From: Christiangramia lutea
GTDB taxonomy: Bacteria > Bacteroidota > Bacteroidia > Flavobacteriales > Flavobacteriaceae
NCBI RefSeq assembly: GCF_022489035.1
Contig: NZ_JAKVTV010000001.1
Location: 1,054,001 to 1,118,000, forward strand
Length of the DNA stretch: 64,000 nucleotides
Direction of reading: 5' to 3'
Part shown: piece after piece, positions 1 through 64,000 of the stretch
Numbering within the stretch: position 1 is the stretch's first letter
How the letters are laid out: each line of letters starts with the position of its first letter
Notes under the pieces: generated by a model
Database searches by the model: none
Seen by the model: only the letters and a program-made list of their open reading frames with translations
Told to the model about the DNA's origin: nothing
Position numbers and translations under genes: made by a program

Positions 1-2
1 TG

Positions 3-179
3 CAAACCGAAATAGACAAAGAAGAGATCAAGTTGAGTATTGATCGAACTAAACAGGGATTTTCCCCAATGTCTTTTATAGGTAGTGCTGTAGGATCTGT
101 GATTCAAAAAGCCTTGATCCTTAAAGCTGTGACGAAAATAACAGGAGTAAAGAAAGTTTTTGCTTCTACCAAGAAGTAA
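3..179 (+). CDS. C-terminal end of an unidentified protein (5' truncated)
   Basis: An open frame enters from the left edge and ends at a TAA at 177-179, giving about 58 residues. It starts acidic and lysine-rich (KEEIKLSID), passes through a small-residue, weakly hydrophobic stretch (SFIGSAVGSVIQKALIL) and ends basic (KKVFASTKK). That layout would fit a small membrane-associated protein, but I do not recognise the family. It is followed by a strong hairpin terminator, so the frame is probably real. The start lies outside the window. Confidence 0.6.
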   Translation, partial: QTEIDKEEIKLSIDRTKQGFSPMSFIGSAVGSVIQKALILKAVTKITGVKKVFASTKK

Positions 180-206
180 AAAAAAATCTCATTTGATAAA
201 AATTAA

Positions 207-228
207 GGCCCGCTTTCGGGCTTTTTTT
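207..228. terminator. Rho-independent terminator between convergent genes
   Basis: GCCCG (208-212) pairs with CGGGC (217-221) around a four-base loop and is followed by seven T on the + strand. It would end the truncated gene at 3-179. The T-run overlaps the stop codon of the SPFH gene that arrives from the right. Confidence 0.8.
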
Positions 229-1186
229 ATTGATCTAAATCTTTGTTTTTATTAGATCTTCCAGCCTGTTTTCGGTTCTGTTCCTTCATTGCTTCACCAA
301 TCTGATTGGATGCAGTAAACGAAGCTACCATATTATTCAGCATGTCGCTACCAGCCTGCGGGGAGTTAGGAAGTAAGATAAGGTTACTGTTGGTTTCTTC
401 ACCAATTGCCTGAAGCGTATCATAATGCTGGGTTACAACGATCAAGGCCGATGCTTCCTGTGAATTAATACCAACATTATTCAAGACATCCACACTTTCT
501 TCAAGACCACGGGCTATTTCTCGACGCTGATCTGCAATCCCCTGACCTTGTAGCCTCTTGCTTTCAGCTTCTGCACGGGCTTTAGCTACGATCTTAATTC
601 TGTCTGCCTCAGCATCATATTCAGCTGCTACCTTTTCTCTTTCTGCCGCGTTAATCCTGTTCATGGCTGCTTTTACCTGTACATCAGGATCTATATCTGT
701 AACAAGTGTTTTTATAATATCATAACCATAAGACTGCATTGCCTCGTTCAATTCGCGATTAACTGCAATGGCTATATCATCCTTGCGTTCAAAAACGTCG
801 TCTAGCTTCATTTTAGGCACTTCTGCGCGCACAACATCAAAAACATATGCTGTTATCTGGTCGTGAGGGCTTTCGAGCTTGTAGAAGGCGTCATATACAT
901 TATCCTTTCTTACCTGGAACTGTACTGATATTTTAAGTTTGACGAAAACATTATCCTTGGTCTTGGTTTCCACCAGTACATCAAGTTGCTGAACCTTGAG
1001 ATTTATTCTTCCGGCAACCTGGTCTATTAGCGGAATTTTTAGCTGTAATCCAGAGCTTCTGATACTCGTGAATCTCCCGAATCTTTCTATGATCGCTGAA
1101 GTTTGTTGTTTTACGATAAAGATCCCAGAAAATAATAGGAGAAGAGAAGCTATTATAAGCAACGGAATGAAAACTAAATTAAACAT
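227..1186 (-). CDS. SPFH/band 7 domain membrane protein (stomatin/QmcA-like)
   Basis: 319 residues. An N-terminal hydrophobic anchor (about residues 5-25) leads into a band 7 domain (IIERFGRF, then residues to about 190). A charged Ala/Glu/Arg-rich coiled segment follows (AAEREKVAAEYDAEADRIK), and the C-terminus has the QYDTL-type region seen in stomatin and QmcA homologues. Such proteins form oligomeric scaffolds in membranes and often control proteases or partition into microdomains. The usual NfeD partner is not adjacent. The gene is convergent with the truncated gene at the window edge and lies just downstream of the gltX terminator on the same strand. The exact physiological role cannot be read from the sequence. 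Confidence 0.88.
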   Translation of the reverse strand: MFNLVFIPLLIIASLLLLFSGIFIVKQQTSAIIERFGRFTSIRSSGLQLKIPLIDQVAGRINLKVQQLDVLVETKTKDNVFVKLKISVQFQVRKDNVYDAFYKLESPHDQITAYVFDVVRAEVPKMKLDDVFERKDDIAIAVNRELNEAMQSYGYDIIKTLVTDIDPDVQVKAAMNRINAAEREKVAAEYDAEADRIKIVAKARAEAESKRLQGQGIADQRREIARGLEESVDVLNNVGINSQEASALIVVTQHYDTLQAIGEETNSNLILLPNSPQAGSDMLNNMVASFTASNQIGEAMKEQNRKQAGRSNKNKDLDQ

Positions 1187-1247
1187 GCTGAAAATATTAA
1201 ATTAACAATGCTTCAATTTAATAATAAAAGCTTGAAACCTTATAAAA

Positions 1248-1285
1248 TAAAAATCGGCTGATAATTGAATACCAGCCGATTTTTA
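1248..1285 (-). terminator. Terminator after gltX
   Basis: AAAATCGGCTG (about 1250-1260) pairs with CAGCCGATTTT (1273-1283) across a 12-base loop. On the minus strand it ends in a T-rich run, right after the gltX stop. A/T-rich flanks on both sides could make it bidirectional. Confidence 0.75.
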
Positions 1286-1303
1286 ATAAAATGAAAATAT
1301 GCT

Positions 1304-2821
1304 CTAGTTTAGAGTATCTACAGCTTTTTTGATCCTTTTCAGGGTTTCTTCTTTTCCGATAAATTCAGCGATCTTGTAAAGATCTGGTCCCTGTAATGCT
1401 CCAACCAGGGCGATTCTAAGTGGCATCATTACCTTGCCAAAACCAATTTCCTTCGACTTGATCCATGATTTTACAGTTTCCTGTAAATTTTCAGCTTGGA
1501 AATTCTCCACCTCCTGTAACATTTCATGTAACTCAATCATAAGGTTTCCTGTATCATCTTTCCATGCCTTTTTAGAATCCTTAGGATCGAATGAAGTAGG
1601 GGCTACGAAAAAGAAATTTCCCTGTTCCCAGAAATCTTCAGCAAATACTGTCCTTTCCTTAATTAGGGCAACTACATCCTTTATGTATTTTTTATCTGCC
1701 TTGATTTCTTTTTGCGTTAGTTGCTTTTCAAATTCATCAGCAAGAAGATCGTCATCTGCTTCCTGCATATAATGTTGCTGAAACCACTTGGTCTTTTCAG
1801 GGTCAAATTTTGCTCCTCCTTTGTGAACCCTTTCAAGTTCAAAAACTTTGGTTAATTCATCAAGAGTGAAAAATTCCTGCTCGGTTCCGGGATTCCATCC
1901 TAAAAATGCGAGCATATTCACTACTGCTTCCGGAAAATATCCTTCTTCCCGATAACCTGCGGCAATATCACCTGATTTTGGGTCTTTCCATTCCAACGGG
2001 AATACTGGGAATCCCATTTTCTCACCATCTCTTTTACTCAATTTTCCTTTTCCCTGAGGTTTTAAAATCAGGGGTAGATGGGCAAATTCCGGAGCATTCC
2101 ATCCAAAAGCTATGTATAGCATATAATGAAGGGCAAGGGAAGGCAGCCATTCTTCACCTCTTATTACATGTGTAATTTCCATAAGGTGATCATCTACGAT
2201 GTTTGCCAGGTGATAGGTTGGCATTCCATCACTTTTAAAAAGCACTTTATCATCAAGGATATTGGTATCAATTTCCATTTCCCCTCTTATCACATCTTTT
2301 AAATGTAGGGTTTTATCCTGTGGTGATTTAAAGCGGATCACATAATCTTCATCAGCCTCGATTTTATTCTGAACTTCTTCCTGAGATAATGAAAGGGAAT
2401 TTTTCAACTTTTCACGGTTGTGCCAATTATAGATAAAGGTTTTTCCGTTTTCTTCATGCTCCTTTCTATGGGCATCAAGTTCTTCAGCAGTATCAAAAGC
2501 ATAATAAGCGTTCCCTGTTTCTATAAGCTTTTCGGCGTAGGCACGATATTTATCTTTGCGTTCACTCTGCCTGTAAGGCCCGAATCCTTTTTCCTTTCCC
2601 GGCCCTTCATCAAATGGAATTCCGCACCAGTTAAGGGATTCCACGATATAATCTTCAGCTCCTTCTACATAACGGTTCTGATCTGTATCTTCTATTCTCA
2701 ATACAAAATCACCGTTATGTTTTTTAGCGAACAAATAATTATAAAGCGCTGTTCTTACTCCGCCAATATGTAATGGTCCCGTTGGGCTGGGAGCAAATCT
2801 TACTCTTACTTTTGAAGACAT
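1304..2821 (-). CDS. gltX: Glutamate--tRNA ligase
   Basis: Charges tRNA-Glu with glutamate. It is a class I synthetase of 505 residues with the start chosen here. The nucleotide-binding HIGH-type motif appears as HIGG at residues 18-21 after RFAPSPTGPL, and the KMSKS-type loop is KLSKRDG near residue 265. The frame stays open upstream to 2887, but a TATCTTTG -7 promoter element lies at 2841-2848 on this strand, and homologues begin with VRVRFAPSPTG. The ATG at 2819-2821 is therefore the likely start and the longer N-terminus is rejected. Bacteroidota also use glutaminyl-tRNA synthetase, so discriminating specificity is expected but was not tested. A terminator follows at 1248-1285. Confidence 0.96.
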   Translation of the reverse strand: MSSKVRVRFAPSPTGPLHIGGVRTALYNYLFAKKHNGDFVLRIEDTDQNRYVEGAEDYIVESLNWCGIPFDEGPGKEKGFGPYRQSERKDKYRAYAEKLIETGNAYYAFDTAEELDAHRKEHEENGKTFIYNWHNREKLKNSLSLSQEEVQNKIEADEDYVIRFKSPQDKTLHLKDVIRGEMEIDTNILDDKVLFKSDGMPTYHLANIVDDHLMEITHVIRGEEWLPSLALHYMLYIAFGWNAPEFAHLPLILKPQGKGKLSKRDGEKMGFPVFPLEWKDPKSGDIAAGYREEGYFPEAVVNMLAFLGWNPGTEQEFFTLDELTKVFELERVHKGGAKFDPEKTKWFQQHYMQEADDDLLADEFEKQLTQKEIKADKKYIKDVVALIKERTVFAEDFWEQGNFFFVAPTSFDPKDSKKAWKDDTGNLMIELHEMLQEVENFQAENLQETVKSWIKSKEIGFGKVMMPLRIALVGALQGPDLYKIAEFIGKEETLKRIKKAVDTLN

Positions 2822-2840
2822 GGTTTTGAATTTTTGGGGA

Positions 2841-2848
2841 CAAAGATA
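2841..2848 (-). promoter_or_regulatory. -7 promoter element for gltX
   Basis: TATCTTTG on the minus strand matches the Bacteroidota consensus TAnnTTTG, 20 bases before the gltX ATG. It rules out the longer start at 2887. Confidence 0.65.
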
Positions 2849-2938
2849 CAACCTTATTAAAGCAATCCTAAACGCTGGAGGGCTCATACATTATAAGAGC
2901 GATATTTATTGTATTTTTAAGAAAACATTGCATCGAAA

Positions 2939-5900
2939 ATGGGGAATTTTGGATTGGTGAAGCAGAAGCTGGAAGCTTTTATTAAAAAGTATTATCTCAA
3001 TTTAATACTTAAAGGAAGTATATTATTCCTGGCGACGGGACTTTTGTACTTCTTATTAATCACCGCTCTGGAATATTTTCTATGGCTATCTACACTTGGA
3101 AGAAGTATACTATTCTGGTTATTCATCCTGGTTGAATTTTTATTATTGTTCAAATTCGTAGGTATACCTTTATTCAGACTTTTGAAAATATCAAAGGGGA
3201 TAGATGAATTCCAGGCGTCTGAAATTATTGGAAAGCATTTTCCTGAAGTTCAGGATAAGCTTACAAATCTTCTTCAGCTTCAGGAAAACTCAAAAAAATC
3301 TGATCTTCTTCTGGCGAGCATAGAACAACGTTCCCGGGAGCTAACACCTGTACCATTTACCAACGCCATAGATCTTCGGGAAAATAAAAAATATGTGCGC
3401 TATGTTGTACTTCCCTTTTTAATTATCCTGGGGTTAATTTTAGCAGGTGAGACCGATATGATTACGAATTCTTTCCATCGGATTATTGACTATAATACTA
3501 CATATTTAAGACCGGCTCCATTTAATTTTATCATTCAGAATAACGAATTAAAAGCCAGGGAAGGGGAGAAATTTAGGATCCAGGTTAAAACGATTGGGGA
3601 TTATAATCCTGAAAATGTACAGATCATTTTTGATGATGGCGGGAGTTTTATGAAACAAACCGCTCCGGGAATTTTTGAATATACCATTTCAAATATTTCC
3701 GAAGATCTTGATTTTAAATTCAGGTCTAATGATGTGTCATCAAATAATCATACCATTGAAGTGATCAGGATTCCGAAACTTTTAAATTTTGAAATGGATC
3801 TTGATTATCCAGCCTATACTGGATTAAAAAATGAAAAACTTTCTGGCACAGGAAATATTACCGTTCCTGAAGGGACGGTGGTAAACTGGAAATTCAGTAC
3901 CAGGAATGTTCTCACGGTCAATTTCAAAACTCCTGACACTTTAATTGAAGTACATAGTGATAAGGATAATGCCAGCTATAATAAAAGGCTTAGATCAAAT
4001 TTGCAGTATGAAGTAAGTACATCGAATGCACTTGTTAAATATTTTGAACCTCTGGAATATCAGGTGAAAGTGATTAAGGATCAGTATCCTAAGATAAAAG
4101 TGACCACTCAAAAAGATAGTTTAAATACTGATATTCAGTATTTTAAAGGTGACGTATCAGATGATTATGGTCTTAGTAAGCTACAACTGGTTTATTATAC
4201 TGAAAGTGAAAAAAAGGATCCTAATACAATTGACATTCCGGTTTCAAATGAGAGTTTTGATGAATTCCATTTTAGTTTTCCAGGTAATATAGACCTGGAA
4301 GCGGGAGAAAGCTATGACTTTTTCTTCAGAATATTTGATAATGATGCGGTGAATGGCGCTAAAAGTGCAAGTTCCCAAACGTTCTCATATAGGAAGAAAA
4401 CTTCTACAGAAATTTCAGATGAAAAATTAAAGGAACAGAACGATGCTATTAGAAATATTAGCGACAGGCTGGAAGAATATGAAAAATCTGATGAAGAATT
4501 AAAAGATATCTATAACCTGGAAAAAGAGAAGGAGGAGTTAAATTATAACGAAAGAAAGAAGCTTGAAGAGTTTTTGAAAAGACAGAAAAGGCAGAATGAA
4601 ATGATGAAGAGTTATTCTGAAAAGCTTAAAAAAAGTCTTGAGAAGAATGATGAGAATGAATCACCAATGCAAAAGGAACTGAGCGAACGTTTAGAAAATA
4701 ATGAAAAAAGGCTGGAGGAAAATGAGGAATTATTGAAGGAACTGGAAAAGTATTCTGAAAAAATACAGAAAGAGGACCTAGGTAAAAAACTTGAGGAACT
4801 GTCTAAGCAGAACAAGAATAATCAACGAAATCTTGAACAGTTATTGGAACTTACCAAGCGATATTATGTAGAAGAAAAGAAGCAAAAATTAGCCAGGGAT
4901 CTGGATGATCTTTCCGAACGTCAGAAGGAATTATCTGATAATAATGATCAGAATTCTGAAGAAAATAATGTAGAAAATCAGGAAAAACTGAACGAGGAAT
5001 TTGAAGATTTTCAGAAAATGATGGACGAGCTCGAAAAGGAAAATCGCGAACTTAAACAACCTCAAAATCTTGGTAGGGAAGAGGTAGAGGAGGAAAGTAT
5101 TAAGAAAGATCAGGAGGACGCGAAAGAGAGTATAAAGAATAACGAGGGATCAAAAGCTAGCGAAAAACAAAAAGATGCCTCCAGGAAAATGAAACAAATT
5201 AGCCAGAAAATGCAGCAATCTTCAAGTATGCAACAACAGGAGCAACTGGAGGCCGATGCAGAAACTTTACGGCAAATCCTTGATAACCTAATTGTATTTT
5301 CCTTTGAGCAGGAATACCTTCTTGATGATTTCAAAACCATGCAACAGAATAATCCAAAATATGCGGGGAAATTAAAAGAACAGAGTAATCTCAGGGAAAA
5401 TTTCAGACATATTGATGACAGCCTTTATAGTTTGGCTATGCGTAATCCCATGGTAAATGAAGTTATCACCGATAAATTGACCAATATTGAATTCGACCTT
5501 GCTAAATCTCTGGAGAGATTATCAGATAATGAAATTCCGCAAGGGACTTCTAGTCAGCAATACGTAGTTACTGGCGCTAATGATTTAGCCAATCTTCTTG
5601 ACCAGATATTATCTTCTATGCAGCAAATGATGGGGATGCCTCAACCTGGATCGGGTAAGGGAGAGCAGGAATTCCAATTGCAGGACATAATTCAGCAACA
5701 AAAGGAACTTAATGAAAAGATGAATAGTAAAACCGATGGGGAGAAAACTAAAGATCGAGGTAAACCTAAGGAAGAGGGTGAAGGAATGAATGGAGAACTT
5801 TTTGAGATCTACAAAGAGCAACAAAGGCTTAGGATGCAAATGGAACAGATGATGCAGGAAAATGGTATGGAATCTGGTAATAAGGCTACCGAGGATATGA

Positions 5901-6193
5901 AAAGGATTGAAGAGCAATTATTGGATAAAGGATTCGATCCTGAAACCTTGAAAAGGATGCAGCAACTTGAATATGAATTACTAAAATTTGAAAAGGCCTT
6001 CAAATTGCAGGGGACCGACGACAAACGTAAATCTGCAACCAACAAAATCGATTATGAAAACAGGCTTAATAATCAGATGGATAGGGCAAAAGAATATTTC
6101 AATTCTACTGAAATTTTAAATAGACAAACCTTACCTTTGCGGCAAATTTACAAAGAGAAAGTAAAGGACTATTTTGGAAAAGGGAGAGATTAA
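2939..6193 (+). CDS. DUF4175 family large coiled-coil membrane protein
   Basis: 1084 residues. The N-terminus has about two hydrophobic segments (about residues 22-75) and another near 150-165 (LPFLIILGLILAG). A beta-rich extracytoplasmic region with Ig-like patches runs to about residue 480. The rest is a long, highly charged coiled coil (EKEKEELNYNERKKLEEFLK and many similar blocks) with Gln/Met-rich stretches (QQMMGMPQPGSGKGEQE). This matches the DUF4175 family of Bacteroidota, whose function is unknown. The 3' end overlaps the TTG start of ybeY by 20 bases, so the two are probably translated together. Its steady position beside ybeY and mnmG in relatives hints at a housekeeping envelope role, which is inference only. 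Confidence 0.85.
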   Translation: MGNFGLVKQKLEAFIKKYYLNLILKGSILFLATGLLYFLLITALEYFLWLSTLGRSILFWLFILVEFLLLFKFVGIPLFRLLKISKGIDEFQASEIIGKHFPEVQDKLTNLLQLQENSKKSDLLLASIEQRSRELTPVPFTNAIDLRENKKYVRYVVLPFLIILGLILAGETDMITNSFHRIIDYNTTYLRPAPFNFIIQNNELKAREGEKFRIQVKTIGDYNPENVQIIFDDGGSFMKQTAPGIFEYTISNISEDLDFKFRSNDVSSNNHTIEVIRIPKLLNFEMDLDYPAYTGLKNEKLSGTGNITVPEGTVVNWKFSTRNVLTVNFKTPDTLIEVHSDKDNASYNKRLRSNLQYEVSTSNALVKYFEPLEYQVKVIKDQYPKIKVTTQKDSLNTDIQYFKGDVSDDYGLSKLQLVYYTESEKKDPNTIDIPVSNESFDEFHFSFPGNIDLEAGESYDFFFRIFDNDAVNGAKSASSQTFSYRKKTSTEISDEKLKEQNDAIRNISDRLEEYEKSDEELKDIYNLEKEKEELNYNERKKLEEFLKRQKRQNEMMKSYSEKLKKSLEKNDENESPMQKELSERLENNEKRLEENEELLKELEKYSEKIQKEDLGKKLEELSKQNKNNQRNLEQLLELTKRYYVEEKKQKLARDLDDLSERQKELSDNNDQNSEENNVENQEKLNEEFEDFQKMMDELEKENRELKQPQNLGREEVEEESIKKDQEDAKESIKNNEGSKASEKQKDASRKMKQISQKMQQSSSMQQQEQLEADAETLRQILDNLIVFSFEQEYLLDDFKTMQQNNPKYAGKLKEQSNLRENFRHIDDSLYSLAMRNPMVNEVITDKLTNIEFDLAKSLERLSDNEIPQGTSSQQYVVTGANDLANLLDQILSSMQQMMGMPQPGSGKGEQEFQLQDIIQQQKELNEKMNSKTDGEKTKDRGKPKEEGEGMNGELFEIYKEQQRLRMQMEQMMQENGMESGNKATEDMKRIEEQLLDKGFDPETLKRMQQLEYELLKFEKAFKLQGTDDKRKSATNKIDYENRLNNQMDRAKEYFNSTEILNRQTLPLRQIYKEKVKDYFGKGRD

Positions 6194-6608
6194 TTTTTTT
6201 AGTGAAAATGATTTTGATCTAAAAGATGAAGCTTCATTCAAAAACTGGGTGGAACGAGTTATTGGATCTGAGGATAAAATTTGTGGGGACATTAATTTTA
6301 TTTTTTGTGACGATGAATATCTTCACGATATAAATGTGCAATATCTTTCCCATGACACCTATACCGATATTATAAGTTTTGATAATTCGGTTGACAACAT
6401 CCTACACGGTGATATATATATTAGTACCGATAGGGTAGAGGATAATTCGCAAACTTTCGATGTAAATTTTGAAGAAGAACTAAAACGCGTCATTATTCAT
6501 GGTGTGTTACATTTCTGTGGATATAAGGATAAATCTGAAAGGGAAAAGGATTTAATGCGACGCAAGGAAGAGGAAAAAATCAAATTGTTCCACGTGGAAC
6601 AATCATAA
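6174..6608 (+). CDS. ybeY: Endoribonuclease YbeY (rRNA maturation)
   Basis: Zinc-dependent endoribonuclease of 144 residues acting in 16S rRNA 3' maturation and ribosome quality control. The signature is HGVLHFCGYKDK, with H109 and H113 as zinc ligands. The third ligand position, normally His, is D119, a variant I recall from Bacteroidota homologues. The start is a TTG inside the end of the DUF4175 gene (20-base overlap). No ATG lies upstream in frame within a sensible distance. The last codons, for LFHVEQ, are written by a perfect parS-type palindrome (6584-6603), so the protein tail appears shaped by the DNA site. mnmG starts 16 bases downstream. Confidence 0.92.
   Translation: MEKGEINFFSENDFDLKDEASFKNWVERVIGSEDKICGDINFIFCDDEYLHDINVQYLSHDTYTDIISFDNSVDNILHGDIYISTDRVEDNSQTFDVNFEEELKRVIIHGVLHFCGYKDKSEREKDLMRRKEEEKIKLFHVEQS
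6584..6603. promoter_or_regulatory. parS: parS-type centromere site 1 (in the end of ybeY)
   Basis: A perfect 20-bp palindrome whose 16-bp core TGTTCCACGTGGAACA (6586-6601) matches the chromosomal parS consensus bound by ParB (TGTTNCACGTGNAACA-like). It lies inside the last codons of ybeY, and an identical core occurs 1920 bases downstream. The ParB function is inferred from the motif. Confidence 0.85.
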
Positions 6609-6624
6609 AAAACCAGATCAGGAT

Positions 6625-8496
6625 ATGTTCGAAAAGCAGTATGATGTTATTGTTGTGGGTGCAGGACATGCCGGTAGTGAGGCAGCTGCATCGGCGGCGA
6701 ATATGGGTAGTAAAACCCTTCTTATCACCATGAATCTTCAGAACATCGCCCAGATGAGCTGTAATCCCGCTATGGGGGGTATTGCAAAGGGTCAGATAGT
6801 TCGTGAAATAGATGCCATGGGTGGTTATAGTGGGATTGTTAGTGATACCAGTGCTATTCAATTCAAAATGCTTAATAAATCCAAAGGACCAGCGATGTGG
6901 AGTCCAAGGGTTCAGAGCGATAGAATGAGATTTGCAGAAGACTGGAGGATTAAACTCGAACAAACTCCTAATCTTGATTTTTACCAGGAAATGGTTGCCG
7001 GACTCATCATAAAAAATGATAAGGTTGTTGGGGTAAGAACTTCCCTTGGTTTGGAGATTTCTGCCAAAACCGTTGTTTGTACCAATGGTACTTTTTTGAA
7101 TGGTTTAATTCATATTGGTGATAAACAATTTGGGGGAGGTAGAGCAGGAGAAAGGGCAGCAACCGGTATAACAAAAGACCTAATTGATGTAGGTTTTGAA
7201 GCTGGAAGAATGAAAACCGGAACCCCTCCAAGGGTAGATGGCAGGTCTCTGGATTATTCTAAAATGATCGAGCAACCTGGCGATGATATTCCCGGGAAAT
7301 TTTCCTATTCAGACGAAACTAAACCGCTATCTAAACAGCGTTCGTGTTTTATGACCTACACTTCTAATGAAGTACATGAAATTTTGAAGGAAGGTTTTGA
7401 CAGGTCTCCAATGTTCAATGGAAGAATTCAAAGTATCGGTCCAAGATATTGTCCTTCTATAGAAGATAAAATCAACCGTTTTGCAGATAAAGACAGGCAT
7501 CAGCTTTTTGTTGAACCTGAAGGATGGAATACGGTTGAAGTATATGTAAATGGGTTTTCTACCTCCTTACCGGAAGATGTTCAGTTTAAAGCATTACGTT
7601 CAGTAGACGGATTCGAGAACGTGAAATTTTTCCGTCCAGGTTATGCTATAGAATATGACTATTTTCCACCTACACAATTAAAACATACCCTCGAAACTAA
7701 ATTGGTTGAAGGTTTATATTTTGCTGGTCAGATTAACGGAACAACCGGGTATGAAGAAGCTGCTTGTCAGGGAATGATGGCAGGTATAAATGCTGCTTTA
7801 AAGGTTCAGGAAAATGAGGAATTTATCCTAAAGCGTAATGAGGCATATATTGGTGTTCTAATAGATGATTTAATTACGAAAGGTACGGAAGAACCTTATA
7901 GGATGTTTACCTCAAGAGCAGAATACCGAACCTTGTTAAGACAGGATAATGCCGATTTCAGACTAACGGAAAAGTCTTATAACTTAGGTTTAGCTTCCGA
8001 AGATCGTATGCGTAAGATGGAAGAAAAGAAAGAGAAATCTTTTAAATTCGTTCAATTCCTAAAAGATCTTAGTGTTGTCCCTGAAGAAGCAAATCCGGTT
8101 TTGGAGAAAAGAAAATCTTCGCCAATGAAACAAAGCGATAAAGTTTTTAAAGTATTTTCCAGGCCACAGATCACCATGGAAGATGTGAAAAATTTTAGTG
8201 GGGTAGAGGAGTTCATTTCAGAAAATGATCTTAGTGAAGAGATGATCGAGCAAACTGAAATACAGGTGAAATATTCCGGGTATATCGAAAAGGAAAAGAA
8301 CAATGCCGATAAGCTAAACCGTCTGGAGGATATTCGAATTCCGAATAATTTCGATTATTCTAAAATTAAATCGATGTCTTATGAGGCGCGGGAAAAATTG
8401 CGAAAAGTTCAACCGGCAACGGTTTCTCAGGCTTCAAGAATAAGTGGAGTTAGCCCGAATGATATTTCGGTTCTTTTAGTCTATATGGGTAGATAA
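6625..8496 (+). CDS. mnmG: tRNA uridine-5-carboxymethylaminomethyl modification enzyme MnmG (GidA)
   Basis: FAD-dependent enzyme that, with MnmE, installs the carboxymethylaminomethyl group on wobble uridine 34 of certain tRNAs. It is 623 residues, the normal family length. The dinucleotide-binding motif is GAGHAGSEAA (residues 12-21). Family signatures include SCNPAMGGIAKGQ near 45-60 and GQINGTTGYEEAACQG near 370-385. The helical C-terminal MnmE-interaction region is present (IPNNFDYSKIKSMSYEAREK). parS-type sites sit at each end of the gene. In many bacteria mnmG lies near oriC and the parAB genes, which fits. Confidence 0.97.
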   Translation: MFEKQYDVIVVGAGHAGSEAAASAANMGSKTLLITMNLQNIAQMSCNPAMGGIAKGQIVREIDAMGGYSGIVSDTSAIQFKMLNKSKGPAMWSPRVQSDRMRFAEDWRIKLEQTPNLDFYQEMVAGLIIKNDKVVGVRTSLGLEISAKTVVCTNGTFLNGLIHIGDKQFGGGRAGERAATGITKDLIDVGFEAGRMKTGTPPRVDGRSLDYSKMIEQPGDDIPGKFSYSDETKPLSKQRSCFMTYTSNEVHEILKEGFDRSPMFNGRIQSIGPRYCPSIEDKINRFADKDRHQLFVEPEGWNTVEVYVNGFSTSLPEDVQFKALRSVDGFENVKFFRPGYAIEYDYFPPTQLKHTLETKLVEGLYFAGQINGTTGYEEAACQGMMAGINAALKVQENEEFILKRNEAYIGVLIDDLITKGTEEPYRMFTSRAEYRTLLRQDNADFRLTEKSYNLGLASEDRMRKMEEKKEKSFKFVQFLKDLSVVPEEANPVLEKRKSSPMKQSDKVFKVFSRPQITMEDVKNFSGVEEFISENDLSEEMIEQTEIQVKYSGYIEKEKNNADKLNRLEDIRIPNNFDYSKIKSMSYEAREKLRKVQPATVSQASRISGVSPNDISVLLVYMGR

Positions 8497-8505
8497 ATTT
8501 ATTAT

Positions 8506-8521
8506 TGTTCCACGTGGAACA
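8506..8521. promoter_or_regulatory. parS: parS-type centromere site 2 (after mnmG)
   Basis: The second exact copy of TGTTCCACGTGGAACA, in the 39-base gap between mnmG and the methyltransferase gene. Unlike the first copy it is intergenic, so coding constraint cannot explain it. The identity of the two cores is the strongest evidence that they are protein-binding sites. Confidence 0.87.
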
Positions 8522-8535
8522 TAGCATGATTATTT

Positions 8536-9396
8536 TTGATTTCAACTGAAAAAATATACCAATCGAAAATTTCTTCTGAACCAAAAATGGTTTGCAAAGA
8601 TCATCTGGTTAGTGGAGAGAAATTTAATATTCTGGAATACGAAAATGGTATTTTAAAGACCGATCCATTTCCTGAAAATCTGGAAAAATATTACGAATCT
8701 GATGAGTATATTTCTCATAAAGATTCTTCTTCTTCTATTCAGGATAAGATCTATCATTTAGTAAAGTCTTATATGCTTTCCAGAAAAGCTAAATGGATTA
8801 GAAAGAATATTAAACATGGACGTATTTTAGATTTTGGCGCCGGTACCGGAGAATTTCTAAATAAGATGAAATCTTATTACTGGGATGTTGAAGGAGTGGA
8901 GCCAAATAAATTTGCACGAGACCTTGGAATTTTAAAAGGACTAAATTTAAAATCTTCAATAGTTGAAGTTGAGAATAAAGATTTTGATGTTATAAGTCTT
9001 TGGCATGTTTTGGAACATTTACCAGATCTGGATCAAAAACTAATAGAGTTTAAAGATCTCTTGGTAAAAGATGGCCTTTTGATAATTGCTGTTCCTAATT
9101 ACAATTCCTACGATTCTAAATACTATAAAGAAAATTGGGCCGCCTGGGATGTACCGAGACATTTATGGCATTTTTCCAGAGATGGACTTAGGGATAAAAT
9201 TTCGAAATTAGGATTTGAGCTTATAGATGAGAAACCCTTAAAATTTGATTCCTTCTATGTTAGCTTATTAAGTGAAAAAAATTCAGATTCTTCAACAAAT
9301 CCTTTAAATGCATTTTATCGGGGTTATATTTCAAATCTTCGGGCGAATTCTACTGGAGAGTATTCATCCATAGCCTATTTCTTTAAAAAAGCCTAG
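8536..9396 (+). CDS. Class I SAM-dependent methyltransferase
   Basis: Up to 286 residues. The SAM-binding motif I is LDFGAGTGEFL (about residue 97), and VISLWHVLEHLPDL (about 155) matches the post-motif region of Methyltransf_11/23 enzymes. NYNSYDSKYYKENWAAWDVP is typical of a Bacteroidota subgroup that includes sugar and small-molecule methylases; the substrate is unknown. The frame opens with TTG at 8536. An ATG at 8587 (MVCKDHLVSGE) is an equally good start because many homologues begin near that KDHLVSGE motif. The gene follows mnmG with the second parS-type site in between. Confidence 0.85.
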   Translation: MISTEKIYQSKISSEPKMVCKDHLVSGEKFNILEYENGILKTDPFPENLEKYYESDEYISHKDSSSSIQDKIYHLVKSYMLSRKAKWIRKNIKHGRILDFGAGTGEFLNKMKSYYWDVEGVEPNKFARDLGILKGLNLKSSIVEVENKDFDVISLWHVLEHLPDLDQKLIEFKDLLVKDGLLIIAVPNYNSYDSKYYKENWAAWDVPRHLWHFSRDGLRDKISKLGFELIDEKPLKFDSFYVSLLSEKNSDSSTNPLNAFYRGYISNLRANSTGEYSSIAYFFKKA

Positions 9397-9411
9397 AAAA
9401 CTTAATTTAAA

Positions 9412-9428
9412 GCCTTTTAAGGCGTTTT
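9412..9428 (+). terminator. Possible weak terminator after the methyltransferase gene
   Basis: GCCTT/AAGGC (9412-9423) forms a short stem followed by GTTTT. It is weak, but it sits about 16 bases after the stop. The rest of the 220-base gap (9397-9616) is A/T-rich and holds only the promoter of the next gene. Confidence 0.35.
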
Positions 9429-9567
9429 AGTACAGTCTAGTGAATAATTTATAGGGTTATGTTATCCAAATAGCTCTCAACGGCTTAAAACGATTAAAAT
9501 ACCATAAAGCGTTCCTATTTTTAAAATGTTTTCTATAATAAAAACTTATATTATTAAAAATTAGGCT

Positions 9568-9596
9568 TTTGTAGAATAAATACTTTTATACATTTG
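9568..9596 (+). promoter_or_regulatory. Bacteroidota-type promoter for the OmpH-like gene
   Basis: TTTG at 9568-9571 (-33 element) and TACATTTG at 9589-9596 (-7 element, TAnnTTTG) are separated by 17 bases. The ATG follows 20 bases later. This is the best-formed promoter in the window because both boxes are present. Confidence 0.7.
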
Positions 9597-9616
9597 CCAC
9601 TCAAAACGAAAAAATT

Positions 9617-10171
9617 ATGATCAAAAGATTTATTGGTGTTGCCGCGGTTGCAATTGTGATGGTATCCTGTAATGAGCAAAAAACTGCTTATGTAGATACA
9701 ACGAAAATCGTTCAGGAATATAAAGAGATGAAAGATGTTGAGGCAGAATTCTCTTCAAAATCAGATTCTGTAAGAAAGCAACTGGATTCTGTTGCACGTT
9801 CTTTCCAGCAGGAAGTTCAGGCTTATCAGTCTGAAATGGAATCTATGTCTCAGTCACAAAGACAGGAGAAAGAGCAGGAATTAATGCAAAAGCAGCAAAT
9901 GCTGCAACAGCAACAACAAATGCAAAGCAATAGACTAAGAGAGCAGTCTACTGTGGTAATGGATTCTATAGTCAATAAGATCAAAGATTATGTAAAGGAA
10001 TATGGTGAAGAAAACAACTACACTTATATCTTTGGTTCAAATGAAAGCGCTAATATCATGTATGCCGAAGAAGGACTTGATATCACCCAGGATATCCTAA
10101 AAGAATTGAATAAAGATTACGGTGGAAGCTCTGAAGTGGAAACCGAAGCTGCTGAGGAAGTAGAAGAGTAG
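9617..10171 (+). CDS. OmpH/Skp-family periplasmic chaperone-like lipoprotein
   Basis: 184 residues. A lipoprotein signal peptide ends in VMVSC with Cys18 as the lipidated residue. A long helical section follows that is very rich in Gln, Glu, Met and Ser (QEKEQELMQKQQMLQQQQQM), as in the tentacle coiled coils of Skp/OmpH chaperones that carry outer-membrane proteins through the periplasm. The YVDTTKIVQEYKEM opening matches the family start. The C-terminus is acidic. A lipid anchor is unusual for classical Skp but common in Bacteroidota relatives. The gene is monocistronic, with its own promoter and a strong terminator. Confidence 0.85.
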   Translation: MIKRFIGVAAVAIVMVSCNEQKTAYVDTTKIVQEYKEMKDVEAEFSSKSDSVRKQLDSVARSFQQEVQAYQSEMESMSQSQRQEKEQELMQKQQMLQQQQQMQSNRLREQSTVVMDSIVNKIKDYVKEYGEENNYTYIFGSNESANIMYAEEGLDITQDILKELNKDYGGSSEVETEAAEEVEE

Positions 10172-10189
10172 TCTTAATTATTACATCAT

Positions 10190-10224
10190 AAAAAAAGCTT
10201 CAGGATTTCCTGAAGCTTTTTTTA
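10190..10224. terminator. Terminator after the OmpH-like gene
   Basis: AAGCTTCAGGA (10195-10205) pairs with TCCTGAAGCTT (10208-10218), flanked by A-runs and T-runs. It can act in both directions and also serves the convergent DoxX-like gene. Confidence 0.88.
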
Positions 10225-10240
10225 TATCTATATATTTTGA

Positions 10241-10636
10241 TTAACTCATAATATATACGCCAAACATACATACAATAAAATATCCTGTTAAGGTGAAAGC
10301 TCCGGCGTAGTCTTTGGCTACCCTCTGACCAAATAAAAGCATCAGGAGGGTTACACATGCAAGAATACAGGCATATAATGCCATAGATAGATCATTATCA
10401 CCTATAATTTGCCAGATACCTATAATAGCCAAAATACCGGTAATAATTTCAATGATCATAATTATAGCTACCATTAACGGAACCATTCCCGAAAGAAATG
10501 TTCCCGAGAAATGATCTTTGAGCCATCCGGTATTTCCATTCCAATCTGAAGCTTTATCGACGCCAGATTGAAGGAAAGTGATAAGAATAAATATTAGGAT
10601 TAATAATTCAGTAAAATTTGAGCTGATGTTTTCCAT
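10241..10636 (-). CDS. DoxX-like four-helix membrane protein
   Basis: 131 residues with four predicted transmembrane segments (about 8-25, 48-70, 78-100, 110-130). The pattern FLQSGVDKASDWNGNTGWLKDHF between helices 1 and 2 is typical of Bacteroidota DoxX/DoxD-like proteins. The family is poorly characterised; some members associate with redox or terminal oxidase functions. It lies 3 bases after holB on the same strand and is probably cotranscribed with it. Substrate and partner cannot be inferred. Confidence 0.75.
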   Translation of the reverse strand: MENISSNFTELLILIFILITFLQSGVDKASDWNGNTGWLKDHFSGTFLSGMVPLMVAIIMIIEIITGILAIIGIWQIIGDNDLSMALYACILACVTLLMLLFGQRVAKDYAGAFTLTGYFIVCMFGVYIMS

Positions 10637-10639
10637 GTT

Positions 10640-11797
10640 TTATGCTGCTTTTTTGTGTAAAAATCGGGTTAGTTTAATTGATAGATCGGTTAAGATGATC
10701 TTTGCATTTCCATTCCGTTCTATATGATAAATCGCTTTTTCTAAAGCTTCGGTAATATCCATGATATTGCTACCGTGTACAAAAGGGGCAAAATTTTCAA
10801 GTTTGAACTTTTCCGAAGATGGTTCAAGGTAAACCAGGTCTTTTGCTTTATAATTCATTAAAAGGGATTGACGGAAGAAGTCTATGCAATAAAGCAAAAA
10901 GCTTTTTTGAGTTTCTCGGTTCAGTGCTGCAACCTCCTCACTCCAGGCCACCAGTTCCAGAACGGTAGATTTATTCCCTTTAGCTTTAAATGCGGAACGC
11001 ACCCAGCTTATAAACCAGGCTTCGAATTGCTCGTCACTGGAATCTTTTTTTAGGATATGTAAAGCTTTCGTATAATCTCCATTTGCCTGGTGTGCGATCT
11101 TCTTGGCCAGGGCGTCGTCACATTTTTCTCTTTCAACTAAAGCCGAAGATATATCAGCCTCCGTTAACGGTGGAAAGTGCAGACTCTGACATCTGGACCT
11201 GATGGTTTGAATAATGTTTTCTTCGTCTTCGGCTACCAGGATGAAAACCGTATTACTGGGAGGCTCTTCAATAAGTTTCAGTAATTTATTAGAAGCTGCA
11301 ATGTTCATCTTTTCAGCCATCCAGATGATCATAACCTTAAATCCACCTTCATAAGCCTTCAGAGATAATGATTTGACTATATCCTGAGCTTCGTGTACAC
11401 TTATTTGTCCCTGCTTATTTTCAACCCCAAGAGCCTGATACCAATCATATAAACTGCCATAAGGATTGGATTTTAAGAAATTTCTCCATTCATCAAGAAA
11501 ATGTGAAGAAACCGGGTTCTTTTTTATCTTTTCATTCGCCGCAACTGGAAAAGCAAAATGCAGGTCTGGATGAGAAAAACTCCTGAACTTCATATTACAG
11601 GATGTAGCCTCTTCATTATCGTTTTCTCCACCGGTATTTTTGCAAAGTATATATTGGGCATAGGCTATAGCCATAGGCAGGGCGCCACTTCCCGGCTTCC
11701 CGGTAAAAAGTTGGGCATGAGGTATTCGGTTCCTGTCGGCCGTCGTTGTCAGGTGATTTTTTATGTGCGGAAGGCCAATTACGTCGTTAAAAAGCAT
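10640..11797 (-). CDS. holB: DNA polymerase III delta' subunit-like clamp-loader ATPase
   Basis: Clamp-loader subunit of about 385 residues. The opening FNDVIGLPHIKNHL is typical of the RuvB-like AAA+ fold. The P-loop region GKPGSGALPMA lacks the catalytic Lys, as expected for the non-hydrolysing delta' subunit. The sensor-type segment NKLLKLIEEPPSNTVFILV and the SRC motif (IRSRCQSLHFP) are present. A TTG start at 11803 is possible in frame, but it lies inside a TATATTTG -7 element (11801-11808), so ATG at 11795-11797 is preferred. The ATG then begins only 4 bases from the element, implying a leaderless or nearly leaderless transcript. Divergent from pgk. Confidence 0.92.
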   Translation of the reverse strand: MLFNDVIGLPHIKNHLTTTADRNRIPHAQLFTGKPGSGALPMAIAYAQYILCKNTGGENDNEEATSCNMKFRSFSHPDLHFAFPVAANEKIKKNPVSSHFLDEWRNFLKSNPYGSLYDWYQALGVENKQGQISVHEAQDIVKSLSLKAYEGGFKVMIIWMAEKMNIAASNKLLKLIEEPPSNTVFILVAEDEENIIQTIRSRCQSLHFPPLTEADISSALVEREKCDDALAKKIAHQANGDYTKALHILKKDSSDEQFEAWFISWVRSAFKAKGNKSTVLELVAWSEEVAALNRETQKSFLLYCIDFFRQSLLMNYKAKDLVYLEPSSEKFKLENFAPFVHGSNIMDITEALEKAIYHIERNGNAKIILTDLSIKLTRFLHKKAA

Positions 11798-11800
11798 AGG

Positions 11801-11808
11801 CAAATATA
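11801..11808 (-). promoter_or_regulatory. -7 promoter element for holB
   Basis: TATATTTG on the minus strand (TAnnTTTG), ending 3 bases before the holB ATG. The divergent pgk element lies 34 bases to the right. Confidence 0.5.
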
Positions 11809-11842
11809 AAATTATATAAGCTTTATTATCTTCGGAAAAATT

Positions 11843-11850
11843 TATATTTG
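11843..11850 (+). promoter_or_regulatory. -7 promoter element for pgk
   Basis: TATATTTG (TAnnTTTG) 15 bases before the pgk ATG. No clear TTG -33 box is visible. Confidence 0.55.
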
Positions 11851-11865
11851 TAAGAAAGCAATACT

Positions 11866-13050
11866 ATGAAAACTATAGAAGATTACAATTTTAATAATAA
11901 AAGGGCACTTATAAGGGTCGATTTCAATGTTCCATTAAATGAGGAGATGAAAGTTACCGATGCGAACAGGATCGAAGCAGCCAAACCTACTATTATTAAA
12001 GTACTTGAAGATGGAGGTAGTGTTGTTTTAATGTCTCATTTAGGAAGACCAAAAGGAAAGGAAAGTAAATATTCTTTACAGCATATTACAGATAAAGTAT
12101 CCAGTGTACTTGGCGTAAAGGTGAAATTCGTTGAGGATTGTGTTGGAGAGGAAGTTGAAAATGCCGCTAAAAACTTAAAACCTGGAGAGATCCTTCTACT
12201 TGAAAATCTTCGTTTTCATGAAGAAGAGACAAAAGGAGATGAAGATTTCGCTCAAAAGCTTTCCAGATTAGGCGATATTTATGTGAATGATGCCTTTGGA
12301 ACGGCTCACCGGGCGCATGCGTCAACCACAGTGGTGGCTAAATTCTTTGAGGATAAATGTTTTGGATACCTTCTGGCCAAAGAGATTAAAAGTTTGGATA
12401 AAGTACTACACAGTTCAGAAAAACCGGTTACAGCGGTTCTTGGAGGGGCAAAAGTATCTTCAAAGATCACTGTAATTGAAAATATCCTGGACAAGATAGA
12501 TCATTTGATCATTGGTGGAGGTATGACTTATACCTTTATAAAAGCTCAGGGAGGGCATATTGGTAATTCCCTCGTTGAAGATGACAAGCAGGAACTTGCT
12601 CTTGAAATTTTGAAAAAGGCGAAGGAAAAAGGGGTGGAAGTTCATCTGCCTGTAGATTCTATAATCGCTGACAGTTTCTCTGAGCAGGCGAGCACACAAA
12701 CCGAAAGAGTGGATAATATCCCTGATGGATGGATGGGACTGGACGTAGGACCTGATACTCTTAAGAACTTTGCTGAAATTATAGCTAATTCTAAGATCAT
12801 TCTTTGGAACGGTCCTCTTGGAGTATTTGAAATGGACACTTTTGCCAAGGGAACCATACAGTTGGGCGAGGCAATTGCCAAAGCGACAGAAAATGGAGCT
12901 TTTTCGCTTGTTGGCGGAGGAGATTCCGTAGCAGCTGTTAAAAAATTCGGATTTGACAATAAAGTAAGTTACGTTTCTACCGGTGGTGGTGCGATGTTAG
13001 AGATGCTTGAAGGAAAATCCCTTCCAGGAATCGAAGCAATTAAGAACTAA
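11866..13050 (+). CDS. pgk: Phosphoglycerate kinase
   Basis: Transfers phosphate from 1,3-bisphosphoglycerate to ADP in glycolysis, reversibly. It is 394 residues, the normal bacterial length. The family signature RVDFNVPL lies at residues 17-24. SHLGRPKG follows near 59, [19 protein letters not shown] near 140-158, [12 protein letters not shown] near 195, and the Gly-rich nucleotide site [15 protein letters not shown] near 345-360. Own promoter; the transglycosylase gene follows 49 bases downstream in the same direction. Nothing unusual in the sequence. Confidence 0.98.
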
Positions 13051-13099
13051 AGAGGTACGAAGTTTGATAAGTTTTCGTTCGTTAATGTAAAATGAATTT

Positions 13100-14686
13100 A
13101 TGCTGAAACGAAATATTTTATTGTTGTTGCTTTTAGCCGGTTTAACTTCGGTTGCCCAGGAAAAGCAGAACAAGGAAAGGGTGGAAAAGGCCAATTTCCG
13201 GGTTCAAATCTTTCAAAAGAGTGATGACACAGAGATCAAACTTGCCGAACCAGATCCTGAATTTAGAGATAAACTACCAATCTCCGCAGCTATCAGAGAT
13301 TCATCCAAGGTGAAACTGGCAGATCTCCCCAAAGCCAAGACCATAGATTCCCTTTGGAAACTTGAGCTCACCAATTCAGATCTTTATGAGAAGATGCAAC
13401 AAAGTATCCTTGAGCAGGATTATGAAGAAGTGGTGTATAAAGAGCTGCCTACGGATACTTTAAAGGCGCGTTTAGCGAAATTAAATGCCAGGACACCTTT
13501 CAATATTGAATATAATCCCATTCTTGAAAGTGTTATCAAGTCTTATTTAAAGAGAAATAAGCAGGGTATGGAGCGATTAATGGCTCTAAGCAACTATTAC
13601 TTCCCAATGTTCGAACAGGAACTGGATAAGTATGATATCCCTCTTGAGATAAAATATCTTGCCATAGTTGAATCGGCGCTAAATCCCAGGGCTAAATCCA
13701 GGGTTGGAGCTACCGGTCTTTGGCAATTTATGTTTACCACCGGTAAAATGCACGGCTTAGACGTAAGCTCCTATGTGGATGAGCGTATGGATCCTGAAAG
13801 GTCTACGGAAGCCGCTGCAAAATATCTAGCAAGTCTTTATAAGGTTTTTGGAGACTGGGATCTTGTTTTAGCATCATACAACTCTGGACCGGGGAATGTT
13901 TCCAAGGCGATTCGAAGAAGTGGTGGAGCTACAGATTACTGGCATTTAAGAAGATATCTTCCACGTGAAACAGCAGGTTATGTGCCTGCTTTCCTGGCGA
14001 CATTATACCTTTTCGAATATGCCGATGAGCATAATTTCCAACCCAAGAATCCAGATATCGTATACTTTGAAACAGACACCATTCAAGTAAAGCAGTTACT
14101 TACTTTCGACCAGGTTTCAAAAGTAACTGGTGTAGAGAAAGAGATGCTGGAGTTTCTTAATCCAAGCTATAAGCTGGATATCATTCCATTTGTTGAGGAC
14201 GAAAAATACAGCCTGAGATTACCAAAACAGGCTTCGGGGAAATTCGTTAGTAATGAAAATGCTATCTATGATTTTGCCCAGACTGAAATCGAAGAAAAGA
14301 AAAAAGAACTTCCGAAGTATGTTGAAACAAACGATCGTATAAGATATAAGGTTAGAAGAGGAGACTATTTAGGAAAAATTGCAGAAAGATATGGCGTTGG
14401 CGTTAGCAGTATTAGAAGGTGGAATAATATGCGCGGTAATAACATTAGAGTAGGGCAGTATTTAACCATATATCCAAGGAAACCGGTAGAGGTAGCCGCT
14501 TCTAATAGTGATTCTGGATCTTCTAAAGGCTCCAATCCGTCATGGTACACTGTTAAGAGCGGAGACTCACTTTGGAGCATTTCAAAGAAGTTCCCGGGCG
14601 TTACGGTACAGAATTTGAAGGCTTGGAATGATATGAACACAAATAGTCTTAAACCTGGAATGAAACTTAAGGTTTCAAAAGGTTAA
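13100..14686 (+). CDS. MltD-like membrane-bound lytic transglycosylase with two LysM domains
   Basis: 528 residues. A signal peptide (1-19, ending SVAQ) leads to a linker and then a SLT-type lytic transglycosylase domain at about 175-300. The catalytic Glu is probably E191 in AIVESALNP; GATGLWQF, ASYNSGPGNV and LPRETAGYVP are also present. LysM domains lie at about 416-459 (YKVRRGDYLGKIAERYGV) and 482-526 (YTVKSGDSLWSISKKF). It cleaves peptidoglycan glycan strands in the periplasm and binds the wall through LysM. The codons for LPRET contain a 14-of-16 match to the parS core. The DUF4837 lipoprotein gene follows 27 bases downstream. Confidence 0.93.
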   Translation: MLKRNILLLLLLAGLTSVAQEKQNKERVEKANFRVQIFQKSDDTEIKLAEPDPEFRDKLPISAAIRDSSKVKLADLPKAKTIDSLWKLELTNSDLYEKMQQSILEQDYEEVVYKELPTDTLKARLAKLNARTPFNIEYNPILESVIKSYLKRNKQGMERLMALSNYYFPMFEQELDKYDIPLEIKYLAIVESALNPRAKSRVGATGLWQFMFTTGKMHGLDVSSYVDERMDPERSTEAAAKYLASLYKVFGDWDLVLASYNSGPGNVSKAIRRSGGATDYWHLRRYLPRETAGYVPAFLATLYLFEYADEHNFQPKNPDIVYFETDTIQVKQLLTFDQVSKVTGVEKEMLEFLNPSYKLDIIPFVEDEKYSLRLPKQASGKFVSNENAIYDFAQTEIEEKKKELPKYVETNDRIRYKVRRGDYLGKIAERYGVGVSSIRRWNNMRGNNIRVGQYLTIYPRKPVEVAASNSDSGSSKGSNPSWYTVKSGDSLWSISKKFPGVTVQNLKAWNDMNTNSLKPGMKLKVSKG

Positions 14687-14713
14687 AGACCTTACTAAAT
14701 CAAAACCGAAATC

Positions 14714-15694
14714 ATGAAACGTAGCCTAATTCTGCTAACCAGTATTTTCCTTTTTATCGCATGTAATAATGAAAAGTCCAAGAAAGATGATAGGATACTA
14801 TCAGATTCTTCAGGAAATATTAATCAATTAACCGTTGTAATAAAGAATGATCTCTGGGAAGGAGAAGTAGGTGAGGCTATAAGGGAGAACCTGGCCGCTC
14901 CGGTTGATGGTTTGCCACAGGAGGAGCCTTTGTTCAGTTTGAGTCAGATACCCCCGGAGACCTTTACAGGTTTCGTAAGAAATACCCGTATCTTTCTTAA
15001 GATCGAAGAAAATAGTACTAAGGGTATGCAGATCATTAGAGATGAATTTTCTAGACCTCAAACAGGTATTGTAATCATGGGTGAAGGACCTGAAAGTATG
15101 ATTGACTTGATCAATAAACAATCAGATTCCATCATAAAGACCTATAAGAAAACTGAGCTTACCGAGAAACAAAGAAGAATTGGGAAATCTCTAAAGAAAG
15201 ATGATGCCCTGGAAGAAAAATTCGGAATTGACCTGAAATTTCCTTCTGCATACAGATATGCGAAAGAAGAAGATAAGTTTTCCTGGATAAGAAAGGAAAT
15301 TCCTAAAGGAAGTATGGAAATCCTAGTTTATGAGGTACCCATCAATAAGATAGAAAATGATTCGAGCGTGATCTCTAACATTATTAAAATGAGAGATTCC
15401 ATTGGTGAAGCTAAGATCCCTGGACGTCTTGAAGGATCTTATATGATCACTGAAAAGGCTTATGCTCCATACCTTTTTGAAACGGAAATCGATGGTAAAT
15501 TTGCCTATGAAACACGGGGAACCTGGGAAGTTTATAATGATTTCATGGCTGGCCCATTCGTGAATTATGCTGTAAAGGATGAAGAAAATAATCGGTTTGT
15601 TATCCTTGAAGGCTTTGTATTTTCACCATCCAGGGCAAAACGGGATAATATATTCGAACTCGACGCAATATTGCAATCAGCGAATTTTCAATAA
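14714..15694 (+). CDS. DUF4837 family lipoprotein
   Basis: 326 residues. The lipoprotein signal peptide ends in FIACNN with Cys17 lipidated, so it is probably anchored in the envelope. The body matches DUF4837 of Bacteroidota: ITVVIKNDLWEGEVGEAIRE-like opening, then a central RYAKEEDKFSWIRKE segment and a C-terminal TRGTWEVYNDFMAGPFVNY stretch. The function is unknown. It shares an apparent transcript with the upstream transglycosylase gene and is closed by a strong terminator. Confidence 0.85.
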   Translation: MKRSLILLTSIFLFIACNNEKSKKDDRILSDSSGNINQLTVVIKNDLWEGEVGEAIRENLAAPVDGLPQEEPLFSLSQIPPETFTGFVRNTRIFLKIEENSTKGMQIIRDEFSRPQTGIVIMGEGPESMIDLINKQSDSIIKTYKKTELTEKQRRIGKSLKKDDALEEKFGIDLKFPSAYRYAKEEDKFSWIRKEIPKGSMEILVYEVPINKIENDSSVISNIIKMRDSIGEAKIPGRLEGSYMITEKAYAPYLFETEIDGKFAYETRGTWEVYNDFMAGPFVNYAVKDEENNRFVILEGFVFSPSRAKRDNIFELDAILQSANFQ

Positions 15695-15696
15695 AT

Positions 15697-15727
15697 AAAA
15701 AACCCAACTTCTCAGTTGGGTTTTTTA
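15697..15727. terminator. Bidirectional terminator between DUF4837 and tatA
   Basis: AAAAACCCAACT pairs with AGTTGGGTTTTT around TCTC. A-runs and T-runs on both sides allow it to end both convergent genes. Confidence 0.88.
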
Positions 15728-15748
15728 TTTTTCTATATTAGGAAATAT

Positions 15749-15958
15749 TTACTTTTTATCTTCAGAAACTTTCTTTTTTTCGTCGGGATTAGTTCCATTT
15801 TCATCATCCTTAGATGCGTCCTTAAATTCTTTAATTCCGCTACCCAGACCTCTCATCAATTCAGGAATTTTACGCCCACCAAAGAGCAATAATATTACCA
15901 CCACGATTAAAATGATCTGTGGAGCTCCTATAGCTAAAGGCAAAATAAATGCATTCAT
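15749..15958 (-). CDS. tatA: Twin-arginine translocase subunit TatA/TatE
   Basis: Pore-forming component of the Tat system, which exports folded proteins across the inner membrane. 69 residues: a short N-terminal transmembrane helix (about 12-27, [20 protein letters not shown]), the FGGRKIPEL hinge, an amphipathic helix ([15 protein letters not shown]) and a charged, disordered tail. tatC is not nearby. A TAAGTTTG element lies 20 bases before the ATG. Convergent with the DUF4837 gene. Confidence 0.94.
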
Positions 15959-15977
15959 GTCTTTTTATTTAGTTATA

Positions 15978-15985
15978 CAAACTTA
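15978..15985 (-). promoter_or_regulatory. -7 promoter element for tatA
   Basis: TAAGTTTG on the minus strand (TAnnTTTG), 20 bases before the tatA ATG. Confidence 0.5.
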
Positions 15986-16088
15986 ACAAGAATTAAGCAA
16001 TTTAAACGTTAAGATGACAATAAATTGCCTATAATAAAGGTCTTATTGAATTCGCTCTAACCAATATATTAGGGGAAATTTTTTAATT

Positions 16089-16096
16089 TATCTTTG
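16089..16096 (+). promoter_or_regulatory. -7 promoter element for the M23 peptidase gene
   Basis: TATCTTTG (TAnnTTTG), 18 bases before the ATG at 16115. It overlaps the in-frame TTG at 16094, which therefore cannot be the start. Confidence 0.6.
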
Positions 16097-16114
16097 TATA
16101 ACCTAAATACGGCT

Positions 16115-16981
16115 ATGACTCCAAGAAATTCAAATAAGAAGTTTGCGAAAAAGTTGCTTCATAAATATCGCATGGTCGTTCTTAATGAAGATACTTTTGA
16201 AGAACGTTTTTCCTTTCGCTTAACGAGGTTAAATGTTTTTGTGACGGTAGGACTATCTGCGATATTTCTCGTGGCGATCACCACGATCCTAATCGCTTTT
16301 ACTCCGTTAAGAGAGTACATACCAGGTTATTCGTCACCGCAGTTGAAGGAAAGAGCCGCAAATCTGGCCTATGTTTCAGATTCGCTTCAAAATGTGCTAA
16401 GATTGAACGACCAATACTTAAGTTCGATAAAAAATGCGCTTACAGGTGAGCTTGATCTTGACCAGCTTAACCGGGATTCTATTTTGGGTGCACCAATTTC
16501 TGATGCCGAATATGAGGAAATAAATCGTATCAAGGCCGATTCGATACTTCGGGAAGAAGTGGAACAGGAGGATAAATACAATATTTTACCTACGGCTACA
16601 GATAATGTGAATTTTTCACTTTTCCCACCGGTAAAGGGTTCAATTTCTGATGAGTATAGTATCGAGAACAAACATTATGCAGTAGATGTGGTCACTTCAC
16701 GCAACTCTCCGATAAAATCGGTGGCCGATGGAAGGGTGATCTTTGCAGAGTGGACTGCCGAAACAGGATATGTGATCATTATTGAGCATAGTTACGGATT
16801 GATCTCGGTTTATAAACATAATGCATCCATTTCAAAATCACAGGGTGATATGGTTGTAGCTGGTGAAGTGATCGCAACCGCGGGAAATACCGGTGAATTA
16901 ACTACGGGTCCGCATTTACATTTTGAATTATGGAATGAAGGAAACCCTGTAGACCCTTCAGAATATATTGATTTCAACTAA
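16115..16981 (+). CDS. Membrane-anchored M23 family peptidase (LytM-type)
   Basis: 288 residues. A basic cytoplasmic N-terminus precedes one transmembrane segment (about 41-62). A short coiled linker follows (about 75-160), then a C-terminal LytM domain. The zinc site looks complete: H187 and D191 in HYAVD, H235 in YKHNAS and H267/H269 in PHLHFE. It should cut peptidoglycan cross-bridges from the inner membrane, as in cell-separation or shape M23 enzymes. The ATG at 16115 is chosen because the upstream TTG falls in the -7 element. The GH3-family gene starts 3 bases after the stop, so the two are cotranscribed. Confidence 0.9.
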   Translation: MTPRNSNKKFAKKLLHKYRMVVLNEDTFEERFSFRLTRLNVFVTVGLSAIFLVAITTILIAFTPLREYIPGYSSPQLKERAANLAYVSDSLQNVLRLNDQYLSSIKNALTGELDLDQLNRDSILGAPISDAEYEEINRIKADSILREEVEQEDKYNILPTATDNVNFSLFPPVKGSISDEYSIENKHYAVDVVTSRNSPIKSVADGRVIFAEWTAETGYVIIIEHSYGLISVYKHNASISKSQGDMVVAGEVIATAGNTGELTTGPHLHFELWNEGNPVDPSEYIDFN

Positions 16982-16984
16982 AAT

Positions 16985-18478
16985 ATGTCTATAAAATCTT
17001 TTGCAGCCAGAATATTTGCTTCACACATTAGAAACAAAATTGATAAATGGGCCAGCAATCCTCATAATACCCAGCAAAAAGTATTTGAAGAACTTATAAA
17101 TAAAGCTAAAGATACCAGGTTTGGGAAGGATCATGAATTTTCAGAAATAAAATCTCACTCAGAATTTGTAAAAAAAGTTCCGGTACGGGATTATGAAGAG
17201 CTTAAGGATTATGTAGATATGATGGTAGAAGGCCAGGAGGATATTCTATGGCCGGGAAAACCCTTATATTATGCCAAAACCTCTGGTACTACTAGCGGGG
17301 CTAAATATATTCCTCTAACCAAGGACTCCATGCCAACTCATATAAATGCTGCCAGGAATGCAATCCTATGCTATATAGCTGATAGTGGCAACTCTAAATT
17401 CGTAGATGGAAAAATGATCTTCTTGCAGGGTAGCCCTGAACTGGATGAAAAGAATGGTGTGAAACTGGGCAGGTTATCTGGGATTGTGGCACATTACGTT
17501 CCCGGATATTTACAGAAAAACAGGATGCCTAGCTGGGAAACTAATTGTATCGAAGACTGGGAAGATAAAGTTGATGCGATTGTAGATGAAACTCTAAAGG
17601 AAGATATGTCTGTAATAAGTGGGATTCCTTCCTGGGTGCAAATGTATTTTGAGAGATTGATTGACAAAACCGGCAAAAAAGTAGGTGAGATCTTCCCGAA
17701 TTTCAACCTTTTCATATACGGTGGAGTTAATTATGAGCCTTACCGCACTAAGTTTGAAAGTCTTATTGGCCGTAAAGTAGATAGTATTGAGCTGTACCCG
17801 GCTTCTGAGGGGTTCTTCGCTTTTCAGGACAGGCAGGATGCGAATGGCATGTTGCTTCAGCTTGATTCCGGCATGTTCTATGAGTTCATTAAAGTGGAAG
17901 ATTTCTATTCTGAAAATCCGGAAAGACTTATTCTTAAAGAGGTTGAGGTTGGGGTTAATTATGTGATGATCATTTCCACCACCGCCGGACTATGGGCTTA
18001 TAATCTTGGAGATACAGTTCAGTTTACTTCAACCAAACCTTACAGGCTCATTGTTTCTGGTAGGATAAAGCATTTTATTTCGGCATTTGGGGAGCATGTT
18101 ATCGCAAAAGAAGTTGAGCAGGCCATGAAAGAGGCAGTGGCAGAGTCTGGTGCTGAAATTAGTGAATTCACCGTGGCACCTCAAATAAATCCTAAAGGGG
18201 AAGAATTGCCATATCATGAATGGTATATTGAATTTGAGCAGGAACCGGAAGATTTAGATAAATTTGCAGAATTAATAGATAGATCTTTACAAAAGCAAAA
18301 TTCATATTACCTGGACCTAATTGAAGGGCATATTTTACAGCGTCTAAAGATCACAAAAGTTCCTCGAAACGGATTTCAGGATTATATGAAATCTATTGGA
18401 AAGCTAGGCGGACAGAATAAATTACCTAGGTTATCAAACGATCGTAAGATCGCCGATAAACTTAATGAGATTATATAA
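16985..18478 (+). CDS. GH3 auxin-responsive-promoter family protein (acyl-adenylate-forming)
   Basis: 497 residues over the whole GH3 fold. The ATP-binding segment is YYAKTSGTTSGAKYIPLT near residue 97-114, ELYPASEGFFAFQD lies near 265-280, and GDTVQFTSTKPYRLIVSGRIKHF near 340-362. In plants GH3 enzymes join amino acids to acyl hormones through an acyl-adenylate. Bacterial members occur widely in Bacteroidota, and their substrate is not established. It sits between the M23 peptidase and a DUF6909-like gene with gaps of 3 and 8 bases, so this is a tight operon. Auxin chemistry should not be assumed. Confidence 0.88.
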   Translation: MSIKSFAARIFASHIRNKIDKWASNPHNTQQKVFEELINKAKDTRFGKDHEFSEIKSHSEFVKKVPVRDYEELKDYVDMMVEGQEDILWPGKPLYYAKTSGTTSGAKYIPLTKDSMPTHINAARNAILCYIADSGNSKFVDGKMIFLQGSPELDEKNGVKLGRLSGIVAHYVPGYLQKNRMPSWETNCIEDWEDKVDAIVDETLKEDMSVISGIPSWVQMYFERLIDKTGKKVGEIFPNFNLFIYGGVNYEPYRTKFESLIGRKVDSIELYPASEGFFAFQDRQDANGMLLQLDSGMFYEFIKVEDFYSENPERLILKEVEVGVNYVMIISTTAGLWAYNLGDTVQFTSTKPYRLIVSGRIKHFISAFGEHVIAKEVEQAMKEAVAESGAEISEFTVAPQINPKGEELPYHEWYIEFEQEPEDLDKFAELIDRSLQKQNSYYLDLIEGHILQRLKITKVPRNGFQDYMKSIGKLGGQNKLPRLSNDRKIADKLNEII

Positions 18479-18486
18479 AGAATATT

Positions 18487-20175
18487 ATGTCGATACTAAA
18501 ATTACAGGGGAGAACCCGCGCCCAGGAAAGTTCGGGAGCTATCGAAAGAATGTATATTACCATGAGGCACCTGTTCAACAGGGGCTTTTATAAACCAATG
18601 GGTGTTTCTGGAGACACCTTGCGAGAATCACTATTAACGCTAAGGCCGGAGATCTATGGCTCTATTGCCAATGACAAAGCAGAATTGGACGGTTTGTTAT
18701 ACGTAATAGACAGGTTACCTCACGGAATTGAAGAATGCAGGTTTATAAACCTAACCAGCGACGAAGGTTACGGAAATTCACATTTCAAACCAATCGTACC
18801 ACCAAAAAGAAGAAGAAACTGTTACCGGATAGATGATGAACAGATGAATATCGAGATCACCAGGGGAAGGTCTGAGATCTATGATATCCTTACTCACCTT
18901 ACTTTTCTTTTCATTGAATCACATAAGATCATGAAAAGAGTACTTATAGATGAGGATGGAAGTGTTAACCGCGACTGGGAAAAACTTGAGTTTGCCGTGA
19001 AAAACCAGGGTGATTTAAGCCAGACTCAGCGGGAAGTTGCATTAACCCATACGGCTAGTATTCTGGGAAGGACTTTTCATGAGATCACCAGCATTTATCC
19101 TAAATTTTCAACACCTAATAACCCTGACCGATTCTTAAAACTTATTTGGTCCCTTGGAAATATGGCCATCAAGGAAGCGGTTAAAAATCAGAAAAGGATT
19201 ATCACTTTTAGTCCGGTTCTAAGAGAAAGACTGGGACATCATATTCACGGTGAGATCTGGGCAAACGATATTAAACGCTGCCTGCTGGATAATAATCTTT
19301 TGGAAAGGCCGCTTCATATCATCAGTGCCAATATGCACAGTGTGATGAATACGCTTTACACTCCGCAAGCTCTTAAAGCCGAGCTTAAAAAGAAAAAAGT
19401 TCTGGACATCTATGAAGAGCTGAGCGATAGTGGCAATGGATCCTTAAGGAATAAAGTCAACAAGGCTGCACTCGACAAAGGGATGCATTTTATTGAGGAT
19501 AAAAGCGGTACGAATATAGACGTGCAGATCTTTGATACCGCTCAAATGGAAGAAGGTTTCAACGGAGCGAAATTAAAGGAAATGAAGCCCGAAGAAAGAC
19601 CAGTGATCATGGTGATGGATTATGCTTTTGGAGAACAGGCTTATGAAACGATGGATGAACTCTTGAAGCCGTATAATGCCAACGGTAAAGAAATGAAAAT
19701 GAATGTAAAGTCCATTTCTATCATGGGTAAAGCAGGTATTCTGGAAGGAGGCAAGGGCGATATTATGATTCCTGACGCTCACCTTTTTGAAGGAACTGCC
19801 GATAATTACCCGTTTGAAAATCAGCTAAAAAAATCTGATCTTGAAGGCCATGGGATCAAGGTGGTTGATGGAGCAATGATCACTGTACTGGGAACATCCC
19901 TTCAGAACAGGGATATTTTAAGGTTTTTCCATGATTCGACATGGAATGTTTGCGGACTGGAAATGGAAGGAGCACATTATCAAAAAGCAATTCAGGCGGC
20001 TTCGAGGTTACGAAGAAGTATTTCAGAAGATGTGGAGGTTAGATATGCTTATTACGCTTCAGATAATCCCCTGGAAACAGGAAGCACTCTTGCCTCCGGA
20101 GGTCTTGGAACTTCAGGAGTTAAACCTACATATTTGATCACGGAAAAGATCCTTGAACAAATTTTTAAATCTTAA
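18487..20175 (+). CDS. Large conserved Bacteroidota protein (DUF6909-like)
   Basis: 562 residues without a signal peptide or obvious membrane segment, so probably cytoplasmic. Recognisable stretches are RMYITMRHLFNRGFYKPMG at the start, INLTSDEGYGNSHFKPIVPP near 95-115 and a Gly-rich end (ASGGLGTSGVKPTYLITEKI). I associate it with the DUF6909 family, which has no known function. The mid-to-late part (MVMDYAFGEQAYETMDELL, IMGKAGILEGGKGDIMIP, CGLEMEGAHYQKAI) resembles nucleotide or nucleoside-phosphorylase-like motifs; this is a weak visual impression. It follows the GH3 gene by 8 bases and precedes rmlC by 9. Confidence 0.72.
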   Translation: MSILKLQGRTRAQESSGAIERMYITMRHLFNRGFYKPMGVSGDTLRESLLTLRPEIYGSIANDKAELDGLLYVIDRLPHGIEECRFINLTSDEGYGNSHFKPIVPPKRRRNCYRIDDEQMNIEITRGRSEIYDILTHLTFLFIESHKIMKRVLIDEDGSVNRDWEKLEFAVKNQGDLSQTQREVALTHTASILGRTFHEITSIYPKFSTPNNPDRFLKLIWSLGNMAIKEAVKNQKRIITFSPVLRERLGHHIHGEIWANDIKRCLLDNNLLERPLHIISANMHSVMNTLYTPQALKAELKKKKVLDIYEELSDSGNGSLRNKVNKAALDKGMHFIEDKSGTNIDVQIFDTAQMEEGFNGAKLKEMKPEERPVIMVMDYAFGEQAYETMDELLKPYNANGKEMKMNVKSISIMGKAGILEGGKGDIMIPDAHLFEGTADNYPFENQLKKSDLEGHGIKVVDGAMITVLGTSLQNRDILRFFHDSTWNVCGLEMEGAHYQKAIQAASRLRRSISEDVEVRYAYYASDNPLETGSTLASGGLGTSGVKPTYLITEKILEQIFKS

Positions 20176-20184
20176 ATTCATAGA

Positions 20185-20730
20185 ATGCAGGTAGAAGAAA
20201 CACCTTTAAAAGACTGTTTTCTTGTAAAACCAAAAATATTTGAAGATCACCGTGGAATTTTTCTCGAAACCTATCACCGGCAGCGATTCTCTGAACTTAC
20301 GGGTATAGATTCAGAGTTTGTTCAGGATAATCAATCTGTTTCATCTTTTGGCGTGCTTAGAGGAATGCATTACCAGAAGGGGGATTTTGCCCAGACAAAA
20401 CTGGTTAGGGTGATCTATGGAAAGGTCCTGGATGTTGTTGCCGACCTAAGGCCCGATTCGCCAACCTTTGGTAAGACCTATTCTGCAATTCTTGATGATG
20501 AAAACCTGCATCAACTCTATATTCCGAAAGGATTCGCTCATGGTTTTCTAACCCTTTCAGAAAAGTCGGTTTTTGCCTATAAATGCGATGATTATTATAA
20601 ACCCGGGTCTGAAGGTGGAATAATCTTCAATGACCCCGATCTTAATATTAACTGGGATTTTCCGGTGAAGGAGATGATCCTTTCAGATAAAGACAAGAAC
20701 CTGCCAACTTTTAAAGATGTCTTTAAATGA
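20185..20730 (+). CDS. rfbC: dTDP-4-dehydrorhamnose 3,5-epimerase
   Basis: RmlC epimerises dTDP-4-keto-6-deoxyglucose at C3 and C5 on the way to dTDP-L-rhamnose. 181 residues. It has the cupin-type RmlC signatures: FVQDNQSVSSFGVLRGMHYQ near 49-68 with the catalytic His in RGMHYQ, VVADLRPDSPTFGK near 87-100, and YIPKGFAHGFLTLS near 112-125. The stop overlaps the start of rfbD by 4 bases (ATGA), so the two are translationally coupled. rfbA and rfbB are not next to it; see rfbD. Confidence 0.95.
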   Translation: MQVEETPLKDCFLVKPKIFEDHRGIFLETYHRQRFSELTGIDSEFVQDNQSVSSFGVLRGMHYQKGDFAQTKLVRVIYGKVLDVVADLRPDSPTFGKTYSAILDDENLHQLYIPKGFAHGFLTLSEKSVFAYKCDDYYKPGSEGGIIFNDPDLNINWDFPVKEMILSDKDKNLPTFKDVFK

Positions 20731-21578
20731 AAACTGTTTTAGTGACGGGTGCCAATGGGCAATTGGGAAAATGTTTTCAGAAGCATTCTCACAAGTTTCC
20801 TGATTTTAAGTTTCATTTCTGCAGTTCAAAAGAACTCGATATCACCTCGAAAGAACAGGTGAGAAGTTTTTTTAAGAAACATAACATAGATTGTTGTATC
20901 AACACCGCTGCCTATACAAATGTTGAAGAGGCTGAAAATAAAAGGGATCTTGCATTCCTTGTAAATGCCGATGGCGTCCGGAATCTCGCTGAGATTTGTA
21001 ATTTGAACTCTACTATCTTATTTCACTTTTCTACAGATTATGTTTACGATGGCGAATCAGCTAGTCCTTACAAGGAATCAGATAAAGTAAATCCTATCAA
21101 CGTATACGGTGCTTCCAAATTGAAGGGAGAAGAGGAGATAATGGCCGTTAATTCCCAAAGTTTTATTTTCAGGACTTCCTGGCTGTATTCAGAATTTGGT
21201 CATAACTTTTTTCGCACGATTCTTCGGAAAGCAGATGAAAATGCAGAATTAAATATTACCACTACTCAAAAAGGGACGCCTACCAACGCTAATAATCTAG
21301 CGGTATATGTTCTGAATATAATTGCATCAGGATCAGAAAAATATGGGATCTATCATTTCAGCAACGAAGGAGAAGCTACCTGGTATGATTTTGCTGAGGA
21401 GATCCTGCAATACTCAAAAAAAAGAGACCAGGTTATACTGAATAAGACCGGTTTTTTTAAGACCTTGGCGAAAAGACCAGAATATAGCGTGCTTTCTAAA
21501 GAAAAAGCTACTAGGAATTTTGGTGCTATAAAAGGCTGGAAACAGAGCCTTTATCAGCTTATAGATGAAATTTCATAA
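20727..21578 (+). CDS. rfbD: dTDP-4-dehydrorhamnose reductase
   Basis: RmlD reduces dTDP-4-keto-L-rhamnose with NAD(P)H. 283 residues of an extended SDR. GANGQLGKCF (residues 7-16) is the nucleotide site; NTAAYTNVEEAE (near 60) and the catalytic Tyr-Lys pair in YGASKLKGEE (near 127-137) follow. FRTSWLYSEFGHNFF is a further family mark. Coupled to rfbC by a 4-base overlap. Only the last two steps of rhamnose synthesis are encoded here, so the first two enzymes must be elsewhere if the pathway is complete. Confidence 0.94.
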   Translation: MKTVLVTGANGQLGKCFQKHSHKFPDFKFHFCSSKELDITSKEQVRSFFKKHNIDCCINTAAYTNVEEAENKRDLAFLVNADGVRNLAEICNLNSTILFHFSTDYVYDGESASPYKESDKVNPINVYGASKLKGEEEIMAVNSQSFIFRTSWLYSEFGHNFFRTILRKADENAELNITTTQKGTPTNANNLAVYVLNIIASGSEKYGIYHFSNEGEATWYDFAEEILQYSKKRDQVILNKTGFFKTLAKRPEYSVLSKEKATRNFGAIKGWKQSLYQLIDEIS

Positions 21579-21598
21579 TTTTTACCAAGTTTTAATAT

Positions 21599-22588
21599 AT
21601 GGCTAAAAGAATATTGATCACCGGGGCAGCAGGGTTTTTAGGTTCTCATCTATGTGACCGTTTTATCAAGGAAGGTTTTGAGGTGATAGGGATGGATAAC
21701 CTGATCACAGGAGATCTCAGGAATATTGAACATCTTACCAGGCTAAAGAATTTTGAATTTCACCATCACGATATTACCAAGTTTGTACATGTTCCTGGTG
21801 AGCTTGATTACATCCTGCATTTTGCATCGCCGGCCAGCCCTATAGATTATTTAAAGATCCCTATTCAAACCCTGAAGGTTGGATCTGTAGGTACTTTGCA
21901 CTGCCTGGGATTGGCTAAGGAAAAGAATGCCAGGATTCTTATTGCTTCAACTTCTGAAGTATATGGTGATCCTTTGGTACATCCTCAGAATGAAGAATAT
22001 TACGGAAATGTAAATGCGATAGGCCCAAGAGGGGTATATGATGAAGCAAAACGTTTCCAGGAATCTCTAACCATGGCCTATCACAGGTTTCATGGTCTTG
22101 AAACCAGGATAGCCAGGATCTTCAATACTTATGGTCCGCGAATGAGGCTGAATGATGGCCGGGTGATTCCTGCGTTCATTGGTCAGGCTTTGCGTGGCGA
22201 GGATCTTACCGTTTTTGGTGATGGATCCCAAACCAGATCCTTCTGTTATGTAGATGATCAAATTGAAGGAATTTACAGGCTTCTTCTAAGTGATTATTCT
22301 GAGCCGGTGAACATTGGAAATCCTCATGAAATAAGTATTCTTGATTTCGCCAAGGAGATCATTAACCTTACCGGGACTAACCAGAAAATAGTGTACAGGG
22401 AATTACCCAAAGATGATCCGTTGCAAAGGAAGCCAGATATAAGCCGGGCTAAAGAAGTACTTAACTGGGAACCTAAGGTGAGCAGGGAAGAAGGGATGAA
22501 GATCACTTATGATTATTTTCGAGAACTCGGTCCTGAAGAACTGGAGAAAAGGGAGCATAAAGACTTTTCAGAACATATTAGAAGATAA
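21599..22588 (+). CDS. UDP-glucuronate decarboxylase (UXS-type NAD-dependent epimerase/dehydratase)
   Basis: 329 residues. Extended [17 protein letters not shown] (residues 8-21) binds NAD, and the Tyr-Lys pair is in [11 protein letters not shown] (near 143-153). [21 protein letters not shown] and [17 protein letters not shown] are characteristic of UDP-xylose synthases. It would make UDP-xylose from UDP-glucuronate for surface polysaccharides. It lies 20 bases after rfbD and 2 before the GT2 gene, so it is part of the same sugar operon. A related dTDP-glucose 4,6-dehydratase is the main alternative, but the ASPASPxxY pattern favours UXS. Confidence 0.88.
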
Positions 22589-22590
22589 GG

Positions 22591-23376
22591 ATGAAAAAGG
22601 ACGGTATGGTATCGGTAATAATGCCCGCCTATAATGCCGAGGCTTTTATTGCTGAATCCATTCAATCTGTTCTCAACCAGGATTATCAAAACTGGGAGCT
22701 GTGGGTGATCGACGATGCTTCCACAGATTCTACCCGAAATATAGTCAGAAAGTATACTAAAGAAAATCTGAATATCCGGCTTATTGAGAATCCGTCCAAT
22801 CTGGGAACTCATCATTCCCGTAATAAAGGAATTAAAGCCGCTCAGGGAGACTATATTGCTTTTCTGGATGCAGATGACCTTTGGAAGCCTGAGAAGCTCT
22901 CAAAACAGGTGAAATTTATTCAAAAACATAAACTTTCCGCATGTTTTTCCAGTTATGAACTTATCGCTGAAAATGGCAACCAATTGAATAAAATAGTCCA
23001 GGCTTTACCAAAGCTTACCTATCAAAAATTATTGAAGGCTAACTATGTTGGGAATTTAACCGGTATTTACGATTCGAGGCAGCTTGGAAAGATCTATTCT
23101 CCGGAAATATCTAAAAGACAGGATTGGGCATTATGGTTAAAAGTAGTGGAAAAAGGAGGACCAATGATGGGAATCGAGGATCCTCTGGCACTTTACAGGT
23201 TGAGAAAGAATTCCATCTCGCGAAATAAGGTGGAAATGCTCAAATATAATTTCAAGGTGTTTCACCAGGTATTGGGATACAGCTATTTTTCAAGTTTTTG
23301 GAGAATGCTCATATTTCTGAAAGAGCAGTTTCTGGTGAAATCAAAACAGGTTAAGAATCTGTCAAACGAGAAGTAA
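22591..23376 (+). CDS. Family 2 glycosyltransferase
   Basis: 261 residues with a GT-A fold: VSVIMPAYNAEAFIAESIQS at the start, VIDDASTDST near 45-55, the metal-binding DxD region FLDADDLWKPEKL near 90-102, and a W-rich acceptor part (RQDWALWLKVVEKGG near 170-184). It transfers a sugar from a nucleotide donor to a cell-surface glycan; neither donor nor acceptor can be told. Last gene of the sugar operon. Its 3' end overlaps the convergent CapK-like gene by 26 bases. Confidence 0.92.
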   Translation: MKKDGMVSVIMPAYNAEAFIAESIQSVLNQDYQNWELWVIDDASTDSTRNIVRKYTKENLNIRLIENPSNLGTHHSRNKGIKAAQGDYIAFLDADDLWKPEKLSKQVKFIQKHKLSACFSSYELIAENGNQLNKIVQALPKLTYQKLLKANYVGNLTGIYDSRQLGKIYSPEISKRQDWALWLKVVEKGGPMMGIEDPLALYRLRKNSISRNKVEMLKYNFKVFHQVLGYSYFSSFWRMLIFLKEQFLVKSKQVKNLSNEK

Positions 23377-24667
23377 ATTGCTTTAATTTTCCGCTTTGGC
23401 TACGTTTCAGAATATTCTTTCTTTCAAAATGAATATTTAGATTCTTACCAACGTAGGTTCCAACCGCTTCCAAAATTTTATTTTTCTGATCTTCCGAAAG
23501 TTCCTCTTTACTTACATATTCAATTTTAAAGGCATCTATTTTGGTTTGAATGATCACAAATTCTTTAATATTGCCATTATCCTCAATAATCGTTTTGGTT
23601 ACGTAATAAAAGGTCAAGCCCGGAACCACCTTTCCATCGGGAAGTCTGGCAATATCATTGGTTCTACCTGTAAGTTTTTCCAGAATAGGCTTTTTGAGGC
23701 TGCTATCTTTAGAGAGGCATCCAATATCTCCAATATCATAGCGAATCATGGGATGGGCTTTGTTATAAAGAGAGGTAATCACCACTCTGCCTTCCTCACC
23801 ATAAGGTAGGACATTGTTTTTTTCGTCAAGTATTTCGATATAAAGATCTTCTGAATTTACGATCCACTGGTTTTCTGAATTTTCAAAAGCTATTAAACCT
23901 ACCTCACTAGCCCCGTATTCATTTATAACAGGCACTCCGATAGCTTCTTCAATAAGCTTTTTATCTCTTTCAAATAATTTTTCAGAAGTAACAATGCAAA
24001 TATTAAGACTGGGACAGAGTTCCTTTAGAACAATATTTCGATCTTTCAGAAATCTGGCGAATAGTACGATCGCGCTGGTATAACCATTGAGGTAGTTAAA
24101 ATCAGATTTTTTGAATCTATCAAGAAAGGCCTGCATTTTCTCTTCGCTGAGGTCGAAAATGTTGAATCTTCGCCTTAGACTTATTCTGTCTTTTAAACGT
24201 TCCTGGATATTTCCGTAGAAATCTAAAGGAATTCCATAAAACCTTGCCTGAAGCGATTTATTGAGATCTATTCCATACCAGCTGTACCTATCCTGGAAGC
24301 CGGCCCAACTTAAGGCATGAGCAAACCTGTCTTTGGCGAAAATAAATGGATGTCCGCTACTACCGGAGGTTTTACCAATATATGCCTTTTTTATGTTGTA
24401 GGTTGAGCTAAGTCTTTCCTTAAGGGGATGCTGAAGATCTGCTTTTTTCATGATGGGCACTTTCTCCCAATTGTCAAATCCGTCCCAATGAAAAAATTCG
24501 CGGTAAAAACTATTGTGCTGAATGTGGTAGTCTATGATAGCGTTTCTTCTTCTGCGCAGGAATTCGGCATAATCCTCTTCAGGAATTCCCTGAATTTTTT
24601 CCAAAGCCTTTAAGGCTCTTTTAATAGGAAATTTGTTAAGCTGAAGCGAAAGTTTGAACCAATCCAA
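23351..24667 (-). CDS. Phenylacetate-CoA ligase-like / CapK-family adenylate-forming protein
   Basis: 438 residues. The ATP/AMP motif is KTSGSSGHPFIFAKD near 97-111; NEYGASEVGLIAFE (near 235) and RYDIGDIGCL (near 300) are the other adenylation signatures. CapK-type relatives occur in capsule and polysaccharide clusters, where they activate or transfer an acyl or amino-acyl group. The location beside the sugar genes supports such a role over phenylacetate catabolism. The start is TTG at 24665-24667. The end overlaps the convergent GT2 gene. It lies alone on this strand. Confidence 0.85.
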   Translation of the reverse strand: MDWFKLSLQLNKFPIKRALKALEKIQGIPEEDYAEFLRRRRNAIIDYHIQHNSFYREFFHWDGFDNWEKVPIMKKADLQHPLKERLSSTYNIKKAYIGKTSGSSGHPFIFAKDRFAHALSWAGFQDRYSWYGIDLNKSLQARFYGIPLDFYGNIQERLKDRISLRRRFNIFDLSEEKMQAFLDRFKKSDFNYLNGYTSAIVLFARFLKDRNIVLKELCPSLNICIVTSEKLFERDKKLIEEAIGVPVINEYGASEVGLIAFENSENQWIVNSEDLYIEILDEKNNVLPYGEEGRVVITSLYNKAHPMIRYDIGDIGCLSKDSSLKKPILEKLTGRTNDIARLPDGKVVPGLTFYYVTKTIIEDNGNIKEFVIIQTKIDAFKIEYVSKEELSEDQKNKILEAVGTYVGKNLNIHFERKNILKRSQSGKLKQFTSRLTDS

Positions 24668-24719
24668 GAGTAGAAAAGCTTTTTTAACGAATTTATTCGT
24701 GCTTCAATTTACAAACATT

Positions 24720-24727
24720 TATTTTTG
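24720..24727 (+). promoter_or_regulatory. -7 promoter element for purD
   Basis: TATTTTTG (TAnnTTTG), 24 bases before the ATG at 24752. It overlaps the in-frame TTG at 24725, which is therefore not the start. Confidence 0.55.
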
Positions 24728-24751
24728 AAGCAATATTTAAAAGCACAACTA

Positions 24752-26023
24752 ATGAACATTCTTATCCTGGGCTCTGGTGGCCGTGAACATACTTTCGCTT
24801 ATAAGATCGCGCAAAGTTCGAAATGTAAGAAATTATACGTGGCTCCCGGGAATGCCGGAACTTCTGAAATCGCTGAAAACCTGCAGTTAAATCCTATAGA
24901 TTTTGCAGCGGTAGGTAAAACAGCCCTGGAAAAGGAAATCGATATGATCGTGGTTGGACCCGAGGATCCGCTGGTAAAAGGAATCGTCGATTTTTTTGCT
25001 AATGACGACAGACTGAAAGATATTCAGATCATTGGTCCTTCAAGCCGTGGTGCGTTACTGGAGGGAAGCAAGGAGAGAGCAAAGGAATTTATGGCAATGC
25101 ACGATATTCCAACAGCGGCCTATGAGAGTTTCAGTTTTGAAAGTCTTGGCGCCGGAAAGAATTTTCTTGAAACCTTAAACCCGCCTTATGTTCTTAAAGC
25201 AGACGGACTCGCTGCCGGCAAAGGGGTTCTCATTATTAAGAATCTTGATGAAGCTAAAAAAGAGCTTGAGAACATGTTGTCGGGTAAATTTGGAGCGGCC
25301 AGTGAAAAAGTGGTCATCGAAGAATTCCTGGATGGAATAGAACTAAGTGTTTTTGTGCTCACCGATGGAAAAAATTATAAGATCCTGCCAACGGCAAAGG
25401 ATTATAAACGAATTGGTGAAGGAGATACGGGTTTAAATACTGGTGGAATGGGAGCTGTTTCCCCGGTGCCATTTGCAGATGAGGCTATAATGCAAAAGAT
25501 CGAAGATAGGATCGTTAAGCCAACTGTGAACGGACTTAAAGAAGAAGAAATAGATTATAAAGGCTTCATATTCATTGGACTGATAAAGGTTAATAATGAA
25601 CCTTATGTGATAGAATACAATGTGAGAATGGGAGACCCGGAAACTGAAGTCGTTCTTCCAAGGATCAAATCAGATCTGGTAGAATTACTTGAGAAAACCT
25701 GGAATGCTGAACTTGATACAGCAGAACTTGAAATCGATGAAAGATCTGCAACAACGGTGATGATGGTTTCAGGAGGTTACCCTGAATCTTATGAAAAAGG
25801 AAAGATCATAAAAGGTCTGGATGAAATTGAGGATTCTATCGTTTTCCATGCCGGTACCAGGAAAGAAAATGGACAGGTAGTTACCAGTGGTGGCCGTGTG
25901 ATAGCTTTGACTTCCTTTGGTGAAGATTACAGTAAGGCATTAAAAAAATCTTACCAAAGTGCAGCAAAACTGCACTTTGATAAGATGTATTTTAGAAAGG
26001 ATATAGGTTTTGATTTATCCTAG
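24752..26023 (+). CDS. purD: Phosphoribosylamine--glycine ligase
   Basis: GAR synthetase, the second step of purine synthesis, joins glycine to phosphoribosylamine using ATP. About 423 residues from the chosen ATG. Marks are [17 protein letters not shown] at the N-terminus, [13 protein letters not shown] near 80, [15 protein letters not shown] near 145 (ATP-grasp), and [15 protein letters not shown] near 285. The longer frame starting TTG at 24725 is rejected because of the -7 element. The 3' end overlaps the convergent DUF6341 gene by 9 bases. No purine riboswitch was seen upstream. Confidence 0.96.
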
Positions 26024-26245
26024 GAAAGAGTGAGAAGTAGACTCTCTGTTTTCCTCATTTCTGTCGTTGAAGATCTTTAATTGCTTCATCCAGTAAAGGA
26101 AAGCAACGAAACCAACGATCATGAAAACCCAGTTAAGGATGTTCGCAAGAAACCATGAGTCTAGTTCAAGTGCTCTTAATGCATCAAGAGGATAAAAAAG
26201 TATATTTTCAAATAGCCACTGTATTCCCTCAAAAAAATCTTTCAT
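26015..26245 (-). CDS. Small membrane protein, DUF6341 family
   Basis: 76 residues: [20 protein letters not shown], then [20 protein letters not shown], one clear transmembrane segment (about 38-55) and a charged tail ending in Ser. It matches the DUF6341 family found next to DUF6427 genes in Flavobacteriia. The frame is open upstream to 26341, but a TATTTTTG element at 26269-26276 on this strand sets the start at the ATG at 26243-26245. It runs divergently from the DUF6427 gene. Function unknown. Confidence 0.8.
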
Positions 26246-26268
26246 TGTCTGAAATTTGTTTGTGAGTA

Positions 26269-26276
26269 CAAAAATA
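26269..26276 (-). promoter_or_regulatory. -7 promoter element for the DUF6341 gene
   Basis: TATTTTTG on the minus strand (TAnnTTTG), 24 bases before the start at 26245. It shows that the longer reading frame is not the translated one. Confidence 0.55.
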
Positions 26277-26288
26277 TAAAAAACCCGA

Positions 26289-27212
26289 ATGCTAACAAGC
26301 TTTTTTAGCAAATCCAAACCTATCAACCTTTTGGTCATCATTCTCCTGATGAGTGTATTTTATATTGGGGTGAATTTTTCCAGCTGGGAAAATGGATTTA
26401 CCTGGCTTGAATTCCTGGAAAAAATAGGAGTTTTGCTGGTTCTTATTTTTAGCCTTCTCGTACTCAATTTCATTGCTAAGAAAAATGAACTTACTAAGAG
26501 AAGTGCCTATAAAACCTTACTCTTTGCCATTTTTTGTATCTCTTTTTTTAGTCTGTTGAAGAATGAGTCGGTAATCATTGCTAACCTATGTGTGCTTTTA
26601 GGACTTCGACGAATTATTAGCTTGAAGTCACATATTTCAGTCAAGAAAAAGATCTTTGATGCTACTTTCTGGATAAGTATCGCCACCCTTTACCATTTCT
26701 GGTCTGTATTATTTCTCTTACTCGTCTTTTTCGCGATTCTGAATTTTTCTTCAGCGTTCAAGAACTGGTTGATCCCGATTGTGGGATTCTTTGCGGTGGT
26801 GTCACTAACTATATGTTTTCACTTGCTGGCATATGATCAATTCTATACATTTTCAAACTGGTTCCAGCTAAGTAATTTCGATTTTTCAAGATACGGAGAC
26901 CTTAAAATTCTTATTCCTTTAAGCATATTTTTGAGTTTATTGATCTGGACACTTTTCCAGTATTTCGCGGCGATACAAAAGGCGAGTATAACCAGAAGGC
27001 CGGTTTTGAGCATGATATTATTCAGCCTGGCGATTTCAGCAGCAGTAGCGGTGTTTTCTCCAACCAAAAACGGGAGCGAACTTATATTCTTCTTCGTTCC
27101 TTTAAGTATTATAGCTTCAAATTATTTCGATAGCAAAAAGGATAAGATTTTTAAGGAAATTATTCTGGCCACCTTGATTTTAACCCCGGTAATTGTAGCT
27201 TTTTTCGTTTAG
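26289..27212 (+). CDS. Polytopic membrane protein, DUF6427 family
   Basis: 307 residues with about nine to ten hydrophobic segments covering nearly the whole length. It starts MLTSFFSKSKPINLLVIILL, a hallmark of DUF6427 in Flavobacteriia. Short positively charged loops (KKNELTKRSAYK, KSHISVKKK) suggest an inner-membrane protein. The family is uncharacterised; O-antigen-ligase-like topology is only a superficial resemblance. It is divergent from the DUF6341 gene and 43 bases away from it; the pair is conserved next to purine genes in related genomes, from memory. Confidence 0.8.
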   Translation: MLTSFFSKSKPINLLVIILLMSVFYIGVNFSSWENGFTWLEFLEKIGVLLVLIFSLLVLNFIAKKNELTKRSAYKTLLFAIFCISFFSLLKNESVIIANLCVLLGLRRIISLKSHISVKKKIFDATFWISIATLYHFWSVLFLLLVFFAILNFSSAFKNWLIPIVGFFAVVSLTICFHLLAYDQFYTFSNWFQLSNFDFSRYGDLKILIPLSIFLSLLIWTLFQYFAAIQKASITRRPVLSMILFSLAISAAVAVFSPTKNGSELIFFFVPLSIIASNYFDSKKDKIFKEIILATLILTPVIVAFFV

Positions 27213-27259
27213 GGAGGGAATGTTTGCAGGCGGTTGAAGCCAAACTCTATTAAAAATAA

Positions 27260-27267
27260 TATCTTTG
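27260..27267 (+). promoter_or_regulatory. -7 promoter element for the DUF4254 gene
   Basis: TATCTTTG (TAnnTTTG) with a TTG at 27234-27236 as a possible -33 box, 23 bases away. It gives a leader of about 60 bases. Confidence 0.6.
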
Positions 27268-27332
27268 CAGATGCTTTCGTTATTCAACGATTGCATGAAT
27301 ATCAAATACAATATTAGTAGAATATACCACAT

Positions 27333-27941
27333 ATGTTTTCAGATAAAGCCAATACCATTTTTAGAGAAGTCATTGAAAAATACCATGAAAAAGACAGCGT
27401 AGACCAGGAGTTTAAAAATCCTTATTCTGCTGAAAAAAACCTTATTGAACATCTTCTTTACAGGAAGTGTTGGATAGATACGGTGCAATGGCATTATGAA
27501 GATATCATCAGAGATCAAAATATTGATCCGGTAGCTGCGCTGGAACTGAAAAGAAAGATAGATGCATCTAACCAGGACCGTACAGACACAGTAGAATATA
27601 TTGATAGTTATTTCCTTGAAAAATATAAAGATGTACAGCCAAATACAGATGCTACCATCAATTCAGAAAGCCCGGCCTGGGCAATAGACAGGCTGTCTAT
27701 TCTTGCGTTGAAGATATTTCATATGGCTGAAGAAGCCAATCGCGAAGACGCTTCTCAGGAGCATCAAATGAAATGTAAGGCTAAACTGGATGTTTTGCTG
27801 GAACAGCGGGTAGACCTTTCTACAGCTATCAATCAGTTGCTTGAAGATATTGCGAAAGGCGAGAAGTACATGAAAGTTTATAAACAAATGAAGATGTATA
27901 ATGATGATGAGCTAAACCCTGTTCTTAGAGGCAACAAGTAA
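27333..27941 (+). CDS. DUF4254 domain protein
   Basis: 202 residues, soluble and mainly helical, with no signal peptide. The motifs NLIEHLLYRKCWIDTVQWHY (about 36-55) and NQDRTDTVEYID (about 90-101) identify DUF4254, a family of unknown function found in many bacteria next to ADP-heptose glycosyltransferase genes. Here too it precedes a GT9 gene by 2 bases, suggesting a role in lipopolysaccharide or glycan assembly. That role is inferred from neighbourhood only. Confidence 0.87.
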   Translation: MFSDKANTIFREVIEKYHEKDSVDQEFKNPYSAEKNLIEHLLYRKCWIDTVQWHYEDIIRDQNIDPVAALELKRKIDASNQDRTDTVEYIDSYFLEKYKDVQPNTDATINSESPAWAIDRLSILALKIFHMAEEANREDASQEHQMKCKAKLDVLLEQRVDLSTAINQLLEDIAKGEKYMKVYKQMKMYNDDELNPVLRGNK

Positions 27942-27943
27942 TT

Positions 27944-29011
27944 ATGGATTATTCCGGCGACTCTTCTGCTGAAAAAAAAGGAAAAGGGAAGCATATACTT
28001 GTTATTCGCTTTTCAGCCATGGGCGATATTGCCATGATCGTCCCCGTGCTTAGTGTTCTGATTAAAAAATATCCTGAGCTTACCATTACCGTACTTACCC
28101 GGCAGTTCTTTGCCCCACTGTTCAGTCATTTACCCAACGTGAGGATTTATGAAGCCGATCTTAAAGGAGTTCATGAAGGTGTTCTGGGTCTGGGAACCTT
28201 AGCCCGTGAACTTCGTGAAGAAGAAATAGATGCGGTGGCCGATCTACATGATGTTTTAAGGACCAATGTGCTGAGGTCGCTCTTTTATTTTTACGGAATT
28301 CCTTTTAAGCAGATAGATAAAGGTCGTGGACAAAAGAAAGCTCTTACCCGGGAAAATAATAAAGAATTCAGACAACTCAAGTCAACACATCAACGTTATG
28401 CCGATGTATTTGAAGCTCTTGGCTATCCTATAGACCTTGCAGACTATGCAGCACCTCCCAGACGGGAATTATTGCCAAAAATATACGAAGTGGTTGGTAA
28501 ACAGTCTCAGAAATGGCTTGGTGTAGCTCCCTTTGCACAACACGATTCTAAATGCTATCCAAAAGACCTGATGGAGGAGGTTCTAAATCAACTTTCGGAA
28601 AAAGGTAATATTAAGATCGTACTGTTTGGTGGAGGAGATGCCGAAAAAGAACAGCTGGAAGCCTGGGAAGAGAAATTTGAAAATTGCGTTAGCGTCGTGG
28701 GTAAACTTCGGTTTTCTGAAGAACTTAGCCTGATTTCCAATCTCGACGCCATGCTTTCCATGGATAGTGGAAATGCTCATTTAGCGGCGATTTTTGGGAT
28801 TCCTGTAATTAGTATCTGGGGTGTAACCCATCCGTTTACAGGTTTCAAGGCTTTCAATCAGCCTATAGAAAATTGTATAATTCCAGACCTGGACAAATAT
28901 CCAAAAATACCAACTTCAGTCTATGGGAATAAAGTTCCGGAGGGCTACGAAGATGTAATGCGCAGCATTCCCCCGGAAAAAGTTGTTGAAAAGGTATTAG
29001 AGATTCTCTAA
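27944..29011 (+). CDS. Family 9 glycosyltransferase (ADP-heptose:LPS heptosyltransferase-like)
   Basis: 355 residues. HILVIRFSAMGDIAMIVPVL (residues 17-36) is the typical GT9 opening, and the C-terminal nucleotide-sugar half has MLSMDSGNAHLAAIFGIPVISIWG near 270-293. It would add a heptose or similar sugar to the lipid A-core. The exact acceptor is uncertain, and Bacteroidota cores differ from enterobacterial ones. Operon with DUF4254 (2-base gap). Convergent with the reductase gene, only 3 bases between the stops and no hairpin. Confidence 0.88.
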   Translation: MDYSGDSSAEKKGKGKHILVIRFSAMGDIAMIVPVLSVLIKKYPELTITVLTRQFFAPLFSHLPNVRIYEADLKGVHEGVLGLGTLARELREEEIDAVADLHDVLRTNVLRSLFYFYGIPFKQIDKGRGQKKALTRENNKEFRQLKSTHQRYADVFEALGYPIDLADYAAPPRRELLPKIYEVVGKQSQKWLGVAPFAQHDSKCYPKDLMEEVLNQLSEKGNIKIVLFGGGDAEKEQLEAWEEKFENCVSVVGKLRFSEELSLISNLDAMLSMDSGNAHLAAIFGIPVISIWGVTHPFTGFKAFNQPIENCIIPDLDKYPKIPTSVYGNKVPEGYEDVMRSIPPEKVVEKVLEIL

Positions 29012-29014
29012 AAT

Positions 29015-30067
29015 TTAAACATCATCATAATCTACTTTGAGCGTAGGCGTTGTAGGATGTGCCTGGCAGGTTAGAACAAAACCTTCTTCGATCTCATCAT
29101 CGGTAAGGATCTGGTTTTTGCTCATTTCTGCCTTTCCTTCGGTGATTCTGGCCATACAACTGCTGCAAATACCTCCCTGGCAGGAATAAGGAACATCAAT
29201 ATCCTGTTCCAGTGCAACATCCAGGACCACATCCTTTCTATCCATAGAAAAAGTGAATTCCTCATCGTCTACCACAATGGTTACGGCGGTAGAACCATCT
29301 GTATCACCTTCAATTTCCTTTTCTTCATCGGTAGTTGTAAATAGCTCGAAAAGGATCTGCTCCTTTTTAACGCCATTGGAAAATAATACTTCCGAAACAT
29401 GGTTGATCATTTCTTCCGGTCCGCATAAATAGAATTTATCGAAAGGTTGATCCTTGAATTTATTTTTAACGATATAATTTACCGTACTGGTTTCTATACG
29501 TCCAAAATGAGCATTTTCTTCTCTGGTTCTGCTGTATATGAATTCGACAAAAAGCCGGTGCGGAAACTCTGCCTGTAATTCCAGAAGCTCCTTAAAGAAG
29601 ATGGTGTCGTCTACAGATTTGTTTCCATAGGTAAGCACGAATTTGCTATGAGGCTCATCGCGCAGCACCGATTTAATTATAGAAAGCACCGGTGTAATTC
29701 CGCTTCCTGCTGCGAATGCAGCATAATTCTTTCTTTCAGACCCCGGTTGGAAGATAAATTTACCTTCTGGAGGATGAACTTCCAGAATGTCGCCTGCAAC
29801 CAGCTTATTATTTGCAATTACAGAGAACTTTCCACCTTCTACTTCCTTAACCGTTACCTTGAACTCGTCTGAATTTGGAGCTGAACAAAGCGAATATGCT
29901 CTTCTTAATTCCTCACCGTCTTCGGCTTTAGTTTTTATGGTTATATACTGCCCGGCAGAAAAATCGAATTCCTGCTTAAGATTTTCAGGTATCTCAAAGG
30001 ATAAACTTACCGCCTGGGATGTTTCACGGATTACTTCCTTTATTTTTAGCGGATAAAAATTGCTCAT
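29015..30067 (-). CDS. PaaE-like ferredoxin reductase with C-terminal 2Fe-2S domain
   Basis: 350 residues in three modules. The FAD-binding domain has RAYSLCSAP near 56-64; the NAD(P)-binding domain has AAFAAGSGITPVLSI near 117-131. The plant-type 2Fe-2S domain has VPYSCQGGICSSCMARI near 290-306 and LTCQAHP near 333. It passes electrons from NAD(P)H to an oxygenase. The closest named relative is subunit E of phenylacetyl-CoA epoxygenase, but no paaABCD genes are nearby, so its partner is unknown. A TATTTTTG element (30085-30092, minus) lies 18 bases before the ATG. Confidence 0.88.
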   Translation of the reverse strand: MSNFYPLKIKEVIRETSQAVSLSFEIPENLKQEFDFSAGQYITIKTKAEDGEELRRAYSLCSAPNSDEFKVTVKEVEGGKFSVIANNKLVAGDILEVHPPEGKFIFQPGSERKNYAAFAAGSGITPVLSIIKSVLRDEPHSKFVLTYGNKSVDDTIFFKELLELQAEFPHRLFVEFIYSRTREENAHFGRIETSTVNYIVKNKFKDQPFDKFYLCGPEEMINHVSEVLFSNGVKKEQILFELFTTTDEEKEIEGDTDGSTAVTIVVDDEEFTFSMDRKDVVLDVALEQDIDVPYSCQGGICSSCMARITEGKAEMSKNQILTDDEIEEGFVLTCQAHPTTPTLKVDYDDV

Positions 30068-30084
30068 TATTTTTTATTTGTGGG

Positions 30085-30092
30085 CAAAAATA
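30085..30092 (-). promoter_or_regulatory. -7 promoter element for the PaaE-like gene
   Basis: TATTTTTG on the minus strand (TAnnTTTG), 18 bases before the ATG. Confidence 0.5.
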
Positions 30093-30163
30093 CAAAGTAT
30101 GACGGTTTTTAAAATGTAACAAAAGTTTAAATTTAGACACCAATTGAATAAATACGCCTTGTT

Positions 30164-31648
30164 ATGTTCAGAAAGTTCCTCTGGTTAGAATGGAAATCTT
30201 TCCTTAGATCTGCTAGTTTTGGTAAAAGTCTTGGGCTTAAGATCCTCATGGCATTTCTGGCTCTTTATTTTTCAATAATGTTTCTTTCCCTTGGAATTGC
30301 CTTATTTCCACTATTGAAAGAACTATATCCGGAAAGAGATCCAGTGAGGATAGTGAACAGTTTTGCCCTGGTTTACCTTCTTTTTGAACTTATTTTCAGG
30401 TTTATGCTGCAAACACTGCCGGTAATGGACATAAAACCTCTGATGGTCCTGCCAATTCTAAGAAAGAAAGTGGTGAACTTCGTGCTCATAAAATCCTTGT
30501 TCTCTTATTATAATCTCTTACCACTACTTTTAATTGTTCCTTTTGGATTATACTGCATACTTCAGGAGGGATATTCAGCAAAAGGAATGACAGGGTGGAT
30601 GATCGCCATGTATGCTTCCACATTGTGTATAAACTACCTGAACTTTATCATTAAAAAGAGGTTTACCGAAAATTTAAAAGCTTTGCTTCCGGTAGTGGCG
30701 ATTGGTCTTATCCTTGCTTTACTGGATTATTTGAAAATTTTTGAGATCACAAATTATTTTGGGGAAGTACTAAATTATCTTATTCAGAATCCTTACCTAG
30801 CCATAGCGCCAATTGTAATTCTTATTCTCCTGTTTGTTTGGAACTATTATAATCTAAAAGGAAAGTTTTATTTGGATTCCGGTCTTAAAGGAAAAAGTAA
30901 GGCAGTAAACACCCGTGAATTTGGCTGGACCAGGAAATTTGGAAGCATAGCTCCTTTCCTTCAGCAGGATATCAAGCTTATTTGGAGAAATAAAAGGCCG
31001 AAAACCACGATCTATATGTCCCTTATTCTTTTGGGTTATGGTTTACTCTTCTATCCGAATGAAACATACCAGGGAATGCCTGCCTTCTTTGTTTTCGTAG
31101 GGATCTTTATAACAGGGATCTTTATGATCAATTTTGGGCAATTTGTACCGTCCTGGGATTCTTCTTATTACCAGATGATGATGGCGCAGAATATTCCCAT
31201 GAAACAATACCTGGCTTCAAAACTTGGGCTTATCACTTTTAGTGTAGTGGTTTTATTTATTCTTTCCACACCTTATGTTTATTTTGGCTGGGATATCCTG
31301 GTGCTTAACCTGGCCTGTGCTTTATATAATATGGGGGTGAACGCTCCGTTGCTCATATTCGCAGGATCCTTCAATAAAAAAGCCATAGATCTTGATAAGA
31401 GTCCGTTTATGAATTACCAGGGAACTGGTGCATCGCAATGGCTTGTTGGCTTGCCGCTTTTACTTATTCCAATTTTCCTTTTCTGGATCATCAATAAGTT
31501 CATTAATTACGAAATAGCGATAGGTTTTCTAGCATTTATGGGTGTTCTGGGACTTATCTTAAGACCACATTTTTTATCATTCCTGGCCCAGAGATACCGC
31601 AGCAGGAAATACGTAATGATACAGGGATTCAAACAAAAAGGAGATTAA
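30164..31648 (+). CDS. DUF5687 polytopic membrane protein (ABC permease-like)
   Basis: 494 residues with about twelve hydrophobic segments. It starts MFRKFLWLEWKSFLRSASFG, as in DUF5687 of Bacteroidota. Basic loops, KRFTENLKA near 167 and NKRPKTTIY near 285, are consistent with an ABC exporter permease of the ABC-2 type. It is followed 13 bases downstream by an ABC ATPase, so the two probably form one transporter. Substrate unknown. Confidence 0.82.
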   Translation: MFRKFLWLEWKSFLRSASFGKSLGLKILMAFLALYFSIMFLSLGIALFPLLKELYPERDPVRIVNSFALVYLLFELIFRFMLQTLPVMDIKPLMVLPILRKKVVNFVLIKSLFSYYNLLPLLLIVPFGLYCILQEGYSAKGMTGWMIAMYASTLCINYLNFIIKKRFTENLKALLPVVAIGLILALLDYLKIFEITNYFGEVLNYLIQNPYLAIAPIVILILLFVWNYYNLKGKFYLDSGLKGKSKAVNTREFGWTRKFGSIAPFLQQDIKLIWRNKRPKTTIYMSLILLGYGLLFYPNETYQGMPAFFVFVGIFITGIFMINFGQFVPSWDSSYYQMMMAQNIPMKQYLASKLGLITFSVVVLFILSTPYVYFGWDILVLNLACALYNMGVNAPLLIFAGSFNKKAIDLDKSPFMNYQGTGASQWLVGLPLLLIPIFLFWIINKFINYEIAIGFLAFMGVLGLILRPHFLSFLAQRYRSRKYVMIQGFKQKGD

Positions 31649-31661
31649 AATTTCAGAAAAA

Positions 31662-32372
31662 ATGATCACAGCAACCAATCTTTCAAAATTATATAACGGA
31701 ACAAAAGTTTTGGACATAGAACATCTTGATATTCCATCCGGTCAGAATTTTGGTCTTGTAGGTAATAATGGAGCAGGAAAAACCACATTTTTTAGTTTGC
31801 TATTGGACCTGATTCAGCCTACCACAGGAAATATTTTCAGTAAAGACATCACCGTAAGTGAGAGCGAAGACTGGAAACCTTTTACATCTTCCTTTATAGA
31901 TGAAAGTTTCTTAATTGGCTACCTAACTCCGGAGGAATACTTTTACTTCATAGGGGAACTTCGTAACAGGAACCGGGCCGATATTGATGTGTTTCTTACT
32001 CAATTCGAGGATCTTTTCAATGGCGAGATCATTGGAAGAAAAAAATATCTTCGGGACCTTTCCAAAGGAAACCAGAAGAAGGTGGGGATCGTTGCTGCTT
32101 TGATAGGTGATCCTGAAGTAGTGATCCTGGATGAGCCCTTTGCCAACTTGGATCCTTCTACCCAGATAAGGCTGAAAAAACTTTTGAAGGAACTTTCTCA
32201 AATTTCCGGTACTACTGTTTTGATCTCCAGCCATGATCTTAGTCACGTTACCGAGGTGTGCGAACGTATTGTTGTCCTTGACAAAGGAGTGATTGTTAGG
32301 GATATGGAAACTTCTGAAGCTACACTTACAGAACTTGAGGAATATTTCTCTGCTGAGATTGCTGAAGGCTAG
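31662..32372 (+). CDS. ABC transporter ATP-binding protein
   Basis: 236 residues. Walker A is GNNGAGKTTFFSLL near 36-49, the signature motif is LSKGNQKKVGIVAAL near 129-143, Walker B is VVILDEPFANLDPS near 150-163, and the switch His is in SSHDLSHVTEVCER near 188-201. It powers the transporter formed with the upstream DUF5687 protein. The signature motif is LSKGN rather than the classical LSGGQ, as is common in ABC-2 exporters. The gap to sprE is 94 bases with no clear terminator. Confidence 0.93.
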   Translation: MITATNLSKLYNGTKVLDIEHLDIPSGQNFGLVGNNGAGKTTFFSLLLDLIQPTTGNIFSKDITVSESEDWKPFTSSFIDESFLIGYLTPEEYFYFIGELRNRNRADIDVFLTQFEDLFNGEIIGRKKYLRDLSKGNQKKVGIVAALIGDPEVVILDEPFANLDPSTQIRLKKLLKELSQISGTTVLISSHDLSHVTEVCERIVVLDKGVIVRDMETSEATLTELEEYFSAEIAEG

Positions 32373-32466
32373 GAATTCTCTGTATTGGAGTTTAGAAAAA
32401 GAAGTTTACTTTTACATACTAAATCAGCTGTATCTAAGTTATTCATGATACCACAAAAGGTTCATT

Positions 32467-34998
32467 TTGAATAGGTTTACCCGTATTACTTTTTTTATAC
32501 TGCTTTCGGCGGCAATTTTCAGCTGTTCCAGGAAGAAAGACACGTTTATCAATAGGAATTACCACGCCGTAACTGCAGAATATAACACGTTGTATAACGG
32601 TCAGGTGGCTTTCGATCAGGGCAGGGAAGAGATTAACCAGAATTATGCTGATAATTACTGGGATATACTTCCTTTAGAAAGGCTTGATGTTGATGATAAA
32701 ATTCTACTTCCAGATAGTGTTCGTAATCAAAATTTCGGAAGGGCAGAGGAGAAAGCGGTAAAGGCCATTCAGAAACATTCCATGCAAATTGGAGGGAAGG
32801 AGAGAAATCCGCAGATCGACGAGGCTTATCTACTTCTTGGAAAGTCGAGGTATTTCGATCAAAGGTTTATTCCAGCGCTTGATGCTTTTAATTATATTCT
32901 GTACAGGTATCCTGCAAGCGATAATATTAATCACGCCAGGATCTGGAGGGAGAAGACGAATATCAGGTTAGGTAATGAAAAGCTCGCTATCAAGAACCTC
33001 AAAAAGATCCTGGATTCAGACAGATTGGACGATCAGGACCTGGCCGATGCCAGCGCCAGTCTTTCCCAGGCCTATATCAATCTGAATCAGCTCGACTCTG
33101 CGGTAGTGCCTTTATCCAATGCAGCCGATTTCACCGATGTAAATGCTGAAAAAGGACGCTATTACTACATCTTAGGACAACTCCATAATCGATTGGGGGA
33201 TACCGCGATGGCTAATGTGGCTTTTGATGAGGTAATTGAGCTAAAAAGGAAATCTCCCCGAATTTATTATGTGAATGCATATGTTCAGAAAGCCAGGAAC
33301 TTCGATTTTAATTCTGGTAACAACCAGTATCTCCTGGATTTGCTAACTGAACTGGAAGCGGATAGAGAAAACAGGCCATACCTGGATAAGATTTATTTTC
33401 AGCTGGGTGAGTATTACAACCGGCTTGATTCTACAAATATCGCCCTGGAATACTACAATAAATCTCTTAGGTCGCCTTCGAGTGATGTTTATCTGAAATC
33501 TATTAACTACGAGATCCTGGCAGGGATCGATTTCGATCGTGCAAATTACCAGGATGCCGGTAAGTATTTTGATAGTACTCTTACCTACATGTCGCCAGAT
33601 CTTTTAGAATATAGAACAATCAAGAAAAAAAGAACAAATCTTGACGATGTAATTAAATATGAGAAGATCGCTGAAGAGACGGACAGTATTTTAAAACTTG
33701 CAGGTCTTTCCGAAGCTGAAAGACTGGCCTACTTTAAGGATTATACCGAAAATTTGAAAGCCAAAGCTCTGGAAAATATGGAAGCCGGTGAGCTGCCGGT
33801 TTACTCAGCAAGTATTGGTCCTCAAAATAATTTTCCAGGAGCCAATGTTCCACCGGCGGGAGAGGGAAATTCATTCTACTTTTATAATCCTTTACGGGTT
33901 TCCAGAGGCGCCCAGGAATTTCTCAGGACATGGGGAAGTAGAGAGTTGACAGACAACTGGAGATGGGGCTCAAAGGCTTTAAACCAGAGTTCGGTTAACG
34001 CTCAGGAAACCTTAATGGATATTAACCTTGATAATGATCCCAGGTATGATCCAATGACCTACATTAGCCAGATTCCTGGCGAGCAGACTGTTATTGACAG
34101 TATAGCTGAGGAGCGAAATTTTGCTTATTTCCAGTTGGGGGTTATTTATAATGAGAATTACCGTGAATATGATCTTGCCCAGAGGAGACTGGAATTCCTT
34201 TTAGATAATCAGCCTCAGGAGCGACTGGTCTTGCCTGCAAAATATAATCTTTATAACATCTATGGTGCCCAGGGAAATTTGACCGCACAGGAGCAGATCA
34301 AGAACGATATACTTCAGAATTATTCCGATTCAAGATACGCGGCATTTATTCGCGATCCGGGGAGTCTACAAAGGGATGAAAATAGTCCGGAAATTGTTTA
34401 TAACAAGCTTTTTAAAAAGTATGAAGATCAGGAGTATCAGGAAGTGATAGAAAGATCTAATGAATATATATCGAATTTTACAGGAGATCCTATTGTTCCA
34501 AAATTCGAACTATTGAAAGCCCGTTCAGCTGCCAGGTTAATGGGAATAGGTGCCTACGAGCAGGCATTAAATCACGTAGCTGTCACCTATTCTCAAACTG
34601 AAGAGGGAAGAAAAGCTCAGGAAATTCTAAATACCAGTATTCCCGAATTGAAGAATCTGGAATTTGCCAGTGATAGTTTACAGTCCAGTTTTAAATTGAT
34701 CTATCCAGTTGAAAATCCGTCAAGTGAAGATTCTGAAAAATTAAAAATGACAATTGAAAAAGCTTTGTCAGAATTAGACTACAATAAATTATCTGTTTCG
34801 ATCGATGTTTATAACGTTGAACAGACATTTGTGGTAGTTCATGGAATATCCGATAGATCGCGATCTCTTGGCTTCCAGGAGTTATTACGTGAAAATAAAA
34901 ACTATAAAATAGACCGGGTGGCCTTTGTTATGTCTGCAGAAAATTATAGAATTGTACAAATTAAGAAAACTTTAAGAAGTTATCTGGACAATTTCTAA
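32467..34998 (+). CDS. sprE: Gliding motility/type IX secretion TPR lipoprotein SprE (PorW)
   Basis: 843 residues. A lipoprotein signal peptide has Cys20 in IFSCS. The body is a long chain of TPR-like helical repeats (DEAYLLLGKSRYFDQRFIPA, YYILGQLHNRLGDTAMANVA, YFQLGEYYNRLDSTNIALEY). A low-complexity middle (NNFPGANVPPAGEGNSFYFY) is followed by further repeats and a small C-terminal domain (VVHGISDRSRSLGFQ). This layout matches SprE/PorW, an outer-envelope component needed for type IX secretion and gliding. The start is TTG at 32467. As in F. johnsoniae, from memory, it lies beside a bactofilin and ATP synthase genes. Confidence 0.85.
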   Translation: MNRFTRITFFILLSAAIFSCSRKKDTFINRNYHAVTAEYNTLYNGQVAFDQGREEINQNYADNYWDILPLERLDVDDKILLPDSVRNQNFGRAEEKAVKAIQKHSMQIGGKERNPQIDEAYLLLGKSRYFDQRFIPALDAFNYILYRYPASDNINHARIWREKTNIRLGNEKLAIKNLKKILDSDRLDDQDLADASASLSQAYINLNQLDSAVVPLSNAADFTDVNAEKGRYYYILGQLHNRLGDTAMANVAFDEVIELKRKSPRIYYVNAYVQKARNFDFNSGNNQYLLDLLTELEADRENRPYLDKIYFQLGEYYNRLDSTNIALEYYNKSLRSPSSDVYLKSINYEILAGIDFDRANYQDAGKYFDSTLTYMSPDLLEYRTIKKKRTNLDDVIKYEKIAEETDSILKLAGLSEAERLAYFKDYTENLKAKALENMEAGELPVYSASIGPQNNFPGANVPPAGEGNSFYFYNPLRVSRGAQEFLRTWGSRELTDNWRWGSKALNQSSVNAQETLMDINLDNDPRYDPMTYISQIPGEQTVIDSIAEERNFAYFQLGVIYNENYREYDLAQRRLEFLLDNQPQERLVLPAKYNLYNIYGAQGNLTAQEQIKNDILQNYSDSRYAAFIRDPGSLQRDENSPEIVYNKLFKKYEDQEYQEVIERSNEYISNFTGDPIVPKFELLKARSAARLMGIGAYEQALNHVAVTYSQTEEGRKAQEILNTSIPELKNLEFASDSLQSSFKLIYPVENPSSEDSEKLKMTIEKALSELDYNKLSVSIDVYNVEQTFVVVHGISDRSRSLGFQELLRENKNYKIDRVAFVMSAENYRIVQIKKTLRSYLDNF

Positions 34999-35010
34999 AA
35001 CCCTGCAATT

Positions 35011-35412
35011 ATGTTCTCTGAGCCAAAAAAAAATAAGCCTGCATCCAGCCAAAATGAACAAAGTCGAATTTCTGCCGGAACCCTCATCACGGGAGATATT
35101 ACGGGAAATGGTTGTTTCAGGATCGAAGGCACCCTCGAAGGTAAACTTAAGACTCCTGGTAAGGTAGTAATAAGTAAAGGTGGGTTAATTGATGGAACTC
35201 TTGAATGCGAAAATGCCGATATCGAAGGTAATTTTAAAGGAAAACTGATTGTTAAGGATATCCTTTCTTTAAGAGGTTCAGCAAAAATAGAAGGAGAAGT
35301 GATCACCGGAAAACTGGCTGTAGAGCCGGGTGCTGTTTTTAATGCGACCTGTGACATGAATGGAGGAGGGGTAAAACCTTTGAGTAAAGAAAATGAAAAA
35401 AGATCAGCGTAA
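35011..35412 (+). CDS. Bactofilin family cytoskeletal protein
   Basis: 133 residues. A disordered N-terminus (1-20) is followed by a right-handed beta-helix: SAGTLITGDITGNGCFRIEG, then repeats of about 17-18 residues such as KVVISKGGLIDGTLECENADI and LIVKDILSLRGSAKIEGEV. The core polymerises without nucleotides and scaffolds local wall synthesis or other envelope machines. It lies 12 bases after sprE and overlaps the atpZ-like gene by 20 bases. That arrangement suggests one transcript from sprE through the ATP synthase genes, though a separate atpB promoter is also visible. Confidence 0.92.
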   Translation: MFSEPKKNKPASSQNEQSRISAGTLITGDITGNGCFRIEGTLEGKLKTPGKVVISKGGLIDGTLECENADIEGNFKGKLIVKDILSLRGSAKIEGEVITGKLAVEPGAVFNATCDMNGGGVKPLSKENEKRSA

Positions 35413-35608
35413 TAAATATTTAGGCTTCGTTAATATTGCCTTTCAAATGGGCCTTATTATCGCGGTTGGTGTATTTGTTGGTATTTGGCTTGATGGAAAA
35501 TTCCCGAATAATTATTCGGCATATACCATCTCTCTATCCCTTTTGGGAGTTTTTATAGCTCTTTATCAGGTTTACCGTGCTGTAAAAGACTTGAACGAAG
35601 ACGAATAA
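35393..35608 (+). CDS. AtpZ/AtpI family small membrane protein
   Basis: 71 residues: a charged start (MKKDQRNKYLG), two transmembrane segments (about 11-30 and 43-62) and an acidic end. The pattern GVFVGIWLDGKF between helices is characteristic of AtpZ/AtpI proteins, which help assemble the ATP synthase c-ring or supply Mg2+. It overlaps the bactofilin gene by 20 bases and its stop abuts the next start. Confidence 0.82.
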   Translation: MKKDQRNKYLGFVNIAFQMGLIIAVGVFVGIWLDGKFPNNYSAYTISLSLLGVFIALYQVYRAVKDLNEDE

Positions 35609-35992
35609 ATGCAGGCAAAACTTAATCCCTTTCTTAAATCTTTTCTTCCATTTTCCCTGATTTTATTTGCCATCCAGTATGGAATGGTGAATTATATTTT
35701 TAAACTGGAGTTATATTATTCTACCCTGGCTATTTACGGCTTTCATGTATTAGCTACCTTCCTCATCTATTTATTTCTGGTATTTGTTCATAATTCATTT
35801 AGCGATAAGACGGGATTTGCCTTTATGGCTTGCAGCCTTCTGAAAATGCTCGCAGCAGTTCTATTCCTGTTACCATTGATGCTTAACGATGTAATGAAAC
35901 CATTTCTGAATATTATCGCATTTTTTATCCCTTATTTTTTGTTCCTGATTTTTGAAACTGTTTATGCAGTAAAACTTATCAATACTAAATAA
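35609..35992 (+). CDS. Small polytopic protein at the atpI position (DUF6168-like)
   Basis: 127 residues with four hydrophobic helices (about 13-30, 38-60, 70-90, 100-122). It resembles DUF6168 proteins of Flavobacteriia and sits where AtpI-type genes lie in other ATP synthase operons. A role in ATP synthase assembly is inferred from that position. It starts directly after the stop of the AtpZ-like gene. Confidence 0.7.
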   Translation: MQAKLNPFLKSFLPFSLILFAIQYGMVNYIFKLELYYSTLAIYGFHVLATFLIYLFLVFVHNSFSDKTGFAFMACSLLKMLAAVLFLLPLMLNDVMKPFLNIIAFFIPYFLFLIFETVYAVKLINTK

Positions 35993-36076
35993 GTGGCTGT
36001 ATTTCAGTAAAATCGTTAAAATTCCTGAAACCACTAAAAAATTATACAGGGGACTTTCAGATAAGAATTAAAAGTA

Positions 36077-36084
36077 TACCTTTG
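36077..36084 (+). promoter_or_regulatory. -7 promoter element for atpB
   Basis: TACCTTTG (TAnnTTTG) 44 bases before the atpB ATG, in the 136-base gap after the DUF6168-like gene. It suggests a second start of transcription for the ATP synthase genes. Confidence 0.55.
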
Positions 36085-36128
36085 CACGGAAATTTAGAGC
36101 CCATAATTTTTTAAGTAGAACAGGTACT

Positions 36129-37232
36129 ATGACAGCACGGAAATCTTTAGTGATTAGCATGTACTTTGCATTAGCATTTGCTATTTTCCCTTTGTTTACC
36201 TTCGCTCAGGACCACGAGCAGGAACATAAGTCACTTCAGGAGGCTGAAGAAGAGTTTAACGCAACCGAGATGATCATGCACCATATTGGTGATTCTCACG
36301 GATGGCACTTTTTTGGAGAAGGAGATAGTTCTGTAACTCTTCCTTTACCTGTGATTCTTTATACAGACAACGGGCTGGTAACCTTTATGTCCAGTGAGTT
36401 TCACCACGATACCGAAGGGCATCATGTAGTGGAAAAGGACGGAATGCGTTTCGTAAATCTTCACGAAGATATTTACAGATTGGATGCTGGGGCAGAAGCT
36501 GTTGAGTTTGACGCAGAGCATCACCCCTTAAATGCGTCAAAACCCTGGGATTTATCTATCACCAAGAATGTGGCTGCCATGTTCTTAACAGTTATACTAA
36601 TGTTACTTTTCTTTGGTGTTGGATTGGCAAGACATCATAAAAAGAATGAGCATGCGCCAAAAGGTTTCAATAATGTTCTTGAAACTCTGGTGATATTTGT
36701 AAGAGATGAGATCGCCATTCCACAGATTGGAGAGAAGAAATACATGAAATTCATGCCTTTCCTGTTAACGATATTTTTCTTCATCTGGATCACTAACCTT
36801 TTAGGTTTGCTTCCAGGTGCGGCTAACGTTACCGGGAATATCGCGGTTACCGTTTCCTTAGGTCTCTTCACGATGTTGATCATGATCTTTAACGGGAATA
36901 AAGATTTTTACAAGCATACCTTCTGGATGCCGGGTATTCCAACTTGGGTAAAGCCAATTCTAGCGGTTGTAGAAGGTTTAGGATTGCTTATTAAACCTGC
37001 TGCTCTTATGATTCGTTTGTTTGCGAATATCACTGCGGGTCACATTATCATCCTGAGTTTAATCGGGTTGATATTTATTTTAGAAAGTGCAGGCGTTGCC
37101 GGAATTTCGGTTCCATTCGCCTTATTCATAACAGTATTGGAATTGTTAGTAGCATTCCTTCAAGCGTTTATTTTTACGATTCTGTCTGCCCTGTTTATCG
37201 GGATGGCGGTTGAGGAACATGAACATCATTAA
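36129..37232 (+). CDS. atpB: F0F1 ATP synthase subunit a, with a His-rich N-terminal extension
   Basis: 367 residues, much longer than the roughly 250-270 usual for subunit a. A signal peptide (1-25, ending FAQ) and about 115 residues of extracytoplasmic sequence rich in His and Glu come first. About six transmembrane segments follow from residue 148. The essential Arg of the proton channel is in MIRLFANITAGHII near 296-309. Subunit a forms the proton half-channels. The extension is usual in Bacteroidota but its role is unknown to me. atpE follows 24 bases on. Confidence 0.95.
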   Translation: MTARKSLVISMYFALAFAIFPLFTFAQDHEQEHKSLQEAEEEFNATEMIMHHIGDSHGWHFFGEGDSSVTLPLPVILYTDNGLVTFMSSEFHHDTEGHHVVEKDGMRFVNLHEDIYRLDAGAEAVEFDAEHHPLNASKPWDLSITKNVAAMFLTVILMLLFFGVGLARHHKKNEHAPKGFNNVLETLVIFVRDEIAIPQIGEKKYMKFMPFLLTIFFFIWITNLLGLLPGAANVTGNIAVTVSLGLFTMLIMIFNGNKDFYKHTFWMPGIPTWVKPILAVVEGLGLLIKPAALMIRLFANITAGHIIILSLIGLIFILESAGVAGISVPFALFITVLELLVAFLQAFIFTILSALFIGMAVEEHEHH

Positions 37233-37256
37233 TTTTAATTTTTAATTTTTTCAACT

Positions 37257-37478
37257 ATGGAATTATTGTATGTAGGTCTTGCAGCTTTAGGAGCTGGACT
37301 AGCGGTTCTTGGAGCCGGAGTAGGTGTTGGTAAAATCGGTGGTTCTGCCATGGATGCTATCGCACGTCAGCCAGAAGCTTCTGGAAAAATCCAGACAGCT
37401 ATGATTATTGCTGCTGCACTTGTAGAAGGTGTTGCTCTTTTTGGAGTGGTTGCCTCTTTATTAGGTGTATTAAGATAA
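37257..37478 (+). CDS. atpE: F0F1 ATP synthase subunit c
   Basis: 73 residues forming a helical hairpin. Gly/Ala-rich helix 1 is LGAGLAVLGAGVGVGKIGG, the polar loop is RQPEAS (residues 38-43), and helix 2 carries the proton-binding Glu57 in AAALVEGVALF. No Na+-type Ser or Thr follows the Glu, so proton specificity is more likely. It is flanked on the 3' side by a strong hairpin before atpF. Confidence 0.97.
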   Translation: MELLYVGLAALGAGLAVLGAGVGVGKIGGSAMDAIARQPEASGKIQTAMIIAAALVEGVALFGVVASLLGVLR

Positions 37479-37491
37479 TTAATTTCAAAGA

Positions 37492-37523
37492 GTCCCTTTC
37501 GCAACGGTTGGTTGCGAAAGGAC
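37492..37523 (+). other. Hairpin between atpE and atpF
   Basis: GTCCCTTTCGCAAC (37492-37505) pairs with GTTGCGAAAGGAC (37511-37523) with one bulged C and a five-base loop, 13 bases after the atpE stop. Only a short T-rich tail follows, so it is less likely a terminator than a stabilising or attenuating structure. Confidence 0.75.
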
Positions 37524-37562
37524 TTCTTTAAATGATGTTTCTAACTATTATTATTTAAAAAT

Positions 37563-38057
37563 ATGGATTTAATAACTCCCGAAATTGGCTTGTTCTTCTG
37601 GCAAACCATCGTGTTTTTAGTATTGCTTTTCCTTATGGCGAAATTTGCCTGGAAACCTATTCTTAGTTCAGTAAGAAACAGGGAACAGTCTATTAACGAT
37701 GCATTGGCTTCAGCTGAAAATGCACGGAAGGAAATGCAGAACCTTAAGTCTGACAATGAGCAGCTAATGAAAGAAGCTCGTGCAGAAAGAGATGCAATCC
37801 TTAAAGAAGCCCGTGAGTTAAAAGAAAAAGTGATTACTGATGCTTCTGAAGAAGCTAAGGTAAAAGCTGATAAAATTGTTGCAGACGCAAAGAAAAGCAT
37901 TGAGCTTGAAAAGCAATCTGCAATGGCTGAACTTAAGAATCATGTAGCTGAGCTTTCAGTGGAGATCGCTGAAAAAATAGTTCGTAAAGAACTTTCAGAG
38001 AAAAAGGAACAACACCAGATGATCGAAAAGATGATTGGTGATGCTAAGTTAAACTAA
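37563..38057 (+). CDS. atpF: F0F1 ATP synthase subunit b
   Basis: 164 residues: an N-terminal transmembrane helix (about 9-27, LFFWQTIVFLVLLFLMAKFAW) followed by WKPILSSVRNREQSINDAL, the typical start of the dimerising stalk helix. A long charged coiled coil runs to the end. It holds the catalytic head against rotation. It lies 3 bases before atpH, and 84 bases plus a hairpin after atpE. Confidence 0.95.
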   Translation: MDLITPEIGLFFWQTIVFLVLLFLMAKFAWKPILSSVRNREQSINDALASAENARKEMQNLKSDNEQLMKEARAERDAILKEARELKEKVITDASEEAKVKADKIVADAKKSIELEKQSAMAELKNHVAELSVEIAEKIVRKELSEKKEQHQMIEKMIGDAKLN

Positions 38058-38060
38058 GTT

Positions 38061-38615
38061 ATGAGAGGAACCAGAGCTGCACAACGTTATGCAAAGGCGA
38101 TCCTTTCTCTTGCAAAGGATAAGAATTCAGCGGAAGCTGTAAATGAAGATATGCATTCAATATCAAAGACTGTTCTTAATAGTCCAGATCTTGAAAATAT
38201 GCTTACCAGTCCAGTTGTAAAAGATAGTATTAAGAAAAGTGCCTTACTTGAGATATTCAAGGATCTTAATGCGGTTACCAAAGGTGCACTGGATATATTA
38301 CTGGAGAACGGAAGGATCAACATCCTGCATGTGGTAGCCAGACAATATATTATTCAGTACAATGAAATGAATAATGTAAGGCAGGCGGTTGTTACTACTG
38401 CCATACCTTTAGATAAAGAACTTGAAGCTGTGATCCTGGCTAAGGTTAAGGAATTAACAGGTTCAGAAGCCAGTCTAAAAAGCATCGTTGATGAGAATAT
38501 CATTGGTGGTTTTATTTTAAGGGTTGGGGATTTGCAATATGATGCAAGCGTATCTCGAAACCTTACCAGGCTTGAAAGAAAATTAAAAGACAACACATAC
38601 GTTTCAAAAATTTAA
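38061..38615 (+). CDS. atpH: F0F1 ATP synthase subunit delta
   Basis: 184 residues, the OSCP/delta family: TRAAQRYAKAILSLAKDK at the start (residues 3-20) and the C-terminal signature IIGGFILRVGDLQYDASVSR near 150-169. It links the peripheral stalk to the top of F1. It starts 3 bases after the atpF stop. Confidence 0.95.
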   Translation: MRGTRAAQRYAKAILSLAKDKNSAEAVNEDMHSISKTVLNSPDLENMLTSPVVKDSIKKSALLEIFKDLNAVTKGALDILLENGRINILHVVARQYIIQYNEMNNVRQAVVTTAIPLDKELEAVILAKVKELTGSEASLKSIVDENIIGGFILRVGDLQYDASVSRNLTRLERKLKDNTYVSKI

Positions 38616-38660
38616 TTAAAACCGGTATGCCTCTGGTATACCATTTTATCTTGAATAATT

Positions 38661-40241
38661 ATGGCAGAAGTAAATCCTGCTGAAGTATCAGCAATATTAA
38701 AACAACAATTATCAGGTTTTGAATCCAAGGCCTCTCTAGACGAAGTAGGTACCGTTCTAACCGTAGGTGACGGTATTGCTAATGTTTACGGACTGGCTAA
38801 CGCTCAATATGGTGAATTGGTTCAGTTTGAAAGCGGTCTTGAAGGGATCGTACTTAACCTTGAAGAAGACAATATTGGGGTAGTACTTTTAGGACCTGCA
38901 AAGGAAATTAAAGAAGGTTCTACCGTAAAGAGAACTCAGCGTATTGCTTCTATCAATGTTGGTGAAGGAATTGTTGGGCGTGTGGTTGATACCTTAGGTG
39001 CTCCTATTGATGGAAAAGGTGCAATTGAAGGTGAGACATTCCAGATGCCACTTGAGCGTAAGGCTCCTGGGGTAATCTATCGTCAGCCGGTAACCGAACC
39101 ACTTCAAACAGGTATTAAATCGATTGATGCGATGGTACCGGTAGGAAGAGGACAACGTGAGTTGGTGATTGGTGACCGTCAAACTGGTAAGACTACTGTT
39201 TGTATCGATACCATCCTTAACCAGAAAGAATTTTACGATGCTGGTGAGCCAGTATATTGTATATATGTAGCTATTGGTCAGAAAGCTTCTACTGTTGCAG
39301 CTATTGCTAAGACTTTAGAAGACAAAGGAGCTTTAGCTTATACTACTATCGTTGCTGCTAACGCATCAGATCCTGCTCCAATGCAGGTGTATGCTCCTTT
39401 CGCAGGTGCAGCCATCGGTGAGTACTTCAGAGATACAGGACGTCCTGCCTTGATCGTTTATGATGACCTTTCTAAGCAGGCGGTTGCTTATCGTGAGGTT
39501 TCCCTTTTACTTCGTCGTCCACCAGGACGTGAAGCATATCCTGGGGATGTATTCTTCCTTCACTCGAGACTTCTTGAGCGTGCAGCGAAGGTGATCGCCG
39601 ATGATGAAATTGCAAAACAAATGAATGACCTTCCAGACAGTCTTAAAGATAAGGTGAAAGGTGGCGGATCACTTACCGCTCTTCCAATTATCGAGACTCA
39701 GGCAGGTGACGTTTCCGCATATATCCCAACAAACGTAATTTCGATTACAGATGGGCAGATCTTCTTAACTTCCGACTTATTTAACTCTGGTGTTCGTCCA
39801 GCGATCGACGTGGGTATCTCTGTATCTCGTGTAGGTGGATCGGCTCAGATTAAGTCTATGAAGAAGGTTGCTGGTACATTAAAACTTGACCAGGCTCAGT
39901 ATCGTGAACTTGAAGCTTTTGCTAAGTTTGGATCTGACCTTGATGCTGCGACCATGAACGTAATTTCAAAAGGTAAGCGTAACGTGGAGATCCTTAAGCA
40001 GGGGCAAAACGATCCTTATCCGGTAGAAAACCAGATCGCGATCATCTATGCAGGTTCTAAGAACCTTCTTAGAGATGTGCCTGTAGATAAAATTAAGGAG
40101 TTTGAAAGAGATTACCTGGAATATCTTAATGCGAAGCATAGAGATACTTTAGATACGCTTAAAGCAGGAAAATTAACTGATGAAGTGATCGACACTTTAA
40201 CTCAGGCTGCTAAAGAACTTTCATCTAAACACAAGAACTAG
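38661..40241 (+). CDS. atpA: F0F1 ATP synthase subunit alpha
   Basis: 526 residues. The non-catalytic nucleotide site P-loop is [14 protein letters not shown] near 170-183, and the alpha-subunit signature [24 protein letters not shown] follows (near 280-303). Codon use is more biased to CGT and GGT than in the neighbours, as expected of highly expressed genes. After it comes a 109-base repeat-rich spacer before atpG. Confidence 0.98.
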
Positions 40242-40350
40242 TATTGAGTACTTGGATTTGAGTATTCTCGGGTCGCAGTATTTGAATTGAAAATTATAAA
40301 GGTATTGAGTAGTTAATAGCTAACTGCTCAATACTCAATACTAAATAAAA
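40242..40350. repeat. Repeat-rich spacer between atpA and atpG
   Basis: The spacer repeats GTATTGAGTA-like units: TAGTATTGAGTACTTGG at its left, TGAGTATTC, GCAGTATTTGA, and CAATACTCAATACTAAATA at its right. GTATTGAGTAGTTA (40302-40315) and TAACTGCTCAATAC (40321-40334) form a 14-bp hairpin with one G-T pair and a five-base loop. No gene is seen in it. Similar units occur between genes in other Flavobacteriaceae, from memory. Confidence 0.65.
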
Positions 40351-41211
40351 ATGGCAAACTTAAAAGAATTACGTAGCAGGATCACTTCGGTTTCCTCAAC
40401 GATGCAGATTACCAGCGCCATGAAAATGGTATCGGCTTCTAAGTTGAGCAAGGCTCAGGATGCAATTACATCTATGAGGCCTTATGCTGAAAAACTGACC
40501 CAGTTGCTACAGGATTTAAGTGCTACTCTGGATGATGACTCTGGAAGCAAATTTGCTGAAGAGCGTGAGGTAAAAAAAGTACTTATCGTCGCTATATCTT
40601 CTAATAAAGGTCTGGCCGGTGCTTTTAATACCAATATCATCAAAAAGGTAAAAGCTAAAATCAAGGAAGATTATCAGGGAAAGGATGTTGCTCTTTATAC
40701 TCTAGGTAAAAAGGGGAATGATATCCTTAAGAAGGATTATAATGTTCACAAGAACAATAATGCCATCTTCGACGAGCTTAGTTTTGAAAATGTTTCTGAT
40801 ATCGCTGAAGAGTTGATGCAGTTATTCCTTGACGGGAAATATGATAAAATAGAGATCGTATACAACCAGTTCAAGAATGCTGCGACTCAGTATGTGATGG
40901 ATGAGCAGTTTTTACCTATCCAAAAATTCGAAAGTGAAGATAACAAACAGTTAGATTATATTTTTGAACCTTCTAAAATTGAAATCGTTAAGGATCTTAT
41001 TCCTAAGTCTCTTAAAATGCAGCTTTTTAAAGCTTTAAGAGACTCTTTTGCGGCAGAGCACGGTGCACGTATGACGGCGATGCATAAAGCTACAGATAAC
41101 GCCAAGGAGCTTAGAGATGATCTAAAACTTTCTTATAACAAAGCAAGACAGGCTTCTATTACTAACGAAATCCTTGAGATCGTTGGTGGAGCGGAAGCAT
41201 TAAATGGTTAA
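40351..41211 (+). CDS. atpG: F0F1 ATP synthase subunit gamma
   Basis: 286 residues, the central rotor shaft. It starts MANLKELRSRITSVSSTMQI with ITSAMKMVSASKLSKAQ (the gamma N-terminal helix). The family's C-terminal segment has ARMTAMHKATDNAKELRDDL near 245-264. It is the last ATP synthase gene of this cluster: atpD and atpC do not follow and are expected elsewhere. A strong terminator lies 24 bases after the stop. Confidence 0.96.
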   Translation: MANLKELRSRITSVSSTMQITSAMKMVSASKLSKAQDAITSMRPYAEKLTQLLQDLSATLDDDSGSKFAEEREVKKVLIVAISSNKGLAGAFNTNIIKKVKAKIKEDYQGKDVALYTLGKKGNDILKKDYNVHKNNNAIFDELSFENVSDIAEELMQLFLDGKYDKIEIVYNQFKNAATQYVMDEQFLPIQKFESEDNKQLDYIFEPSKIEIVKDLIPKSLKMQLFKALRDSFAAEHGARMTAMHKATDNAKELRDDLKLSYNKARQASITNEILEIVGGAEALNG

Positions 41212-41233
41212 TACCAATATTATCCTATAGATC

Positions 41234-41261
41234 TGGGCCCTCAAATTTGAGGGCCTTTTTT
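41234..41261 (+). terminator. Terminator after atpG
   Basis: GGCCCTCAAA (41236-41245) pairs with TTTGAGGGCC (41246-41255) as a perfect inverted repeat, followed by TTTTTTATTT. Confidence 0.9.
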
Positions 41262-41311
41262 ATTTGGTACAGGTTTTGTTTTCTTAACTTCAAATCTTAA
41301 AACCGATCGTT

Positions 41312-41755
41312 ATGATAAAATCTTTATTTTTCATGGTAGGATTGTTTACCCTTGTTCTATTCGCTTCCTGCGGAAGCAATAAAGGACTGCAGGAAAGATC
41401 ACCTGCTCAATTCAACCAGGTTTACTATAGCTATAATTCAGATGGAATAGAATTGACCATTCCAGTGGCGTCTATTCAGGATGAACGAGTAAGCCTTGAT
41501 GCTGTTTATTTTCACGGAATGAAGTCAGACCTGAACAAAAATGCCGAAAAGCCTAATCTTTATGTAGCTAATTTCCGCATGGGAAGTGGAGACATGGTCA
41601 TGGATAAAGATCCGGCAAAAGAGTATGGGAATAAACCACCTCAAATGCCTGAGAAAAGTCCGTTTGATATAGACGAGGATGAGGCCATACTTGTTTTCAC
41701 TCAGGACGATGAAATCAAATATTATAAGCTAACAGGAATTGTAGAAAAGGATTAA
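41312..41755 (+). CDS. Small lipoprotein of unknown function
   Basis: 147 residues with a lipoprotein signal peptide; Cys20 is in LFASCGS. The rest is a soluble domain without a recognised signature: FNQVYYSYNSDGIELTIPVA, then DAVYFHGMKSDLNKN and an acidic C-terminal third (FDIDEDEAILVFTQDDEIKY). It is probably envelope-located. It lies alone after the ATP synthase terminator, and the flippase gene follows 60 bases on. No function can be assigned. Confidence 0.75.
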   Translation: MIKSLFFMVGLFTLVLFASCGSNKGLQERSPAQFNQVYYSYNSDGIELTIPVASIQDERVSLDAVYFHGMKSDLNKNAEKPNLYVANFRMGSGDMVMDKDPAKEYGNKPPQMPEKSPFDIDEDEAILVFTQDDEIKYYKLTGIVEKD

Positions 41756-41815
41756 GGCTAAAGCTTTTATAATTCTTATTTATTCAGATATTTGTAAGAA
41801 ACCAACCCGCTCCTG

Positions 41816-43258
41816 TTGAGTACTTTAAAAAGATTTTTCCAAGACACTCTTATTTACGGCTTTGCAACGGTATTCCCAAGACTTATGAACTTTGTTTTGG
41901 TGCCGTTGCATACCGATGTCTTGCCAGCCGAAGAGTATTCTGTAAATACTGTATTTTACGTTTGGGCAGCATTTTTCAATGTCTTGCTTACCTACGGGAT
42001 GGAAACATCTTTTTTTAGGTTTTTCAGTAGGTCTAAGGAAAGCTCAAAAGTGTTTTCTACTGCCTTTATAGCCTTAACGGTCTCTACCGTTTTATTTGCT
42101 GTAGGGGTCTTCATATTTCAGGATCATTTAATTTCCCTGCTTGACTTGGATCCATTTTATTTCAGGTTACTCTTCAGTGTGATTGTTCTGGATACCCTGG
42201 TGGTTGTTCCCTTTGCTTATTTGAGAGCCACAGGTAGGCCAATTAAGTTTGCTGCGGTTAAAATCTTGAATATTCTTACCGTAGTTCTTCTGAATATTTA
42301 CTTTCTGTGGATCGTTAGAAAATTTCCTCAATTTGCACCACAGATAGTGTTAGAAAACTATGGCCCTAAAGATATTGTAGGCTATATTTTTATCGCGAAT
42401 CTGGCAGCAAGTGCCATTACTTTCTTAATTCTTCTTCCTTATTTTTTCAAAACAAAGATCGTTTTCGATTCCAAAGTCTTCGGGCAAATGTGGAAATATG
42501 GCTGGCCTATAATGGTAGCGGGGATCGCATTTGTGGTAAACGAGAACCTGGATAAATTGCTTATAAAGGATATGATCTCTGATGAGATCATGGGTGCTTA
42601 TTCAGGTTGCTATAAGCTCGCGGTTTTTATGACCATTTTCGTGCAGGCATTTAAAATGGGTGCAGAACCGTTCTTTTTTAATCATGCAGATAAGGACAAC
42701 GCGAAGGAAACCTATGCTGATATTTTAAAATATTTTGTGATTTCTGGAACTTTGATTTTCCTGGTTCTAGTTTGCTTTATCGATTTCTTCAAAAACCTGG
42801 TCATTAGGGATCCGGAATACTGGATGGCCATAAGTATAGTCCCGATAATACTTCTGGCTAATTTATTTCTCGGTATTTACCATAACCTTTCTGTTTGGTA
42901 TAAATTGACAGACAGGACCCGCACAGGAATGTATATATCGATCTTCGGTGCGGTAATTACAATTGTTCTCAACTTCGCTTTGATCCCGGTTCTGGGATTC
43001 ATAGCCGCGGCTTGGGCAACCCTTTGTGCTTATGGAGGAATGATGCTGGTTTCATATTTTCTTGGTAAGAAATATTATCCGGTACCTTACGATATTAAAA
43101 GTATTGTTGGCTATATTTTGCTGGCCGTGTTCATTGCTGCTATTTCGTTCTATATGTTCCCGGGAAATTATTTCGTGGGGATTGCGTTATTATTACTATT
43201 TATCGGGATAGTCTATTTTTCTGAAAAAGATCAAATTCTCAAAATCATACAATCTTAG
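41816..43258 (+). CDS. Polysaccharide flippase (MATE/Wzx-like)
   Basis: 480 residues with about 12-14 transmembrane segments. The opening [20 protein letters not shown] and [20 protein letters not shown] are typical of the polysaccharide biosynthesis/oligosaccharide flippase family. It moves lipid-linked glycans or lipid II-like precursors across the inner membrane. The start is TTG at 41816, as the next ATG would remove the first membrane segment. dut follows 2 bases after the stop. Confidence 0.88.
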
Positions 43259-43260
43259 AT

Positions 43261-43695
43261 ATGCAAGTTAAAGTCATCAATAAGTCGGCACATAAATTGC
43301 CGCATTACGAAACAGCTTTTTCAGCCGGTATGGATCTTCGTGCAAATATTGAAGAACCAATTACTCTAAAACCGTTGGAAAGAGCTATAGTAAAAACTGG
43401 TCTTTTCATGGAACTACCTTTGGGCTTTGAAGCACAGGTTAGACCAAGAAGTGGTTTGGCTGCGAAAAAAGGGATCACTGTGTTGAATTCTCCTGGAACA
43501 ATTGATGCAGATTATCGTGGGGAGATAGGTGTGATCCTCGTAAATTTGTCGAATGACGAATTCGTGGTCAATAATGGTGAAAGAATCGCCCAGATGGTGA
43601 TCGCAAAACATGAACAAATATCCTGGGAAGAAGTGGAAGTTCTCGCCGAAACATCGAGAGGTGAAGGAGGCTTCGGAAGTACCGGGCACAAATAA
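43261..43695 (+). CDS. dut: dUTP diphosphatase
   Basis: Trimeric dUTPase of 144 residues that keeps uracil out of DNA and supplies dUMP. The five family motifs are visible: AGMDLRANI (near 23-31), [11 protein letters not shown] (near 61-71), [16 protein letters not shown] (near 80-95), [10 protein letters not shown] (near 103-112) and [10 protein letters not shown] (near 133-142). The catalytic Asp is expected in TIDADYRGE. It is packed between the flippase gene (2 bases) and a nucleotidyltransferase gene (20 bases). Confidence 0.97.
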
Positions 43696-43715
43696 TAATA
43701 ATTTAAAAAATTGAA

Positions 43716-44729
43716 ATGAAAATTATCGTACCAATGGCAGGCCGTGGTTCACGTCTGCGTCCACATACTTTAACCGTACCAAAACCGTTAATTCCTATAG
43801 CTGGAAAACCTATCGTACATAGATTGGTGGAAGATATCGCTAAAGTCCTGGATGAAAAAATCGATGAAGTTGCTTTTATCATAGGTGAAGATTTTGGAGA
43901 GAAGGTAGAACAGGATCTTATGAAGATCGCCAATAGCCTGGGGGCTAAAGGCACTATATATTACCAGGATAAACCTCTTGGAACCGGTCATGCGATCATG
44001 TGCGCCAAGGAGTCACTTAGTGGTCCTGCGGTAGTGGCTTATGCCGACACACTTTTCAAGGCAGATTTTAACCTGGATAAATCGGCAGATGCGGTGATGT
44101 GGGTGAAAAAGGTGGAAAATCCTTCAGCTTACGGAGTAGTGCAGCTTAATGATAACAATGAGATTACCGATCTTGTTGAGAAACCTGAGGAATTTGTTTC
44201 AGATCTTGCGGTTATTGGGATATACTATTTCAAAGATGTTGAAGTACTTAAAAATGAACTTCAAAATGTTCTTGATGCTAAGCTTACCCGTGGTGGAGAA
44301 TACCAGATCAATGACGGGATCGAAGCCATGCGTAAGAACGGGTTAAGATTCGTTCCTGGAAAGGTAGATGAATGGATGGATTGCGGAAACAAGAATGTGA
44401 CCGTAGAGACCAATGGTAGAATGCTCAATTTTCTGCATCAGGATGGTGAGAACCTTATCTCAGATTCTGTGAAGATCAGGGATTCTGAAATTACGGAGCC
44501 ATGCTATATTGGAGAGAATGTTGAGTTAATAAATGCAAAAATAGGACCAAACGTTTCCATTGGTGACGGGACTAAAGTTGAGAACTCAACTATTAAGAAT
44601 AGTTTGATACAAACTTTTGCTGATGTAAAAAATGCGAAATTAGATAACGCAATGATTGGGAATCATGCTAAATTTGATGGTGAATTCACTCAAATTAGTA
44701 TCGGTGACTATTCAGTTTTAGAAAAATAA
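43716..44729 (+). CDS. Sugar-phosphate nucleotidyltransferase with left-handed beta-helix
   Basis: 337 residues. The N-terminal nucleotidyltransferase has MAGRGSRLRPHTLTVPKPLI (residues 7-26) and PLGTGHAIMCAKESLSGPAV near 89. A C-terminal beta-helix has hexapeptide-like repeats (PCYIGENVELINAKIGPNVS). It activates a sugar-1-phosphate with a nucleotide. Candidates are glucose-1-phosphate thymidylyltransferase-like or GlmU-like enzymes; the sugar is not determined. It may partner with rfbC/rfbD far upstream, though that is speculation. Confidence 0.87.
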   Translation: MKIIVPMAGRGSRLRPHTLTVPKPLIPIAGKPIVHRLVEDIAKVLDEKIDEVAFIIGEDFGEKVEQDLMKIANSLGAKGTIYYQDKPLGTGHAIMCAKESLSGPAVVAYADTLFKADFNLDKSADAVMWVKKVENPSAYGVVQLNDNNEITDLVEKPEEFVSDLAVIGIYYFKDVEVLKNELQNVLDAKLTRGGEYQINDGIEAMRKNGLRFVPGKVDEWMDCGNKNVTVETNGRMLNFLHQDGENLISDSVKIRDSEITEPCYIGENVELINAKIGPNVSIGDGTKVENSTIKNSLIQTFADVKNAKLDNAMIGNHAKFDGEFTQISIGDYSVLEK

Positions 44730-44730
44730 A

Positions 44731-46095
44731 ATGAAAAACCTGCTTATCATCCTGATAATAGCCCTTCTGGCGGTTCCTGTTAGATCACAGGAGTTGCCTC
44801 AGCCATTTCAGGATGTTAACCAGGACGATCTTGGAAACGTTAGCGACGAATTCCAGGAACACTTTTTTGAAGCCTTAAAACAAAAAGGCATAGAGAACTA
44901 TGAAAAGGCTATTGTTGCCTTAGAGAAATGCCTTGAACTTAATTCAGAAAAGGCGGTGGTCTATTTCGAATTAGGCAAAAATTATCGGGAACTTGAGCAG
45001 TTCGGCCATGCTATCGAAAATTTAAAAAAGGCTCAGAACCTTGAGCCAAAGGAAACCTCTATCCTGGTTTATCTTTTTCAGACCTATGGAATGACCGAGG
45101 ATTACGAGGGTGCAATTTCAACGGTGAAAAAGTTGATTCCGCTTGACGAAGGATATAAAGAAGATCTTGCCAACCTTTATTTTTTGAACGAAGATTACGA
45201 TCAGGCTTTAAGCTTGTTAGACGAGCTCGACAAGGATTTGGGAACCAGCACTTACAGGAACTCCCTGAGGCGACAGGTCTTTGCACGTACCAATAATACC
45301 GGGGCACAGATCAGTAATCTTCAGGAAAGCATTTCAGATAATCCAGATGTAGAGCAGAATTACCTAAACCTGATCTATATTTATAGCGAACAGGGAGAGC
45401 AGGAAGAGGCATTCAAAGTGGCTCAGGAGCTTTTAAAGACAAATCCCGGATCTGCACTGGCTCACCTGGCACTTTACAAGTTTTATTTGAACAAGGACAA
45501 TACAGAGGCTGCTATAGCTTCCATGAAAATAGTCTTTGAAAGTGAGGAAATAGATGCTGAATCTAAATTTAAGGTCCTGAATGATTTTCTGAATTTTGTT
45601 CAGGAAAACCCTAGATACGAAGATGACCTCATCGAGGTTGCCGGGCAGTTGACCGAATGGGAGGACGCTCCAAAACTTTACGAACAGCTTGGGAGATATT
45701 ATTTAAAAAAAGATAATCGTGAAGATGCCCTTCAGTTTTTTGAATTAGGTTTAGAAGAAAATCCTGAAAATTTTGAATTGATACGAAACACTTTGTTACT
45801 TCAACTGGAGTTTCAGAAATTTGAATCGGCTAGAGATCTAAGTGAGGATGCCCTGGAAAGTTTTCCATCGCAGCCCATGCTTTATCTTTTTCAAGCGGTA
45901 GCTCTTAATAATCTTAACGATTATGAAGCTGCGGAAGAGAGCCTGAAATATGGACTGGATTATCTTATAGATGATAAGAGACTGGAGTTCGATTTCTATA
46001 CTCAACTGGCCATTAGCTATAATGGTATGAATAATGTAGATAAAGCTAATGAGTATCGCCGGAAGGCAGAAAATTTGAAAAAAGAGATAAACTGA
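44731..46095 (+). CDS. Exported TPR repeat protein
   Basis: 454 residues. A signal peptide (about 1-19, ILIIALLAVPVRSQ) precedes a string of tetratricopeptide repeats: ENYEKAIVALEKCLELNSEK, FGHAIENLKKAQNLEPKETS and YDQALSLLDELDKDLGTSTY. It probably acts as a protein-interaction scaffold in the periplasm or envelope. It starts one base after the nucleotidyltransferase stop and its stop overlaps the DUF4292 start by one base, so it is part of a coupled run ending in envC. Confidence 0.85.
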   Translation: MKNLLIILIIALLAVPVRSQELPQPFQDVNQDDLGNVSDEFQEHFFEALKQKGIENYEKAIVALEKCLELNSEKAVVYFELGKNYRELEQFGHAIENLKKAQNLEPKETSILVYLFQTYGMTEDYEGAISTVKKLIPLDEGYKEDLANLYFLNEDYDQALSLLDELDKDLGTSTYRNSLRRQVFARTNNTGAQISNLQESISDNPDVEQNYLNLIYIYSEQGEQEEAFKVAQELLKTNPGSALAHLALYKFYLNKDNTEAAIASMKIVFESEEIDAESKFKVLNDFLNFVQENPRYEDDLIEVAGQLTEWEDAPKLYEQLGRYYLKKDNREDALQFFELGLEENPENFELIRNTLLLQLEFQKFESARDLSEDALESFPSQPMLYLFQAVALNNLNDYEAAEESLKYGLDYLIDDKRLEFDFYTQLAISYNGMNNVDKANEYRRKAENLKKEIN

Positions 46096-46865
46096 TGATG
46101 AAGAAAATTCTTGCCCTTATTTTGCTTTCCACTTTTGTTATTTCCTGTGGTAGCAGAAAAAATACAGGAAAAATAGCAACCCGTAATGCTGAAGCCGTTT
46201 CGGTGATAAAAAAACATTATTCTACCGAAACTCAATTCAATACTGTTTCCGGGAAATTACGTGCGGTTTACCAGGATGAGGAGAAGACACAATCGGTAAA
46301 TTTGAGCTTCAGAATGGAAAAGGACAAGGCCATTTGGATGAGCGCTAGCATTCTCGGCTTTCCGGTAGCAAAAGCTTATATCACCCCAACCAGCGTAAGT
46401 TATTACGAAAAGGTTTCACAAACTTATTTTCAGGGAGATTTCAGCCTTGTAAGCGAATTTCTTGGTACACCACTGGATTTTAAGAAACTTCAAAATCTAC
46501 TTATTGGTCAGGCTATTTATGATCTAAGGGACGAAGATTATGATTTTGAACAATCTCCACGTGGATTTCAATTCGTGAAGGATGATATGATTTTGATGAA
46601 AAAAATGTTCCTGCTTAACCCTGAAAGTTACAAGGCGGAAGCACAACAATTGGTTCAGGAGAAAAATAACCGCGGATTAACGGTGACTTACCAGGATTAT
46701 CAAAAAGTAAACGGTTTGGAATTTCCTGAAAGTATCAGGATTGTTGCCAATGAAGGCAGTAATAGTACCAATATAGATCTAACCTACAGGTCTATTAGTT
46801 TTAATGAAGAAGTAAGTTTCCCATTCGACATCCCGTCAGGTTATGAAGAAATCAGCTTAAAATGA
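46095..46865 (+). CDS. DUF4292 family lipoprotein
   Basis: 256 residues with a lipoprotein signal peptide; Cys18 is in FVISCGS. The body resembles LolA/LolB-like or outer-membrane lipoprotein-sorting folds: FNTVSGKLRAVYQDEEKTQS near 45-65 and SVNLSFRMEKDKAIWMSASI. Assignment to DUF4292 is from these motifs. A lipid-carrier fold is therefore plausible, but the function is unproven. It overlaps the TPR gene by 1 base and the envC gene by 4 bases (ATGA), so all three are translationally coupled. Confidence 0.82.
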   Translation: MMKKILALILLSTFVISCGSRKNTGKIATRNAEAVSVIKKHYSTETQFNTVSGKLRAVYQDEEKTQSVNLSFRMEKDKAIWMSASILGFPVAKAYITPTSVSYYEKVSQTYFQGDFSLVSEFLGTPLDFKKLQNLLIGQAIYDLRDEDYDFEQSPRGFQFVKDDMILMKKMFLLNPESYKAEAQQLVQEKNNRGLTVTYQDYQKVNGLEFPESIRIVANEGSNSTNIDLTYRSISFNEEVSFPFDIPSGYEEISLK

Positions 46866-48082
46866 TCGGAATAAATTACCCCAGAATTCTACTGTTTTTA
46901 TTCGTTTTTGGTCTTGGTTTCAGCCAAGGGTATGCGCAAACCAAAGAGGAGCTTGAGAAAAGGAGAATTGAGCTAAGAAATGAGATCAGCAGGATCAATG
47001 AATTAAGAATATCTAATCAAAAGAAAGAACGTTCAGTGCTGGGCCAGGTTGAAGATCTTAATCAACAAATTAAAAGTACTGAAGATCTTATCAAATTAAC
47101 CAATCAGCAGGCGAATCTGCTTAACAGGGAAATAAATACCAATACCCAGAAAATTGGGAAATTAAGAAAGGAACTGGAAGAGCTTAAAGAAGATTACGCC
47201 AGGATGGTGGAAAAATCTTATAAAAGTAAGTCTCAGCAGAGCAGGATCATGTTCCTGCTTTCTTCCAAGAACTTTCTTCAGGCTTACAAGCGACTTCAGT
47301 ATATGAAACAATATACCAATTACAGGAAGCAGCAGGGTGAAGAAATAAAAGCCAATACCAGGGAATTGCAAAAACTTAATGCTAGCCTGGTTCAGCAAAA
47401 AGAACAAAAGAACAAGCTTATTGCTGAAAACCGTAAAACCAGGGCTGAACTGGAAAAGAACAGGAAATCTCAGCAGAATCTGATGGCAAACATTAGACAG
47501 AAAGAAGGCCAGTTCGCTTCCCAGATCAAACAAAAGCAAAATGAGATCGATGAGATAGACCGGGCGATAGATAAGATGATTAGGGAATCTATTGCTGCAG
47601 CCAATAAAGAAAGCGGTTCTACATCCAGAAGTACCTATAAACTTACACCAGCAGCAAAAGCCCTCGCCGCCGATTTCAATAATAACAAAGGTAAACTACC
47701 ATGGCCTGTTAAATCTGGGGTGGTAACCATGAAGTTCGGGAAACAGCCACACCCGGTTGTTAAATCTGTGATGGTGAACAATAATGGAGTTAGGATAGAT
47801 ACCGATAAAGGTGGGAAGGCAAGAGCTGTTTTTAACGGAACCGTTAGTGAAGTTCAAGCTGTAAAAGGTGCCAACCAGGCGGTAATGGTGAGGCATGGTG
47901 ATTATATTACTATTTATAATAACCTTGAAAGAGTGTATGTAAAAAGAGGAGAAAAGGTCACTACCGAACAGGAGCTGGGAGAGGTTGCCACCAGCAGGAC
48001 TACCGGGAAAACTACGCTACACTTTTTACTTTATAAGAATGACCAGAAAATGGATCCCGCAGTCTGGATCTACAGAATGTAA
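46862..48082 (+). CDS. EnvC-like murein hydrolase activator with degenerate LytM domain
   Basis: 406 residues. A signal peptide (1-25, ending YAQ) precedes a long coiled coil (about 26-250: TKEELEKRRIELRNEISRIN) and a C-terminal LytM domain (about 285-406). The zinc-binding residues are not conserved: NNNGVRID stands where HxxxD is expected, and TTLHFLL keeps only one His of HxH. Such LytM domains do not cut peptidoglycan but activate amidases, as EnvC does. It ends the TPR-DUF4292-envC run. Confidence 0.88.
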   Translation: MIGINYPRILLFLFVFGLGFSQGYAQTKEELEKRRIELRNEISRINELRISNQKKERSVLGQVEDLNQQIKSTEDLIKLTNQQANLLNREINTNTQKIGKLRKELEELKEDYARMVEKSYKSKSQQSRIMFLLSSKNFLQAYKRLQYMKQYTNYRKQQGEEIKANTRELQKLNASLVQQKEQKNKLIAENRKTRAELEKNRKSQQNLMANIRQKEGQFASQIKQKQNEIDEIDRAIDKMIRESIAAANKESGSTSRSTYKLTPAAKALAADFNNNKGKLPWPVKSGVVTMKFGKQPHPVVKSVMVNNNGVRIDTDKGGKARAVFNGTVSEVQAVKGANQAVMVRHGDYITIYNNLERVYVKRGEKVTTEQELGEVATSRTTGKTTLHFLLYKNDQKMDPAVWIYRM

Positions 48083-48147
48083 TTGTTTTTCACAAGGTTT
48101 TTGAGGTAAATTTTATACTTTTAGGTTGACTCCATGAATGATCGACC

Positions 48148-48834
48148 ATGAGAAAAAACCTCCTGTTTATTTGCCTGCTGGCCCTCTGTTCCTGTGATGA
48201 AGTTCTTATCGAGGAGAACCGCAGAATCGAAGTGAAGGGAACCCTTAGATCAGTAGAAAATGAACCGCTAACTGGTTTTAATATCTTCGCTGCAGGTAGC
48301 CGGAACGGCGATTTAAGTATGAATACAGATAAGATTTTAGGAAGAGGAACTTCAAATAATAATGGTTCATTTGAATTCATTTCTTTGGATACTTATTCTC
48401 ACGGTTTTGTACTTGCTATCAACCCTGTTGAAATTGAAAATTCTGAAAATCATGCTTCGGCTTATTTTTATGACGCGACGGGCGACCACTCCAGTAATTA
48501 TGACCTGGGGGAATTTAGGCTTCCGAGAAAAATAGACTTTCAATTGGACATCAGGAATGTCTCCGGTACTTCAGATACCCTAAGGTATGTAATGGATTTT
48601 CAAAGGCCGGTATTGAGGTATATCTATCAGAATGGAGGTTTCGTGGAGAATGATGAAGGGAACAACTATATTTCTATTCGGCAGCACACTTCTGAAAGCG
48701 ATCCTGTTTCTGTGAACCTTCAGCTATTAGAGGCCTCCGAATTCGAATTTGCCTACAGGATTGGGGACAGTCCGCTTCAGGAAGTTTCTATTTCTGTAGA
48801 TTCTGAAAATAACTCATATGAACTTGAATACTAA
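48148..48834 (+). CDS. Lipoprotein of unknown function
   Basis: 228 residues. A lipoprotein signal peptide has Cys16 in ALCSCD, with an unusual Cys at -2. IEVKGTLRSVENEPLTGFNI near 31-50 looks like a carboxypeptidase-regulatory-like beta-sandwich, followed by other beta-rich stretches (NNNGSFEFISLDTYSHGFVL). No enzyme motif is seen. It overlaps the next gene by 17 bases, so the two form a pair. Confidence 0.72.
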   Translation: MRKNLLFICLLALCSCDEVLIEENRRIEVKGTLRSVENEPLTGFNIFAAGSRNGDLSMNTDKILGRGTSNNNGSFEFISLDTYSHGFVLAINPVEIENSENHASAYFYDATGDHSSNYDLGEFRLPRKIDFQLDIRNVSGTSDTLRYVMDFQRPVLRYIYQNGGFVENDEGNNYISIRQHTSESDPVSVNLQLLEASEFEFAYRIGDSPLQEVSISVDSENNSYELEY

Positions 48835-49447
48835 ACTGGTTATCTTTCTTTTTTTATTCACGGGAATTCTTTCAGCTCAGGAAGAGGAAAAAATTAATGC
48901 AAATCAATATACTGAAGACCCCGAAACAGTCTTTTTTAATGTTGAACTATTCTACCCGGTAAGTATTGGCAATTCGGTATATTCAGAATATGATTTTGAT
49001 CCCGGCTATGCCATAGACTTTAACTGGTTTTTTAAACCGGAATTAACCCTGGGGGTAAGGTTCGCCGTTCATAGAGGTTACCCGAAAAATATTTCTGAAA
49101 CAGGAAATATAGATCGGGGCGCTTTTCATTTAATCGGAATCGATTTCGGGTACTATAAAGCCTTCAATAGAAAATGGAATTTGAGTTCCAGGTTGGGAAT
49201 CGGACTTAATTCAGCAGTCTATGTCGCTCCTGAAGATAAATTCAGCGAAGAGGGGGGAAAAGTATGGGTACATGCTGAGATCGCCCATAGATTAGATAAG
49301 ACGATAGCTTTCTTTTTCAAGACCGGGATAGATCATGACTTCTGGGATATTGAAACTTCTGACGCTAAAAATTCATATTTCAACAACCATTTCCTTTTAA
49401 ATGCAGGAATTGGTTTTCGTATAAACCTTCAGAATCCGGGAGGATAA
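48818..49447 (+). CDS. Exported beta-rich protein, probable outer-membrane barrel
   Basis: 209 residues. A signal peptide (1-21, ending LSAQ) precedes alternating aromatic and polar strands: FFNVELFYPVSIGNSVYSEY, FNWFFKPELTLGVRFAVHRG, GIDFGYYKAFNRKWNLSSRL and NHFLLNAGIGFRINL. That is the look of an OmpA- or OMP-beta-barrel fold. It overlaps the upstream lipoprotein gene by 17 bases, so the two may work together at the outer membrane. Its stop directly abuts the stop of the convergent thioesterase gene, with no hairpin between them. Confidence 0.7.
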   Translation: MNLNTKLVIFLFLFTGILSAQEEEKINANQYTEDPETVFFNVELFYPVSIGNSVYSEYDFDPGYAIDFNWFFKPELTLGVRFAVHRGYPKNISETGNIDRGAFHLIGIDFGYYKAFNRKWNLSSRLGIGLNSAVYVAPEDKFSEEGGKVWVHAEIAHRLDKTIAFFFKTGIDHDFWDIETSDAKNSYFNNHFLLNAGIGFRINLQNPGG

Positions 49448-49960
49448 TTAATTCTCAAAAAGAGCTTTAAGTTCGGTTGCCTCATCTGGCTTCATCTTTC
49501 CGGCAAGAACAAGGCTAAGCTGTTTTCTCCTTAAAGCAGCTTCAAAACGTTCTTTTTCGAGATCGGTTTCAGGTTCTAGTGGTGGGATTTGTATTGGGGT
49601 TCCGGTTTCATCTACAGCTACAAAGGTGTAAATAGCTTCATTTGCCTTACTTCTGCGACCACTTTCACGGTCTTCAACCCAAACATCTATGAATATCTCC
49701 ATAGAGCTCTTAAAAGCTCTTGAAACGGCAGCCTCAACTGTTACTACACTTCCTAAAGGAATTGCTTTATTAAAGGCGACATGATTTACGGAAGCGGTAA
49801 CAACGATTCTTCTGCTATGTCTTCTGGCAGCAATACTCGCTGCACGATCCATACGCGCAAGTAATTCCCCTCCAAACAAGTTGTTTAGCGGATTGGTTTC
49901 GCTTGGTAAAACAAGGTCGGTTAAGGTTGTACGCGATTCGCTGGGTAATTTAGCCTCCAT
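49448..49960 (-). CDS. Acyl-CoA thioesterase (hotdog fold, YciA/BACH-like)
   Basis: 170 residues. The hotdog-fold core is NPLNNLFGGELLARMDRAAS (near 23-42), then VTASVNHVAFNKAIPLGSVV near 54-73 and a C-terminal helix. The Asn-Gly-Gly-Glu region matches active sites of acyl-CoA thioesterases, which hydrolyse acyl-CoA to free acid and CoA. Chain-length preference is unknown. A TATTTTTG element (49974-49981) lies 14 bases upstream of the ATG. Confidence 0.9.
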   Translation of the reverse strand: MEAKLPSESRTTLTDLVLPSETNPLNNLFGGELLARMDRAASIAARRHSRRIVVTASVNHVAFNKAIPLGSVVTVEAAVSRAFKSSMEIFIDVWVEDRESGRRSKANEAIYTFVAVDETGTPIQIPPLEPETDLEKERFEAALRRKQLSLVLAGKMKPDEATELKALFEN

Positions 49961-49973
49961 AAATATTTTTGTG

Positions 49974-49981
49974 CAAAAATA
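49974..49981 (-). promoter_or_regulatory. -7 promoter element for the thioesterase gene
   Basis: TATTTTTG on the minus strand (TAnnTTTG), 14 bases before the ATG; a short leader. Confidence 0.5.
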
Positions 49982-50021
49982 AGGAGGATTTGGGTGGTAT
50001 CGCCGTTAAGAAAGTATTAAA

Positions 50022-50951
50022 TTAAAGTTCCTGTACTAATAGCCAGGCTGCTTCATTAGACCTTTTAACCTCATAAAGCTTGTTAATCGCCTCTCTCCTG
50101 GTTTGATGACTGGAATACACGACCTGGTGAAGACCATATTTATTAGCACCGATGAGTCTGGCTTTGTGTCCCTCAACTTTTAGTTCATCAACCTTTTTCT
50201 GGGCATTTTCCTCAACTCTAAAAGCACCGGCAACTATGTGGTAATTTCCAGATTGCTTTTCAATTTCAAGGGTGACGGCAGGCAGAGGGTTGTCTATGAC
50301 AAAAGTAGCCTGTTGTATCTGCTCCTGAAGCTGATTTTCAGCTTCCTGCTGTTCAGCGATATTATGCTTTGAAACCTGACTACTGTATATATTCAGTCCT
50401 GCAAAACTGGAAATACCAAGGGCAATAAGACCGATGGCGGCATACTTAAGAAGGGAAGATCTCCTTTTTTCAGGAGTAAATAACAGGGGAGTGGTCTCCT
50501 CTAATTCTTCAACCTGTTTTTTATAAACCTCACGTTGAACAGGAATCGCCTGATAAGAGCCTAATCCAAAAGACTGGGTTAGGAAATTGATCTCACTAAA
50601 TGGTTCGAACTGAAGTTTATCTTCATTATCCAGGTAAAACTTACCAATATTTGCCAATTCTGCCTTGGCATCATTTTGCAAAGAATTCTCCAGGTCGAAA
50701 ACGAATTCCTGGATCATATTATTGGCTACGTTATATTTTACAGATTCTACCTCGGCTATATAATTGGCCAGGAGACCATCGTTCTTGATCAACTGACGGT
50801 TGAATGAGATGATCTTGTTAGGAGGAAAGAACTCCTTTGAATTCTCGTCTATAAATGCTGATTGCTTTTGCGAAAGAAATGCACCAAATCCTGGTAAAAC
50901 TACGCATTCATATCTGTAAAGCAGGTCCTGTATGTGGCTGGAAATATTCAT
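50022..50951 (-). CDS. HU-CCDC81 and SPOR domain protein
   Basis: About 309 residues. The N-terminal HU-CCDC81 domain (MNISSHIQDLLYRYECVVLP) opens the protein, with GFGAFLSQKQSAFID directly following. A transmembrane segment lies near 168-190 (KYAAIGLIALGISSFAGLNI). A C-terminal SPOR domain (about 230-309, NYHIVAGAFRVEENAQKKVD) binds denuded glycan strands. The protein should sit in the inner membrane at the division site. ATG at 50951 is preferred over 50960, because homologues begin like MNISSHIQ and a -7 element covers the longer start. Confidence 0.9.
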   Translation of the reverse strand: MNISSHIQDLLYRYECVVLPGFGAFLSQKQSAFIDENSKEFFPPNKIISFNRQLIKNDGLLANYIAEVESVKYNVANNMIQEFVFDLENSLQNDAKAELANIGKFYLDNEDKLQFEPFSEINFLTQSFGLGSYQAIPVQREVYKKQVEELEETTPLLFTPEKRRSSLLKYAAIGLIALGISSFAGLNIYSSQVSKHNIAEQQEAENQLQEQIQQATFVIDNPLPAVTLEIEKQSGNYHIVAGAFRVEENAQKKVDELKVEGHKARLIGANKYGLHQVVYSSHQTRREAINKLYEVKRSNEAAWLLVQEL

Positions 50952-50957
50952 TGGTCG

Positions 50958-50965
50958 CAAAAATA
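50958..50965 (-). promoter_or_regulatory. -7 promoter element for the HU-SPOR gene
   Basis: TATTTTTG on the minus strand (TAnnTTTG), only 6 bases before the ATG, so the leader would be a few bases at most. Confidence 0.45.
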
Positions 50966-51050
50966 TAGGTTATTGGTAGTGGGTTAAAGTTACCTAAAGA
51001 AATTTTATTAACAAATGTTTTTTTCTGTAATTTTAATCAAATTCACCTGA

Positions 51051-52151
51051 ATGAATCCTGAAGACCTTTTATTTGCTCTGGCTTTGCAACACGTTCCAAA
51101 TCTGGGAGATACAACTGCTAAAAAACTGATCAGAAAGTTTGGAACGCCTGAAAACATCTTCAGGGAAAAAACTTCAAATCTTCTCAAAATTGATGGAATT
51201 GGCCAGACCAGGATCAGGGAATTGAATCGTTTAGAACATATAAAGGCGGCAGAGGACGAGTTGAAATTTATTGAGAAGAATAAGATAGGCGTTCATTATT
51301 TTCTGGAGGAAGATTATCCTGAAAAACTCAAACATTGTATCGATGGACCAATTCTTCTGTTTTCAAAGGGGAATATCAACCTTAATAAGAAAAGAATTAT
51401 AAGTGTGGTGGGAACAAGGAAGATCACTGCCCACGGGATGGAATTTTGTGAAAGATTTATAAACGATCTAGCTGTTCTCGAACCAGTGATTATCTCGGGT
51501 TTTGCTTATGGAGTTGATATTACAGCCCAAAAGGCCGCAGTTAAGAATGGGTTACAAACAATTGGATGTCTTGCCCATGGGTTAAATCAGATCTATCCTA
51601 AGACTCATAAAAAGTATATGAAAGAAATTGAGGAAAATGGTGGTTTTTTTACAGACTTCTGGAGCACTGATAGTTTTGACAGGAATAATTTTTTGAAGCG
51701 GAACCGTGTTATCGCAGGTATAAGTGAGGCTACCATTGTGATAGAAAGTGCTGAAAAAGGAGGAGCGCTGGTAACGGCCGATATTGCTAATTCTTACGAT
51801 CGGGAAGTTTTTGCGGTTCCCGGAAGGCCTTCAGATAAGTATAGTCTTGGGTGTAATAACCTAATTAAAGCTCAAAAAGCTCACGTTCTTACCTCAGCGG
51901 CAGATCTGGCATATATTCTTAACTGGGAGTTAGATGAAAATCCGGAGCCTGTTCAGAAGCAATTATTCATTGAGCTGGAAGGTGATGAGGAAAAGCTTTA
52001 CAGTTTTTTAAAATCCAGCGGCAAAACCGAACTGGATATGCTGGCTTTAAACTGTAATCTTCCCACCTTTAAAACGGCATCGCTACTTTTAAATATGGAA
52101 TTAAAAGGAGCAATTAGACCTTTGCCCGGAAAGATGTTCGAAGTGATTTAA
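51051..52151 (+). CDS. dprA: DNA-processing protein DprA (Smf)
   Basis: Loads RecA onto incoming single-stranded DNA during natural transformation. 366 residues. An N-terminal helix-hairpin-helix-like domain (about 1-70) is followed by the Rossmann-like core with SVVGTRKITAHGMEFCERF near 117-135, ISGFAYGVDITAQKAA near 150-165, and GCLAHGLNQIYPK near 173-185. A DprA-type winged helix (about 305-366) ends it. Convergent with trpS; the two stops share the bases TTAA. Confidence 0.93.
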   Translation: MNPEDLLFALALQHVPNLGDTTAKKLIRKFGTPENIFREKTSNLLKIDGIGQTRIRELNRLEHIKAAEDELKFIEKNKIGVHYFLEEDYPEKLKHCIDGPILLFSKGNINLNKKRIISVVGTRKITAHGMEFCERFINDLAVLEPVIISGFAYGVDITAQKAAVKNGLQTIGCLAHGLNQIYPKTHKKYMKEIEENGGFFTDFWSTDSFDRNNFLKRNRVIAGISEATIVIESAEKGGALVTADIANSYDREVFAVPGRPSDKYSLGCNNLIKAQKAHVLTSAADLAYILNWELDENPEPVQKQLFIELEGDEEKLYSFLKSSGKTELDMLALNCNLPTFKTASLLLNMELKGAIRPLPGKMFEVI

Positions 52152-53116
52152 TATCCAGATTTAGCCCTTACATTTTTCAGGACTTCATTGGCCACCTTAC
52201 GGGCTTTTTCAGCGCCAACCTCTAAGGCCTTGTCTACTTCTTCCAGGTTATTAATATAATATTCATATTTCTCCCTGGCTTCAGCGAACTTTTCCTTTAC
52301 AAGTTCAAAAAGTGCCTGTTTAGCATGACCGTATCCATAGTTTCCGCCTTGGTAATTTTTTCGCATTTCAGAAACCTGTTCTTGAGATCCCATTAATTTA
52401 TACAGGGCAAATACATTACAGGTTTCAGGATCTTTTGGTTCTTCAAGTGGAGTGCTGTCGGTTTCGATACCCATTATTTGCTTCCTCAGTTTCTTGTCTG
52501 TCTGGAAAATATTGATGGTATTTCCTTTAGATTTACTCATCTTTTCACCATCGGTTCCCGGAACATACATAGTATCCTTTTGAACCTTTGCCTCCGGCAT
52601 CACGAAAACTTCGCCCATTTTTGCATGGAACCTTGAAGCTACATCTCTTGTCATTTCGAGGTGTTGTAACTGGTCTTTCCCAACTGGAACGATCTCTGCA
52701 TCATATAATAGGATATCTGCAGCCATCAGCATAGGATAACTAAAAAGTCCGCTGTTCACATCCTCCAGCCTGTCTGCCTTATCTTTAAATGAATGGGCCA
52801 GGGTTAAGCGCTGGTATGGAAAAAAACAGCTTAAATACCATGAAAGCTCAGTTACCTGGGGAATATCACTCTGGCGGTAAAAAACACTTCTTTTAATGTC
52901 CAAACCACAAGCAAGCCATGTTGCCGCTACAGAATAGGTGTTTTGCCTTAAAGTTGCCGCATCTTTGATTTGAGTTAAAGAGTGCAGGTCTGCAATAAAA
53001 ATAAAGGAATCATTATCTGGCTGATTTGCCATTTCAATGGCAGGAAAAATAGCTCCTAAAAGGTTTCCCAAATGTGGGGTTCCTGTACTTTGTACTCCTG
53101 TAAGTATTCTGGACAT
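52148..53116 (-). CDS. trpS: Tryptophan--tRNA ligase
   Basis: Class I synthetase of 322 residues. The HIGH-type motif appears as TGTPHLGNLLGA near 11-22 and the KMSKS loop as GEKMSKSKGN near 191-200. LLYDAEIVPVGKDQLQHLEM near 136-155 is also characteristic. A TACCTTTG element lies 20 bases before the ATG. Its stop shares TTAA with that of convergent dprA. Confidence 0.96.
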   Translation of the reverse strand: MSRILTGVQSTGTPHLGNLLGAIFPAIEMANQPDNDSFIFIADLHSLTQIKDAATLRQNTYSVAATWLACGLDIKRSVFYRQSDIPQVTELSWYLSCFFPYQRLTLAHSFKDKADRLEDVNSGLFSYPMLMAADILLYDAEIVPVGKDQLQHLEMTRDVASRFHAKMGEVFVMPEAKVQKDTMYVPGTDGEKMSKSKGNTINIFQTDKKLRKQIMGIETDSTPLEEPKDPETCNVFALYKLMGSQEQVSEMRKNYQGGNYGYGHAKQALFELVKEKFAEAREKYEYYINNLEEVDKALEVGAEKARKVANEVLKNVRAKSGY

Positions 53117-53135
53117 CGACTTCTTGAATTTTGTG

Positions 53136-53143
53136 CAAAGGTA
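53136..53143 (-). promoter_or_regulatory. -7 promoter element for trpS
   Basis: TACCTTTG on the minus strand (TAnnTTTG), 20 bases before the trpS ATG. Confidence 0.55.
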
Positions 53144-53176
53144 ATTTTTTTATAGAATCCTATAGATTCATTTTAC

Positions 53177-53184
53177 TACTTTTG
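53177..53184 (+). promoter_or_regulatory. -7 promoter element for plsC
   Basis: TACTTTTG (TAnnTTTG) ends 4 bases before the plsC ATG, so the transcript would be leaderless or nearly so. It is 33 bases from the divergent trpS element. Confidence 0.45.
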
Positions 53185-53188
53185 GGCT

Positions 53189-53935
53189 ATGAGTATTATC
53201 AAATCTGCAGGAATTCTTTTATGGAGAATCTGGTTCTATATATTAATGGTTGTTCCTATCTTGATAATGCTCCCATTTCTTCTGATCTTTACTTCTTCTG
53301 AAAAATTTTATCCTCAATTCTTTATATGTGCTCGTATCTGGGCCAAAGTGATCATTTATGGTATGGGATTCCGGTTGAAAGTTGAAGCCGACGAGCTCCC
53401 TGAAATCCATAAAAGTTATATGCTGGTAGCCAATCATACTTCGATGATGGATATCATGCTTATGCTGGTAGTGATTAAACAGCCTTTCGTTTTTATAGGT
53501 AAAAAGGAATTGAGTAAAATTCCAGTTTTCGGATTTTTTTATAGAAGAACCTGTATTCTGGTAGATCGTAACAGGCAAAAAAGTAGGTTAGAAGCTTTTG
53601 AAGAAGCCCAGCGTAGATTGAAACAGGAAAATAGTATTTGTATTTTTCCCGAAGGAGGAGTGCCAGACGATAGATCTATTGTTCTGGATCCTTTCAAAGA
53701 TGGTGCTTTTAGATTAGCTATCGAACATCAAATCCCTATTGTACCCATCACCTTCCATGATAATAAAAAGCGTTTTTCCTATGAATTCTTTTCCGGTGGC
53801 CCGGGGAAATTAAGGGTGAAGATCCATAATTTTATCGATACAAAAGAGCTTGAATTAACTTGTAGGAAAGAATTGAAGGATCATACTTATGAAGTTATTC
53901 ACCAGGAACTGGTCTCGCCTACAGTTCAATATTAA
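53189..53935 (+). CDS. plsC: 1-acyl-sn-glycerol-3-phosphate acyltransferase (PlsC-like)
   Basis: 248 residues. One or two N-terminal membrane segments (about 10-32) precede the acyltransferase domain: the HX4D motif NHTSMMDI near 79-86, FVFIGKKELSKIPVFGFF near 95-112 and the FPEGGVPDD motif near 153-161. It makes phosphatidate from lysophosphatidate in the inner membrane; relatives that use ornithine- or glycine-linked lipids cannot be excluded. Its stop shares TTAA with the convergent barrel gene. Confidence 0.9.
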   Translation: MSIIKSAGILLWRIWFYILMVVPILIMLPFLLIFTSSEKFYPQFFICARIWAKVIIYGMGFRLKVEADELPEIHKSYMLVANHTSMMDIMLMLVVIKQPFVFIGKKELSKIPVFGFFYRRTCILVDRNRQKSRLEAFEEAQRRLKQENSICIFPEGGVPDDRSIVLDPFKDGAFRLAIEHQIPIVPITFHDNKKRFSYEFFSGGPGKLRVKIHNFIDTKELELTCRKELKDHTYEVIHQELVSPTVQY

Positions 53936-55368
53936 AACCTGAAATTTAATCCCGAGTAAACCCCGAAATTCACGGGTTGTACATTACTTACGCTATTAAA
54001 TGTATTCAGCTGATATTTGAAAATAGGCTCTACACTTATACTGAATTTCTTATTAAGATTGTAATCCATTCCAAGGCCGATATTGGTGCTGAAACTGGTA
54101 TTATTAATATTCGAAGCTTCTCCCAGGTTGGTTCTGCCTTCCTCAGAAATAAGTTCTACCCGGTTGTTGTCCAGGAATAAACTACTTCCACCTCCAATAA
54201 TATTCAGGCCGAATTTTTTGTCAATAATAGCAAATTCAACTTCCACGGGTATTTCAATATAGCCGAATTGCTGGTTGAGTTCACCGGGTACGAAAATCGA
54301 TGATGAAACAGAGCTGCTAAAATTCATTCCTGAAGGAAGATCACCTTCGGTAGGCGTGTTATCCCTGATGCTTAGATTCCCTGCCTCCGGGCCTATATTT
54401 TCGAACCCTGCAGCCATTGCAGATGGGGAATAGGAAATGTTTTCAATGTTGTTGCTGATATTCACCTTGCTGATACCTGTTCTTATCCTTAATTTTTTCG
54501 ATACCTGATAAGCTACCTTAAAACCGTAGGAGAAGGTAACCTCGGATGATGAATTATTATTGGAAAACTGGTTAGAAAGTTCATTTCCACTTCCAATATT
54601 CCTATAAAAGATAGGTGCAGCAAAGGTGGACAGACTTAACCTACCTGTGTTCAATTCCTCTACATTTTCCTCAGCTTCTTCAGATTTCTTTTTTTCTTCT
54701 TCAACTTCCGCCAAAGCATTTTCTTCCTCAAGAATCGACTTTGTTTTCGTAGGATCGATTAATGTTTCCTTGTTTTGTACAATTTCACCGGAAGGTTTTA
54801 CTTCAATTCCTTCCGGTTTAATTGCACTCTTCTCCTTTTCATAAATCGTTTCGGAAGAATCTGTGTCTTCCATTGCAAAAGCTGCATTCTTTTTCTTTTG
54901 ATTGTCTGTTGAAAAGTCTTTTCTAGTTGGAGTATTGACAGATCTTGAAGAATTATTACTGCTGTTCTGTGAGTGAGCTTGGTTACTGGAATTTTCTGAT
55001 GAGTAATCTTCCTTAAATTCCTGGTCTTCAAAAGCGACCCCTTCTTCAGATGTATTATTATTTATTGAATTTTCCTGATTTGGATTAATAGGTTCTTCTT
55101 TTTCAGCATTATCCTCATTTTCAAAAACAACTCCTGGTTCTGAAGGATTAGAATTGTTGTTATTAGTGAATAACAGGCTGGCGAAAACTAGAGCAATAAC
55201 TGCGGCCACACCACCAAGCTTGAACCATAATGGAATAATGATTGGTTCCTTTTTATCCTTTTTATCAAGTTTCGCAGAAATATTTTCCCAAACCCTTTCA
55301 TTGGGTTCTCTTTCAAAATCCTTGAATTTCTCCTGATAAATCCGGTCTATGTTCTTTTTTTCTTTCAT
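53932..55368 (-). CDS. Anti-sigma-like protein with one membrane helix and a C-terminal beta-barrel
   Basis: 478 residues. A charged cytoplasmic-looking N-terminus (IDRIYQEKFKDFEREPNERV, then WENISAKL) precedes one transmembrane helix (about 47-66, WFKLGGVAAVIALVFASLLF). A long low-complexity linker rich in Asn, Ser, Glu and Lys follows (about 68-245). Residues about 246-478 show the strand pattern of an outer-membrane barrel with a terminal Phe (FGVYSGLNFRF). It overlaps the ECF sigma gene by 4 bases, so it is probably its regulator. Whether the barrel lies in the outer membrane, making the protein span both membranes, is inference. Confidence 0.75.
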   Translation of the reverse strand: MKEKKNIDRIYQEKFKDFEREPNERVWENISAKLDKKDKKEPIIIPLWFKLGGVAAVIALVFASLLFTNNNNSNPSEPGVVFENEDNAEKEEPINPNQENSINNNTSEEGVAFEDQEFKEDYSSENSSNQAHSQNSSNNSSRSVNTPTRKDFSTDNQKKKNAAFAMEDTDSSETIYEKEKSAIKPEGIEVKPSGEIVQNKETLIDPTKTKSILEEENALAEVEEEKKKSEEAEENVEELNTGRLSLSTFAAPIFYRNIGSGNELSNQFSNNNSSSEVTFSYGFKVAYQVSKKLRIRTGISKVNISNNIENISYSPSAMAAGFENIGPEAGNLSIRDNTPTEGDLPSGMNFSSSVSSSIFVPGELNQQFGYIEIPVEVEFAIIDKKFGLNIIGGGSSLFLDNNRVELISEEGRTNLGEASNINNTSFSTNIGLGMDYNLNKKFSISVEPIFKYQLNTFNSVSNVQPVNFGVYSGLNFRF

Positions 55369-55913
55369 GACGATTGAGCCGAATTTTGAATATTCTGTCC
55401 TTTTTCAATCTTCTCCTTTAAGGCCTTTCTTGCCCTCGCGAGATTAGATTTCGAAGTTCCTTCTGAAATATTGAGGAACTCCGCTATTTCCTTATGTGAG
55501 TAATCATCCATTACATATAGATTGAACACCTGCCTGTATCTGGATGGGAGACTTTGTACGCATTCGAGCAGAAAATCAACCGATAGATCCTCGGTTTCTA
55601 TTTCTACTTCTTCCTGTTCTAATTGGTCTTCATTCGAGATCTCGTACACCTTTTGCTTTCTGTATTTTTGCAAACAGGTATTTATGAGTATCCTTTTCAT
55701 CCAGCCTTCGAAAGATCCCTGGTCTTTGAATTGGTAGATTTTTTCAAAAATGGTTAAGAATCCATCCTGAAGATTATCTTCAGCCTGCTGATAATTATCG
55801 GAATATTTAAGGCAAACACCGAACAGCTTCGACGCATAGATGCGATAAAGCTGTTCCTGCGCTTTTCTATCCTGTTTTTTGCAGTTTTGAATAAGATGCT
55901 TGATCTTAACCAA
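55365..55913 (-). CDS. ECF RNA polymerase sigma factor (sigma-70 family)
   Basis: 182 residues. Region 2 covers about 10-80 (YASKLFGVCLKYSDNYQQAE and LQDGFLTIFEKI), with FEGWMKRILINTCLQKYRK following. Region 4 covers about 115-170, including a helix-turn-helix in DDYSHKEIAEFLNISEGTSK and SNLARARKAL. It directs transcription at an unknown regulon. The 4-base overlap with the downstream barrel/anti-sigma-like gene suggests that the pair is a signalling unit. Autoregulation is likely for the class but was not seen. Confidence 0.93.
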   Translation of the reverse strand: MVKIKHLIQNCKKQDRKAQEQLYRIYASKLFGVCLKYSDNYQQAEDNLQDGFLTIFEKIYQFKDQGSFEGWMKRILINTCLQKYRKQKVYEISNEDQLEQEEVEIETEDLSVDFLLECVQSLPSRYRQVFNLYVMDDYSHKEIAEFLNISEGTSKSNLARARKALKEKIEKGQNIQNSAQSS

Positions 55914-55931
55914 TAGTTATTTTTTTAAACC

Positions 55932-56393
55932 TTATCCAGCAGGTGTTATATCTGGTTCACCAACGGGTATCTCAATAGTTTCGAAAATTGGGTTGTCTGC
56001 ACTATCAGTACCTGTCCAAAGTTTAAAAATAAAAACTTCATCTTCTGAAACATTTTCACTTACAATGAAATTTCTAATCATTCCAGACTGAATCAAATTG
56101 AGATCCTCTGAAGTACAATCGGTTAAATCCAGATCTCTGGAAGTTAGAGCGTAAATAAAGATCTCCTGGGAAGTTTCATCTTCACGGCCACCATCAAAAC
56201 CGAAGAACGTATGGCAGGTGCTAGGTAACCTGTAAGTTAAACTAATATCATAACTTTTCCCTGGCTCGAAATATGCCGGAAACTCCGAATTAATAATTGA
56301 GGCCAATCCATATTCAATGTTTGGTGAATCATCCTCTGTAGAACAACTTGTTAAAAACAGCCCTAGCAAGGCAAATAACATTAACTTTTTCAT
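55932..56393 (-). CDS. Lipoprotein of unknown function, next to the ECF sigma factor gene
   Basis: 153 residues with a lipoprotein signal peptide; Cys17 is in FLTSCST. The mature part is a beta-rich soluble domain (YEPGKSYDISLTYRLPS-like, with CHTFFGFDGG near 60-69) ending in VGEPDITPAG. It has two further cysteines that could pair. No family is recognised. It lies 18 bases before the sigma factor gene on the same strand, so it may share its transcript and could belong to the same envelope signalling unit. Confidence 0.72.
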   Translation of the reverse strand: MKKLMLFALLGLFLTSCSTEDDSPNIEYGLASIINSEFPAYFEPGKSYDISLTYRLPSTCHTFFGFDGGREDETSQEIFIYALTSRDLDLTDCTSEDLNLIQSGMIRNFIVSENVSEDEVFIFKLWTGTDSADNPIFETIEIPVGEPDITPAG

Positions 56394-56453
56394 TTTTCTT
56401 TTATTTGTTTTCTACTTCATAGATGAATAAAAACTGAAAAGGTTGCGTTGAGA

Positions 56454-56480
56454 TCAAAAAAAATCCCCTTTCGGGGATGT
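56454..56480 (-). terminator. Terminator after recA
   Basis: ATCCCC (56463-56468) pairs with GGGGAT (56473-56478) around TTTC. On the minus strand it is followed by a run of eight T, right after the recA stop. Confidence 0.9.
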
Positions 56481-56484
56481 TTTT

Positions 56485-57498
56485 TTATTCTTTAGCAATT
56501 TTGATCGCGTTTTTGATCTTTTCTTCCAGTTCCTCCATAAGGTCCGGATTGTCTTTTAATAAGGTTTTAACCGCATCACGGCCCTGGCCTAATTTAGTGT
56601 CTTCATAGCTAAACCACGAACCGCTTTTCTTTACGATCTCATAATCCACTCCTATATCGATGATCTCTCCGATCTTGGAAACTCCCTCTCCATACATGAT
56701 ATCGAATTCGGCAGTTTTAAAAGGTGGGGCTACTTTATTTTTCACCACTTTAACCCTGGTCTTATTACCCATTACGTTGTTAGAGCTATCCTTGATCTGG
56801 GTAGATCTTCTAATATCTAACCTAACTGATGCGTAGAATTTAAGGGCGTTACCACCAGTAGTGGTTTCAGGGTTTCCAAACATAACCCCGATCTTTTCCC
56901 TTAACTGATTAATGAAAATCACCGTACAGTTGGTTTTACTTATAGAAGAAGTAAGTTTTCTTAGAGCTTGCGACATTAATCTTGCGTGAAGTCCCATTTT
57001 GGAATCTCCCATTTCTCCTTCGATCTCACTTTTTGGAGTTAAAGCAGCTACCGAGTCAATTACGATTATATCAATAGCGCCAGATCTAATAAGATTATCG
57101 GCGATTTCAAGAGCCTGCTCCCCGTTATCTGGCTGTGAAATGATTAGGTTATCAATATCTACATCCAGTTTTTCAGCATAGAACCTATCAAAAGCATGTT
57201 CTGCATCAATAAAAGCAGCAATTCCTCCTTTTTTCTGAGCTTCAGCTATAGCATGAAGGGTTAGGGTGGTTTTACCGGAAGATTCAGGACCATAGATCTC
57301 AATCACTCGTCCTCTTGGATAACCTCCCACGCCAAGTGCAAGGTCAAGACCCAGGGAACCAGTGGAAATAGAATCTACATCAACTACCACCTGGTCGCTC
57401 ATCTTCATAACCGTACCTTTTCCGTAGGTTTTGTCCATCTTATCGAGGGTGAGCTTAAGTGCCTTTAACTTCGCTTCTTTTTCTTTATCGTTGCTCAT
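56485..57498 (-). CDS. recA: Recombinase RecA
   Basis: DNA strand-exchange and SOS co-protease of 337 residues. Walker A is [14 protein letters not shown] near 69-82; [20 protein letters not shown] near 137-156 includes Walker [21 protein letters not shown] near 196-215 covers loop 2, and GKGTVMKMS lies near the start. Normal length. The upstream gap (57499-57696) is shared with the divergent trhO gene and holds a perfect 24-bp palindrome. A terminator follows. Confidence 0.98.
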
Positions 57499-57586
57499 GA
57501 ATGTGTTTTATAAATGTATAAATAAGGTGTGCTAAAATAAGACAAGTTTTTTTGCAATACAATAAAATTTAGGGGTAAAATATGGA

Positions 57587-57610
57587 AATATTCCAAATAT
57601 TTGGAATATT
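57587..57610. promoter_or_regulatory. Perfect 24-bp palindrome in the recA-trhO gap
   Basis: The left half AATATTCCAAAT is exactly mirrored by ATTTGGAATATT, with no spacer. It lies 89 bases from the recA start and 43 bases before the trhO -7 element. A dimer-binding operator is likely, a terminator less so because there is no stable GC stem. Confidence 0.6.
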
Positions 57611-57652
57611 GTTTTTCGAGGCCAGGGTTTATGGTCTATTTATGGAAAAATG

Positions 57653-57660
57653 TATCTTTG
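57653..57660 (+). promoter_or_regulatory. -7 promoter element for trhO
   Basis: TATCTTTG (TAnnTTTG), 36 bases before the ATG. Confidence 0.55.
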
Positions 57661-57696
57661 CCAAAATTTTCTTTAACACTTAAATATTAGTATAGC

Positions 57697-58728
57697 ATGC
57701 AACTGTACAATAAATTGAGCGCTAAAGAAAGAGAAGCCCTTTTAGAAGAAGCCGGCGAAGACAGGCTTACGCTCTCTTTCTATGCTTATGCGAAGATCGG
57801 AAATCCCGAATTATTCAGAAATCATTTATTTATTGCCTGGGACCAGATGGAGGTTCTTGGTAGAATTTATGTAGCCAACGAAGGTATAAATGCCCAGCTT
57901 TCGGTACCGGCAAATCGATTTAATGAATTCAAGGCATTTCTTGATGGGATCTATTTTCTAGAAAGTGTTCGCCTGAATATTGCTATAGAGCACGATATAA
58001 AATCTTTCCTTAAACTAAAAGTGAAAGTTAGAAATAAGATCGTTGCTGATGGATTGAACGATGAGACCTTTGATGTGACCAATAAAGGCGTACACGTAGA
58101 TGCCTCTAAATTCAATGAATTGATAAATGATCCAAATACGGTTCTTGTAGATATGAGAAATCATTACGAGAGCGAAATTGGTCATTTTCAGGGAGCAATT
58201 ACTCCAGATGTGGATACCTTTCGTGACTCATTACCTATCATCGAAGAAGATCTGAAAGAGCATAAAGAAGACAAGAACCTGGTGATGTATTGTACCGGGG
58301 GAATCCGTTGTGAAAAAGCCAGTGCTTACTATAAGCATCGTGGATTTAAGAACGTTTATCAGCTTGAAGGAGGAATTATTGAATATACCCGCCAGGTGGA
58401 GAAGCAGAAGCTTGAAAATAAATTTATTGGTAAGAACTTTGTTTTTGATCATCGTAGAGCCGAAAGAATTTCAGAAGATGTGATCGCTCATTGTCACCAG
58501 TGTGGCAAGCCTTGTGATACTCACGTAAACTGTGCGAATGAAGCATGTCATTTACTATTCATTCAATGTGAAGAATGCGCTGAAAAAATGAATAATTGCT
58601 GTTCAGATGACTGCAAGGAGATCGCGGCATTGCCATATGAGGAACAAAAAGCCCTGCGAAAAGGCAAGGGCGCGAGCAATAAGATCTTTAAAAAAGGAAG
58701 ATCTGAGGTTCTGAAATTTAAGCAATAG
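57697..58728 (+). CDS. trhO: tRNA uridine 5-oxyacetic acid hydroxylase, rhodanese type (TrhO/YceA)
   Basis: 343 residues. An N-terminal ferredoxin-like domain (1-100) is followed by a rhodanese domain (about 140-240), with the catalytic Cys in VMYCTGGIRCEKAS near 197-210. A Cys-rich C-terminus (CHQCGKPCDTHVNCANEACH, then CEECAEKMNNCCSDDC) looks like a zinc module. TrhO hydroxylates uridine 34 of tRNAs. In older annotation the same family was called rhodanese-related sulfurtransferase. Own promoter; divergent from recA. Confidence 0.9.
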   Translation: MQLYNKLSAKEREALLEEAGEDRLTLSFYAYAKIGNPELFRNHLFIAWDQMEVLGRIYVANEGINAQLSVPANRFNEFKAFLDGIYFLESVRLNIAIEHDIKSFLKLKVKVRNKIVADGLNDETFDVTNKGVHVDASKFNELINDPNTVLVDMRNHYESEIGHFQGAITPDVDTFRDSLPIIEEDLKEHKEDKNLVMYCTGGIRCEKASAYYKHRGFKNVYQLEGGIIEYTRQVEKQKLENKFIGKNFVFDHRRAERISEDVIAHCHQCGKPCDTHVNCANEACHLLFIQCEECAEKMNNCCSDDCKEIAALPYEEQKALRKGKGASNKIFKKGRSEVLKFKQ

Positions 58729-58741
58729 GTTTTTTTCTAAA

Positions 58742-58990
58742 ATGGTGGAGCCAATTAATATTGGTATATTTACTGTTGAAATTTTTTATGAACCTCAAGG
58801 AGGTGCTTTCTAAGAGTGCATAGGCTTTAGCTTAGCCGTTGAAGATGAAGAAGATTCTGCAATTATTACCCTTGTGGTAGGACAGAATGATGTTAATATG
58901 ATGCGCCTGGAAGTAACTTCCTCAATAGATATAATATATGGCTTGCAGCAGTTGCTCGACCGGGAAAGACGGTCAGCCGAAAGGATGTAA
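58742..58990 (+). pseudogene. Possible gene remnant with in-frame stop before ricT
   Basis: An ATG at 58742 opens 23 codons (MVEPINIGIFTVEIFYEPQG, then GAF) and stops at TAA 58811-58813. The same frame continues open after that stop for 58 codons (ECIGFSLAVEDEEDSAIITL and on) to a TAA at 58988-58990, overlapping the ricT-like start. The composition looks protein-like, so it may be a decayed small gene. I do not recognise it, and chance is possible because the second part overlaps real coding sequence. It fills most of the 209-base gap. Confidence 0.3.
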
Positions 58991-60110
58991 GAACAATGGA
59001 ACTTGTGGAACCGACGGATGTAATAAACTTACCGTTTTCGATTGGCTCTCTAACATGTCTCTTCCGGGAGGTGTAGAACCCTTCGATTTCGTGGAAGTCC
59101 GTTTTAAAAACGGCCGCAAACATTTCTTCAAGAATACTGAAAATCTAAGTCTTAGCATTGGAGACGTGGTGGCTACAGAGGCTAGTCCGGGTCACGATGT
59201 AGGGATGGTGAGTCTTACCGGGGAACTGGTAAGAGTTCAGATGAAAAAGAAAAAGGAAGATCCAAATTCAGGAGAAGTACTTAAGATTTACCGGAAAGCC
59301 TCACAAAAAGATATCGATGTGTGGCAGGAGGCCAGGGATAGGGAAGCAAAGATTCAGCAACGATCCAGGCAGATTGCCATCAGGCTAAATCTGAGTATGA
59401 AGATCAGCGATGTAGAGTTTCAGGGAGATGGATCTAAAGCCACCTTCTATTATACTGCTGAAGACAGGGTAGATTTCCGACAATTGATCAAGGAATTCGC
59501 AAGGGAATTCAATACACGTATCGAGATGCGCCAGATAGGTCTTCGCCAGGAAGCCGCGAGGCTTGGTGGAATTGGTTCCTGCGGAAGAGAACTTTGCTGT
59601 TCTACATGGCTTACAGATTTTAGATCGGTAAGTACTTCTGCAGCTAGGTATCAGCAGTTATCATTGAATCCTCAGAAACTTGCCGGGCAGTGTGGTAAAC
59701 TAAAGTGCTGTTTAAACTACGAATTGGATACTTATCTCGAAGCTTTAAAATCTTTTCCAAAAACCGACGTTAAACTAAAGACCAAGAAAGGAACGGCAGT
59801 ATGTCAGAAAATTGATATTTTCAAGGGGCTTCTTTGGTATGCTTATGAAGGAGAATGGATGAATTGGCACAAGCTCACACCAGAGCAGGCCAACAAGATC
59901 ATAGCCAAGAATAAAAAGAATGAAAGCGTTGGAAGTCTTGAAGAATATGAAGTTGAATTGCAGCTGGAGGAAAATGATTCTAAAGGATTTAATAATGCCG
60001 TTGGTGAAGATAGTTTAACACGTTTTGATAAACCTAAACAGCAGCGGAAGAGAAGGAATAAAAAAAGAAAAAAACGTAAAGGAAATTCTTCAAGATCTAA
60101 AAATGCGTAG
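58938..60110 (+). CDS. PSP1-domain protein, RicT-like, with Cys-rich N-terminus
   Basis: 390 residues. The N-terminus is Cys-rich (MACSSCSTGKDGQPKGCKNN, then GTCGTDGCN), which could hold a metal. The PSP1 domain (about 45-270) has DFVEVRFKNGRKHFFKNTEN near 50-69, and the Cys pairs GSCGRELCCSTWL near 214-226 and GQCGKLKCCLNYE near 252-264. A basic tail (KKRKKRKGNSSRS) ends it. In Bacillus the RicAFT complex affects RNA processing and development. A non-spore-forming organism would use RicT for RNA maturation, by inference. gldH overlaps its end by 8 bases. Confidence 0.85.
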   Translation: MACSSCSTGKDGQPKGCKNNGTCGTDGCNKLTVFDWLSNMSLPGGVEPFDFVEVRFKNGRKHFFKNTENLSLSIGDVVATEASPGHDVGMVSLTGELVRVQMKKKKEDPNSGEVLKIYRKASQKDIDVWQEARDREAKIQQRSRQIAIRLNLSMKISDVEFQGDGSKATFYYTAEDRVDFRQLIKEFAREFNTRIEMRQIGLRQEAARLGGIGSCGRELCCSTWLTDFRSVSTSAARYQQLSLNPQKLAGQCGKLKCCLNYELDTYLEALKSFPKTDVKLKTKKGTAVCQKIDIFKGLLWYAYEGEWMNWHKLTPEQANKIIAKNKKNESVGSLEEYEVELQLEENDSKGFNNAVGEDSLTRFDKPKQQRKRRNKKRKKRKGNSSRSKNA

Positions 60111-60591
60111 TGCTTTTTTCTTTTCCCTTTTGGCTTCAGCAATCCTGGCATTTTCATCTTGTGATCGTAATAGAGTCTTTGATGAATACGAGTCTTTAAA
60201 TGGCTGGCATAAGGATTCTGTAGTGACTTTCGAGCTTGAGAATATAGACTCTTCAAAGGTTTACGATCTATTCTTAAACGTTAGGAATAACAAGGATTAT
60301 AAATACAGTAACCTGTTCCTGATAACGGAGATAAAATTCCCGCAAGGAAAAGTGATTAGTGATACATTAGAATACGAAATGACCAAACCCAATGGAGAAT
60401 GGCTCGGCACGGGTTTTGGTGACGTGAAAGAAAGCAAGCTCTGGTATAAAGAGAATGTAAAATTCGAGGAGTCTGGTAAATACAGAGTAACCATTCAACA
60501 GGCAATGCGTAAGAATGGTGAAGTAAATGGAATTGAGGAATTGGAAGGTATTACCGATGTAGGCTTCCGAATAGAAAATAGCGATAATTAA
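60103..60591 (+). CDS. gldH: Gliding motility lipoprotein GldH
   Basis: 162 residues from the chosen ATG (MRSAFFFSLLAS), with Cys20 lipidated in FSSCDRN. The family pattern FDEYESLNGWHKDSVVTFEL follows; a conserved GEWLGTGFGDVKES stretch lies near 105-120. GldH is one of the lipoproteins needed for Flavobacterium gliding and type IX secretion. The longer frame from 60025 is rejected because it lies wholly inside the upstream gene and would mask the lipoprotein signal. The start overlaps the RicT-like gene by 8 bases. Confidence 0.92.
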   Translation: MRSAFFFSLLASAILAFSSCDRNRVFDEYESLNGWHKDSVVTFELENIDSSKVYDLFLNVRNNKDYKYSNLFLITEIKFPQGKVISDTLEYEMTKPNGEWLGTGFGDVKESKLWYKENVKFEESGKYRVTIQQAMRKNGEVNGIEELEGITDVGFRIENSDN

Positions 60592-60605
60592 TTTTTGTGA
60601 TATAA

Positions 60606-62927
60606 ATGGCCCGCACAACAAAAAAATCAAAAAAACCTGCTCATAGCAATCGAAAATATATAGTTGGTTTCTGGACTCTTTTCGGAATAGGCATTCTTGT
60701 TGCCGTGATCATATTTTTACTGGCCGGTTGGGGAGCATTTGGGAAAATGCCAACCTTTGAGGAACTTGAAAACCCTGAAACCAACCTTGCTACCGAGATA
60801 TTTTCTGCAGATGGAGAGACTCTTGGTAAATATTATAGTGAAAACAGGACCCCGATCAAATATGAAGATCTTCCAGATCATTTGGTACAGGCTTTAGTGG
60901 CAACAGAGGATGAAAGGTTTTATCAGCATGCCGGGATCGACGCCAAAGGAACCGTTCGTGCTGCCGTATTTTTAGGAACTCGTGGAGGCGCCAGTACAAT
61001 TACCCAGCAGCTGGCAAAGCAGTTGTTTACTGAAGATGTGGCTCAGAATAATATTCAGCGTGTATTTCAAAAGGTGAAGGAGTGGGTGATCTCCACCAGG
61101 CTAGAACGCCAGTACACTAAGGAAGAGATCATTACCATGTACTTCAATAAGTATGATTTTGTATACCAGGCGGTTGGTATACGTTCAGCTTCAAAAATAT
61201 ATTTTGATAAAGAACCAAGGGAACTGAAGATCGAGGAATCTGCCGTATTGGTAGGAATGCTTAAAAATTCGGCTTTATACAACCCAATGAGAAGACCGGA
61301 ACTGGTTAAATCCAGAAGAAATCAGGTTTTCGAGCAGATGAATCGTAATGGTTTTATTTCAGAAACCGAAATGGATTCTCTTCAGAAATTACCAATGAAG
61401 ATCGAGTTCACCCCGGAAGGGCACGACGAGGGAATGGCCACTTATTTCAGAGCTTATTTACAAGGATTCATGAAAGACTGGATTGATAAAAATCCGAAAC
61501 CTGACGGAAGTGAATACAGTCTTTACCGCGACGGATTAAAGATCTATACCAGTATTGATTCGAAAATGCAGGAATATGCTGAAGAAGCTGTGACCAAACA
61601 TATCTCGCATCTCCAGAAGGAATTTGATCGCCAGAATGAAAATAATCCAACTGCACCTTTCAGGGATATCGATAATAGTGAGAAAGAAAGCCTGGTAGAA
61701 AGTGCCATGAAAAGATCCGAAAGATGGAGAAAAATGAAAGATGAGGGTAAATCTGAAAAAGAGATAAGGGAATCCTTTACCAAGGAAGCCGAAATGAGAG
61801 TATTTAGCTGGAATGGAACGATAGATACAGTGATGACTCCTCATGACTCCATTTTATATTATAAATCATTCTTACAGGCAGGGATGATGTCTATGGTTCC
61901 TCAAACCGGAGAGGTGAAAGCATGGGTTGGTGGTACCAATTTTAAACATTTTAAGTATGATCACGTGAAGCAAGGGAAGAGACAGGTAGGATCTACCTTT
62001 AAACCTTTCGTTTATGCCACGGCTATAGATCAGCTTAAGTTCTCACCTTGTGATACATTACCAAAATCAAGATTTACAATAGAAGCTGGTAAGCATGGAA
62101 ATCAAAATGACTGGTCTCCAAAAAATGCGGGAGCCAATGATCCAAAAGATTATGAAGGGATGGTATCTTTAAAAGATGCCCTGGCCCAATCTATAAATAC
62201 TGTTACAGCTAGATTAATAGATAAGACCGGACCTAAGCCAGTAATAAATCTTGTTGAAAAACTTGGTGTGGATGTATCCAATATTCCTGAAGTACCATCA
62301 ATCGCTTTAGGAACGCCAGATATCAGTCTTTTCGAGATGGTATCAGCTTTTAGCACCTTTGCAAATCAAGGCGTTTATGTAAAGCCTATTATCGTGAACA
62401 GGATCGAAGATAAGAATGGAACAGTTCTATATCAGCATGTTCCTGAAACCAGGGACGTACTTAGTAAAGAAGCTGCTTATGTTACTGTTAATCTTCTGGA
62501 GGGTGTTACCCAATCTGGTTCAGGAGTAAGGCTTAGAGGAACATGGGCTAAGGGACGTAAAGATTATGAAAGAGCAGTTACAGGTTATCCTTATGATTTC
62601 AAAAACCCGATTGCCGGTAAAACTGGAACTACACAAAACCAGAGTGACGGGTGGTTCATTGGAATGGTACCAGATCTTGCCACTGGGGTTTGGGTTGGTG
62701 CCGAGGACAGATCAGTCCATTTCCCAGGAATTACCTACGGGCAGGGGGCTACTATGGCCCTGCCAATCTGGGGAATGTATATGAAAGACGTTTATGCCAA
62801 CGAAGACCTTAAGGTGTCTAAAGAGGCCTTTGAAAGGCCTGAAAATTTGAGTATCCAGGTGAATTGTCACGAATATGGTGCTGCCAGAAAAACTGATAAT
62901 TCTGTTCCTGATGAACTTGATTTTTAA
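60606..62927 (+). CDS. Class A penicillin-binding protein 1A-like
   Basis: 773 residues. The N-terminal transmembrane helix (about 22-44) precedes a GT51 glycosyltransferase domain: ATEDERFYQHAGIDAKGTVR near 98-117 and ASTITQQLAKQLF near 130-142. The transpeptidase domain has the SxxK motif in GSTFKPFVYA near 457, SIN near 524 and KTGTTQN near 673. It polymerises and cross-links peptidoglycan from lipid II. It follows gldH by 14 bases, a linkage seen in other Flavobacteriaceae from memory. The downstream gap of 107 bases has no clear terminator. Confidence 0.95.
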   Translation: MARTTKKSKKPAHSNRKYIVGFWTLFGIGILVAVIIFLLAGWGAFGKMPTFEELENPETNLATEIFSADGETLGKYYSENRTPIKYEDLPDHLVQALVATEDERFYQHAGIDAKGTVRAAVFLGTRGGASTITQQLAKQLFTEDVAQNNIQRVFQKVKEWVISTRLERQYTKEEIITMYFNKYDFVYQAVGIRSASKIYFDKEPRELKIEESAVLVGMLKNSALYNPMRRPELVKSRRNQVFEQMNRNGFISETEMDSLQKLPMKIEFTPEGHDEGMATYFRAYLQGFMKDWIDKNPKPDGSEYSLYRDGLKIYTSIDSKMQEYAEEAVTKHISHLQKEFDRQNENNPTAPFRDIDNSEKESLVESAMKRSERWRKMKDEGKSEKEIRESFTKEAEMRVFSWNGTIDTVMTPHDSILYYKSFLQAGMMSMVPQTGEVKAWVGGTNFKHFKYDHVKQGKRQVGSTFKPFVYATAIDQLKFSPCDTLPKSRFTIEAGKHGNQNDWSPKNAGANDPKDYEGMVSLKDALAQSINTVTARLIDKTGPKPVINLVEKLGVDVSNIPEVPSIALGTPDISLFEMVSAFSTFANQGVYVKPIIVNRIEDKNGTVLYQHVPETRDVLSKEAAYVTVNLLEGVTQSGSGVRLRGTWAKGRKDYERAVTGYPYDFKNPIAGKTGTTQNQSDGWFIGMVPDLATGVWVGAEDRSVHFPGITYGQGATMALPIWGMYMKDVYANEDLKVSKEAFERPENLSIQVNCHEYGAARKTDNSVPDELDF

Positions 62928-63034
62928 TTATTTCTCAATAAAATAAAAGGTTTTCTTTAATAAATTAAGGAAGTCGGCAAATAGCATTGTAACCACATTT
63001 TTATTTTCGTATTTTCGGTTAAAATTCTGAAAAA

Positions 63035-63733
63035 ATGATCATAAAAACAGTTGATAACGTACAGGAAGCTGTTGATGGGGTTAAGGACGGAATGACGTTC
63101 ATGCTTGGTGGTTTCGGTTTATGCGGAATCCCGGAGAATGCGATTTCTGAACTTGTTCGTCTCAATGTAAAAAACCTTACCTGTATTTCTAATAATGCCG
63201 GGGTAGACGACTTTGGTTTAGGACAATTACTTCACAAAAAACAGATCGATAAAATGGTTTCTTCCTATGTGGGGGAAAATGCCATTTTTGAAAAACAAAT
63301 GCTTAGCGGTGAGCTTGAAGTAGAGCTTATTCCGCAGGGAACTCTAGCTGCCAGATGCCAGGCCGCTCAACAGGGTTTTCCTGCTATCTATACACCAGCT
63401 GGTTACGGTACTGAAGTTTCCCTTGGAAAAGAAACCCGTGATTTTGATGGAAAAATGTATGTACTTGAAAAAGCGTTTAAGGCCGATTTTGCCTTTGTTA
63501 AAGCCTGGAAAGGTGATAAGGCCGGTAACTTGATCTTTAAAGGAACTGCCAGGAATTTTAATCCGGTAATGTGCGGTTCTGCAAAAATCACTGTTGCTGA
63601 GGTTGAGGAACTCGTTGAACCTGGGGAATTAGATCCTAACCAGATCCATATTCCGGGAATCTTTGTACAGCGAATATTCCAGGGTAAGGATTACGAGAAA
63701 AGAATTGAGCAGAGAACGGTTCGTTCTAAATAA
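63035..63733 (+). CDS. scoA: 3-oxoacid CoA-transferase subunit A
   Basis: 232 residues. The family signature is [20 protein letters not shown] near 22-41, and [20 protein letters not shown] near 51 is also typical of CoA-transferase alpha subunits (ScoA/AtoD). With subunit B it moves CoA from succinyl-CoA to acetoacetate or similar. Subunit B is expected immediately after, but a four-helix-bundle gene begins there instead. The window ends before it can be seen whether scoB follows. Confidence 0.93.
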
Positions 63734-63768
63734 ACCAATTAATAAATGAATCAATTAATCAATGGAAT
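63734..63768 (+). repeat. Mini-repeat leader before the four-helix-bundle gene
   Basis: Short units based on AATTAAT and AATCAAT are repeated (CCAATTAATAAATGAATC, then AATTAATCAATGGAATC) between the scoA stop and the next ATG. They resemble the repeats that flank small inserted genes in Flavobacteriaceae, from memory. Confidence 0.45.
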
Positions 63769-64000
63769 CTAGAAAGAATATTGTTCTGGAGAAATCCATT
63801 GATTTTTCACTGGAGCTCATAAATTTCTGTGAAGCCCTGAAAAGTGAAAAGAAATATGTGATTGCAGACCAGCTTTTACGTTCAGGTACAATTATAGGTG
63901 CAAATGTTCATGAGGCTCAAAATTCAGAGAGTAAATTGGATTTTATCCATAAAATCAAAATAGCTTTAAAGGAACTTGAGGAAACTAAGTACTGGATGAC
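63762..64000 (+). CDS. Four-helix-bundle protein (S23/IVP family), 3' truncated
   Basis: About 79 residues are visible before the window ends: MESRKNIVLEKSIDFSLELI, then NFCEALKSEKKYVIADQLLR with SGTIIGANVHEAQNSES and FIHKIKIALKELEETKYW. That pattern is the four-helix-bundle family related to the proteins encoded in intervening sequences of 23S rRNA and to Avd of diversity-generating retroelements. Function unknown. It starts 28 bases after scoA. An ATG at 63747 is out of frame. The gene is apparently inserted into a CoA-transferase operon. Confidence 0.85.
   Translation, partial: MESRKNIVLEKSIDFSLELINFCEALKSEKKYVIADQLLRSGTIIGANVHEAQNSESKLDFIHKIKIALKELEETKYWM

Follow-up and report, generated by a model that had tools for sequence, protein, structure and literature searches.

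Can a single polypeptide reach from the cytoplasm to the outer membrane and thereby control an ECF sigma factor? The question was raised by a locus in the window, the 64,000-nucleotide stretch of Christiangramia lutea DNA analysed here. The initial annotation had noticed a gene overlapping an ECF sigma gene and had credited its product with a charged WENI-type N-terminus, one membrane helix, a disordered linker of about 175 residues and a C-terminal barrel-like domain ending in Phe. The explanation that we favour, with a probability of roughly 0.8, is an autoregulated operon that encodes a Dma/Reo-type two-membrane anti-sigma factor, an ECF sigma factor and a lipoprotein, together with a regulon headed by promoters of the same type.

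Organisation of the operon

Behind recA, the genes follow one another in the order lipoprotein, sigma factor, anti-sigma factor. The sigma gene (55365..55913, minus strand; 182 aa, TTG start) was assigned from its ORF, family scans and a sigma tree, and the anti-sigma gene (53932..55368, minus strand; 478 aa) from its ORF, alignment, Pfam, a predicted structure, and fold and profile matches. The overlap of the two genes was confirmed and amounts to 4 nt. A sigma gene lies immediately upstream of the anti-sigma gene in 30/30 loci of one set and in 79 of the 80 loci of a second, which has some species in common with the first; the exception (L090) is a locus truncated upstream. The 153-aa lipoprotein (55932..56393, minus strand) was recognised by a lipobox Cys-17 followed by STEDD and by its predicted structure, and the ECF-type promoter ACGCAACC-N15-CATCT (56421..56448, minus strand) by an exact motif match. 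Both are parts of the locus that were absent from the initial annotation. A terminator-like hairpin, found by pattern match only, is located between recA and the operon (56463..56478, minus strand).

Architecture of the anti-sigma factor

The N-terminal segment (residues 1-46; 55231..55368, minus strand), in which WENI occupies residues 27-30, is conserved and contains two predicted helices. It is presumed to be cytoplasmic and to bind the sigma factor, by analogy with the Dma/Reo family. The predicted inner-membrane helix follows (residues 47-67; 55168..55230, minus strand), and positive-inside signs suggest an N-in/C-out orientation, the residues ahead of the helix carrying a higher net charge than those behind it in 79 of 81 aligned proteins (the window protein counted among them). 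The structure prediction has only modest confidence for the N-terminal segment (block-mean pLDDT 57-79) and for the helix (pLDDT about 57-66). The linker corresponds to a variable tether of about 170 residues (residues 68-237; 54658..55167, minus strand), delimited by alignment and low confidence (block-mean pLDDT about 41-66), with a composition of 20% Glu, 14% Asn and 12% Ser over residues 68-238; its length averages 194 residues (range 120-267) over the 81 proteins. A charged helix precedes the barrel at residues 216-232 (54673..54723, minus strand), according to the alignment and the predicted structure. The charged N-terminus, the single helix and the disordered linker were thus recovered much as first described. 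An alignment of 28 proteins showed conservation of the N-terminus and the barrel and a variable tether, so 53932-55368 is no chance ORF. The mean majority-residue frequency over the 81 proteins was 0.68 for residues 1-46, 0.58 for the helix, 0.25 for residues 68-215 and 0.57 for residues 244-478.

Pfam, structure prediction and fold matches assign to residues 238-478 (53935..54657, minus strand) an outer-membrane-type beta-barrel, consistent with eight strands and carrying a long variable stretch between strands at residues 316-359. The predicted barrel matched the eight-stranded outer-membrane barrels NspA (VIA Z 18.2, 2.9 A over 154), OprF (VIA Z 17.5, 2.0 A over 132) and OmpA 1qjp (VIA Z 16.3, 2.4 A over 133), and Foldseek matched it to OmpA with E 1.3e-7. 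A sequence search with the anti-sigma protein against solved structures gave no match. Pfam OMP_b-brl was detected at E 0.01 or better in 27/28 anti-sigma proteins, the score of the window protein being 24.2, under the curated cut-off of 28.7. The reading of this domain as a soluble periplasmic barrel is hardly credible. The entries that speak for it, namely photosystem II chain O proteins (which are soluble), BcnB and a polyisoprenoid-binding protein, appear in the fold list from rank 35 down at Z about 10-11, whereas every row above them is an outer-membrane barrel or a designed membrane barrel, with Z 16-18 for the top 14; the OMP_b-brl matches and the C-terminal Phe, present in 80/81 aligned proteins, likewise argue against it. 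The barrel-like domain ending in Phe held up when its structure was predicted, the best fold matches being integral outer-membrane proteins. Insertion of the barrel into the outer membrane is what the model suggests, and one protein probably sits in both membranes and would keep the sigma factor captive for as long as the outer surface stays undisturbed. The two-membrane anti-sigma factor proposed at the outset is supported by the prediction, the OMP_b-brl matches and the kinship to Dma/Reo-type loci.

Relationship to Dma and Reo systems

The four-part design is already known: judged from its sequence, the window protein matches published Dma/Reo anti-sigma factors in the predicted barrel, the single predicted helix, the long disordered tether and the adjacent sigma gene. 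PMC13088901 describes Dma anti-sigma factors in the same terms, with an N-terminal sigma-binding part, one helix, a long disordered tether, a C-terminal barrel and a neighbouring sigma gene. A barrel-ended anti-sigma factor was in print by 2022 (PMC9308784), and the name Dma for the class dates from 2024. Dma1 enters the comparison through its description in later papers. PMC13114119 and PMC9308784 report that Reo spans all compartments, that BcpT and Bd-A induce ecfO-reo, that Bd-A inhibits BamA, and that nigD lipoproteins depend on EcfO. EcfO-Reo of Bacteroides fragilis and Phocaeicola vulgatus likewise has an anti-sigma factor that runs from cytoplasm to surface, and nigD surface lipoproteins belong to its regulon. 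The active sigma factor of P. vulgatus is reported also to lengthen the LPS O-antigen, whereas in the window's genus the sites lie almost only at lipoprotein genes, which are of other families. An initial try at deleting the anti-sigma gene of P. vulgatus did not succeed. Signalling through TonB-dependent transducers and FecR-type proteins also carries an outer-membrane signal to an ECF sigma factor; the window operon, by comparison, has neither a FecR domain nor a receptor gene, and one protein would replace the relay. No FecR domain turned up in the anti-sigma factor when it was scanned against Pfam and NCBIfam at E up to 1.

Compared profile against profile with family f25 (presumed Bacteroidaceae), represented by 17 Dma-type proteins, the anti-sigma factor gave E 3.9e-18 with an alignment over the barrel, so that the likeness is firm for the barrel only, which by itself is a widespread fold. 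In 4/4 f25 genomes, each with 17-23 matches, the window sigma factor found its best match in a sigma gene that precedes a Dma-type gene and has a NigD-type gene adjoining. In Dma3 the sigma factor and the barrel form one chain with modules as in the window, where the sigma factor is a separate gene. Similar natural fusions occur in 4/30 f25 loci (L182-L185), in which sigma-model and barrel matches share one frame; Pfam, applied to L182, confirmed both parts. Dma-linked sigma factors did not form one clade in the sigma tree (4 label changes, 3 of them forced, a number that the unlabelled rows L197 and L198 may raise). The window sigma factor falls within the starred set of 39/55 rows (99/95), as do three paralogues from its own genome with barrel-less anti-sigma factors. 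Membership of ECF21, a sequence group of Staron 2009, is at most a possibility: the best matches in the f25 genomes are Dma-linked and the tree set is shared, but that set also holds these barrel-less paralogues.

The operon lipoprotein

The f25 loci differ from the window operon in their NigD-type neighbour. The window lipoprotein, predicted to be a seven-stranded beta-sandwich (mean pLDDT 88.3), was ruled out as a NigD protein on sequence: Pfam NigD matched none of 18 members of the operon lipoprotein family, NigD_C had no match in the own genome, and comparison with the NigD profile aligned the signal peptide only. Its likeness to the NigD C-terminal beta-sandwich fold is weak (3k0y at Z 6.2 and 3qwn at Z 5.8, both in the top three rows, are under Z 8), and 5bmt and 3nqi, also high in the list, lack a NigD profile match. 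Six NigD proteins went into our NigD model; because two of them come from the very genes found in L156 and L157, those loci match it by construction. The neighbour in L171, called NigD-like by this model, was rejected, being DUF4840.

A conserved promoter and predicted regulon

The promoter is the sole exact match to its motif within the window, and its last base is followed by an ATG starting 28 nt further on. The motif was found with at most two mismatches in 96/97 operon upstream regions (81 exact); the remaining region (L022) is incomplete, and the L022 site is present in the genus-wide site scan. The motif also heads 9/9 loci with the sigma gene in which no lipoprotein was recognised. A narrower pattern applied to 24 genomes of the genus yielded 109 sites versus 1 in the reversed control, and 103 of the 105 distinct sites examined precede a lipoprotein gene (102 by rule, 1 by eye), the background rate being 13/645 ORFs. 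Outside the genus, a lipoprotein called by rule lies downstream of 31/73 examined sites, 19 having no ORF by rule. With one mismatch allowed, the own genome gave 7 sites versus 5 in the control, i.e. no better. Beyond the upstream region, 42 exact sites were counted. Most of them represent a second conserved site on the opposite strand, across recA and at a distance of about 1.1-1.5 kb, so this count is no chance background. A sigma-70 scan gave 1 match versus 7.3 in shuffles. The gene at 48148-48834 looks orthologous to a member of the regulon, but the motif is missing there, the nearest match having 6 mismatches. Inspection of 10 f25 intergenic regions by eye for AACC revealed nothing equivalent to the promoter, a further difference from those loci.

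The conserved promoter suggests which genes the sigma factor switches on. The sigma factor probably drives a lipoprotein regulon, much as EcfO drives nigD surface lipoproteins. No published account of the promoter or of such a regulon was found in the open-licence literature, supplements aside. It is improbable that another regulator, or a paralogous ECF sigma factor, reads these sites. The case for this is a related own-genome sigma gene, L191, with a similar upstream element (GGCAACC...CGTCTA); that element deviates at -10 (CGTCT, with a spacer of 16 by eye), and the motif heads the window-type operons and the loci without a recognised lipoprotein almost without exception. Sites also occur in 14/14 genomes with a strong Dma match versus 1/3 without one. 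Use of the promoter by the window sigma factor, not by a paralogue, is what the sequence comparisons point to.

Proposed mechanism and its alternatives

In the mechanism that we propose, the N-terminus would keep the sigma factor in the cytoplasm, with the inner-membrane helix as the anchor of the protein, the disordered tether spanning the periplasm and the outer membrane housing the barrel. A failure of outer-membrane assembly or integrity would leave the chain without the protection of the barrel; periplasmic proteolysis would probably begin and the sigma factor would be freed. Both this stress signal and this route of release are inferred. The freed sigma factor would read ACGCAACC-N15-CATCT promoters, boosting its own operon and turning on a small regulon composed, in the window's genus, almost only of lipoproteins.

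The barrel might instead be a receptor for an external ligand, e.g. a glycan, and not a sentinel of outer-membrane assembly. We consider this somewhat unlikely. The Dma2 authors (PMC13088901) hypothesise sensing of an unknown surface glycan and regulation of polysaccharide loci, and the variable stretch at residues 316-359 would suit a receptor; yet the ecfO-reo pair responds to envelope-acting antibacterial toxins, and the predicted regulon consists of lipoproteins of many groups, with no sugar-uptake genes recognised by eye among the sites read. It is unlikely, too, that the barrel is a mere anchor, whether signalling then proceeds by ordinary regulated proteolysis of the tether in the periplasm or the mature protein is cut in two. 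Locus L111 of the same genome, whose sigma factor belongs to the same tree set and whose anti-sigma factor has a related N-terminal segment, encodes separate proteins where the window has a fusion: a sigma factor, a barrel-less anti-sigma factor and a secreted-looking 347-aa protein without a Pfam match. A related sigma factor can therefore be held without the fusion. Against the anchor stands the fact that the barrel (0.57) is nearly as well conserved as the N-terminal segment (0.68); the fused form is also intact in 80 loci, which carries little weight because these were chosen by likeness to the fused protein.

The class has so far been studied in few gut Bacteroidales, its output being described via nigD genes, vesicles and polysaccharide loci. 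In Flavobacteriaceae the operon is conserved, and the sharp predicted promoter provides a list of candidate target genes. Tentatively, and at slightly less than even odds, the sentinel mechanism may be extended to an outer-membrane alarm of Flavobacteriaceae, in which the barrel would be a client of barrel assembly and failed assembly would destroy the anti-sigma factor, freeing the sigma factor to act at ACGCAACC-N15-CATCT on mainly surface lipoproteins. In Flavobacterium johnsoniae, TamL depletion raised 31/47 outer-membrane lipoproteins, and the authors deem a stress response plausible (PMC12045153). Because the target list in the window's genus consists nearly entirely of lipoproteins, a system of the window type is a candidate regulator behind this unexplained rise. 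The alarm, if true, would account for the rise and would mean that Dma/Reo systems throughout Bacteroidota share a lipoprotein output.

Operon architecture and anatomy of the anti-sigma factor

The ECF sigma gene (55365-55913) is the second gene of a minus-strand operon downstream of recA (56485-57498); it follows a 153-residue lipoprotein gene (55932-56393) and precedes the anti-sigma gene (53932-55368, 478 residues), which it overlaps by 4 nt; the initial annotation had pointed out this sigma/anti-sigma gene overlap. The parts which that annotation had assigned to the anti-sigma factor (a charged N-terminus, a helix, a linker and a barrel-like C-terminus) were all present in the 478-residue protein. 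In an alignment of 28 anti-sigmas, the first ~60 and the last ~235 residues aligned well and the middle did not. Across 81 proteins, the N-terminal segment (residues 1-46) had a mean majority-residue frequency of 0.68, compared with 0.58 in the helix, 0.57 in the barrel and 0.25 in the tether (68-215). Tether length varied from 120 to 267 residues, the C-terminal Phe was retained in 80/81 proteins and charge dropped across the membrane helix in 79/81. Judged from these sequences, the anatomy is genuine and under selection. Matches to the window anti-sigma were obtained in 37 of 59 related genomes, and its profile matched 61 of 296 genomes of a phylum sample, many of those outside the family via the N-terminal part only. 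Among 80 named loci, a selection-biased set comprising the best 80 of 499 confirmed loci, chosen by similarity to the window anti-sigma, 79 had the sigma gene directly 5' of the anti-sigma gene and 70 had a window-operon-family lipoprotein gene 5' of the sigma gene; at least four of these loci share a species with loci from the 59-genome search.

Predicted structure of the C-terminal barrel

An AlphaFold2 model built from 81 aligned sequences (mean pLDDT 70.8) predicted a barrel fold of outer-membrane type for the C-terminal domain. Block means of pLDDT were 84-97 over most of residues 241-478, falling to 59-86 in a loop at 311-360 and to 79 at the C-terminal end; the values were 57-79 for the N-terminal segment and helix and ~41-66 for the tether. 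Strands compatible with a count of eight were found at 244-257, 278-288, 293-315, 360-383, 386-408, 411-437 (broken), 442-454 and 465-477. The top fold matches were the outer-membrane barrels NspA (Z 18.2), OprF (17.5) and OmpW (16.8), together with several OmpA entries at Z 16-18 and OmpA NMR models at Z 12; Foldseek matched the barrel to OmpA at E 1.3e-7. Pfam OMP_b-brl matched 27 of 28 anti-sigmas at E <= 0.01, the window protein scoring below the curated cut-off. Because the best fold matches are outer-membrane barrels and OMP_b-brl recognises the family, a soluble barrel, which the initial annotation had named as one outcome against its proposal, is unlikely on the predicted structure.

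Relationship to Dma and Reo

The window anti-sigma is a member of the known Dma/Reo class, adding to a kind already described. In Dma2, a domain that binds sigma forms the N-terminus and is followed by a helix, a long disordered tether and a barrel at the C-terminus, and the gene adjoins that of an ECF21 sigma, Dma-type proteins being reported only in Bacteroidota in the available text (PMC13088901); the window protein has the matching four-part layout and an adjoining sigma gene. In the published account of the EcfO-Reo pair, Reo extends through all five compartments (PMC13114119).

Profile-profile comparison of the window-type anti-sigmas with Dma-type proteins of comparison family f25, presumably Bacteroidaceae, gave E 3.9e-18 across the barrel. 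A NigD_C search of the phylum sample found matches in 5/296 genomes. Two of the positive genomes belong to f25 and provided six NigD places; in two of these (L150, L151), NigD adjoined genes for a sigma factor and a Dma-type protein. Window-family profiles matched these sigmas at E 3e-43 and 6e-46 and the Dma-type proteins at E 8e-9 and 2e-5. In all 4 f25 genomes tested, the best of 17-23 window-sigma matches per genome was the sigma of a sigma/Dma-type/NigD-type locus. A Dma-type query matched 37/61 f25 genomes, and a model built from NigD proteins matched a neighbour at E <1e-3 in 13 of 30 f25 loci, two by construction (flanks 1.5 kb). Of these 13, the neighbour at L171 (273-896), upstream of an f25 sigma-Dma pair, was dropped as a NigD candidate, being DUF4840. 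Sigma and barrel occupied one frame in 4/30 f25 loci (L182-L185), and Pfam recognised both parts in L182, the sole fused locus tested. By eye, intergenic regions upstream of f25 sigmas (L151, L158, L159, L165, L166, L170, L172) carried TACTGCA / GCAGTA elements, perhaps counterpart promoters.

In a tree of 55 sigmas, a supported set of 39 (99/95) comprised the Dma-linked and fused sigmas together with three paralogues from the own genome and two rows without a label, with the 16 others apart. The Dma-linked sigmas did not form one clade in this tree, the label needing four changes, three of them forced. One of these three paralogues lies at locus L111 (C26:126205-129762), in a row with a barrel-less anti-sigma whose N-terminus is related and a secreted-looking 347-residue protein with no Pfam match; the locus is possibly an unfused form of the system. 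Fused and possibly unfused forms thus coexist within one genome.

A conserved probable promoter and its predicted lipoprotein regulon

A conserved DNA element was recognised because out-of-frame extensions of the lipoprotein ORF read alike across several loci. Of 97 upstream regions, which count at least four species twice, 81 carried ACGCAACC-N15-CATCT exactly, 14 with one mismatch and one with two; the 97th (L022) was cut off, and its site was recovered in genome-wide scans. The spacer was 15 in 89/90 matches to a slightly wider pattern, and all nine sigma loci without a recognised lipoprotein carried the element ahead of the sigma gene, at two mismatches or fewer. An exact copy lies at 56421-56448 (minus strand) in the window. 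By usual practice for ECF promoters, an AACC-type -35 separated by a fixed spacer from a CATCT -10, ahead of the sigma's own operon, would represent an autoregulated promoter. No report of this promoter or of a lipoprotein regulon in Flavobacteriaceae was found in the open-licence literature searched; the transcription-start map of F. psychrophilum describes an ECF motif with a CGT box, unlike CATCT, located at other genes (PMC9723704). By eye, the C26 sigma gene (L191) has an upstream element, GGCAACC-N16-CGTCTA, that resembles the window promoter except for its CGTCT -10. In many Flavobacteriaceae of other genera, a second copy of ACGCAACC-N15-CATCT lies beyond recA on the other strand, ~1.2 kb upstream of the operon-lipoprotein start. 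Downstream of it, an apparent 30-residue peptide ended in (D/E)GG in 8/13 loci examined (L041, L042, L044, L048, L055, L065, L072, L081), and in C-(K/R)-x-(D/E)GG in seven of the eight.

The own genome (3.47 Mb) contained five exact sites, all ahead of genes reading as lipoproteins, including LVIVD beta-propeller and von Willebrand A-domain proteins; one site (L238) sits 193 nt from the ATG, and two fall outside a narrower pattern. That narrower pattern gave 109 sites in 24 genus genomes (own genome included) versus 1 in the reversed control. After removal of two repeats, and with two own-genome sites read separately, 105 distinct sites were examined: a rule-called lipoprotein gene followed 102 and one more (L303) was plain by eye, the exceptions being a 204-residue signal-peptide protein (L250) and a probable chance site (L339). 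The rule called lipoproteins in 13/645 background ORFs. Members of the operon-lipoprotein family followed 38 sites; the other 67 included 64 ahead of rule-called lipoproteins, the lipoproteins there falling into 13 groups (BLAST, 1e-4), and 56 of the 64 began 15-40 nt past the site. Acidic stretches after the lipid Cys are surface-export signals in Flavobacteriia. At least two acidic residues at +2 to +6 were present in 81/102 lipoproteins versus 7 of the 21 background frames that passed the rule, many of which are spurious. A window lipoprotein (48148-48834, plus strand) appeared by eye orthologous to a regulon member of genus-mates; the motif was absent at its gene (best 6 mismatches). The product of the following gene (48818-49447, plus strand) gave a weak match to an outer-membrane barrel.

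Beyond the genus, 98/120 family genomes had at least one site, versus 4 control sites in total, and the lipoprotein link was weaker: 73 sites from part of these genomes preceded 31 rule-called lipoproteins, 5 signal-peptide-like and 18 other products, and in 19 cases no ORF by the rule. The non-lipoprotein sites included five at which the rule picked up the sigma gene itself, five belonging to a rhodanese-like gene across recA and five, each in a different genome (L358, L381, L400, L404, L405), just ahead of a gene with a VTGANGQLG-type start that looks like a dTDP-sugar reductase gene. Where the scans overlapped, sites were present in all 14 genomes whose Dma match was strong; the three lacking such a match had 0, 3 and 0.

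Possible function

The anti-sigma chain, proposed in the initial annotation to hold sigma at the inner membrane, would tie the outer membrane to sigma physically; the barrel may report failed assembly or outer-membrane damage, and sigma would be released by proteolysis. The published finding that BcpT and the BamA inhibitor Bd-A induce ecfO-reo (PMC13114119, PMC9308784) suits such reporting. Depletion of TamL in F. johnsoniae raised 31/47 outer-membrane lipoproteins, for which the authors deem a stress response plausible (PMC12045153); a window-type sigma is a candidate cause of this rise. Counting against that link, depletion of BAM subunits in the same species reduced the levels of many barrel proteins and of some surface lipoproteins, which does not show a TamL-like rise (PMC12611786). 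The predicted lipoprotein output parallels the control of nigD surface lipoproteins by EcfO.
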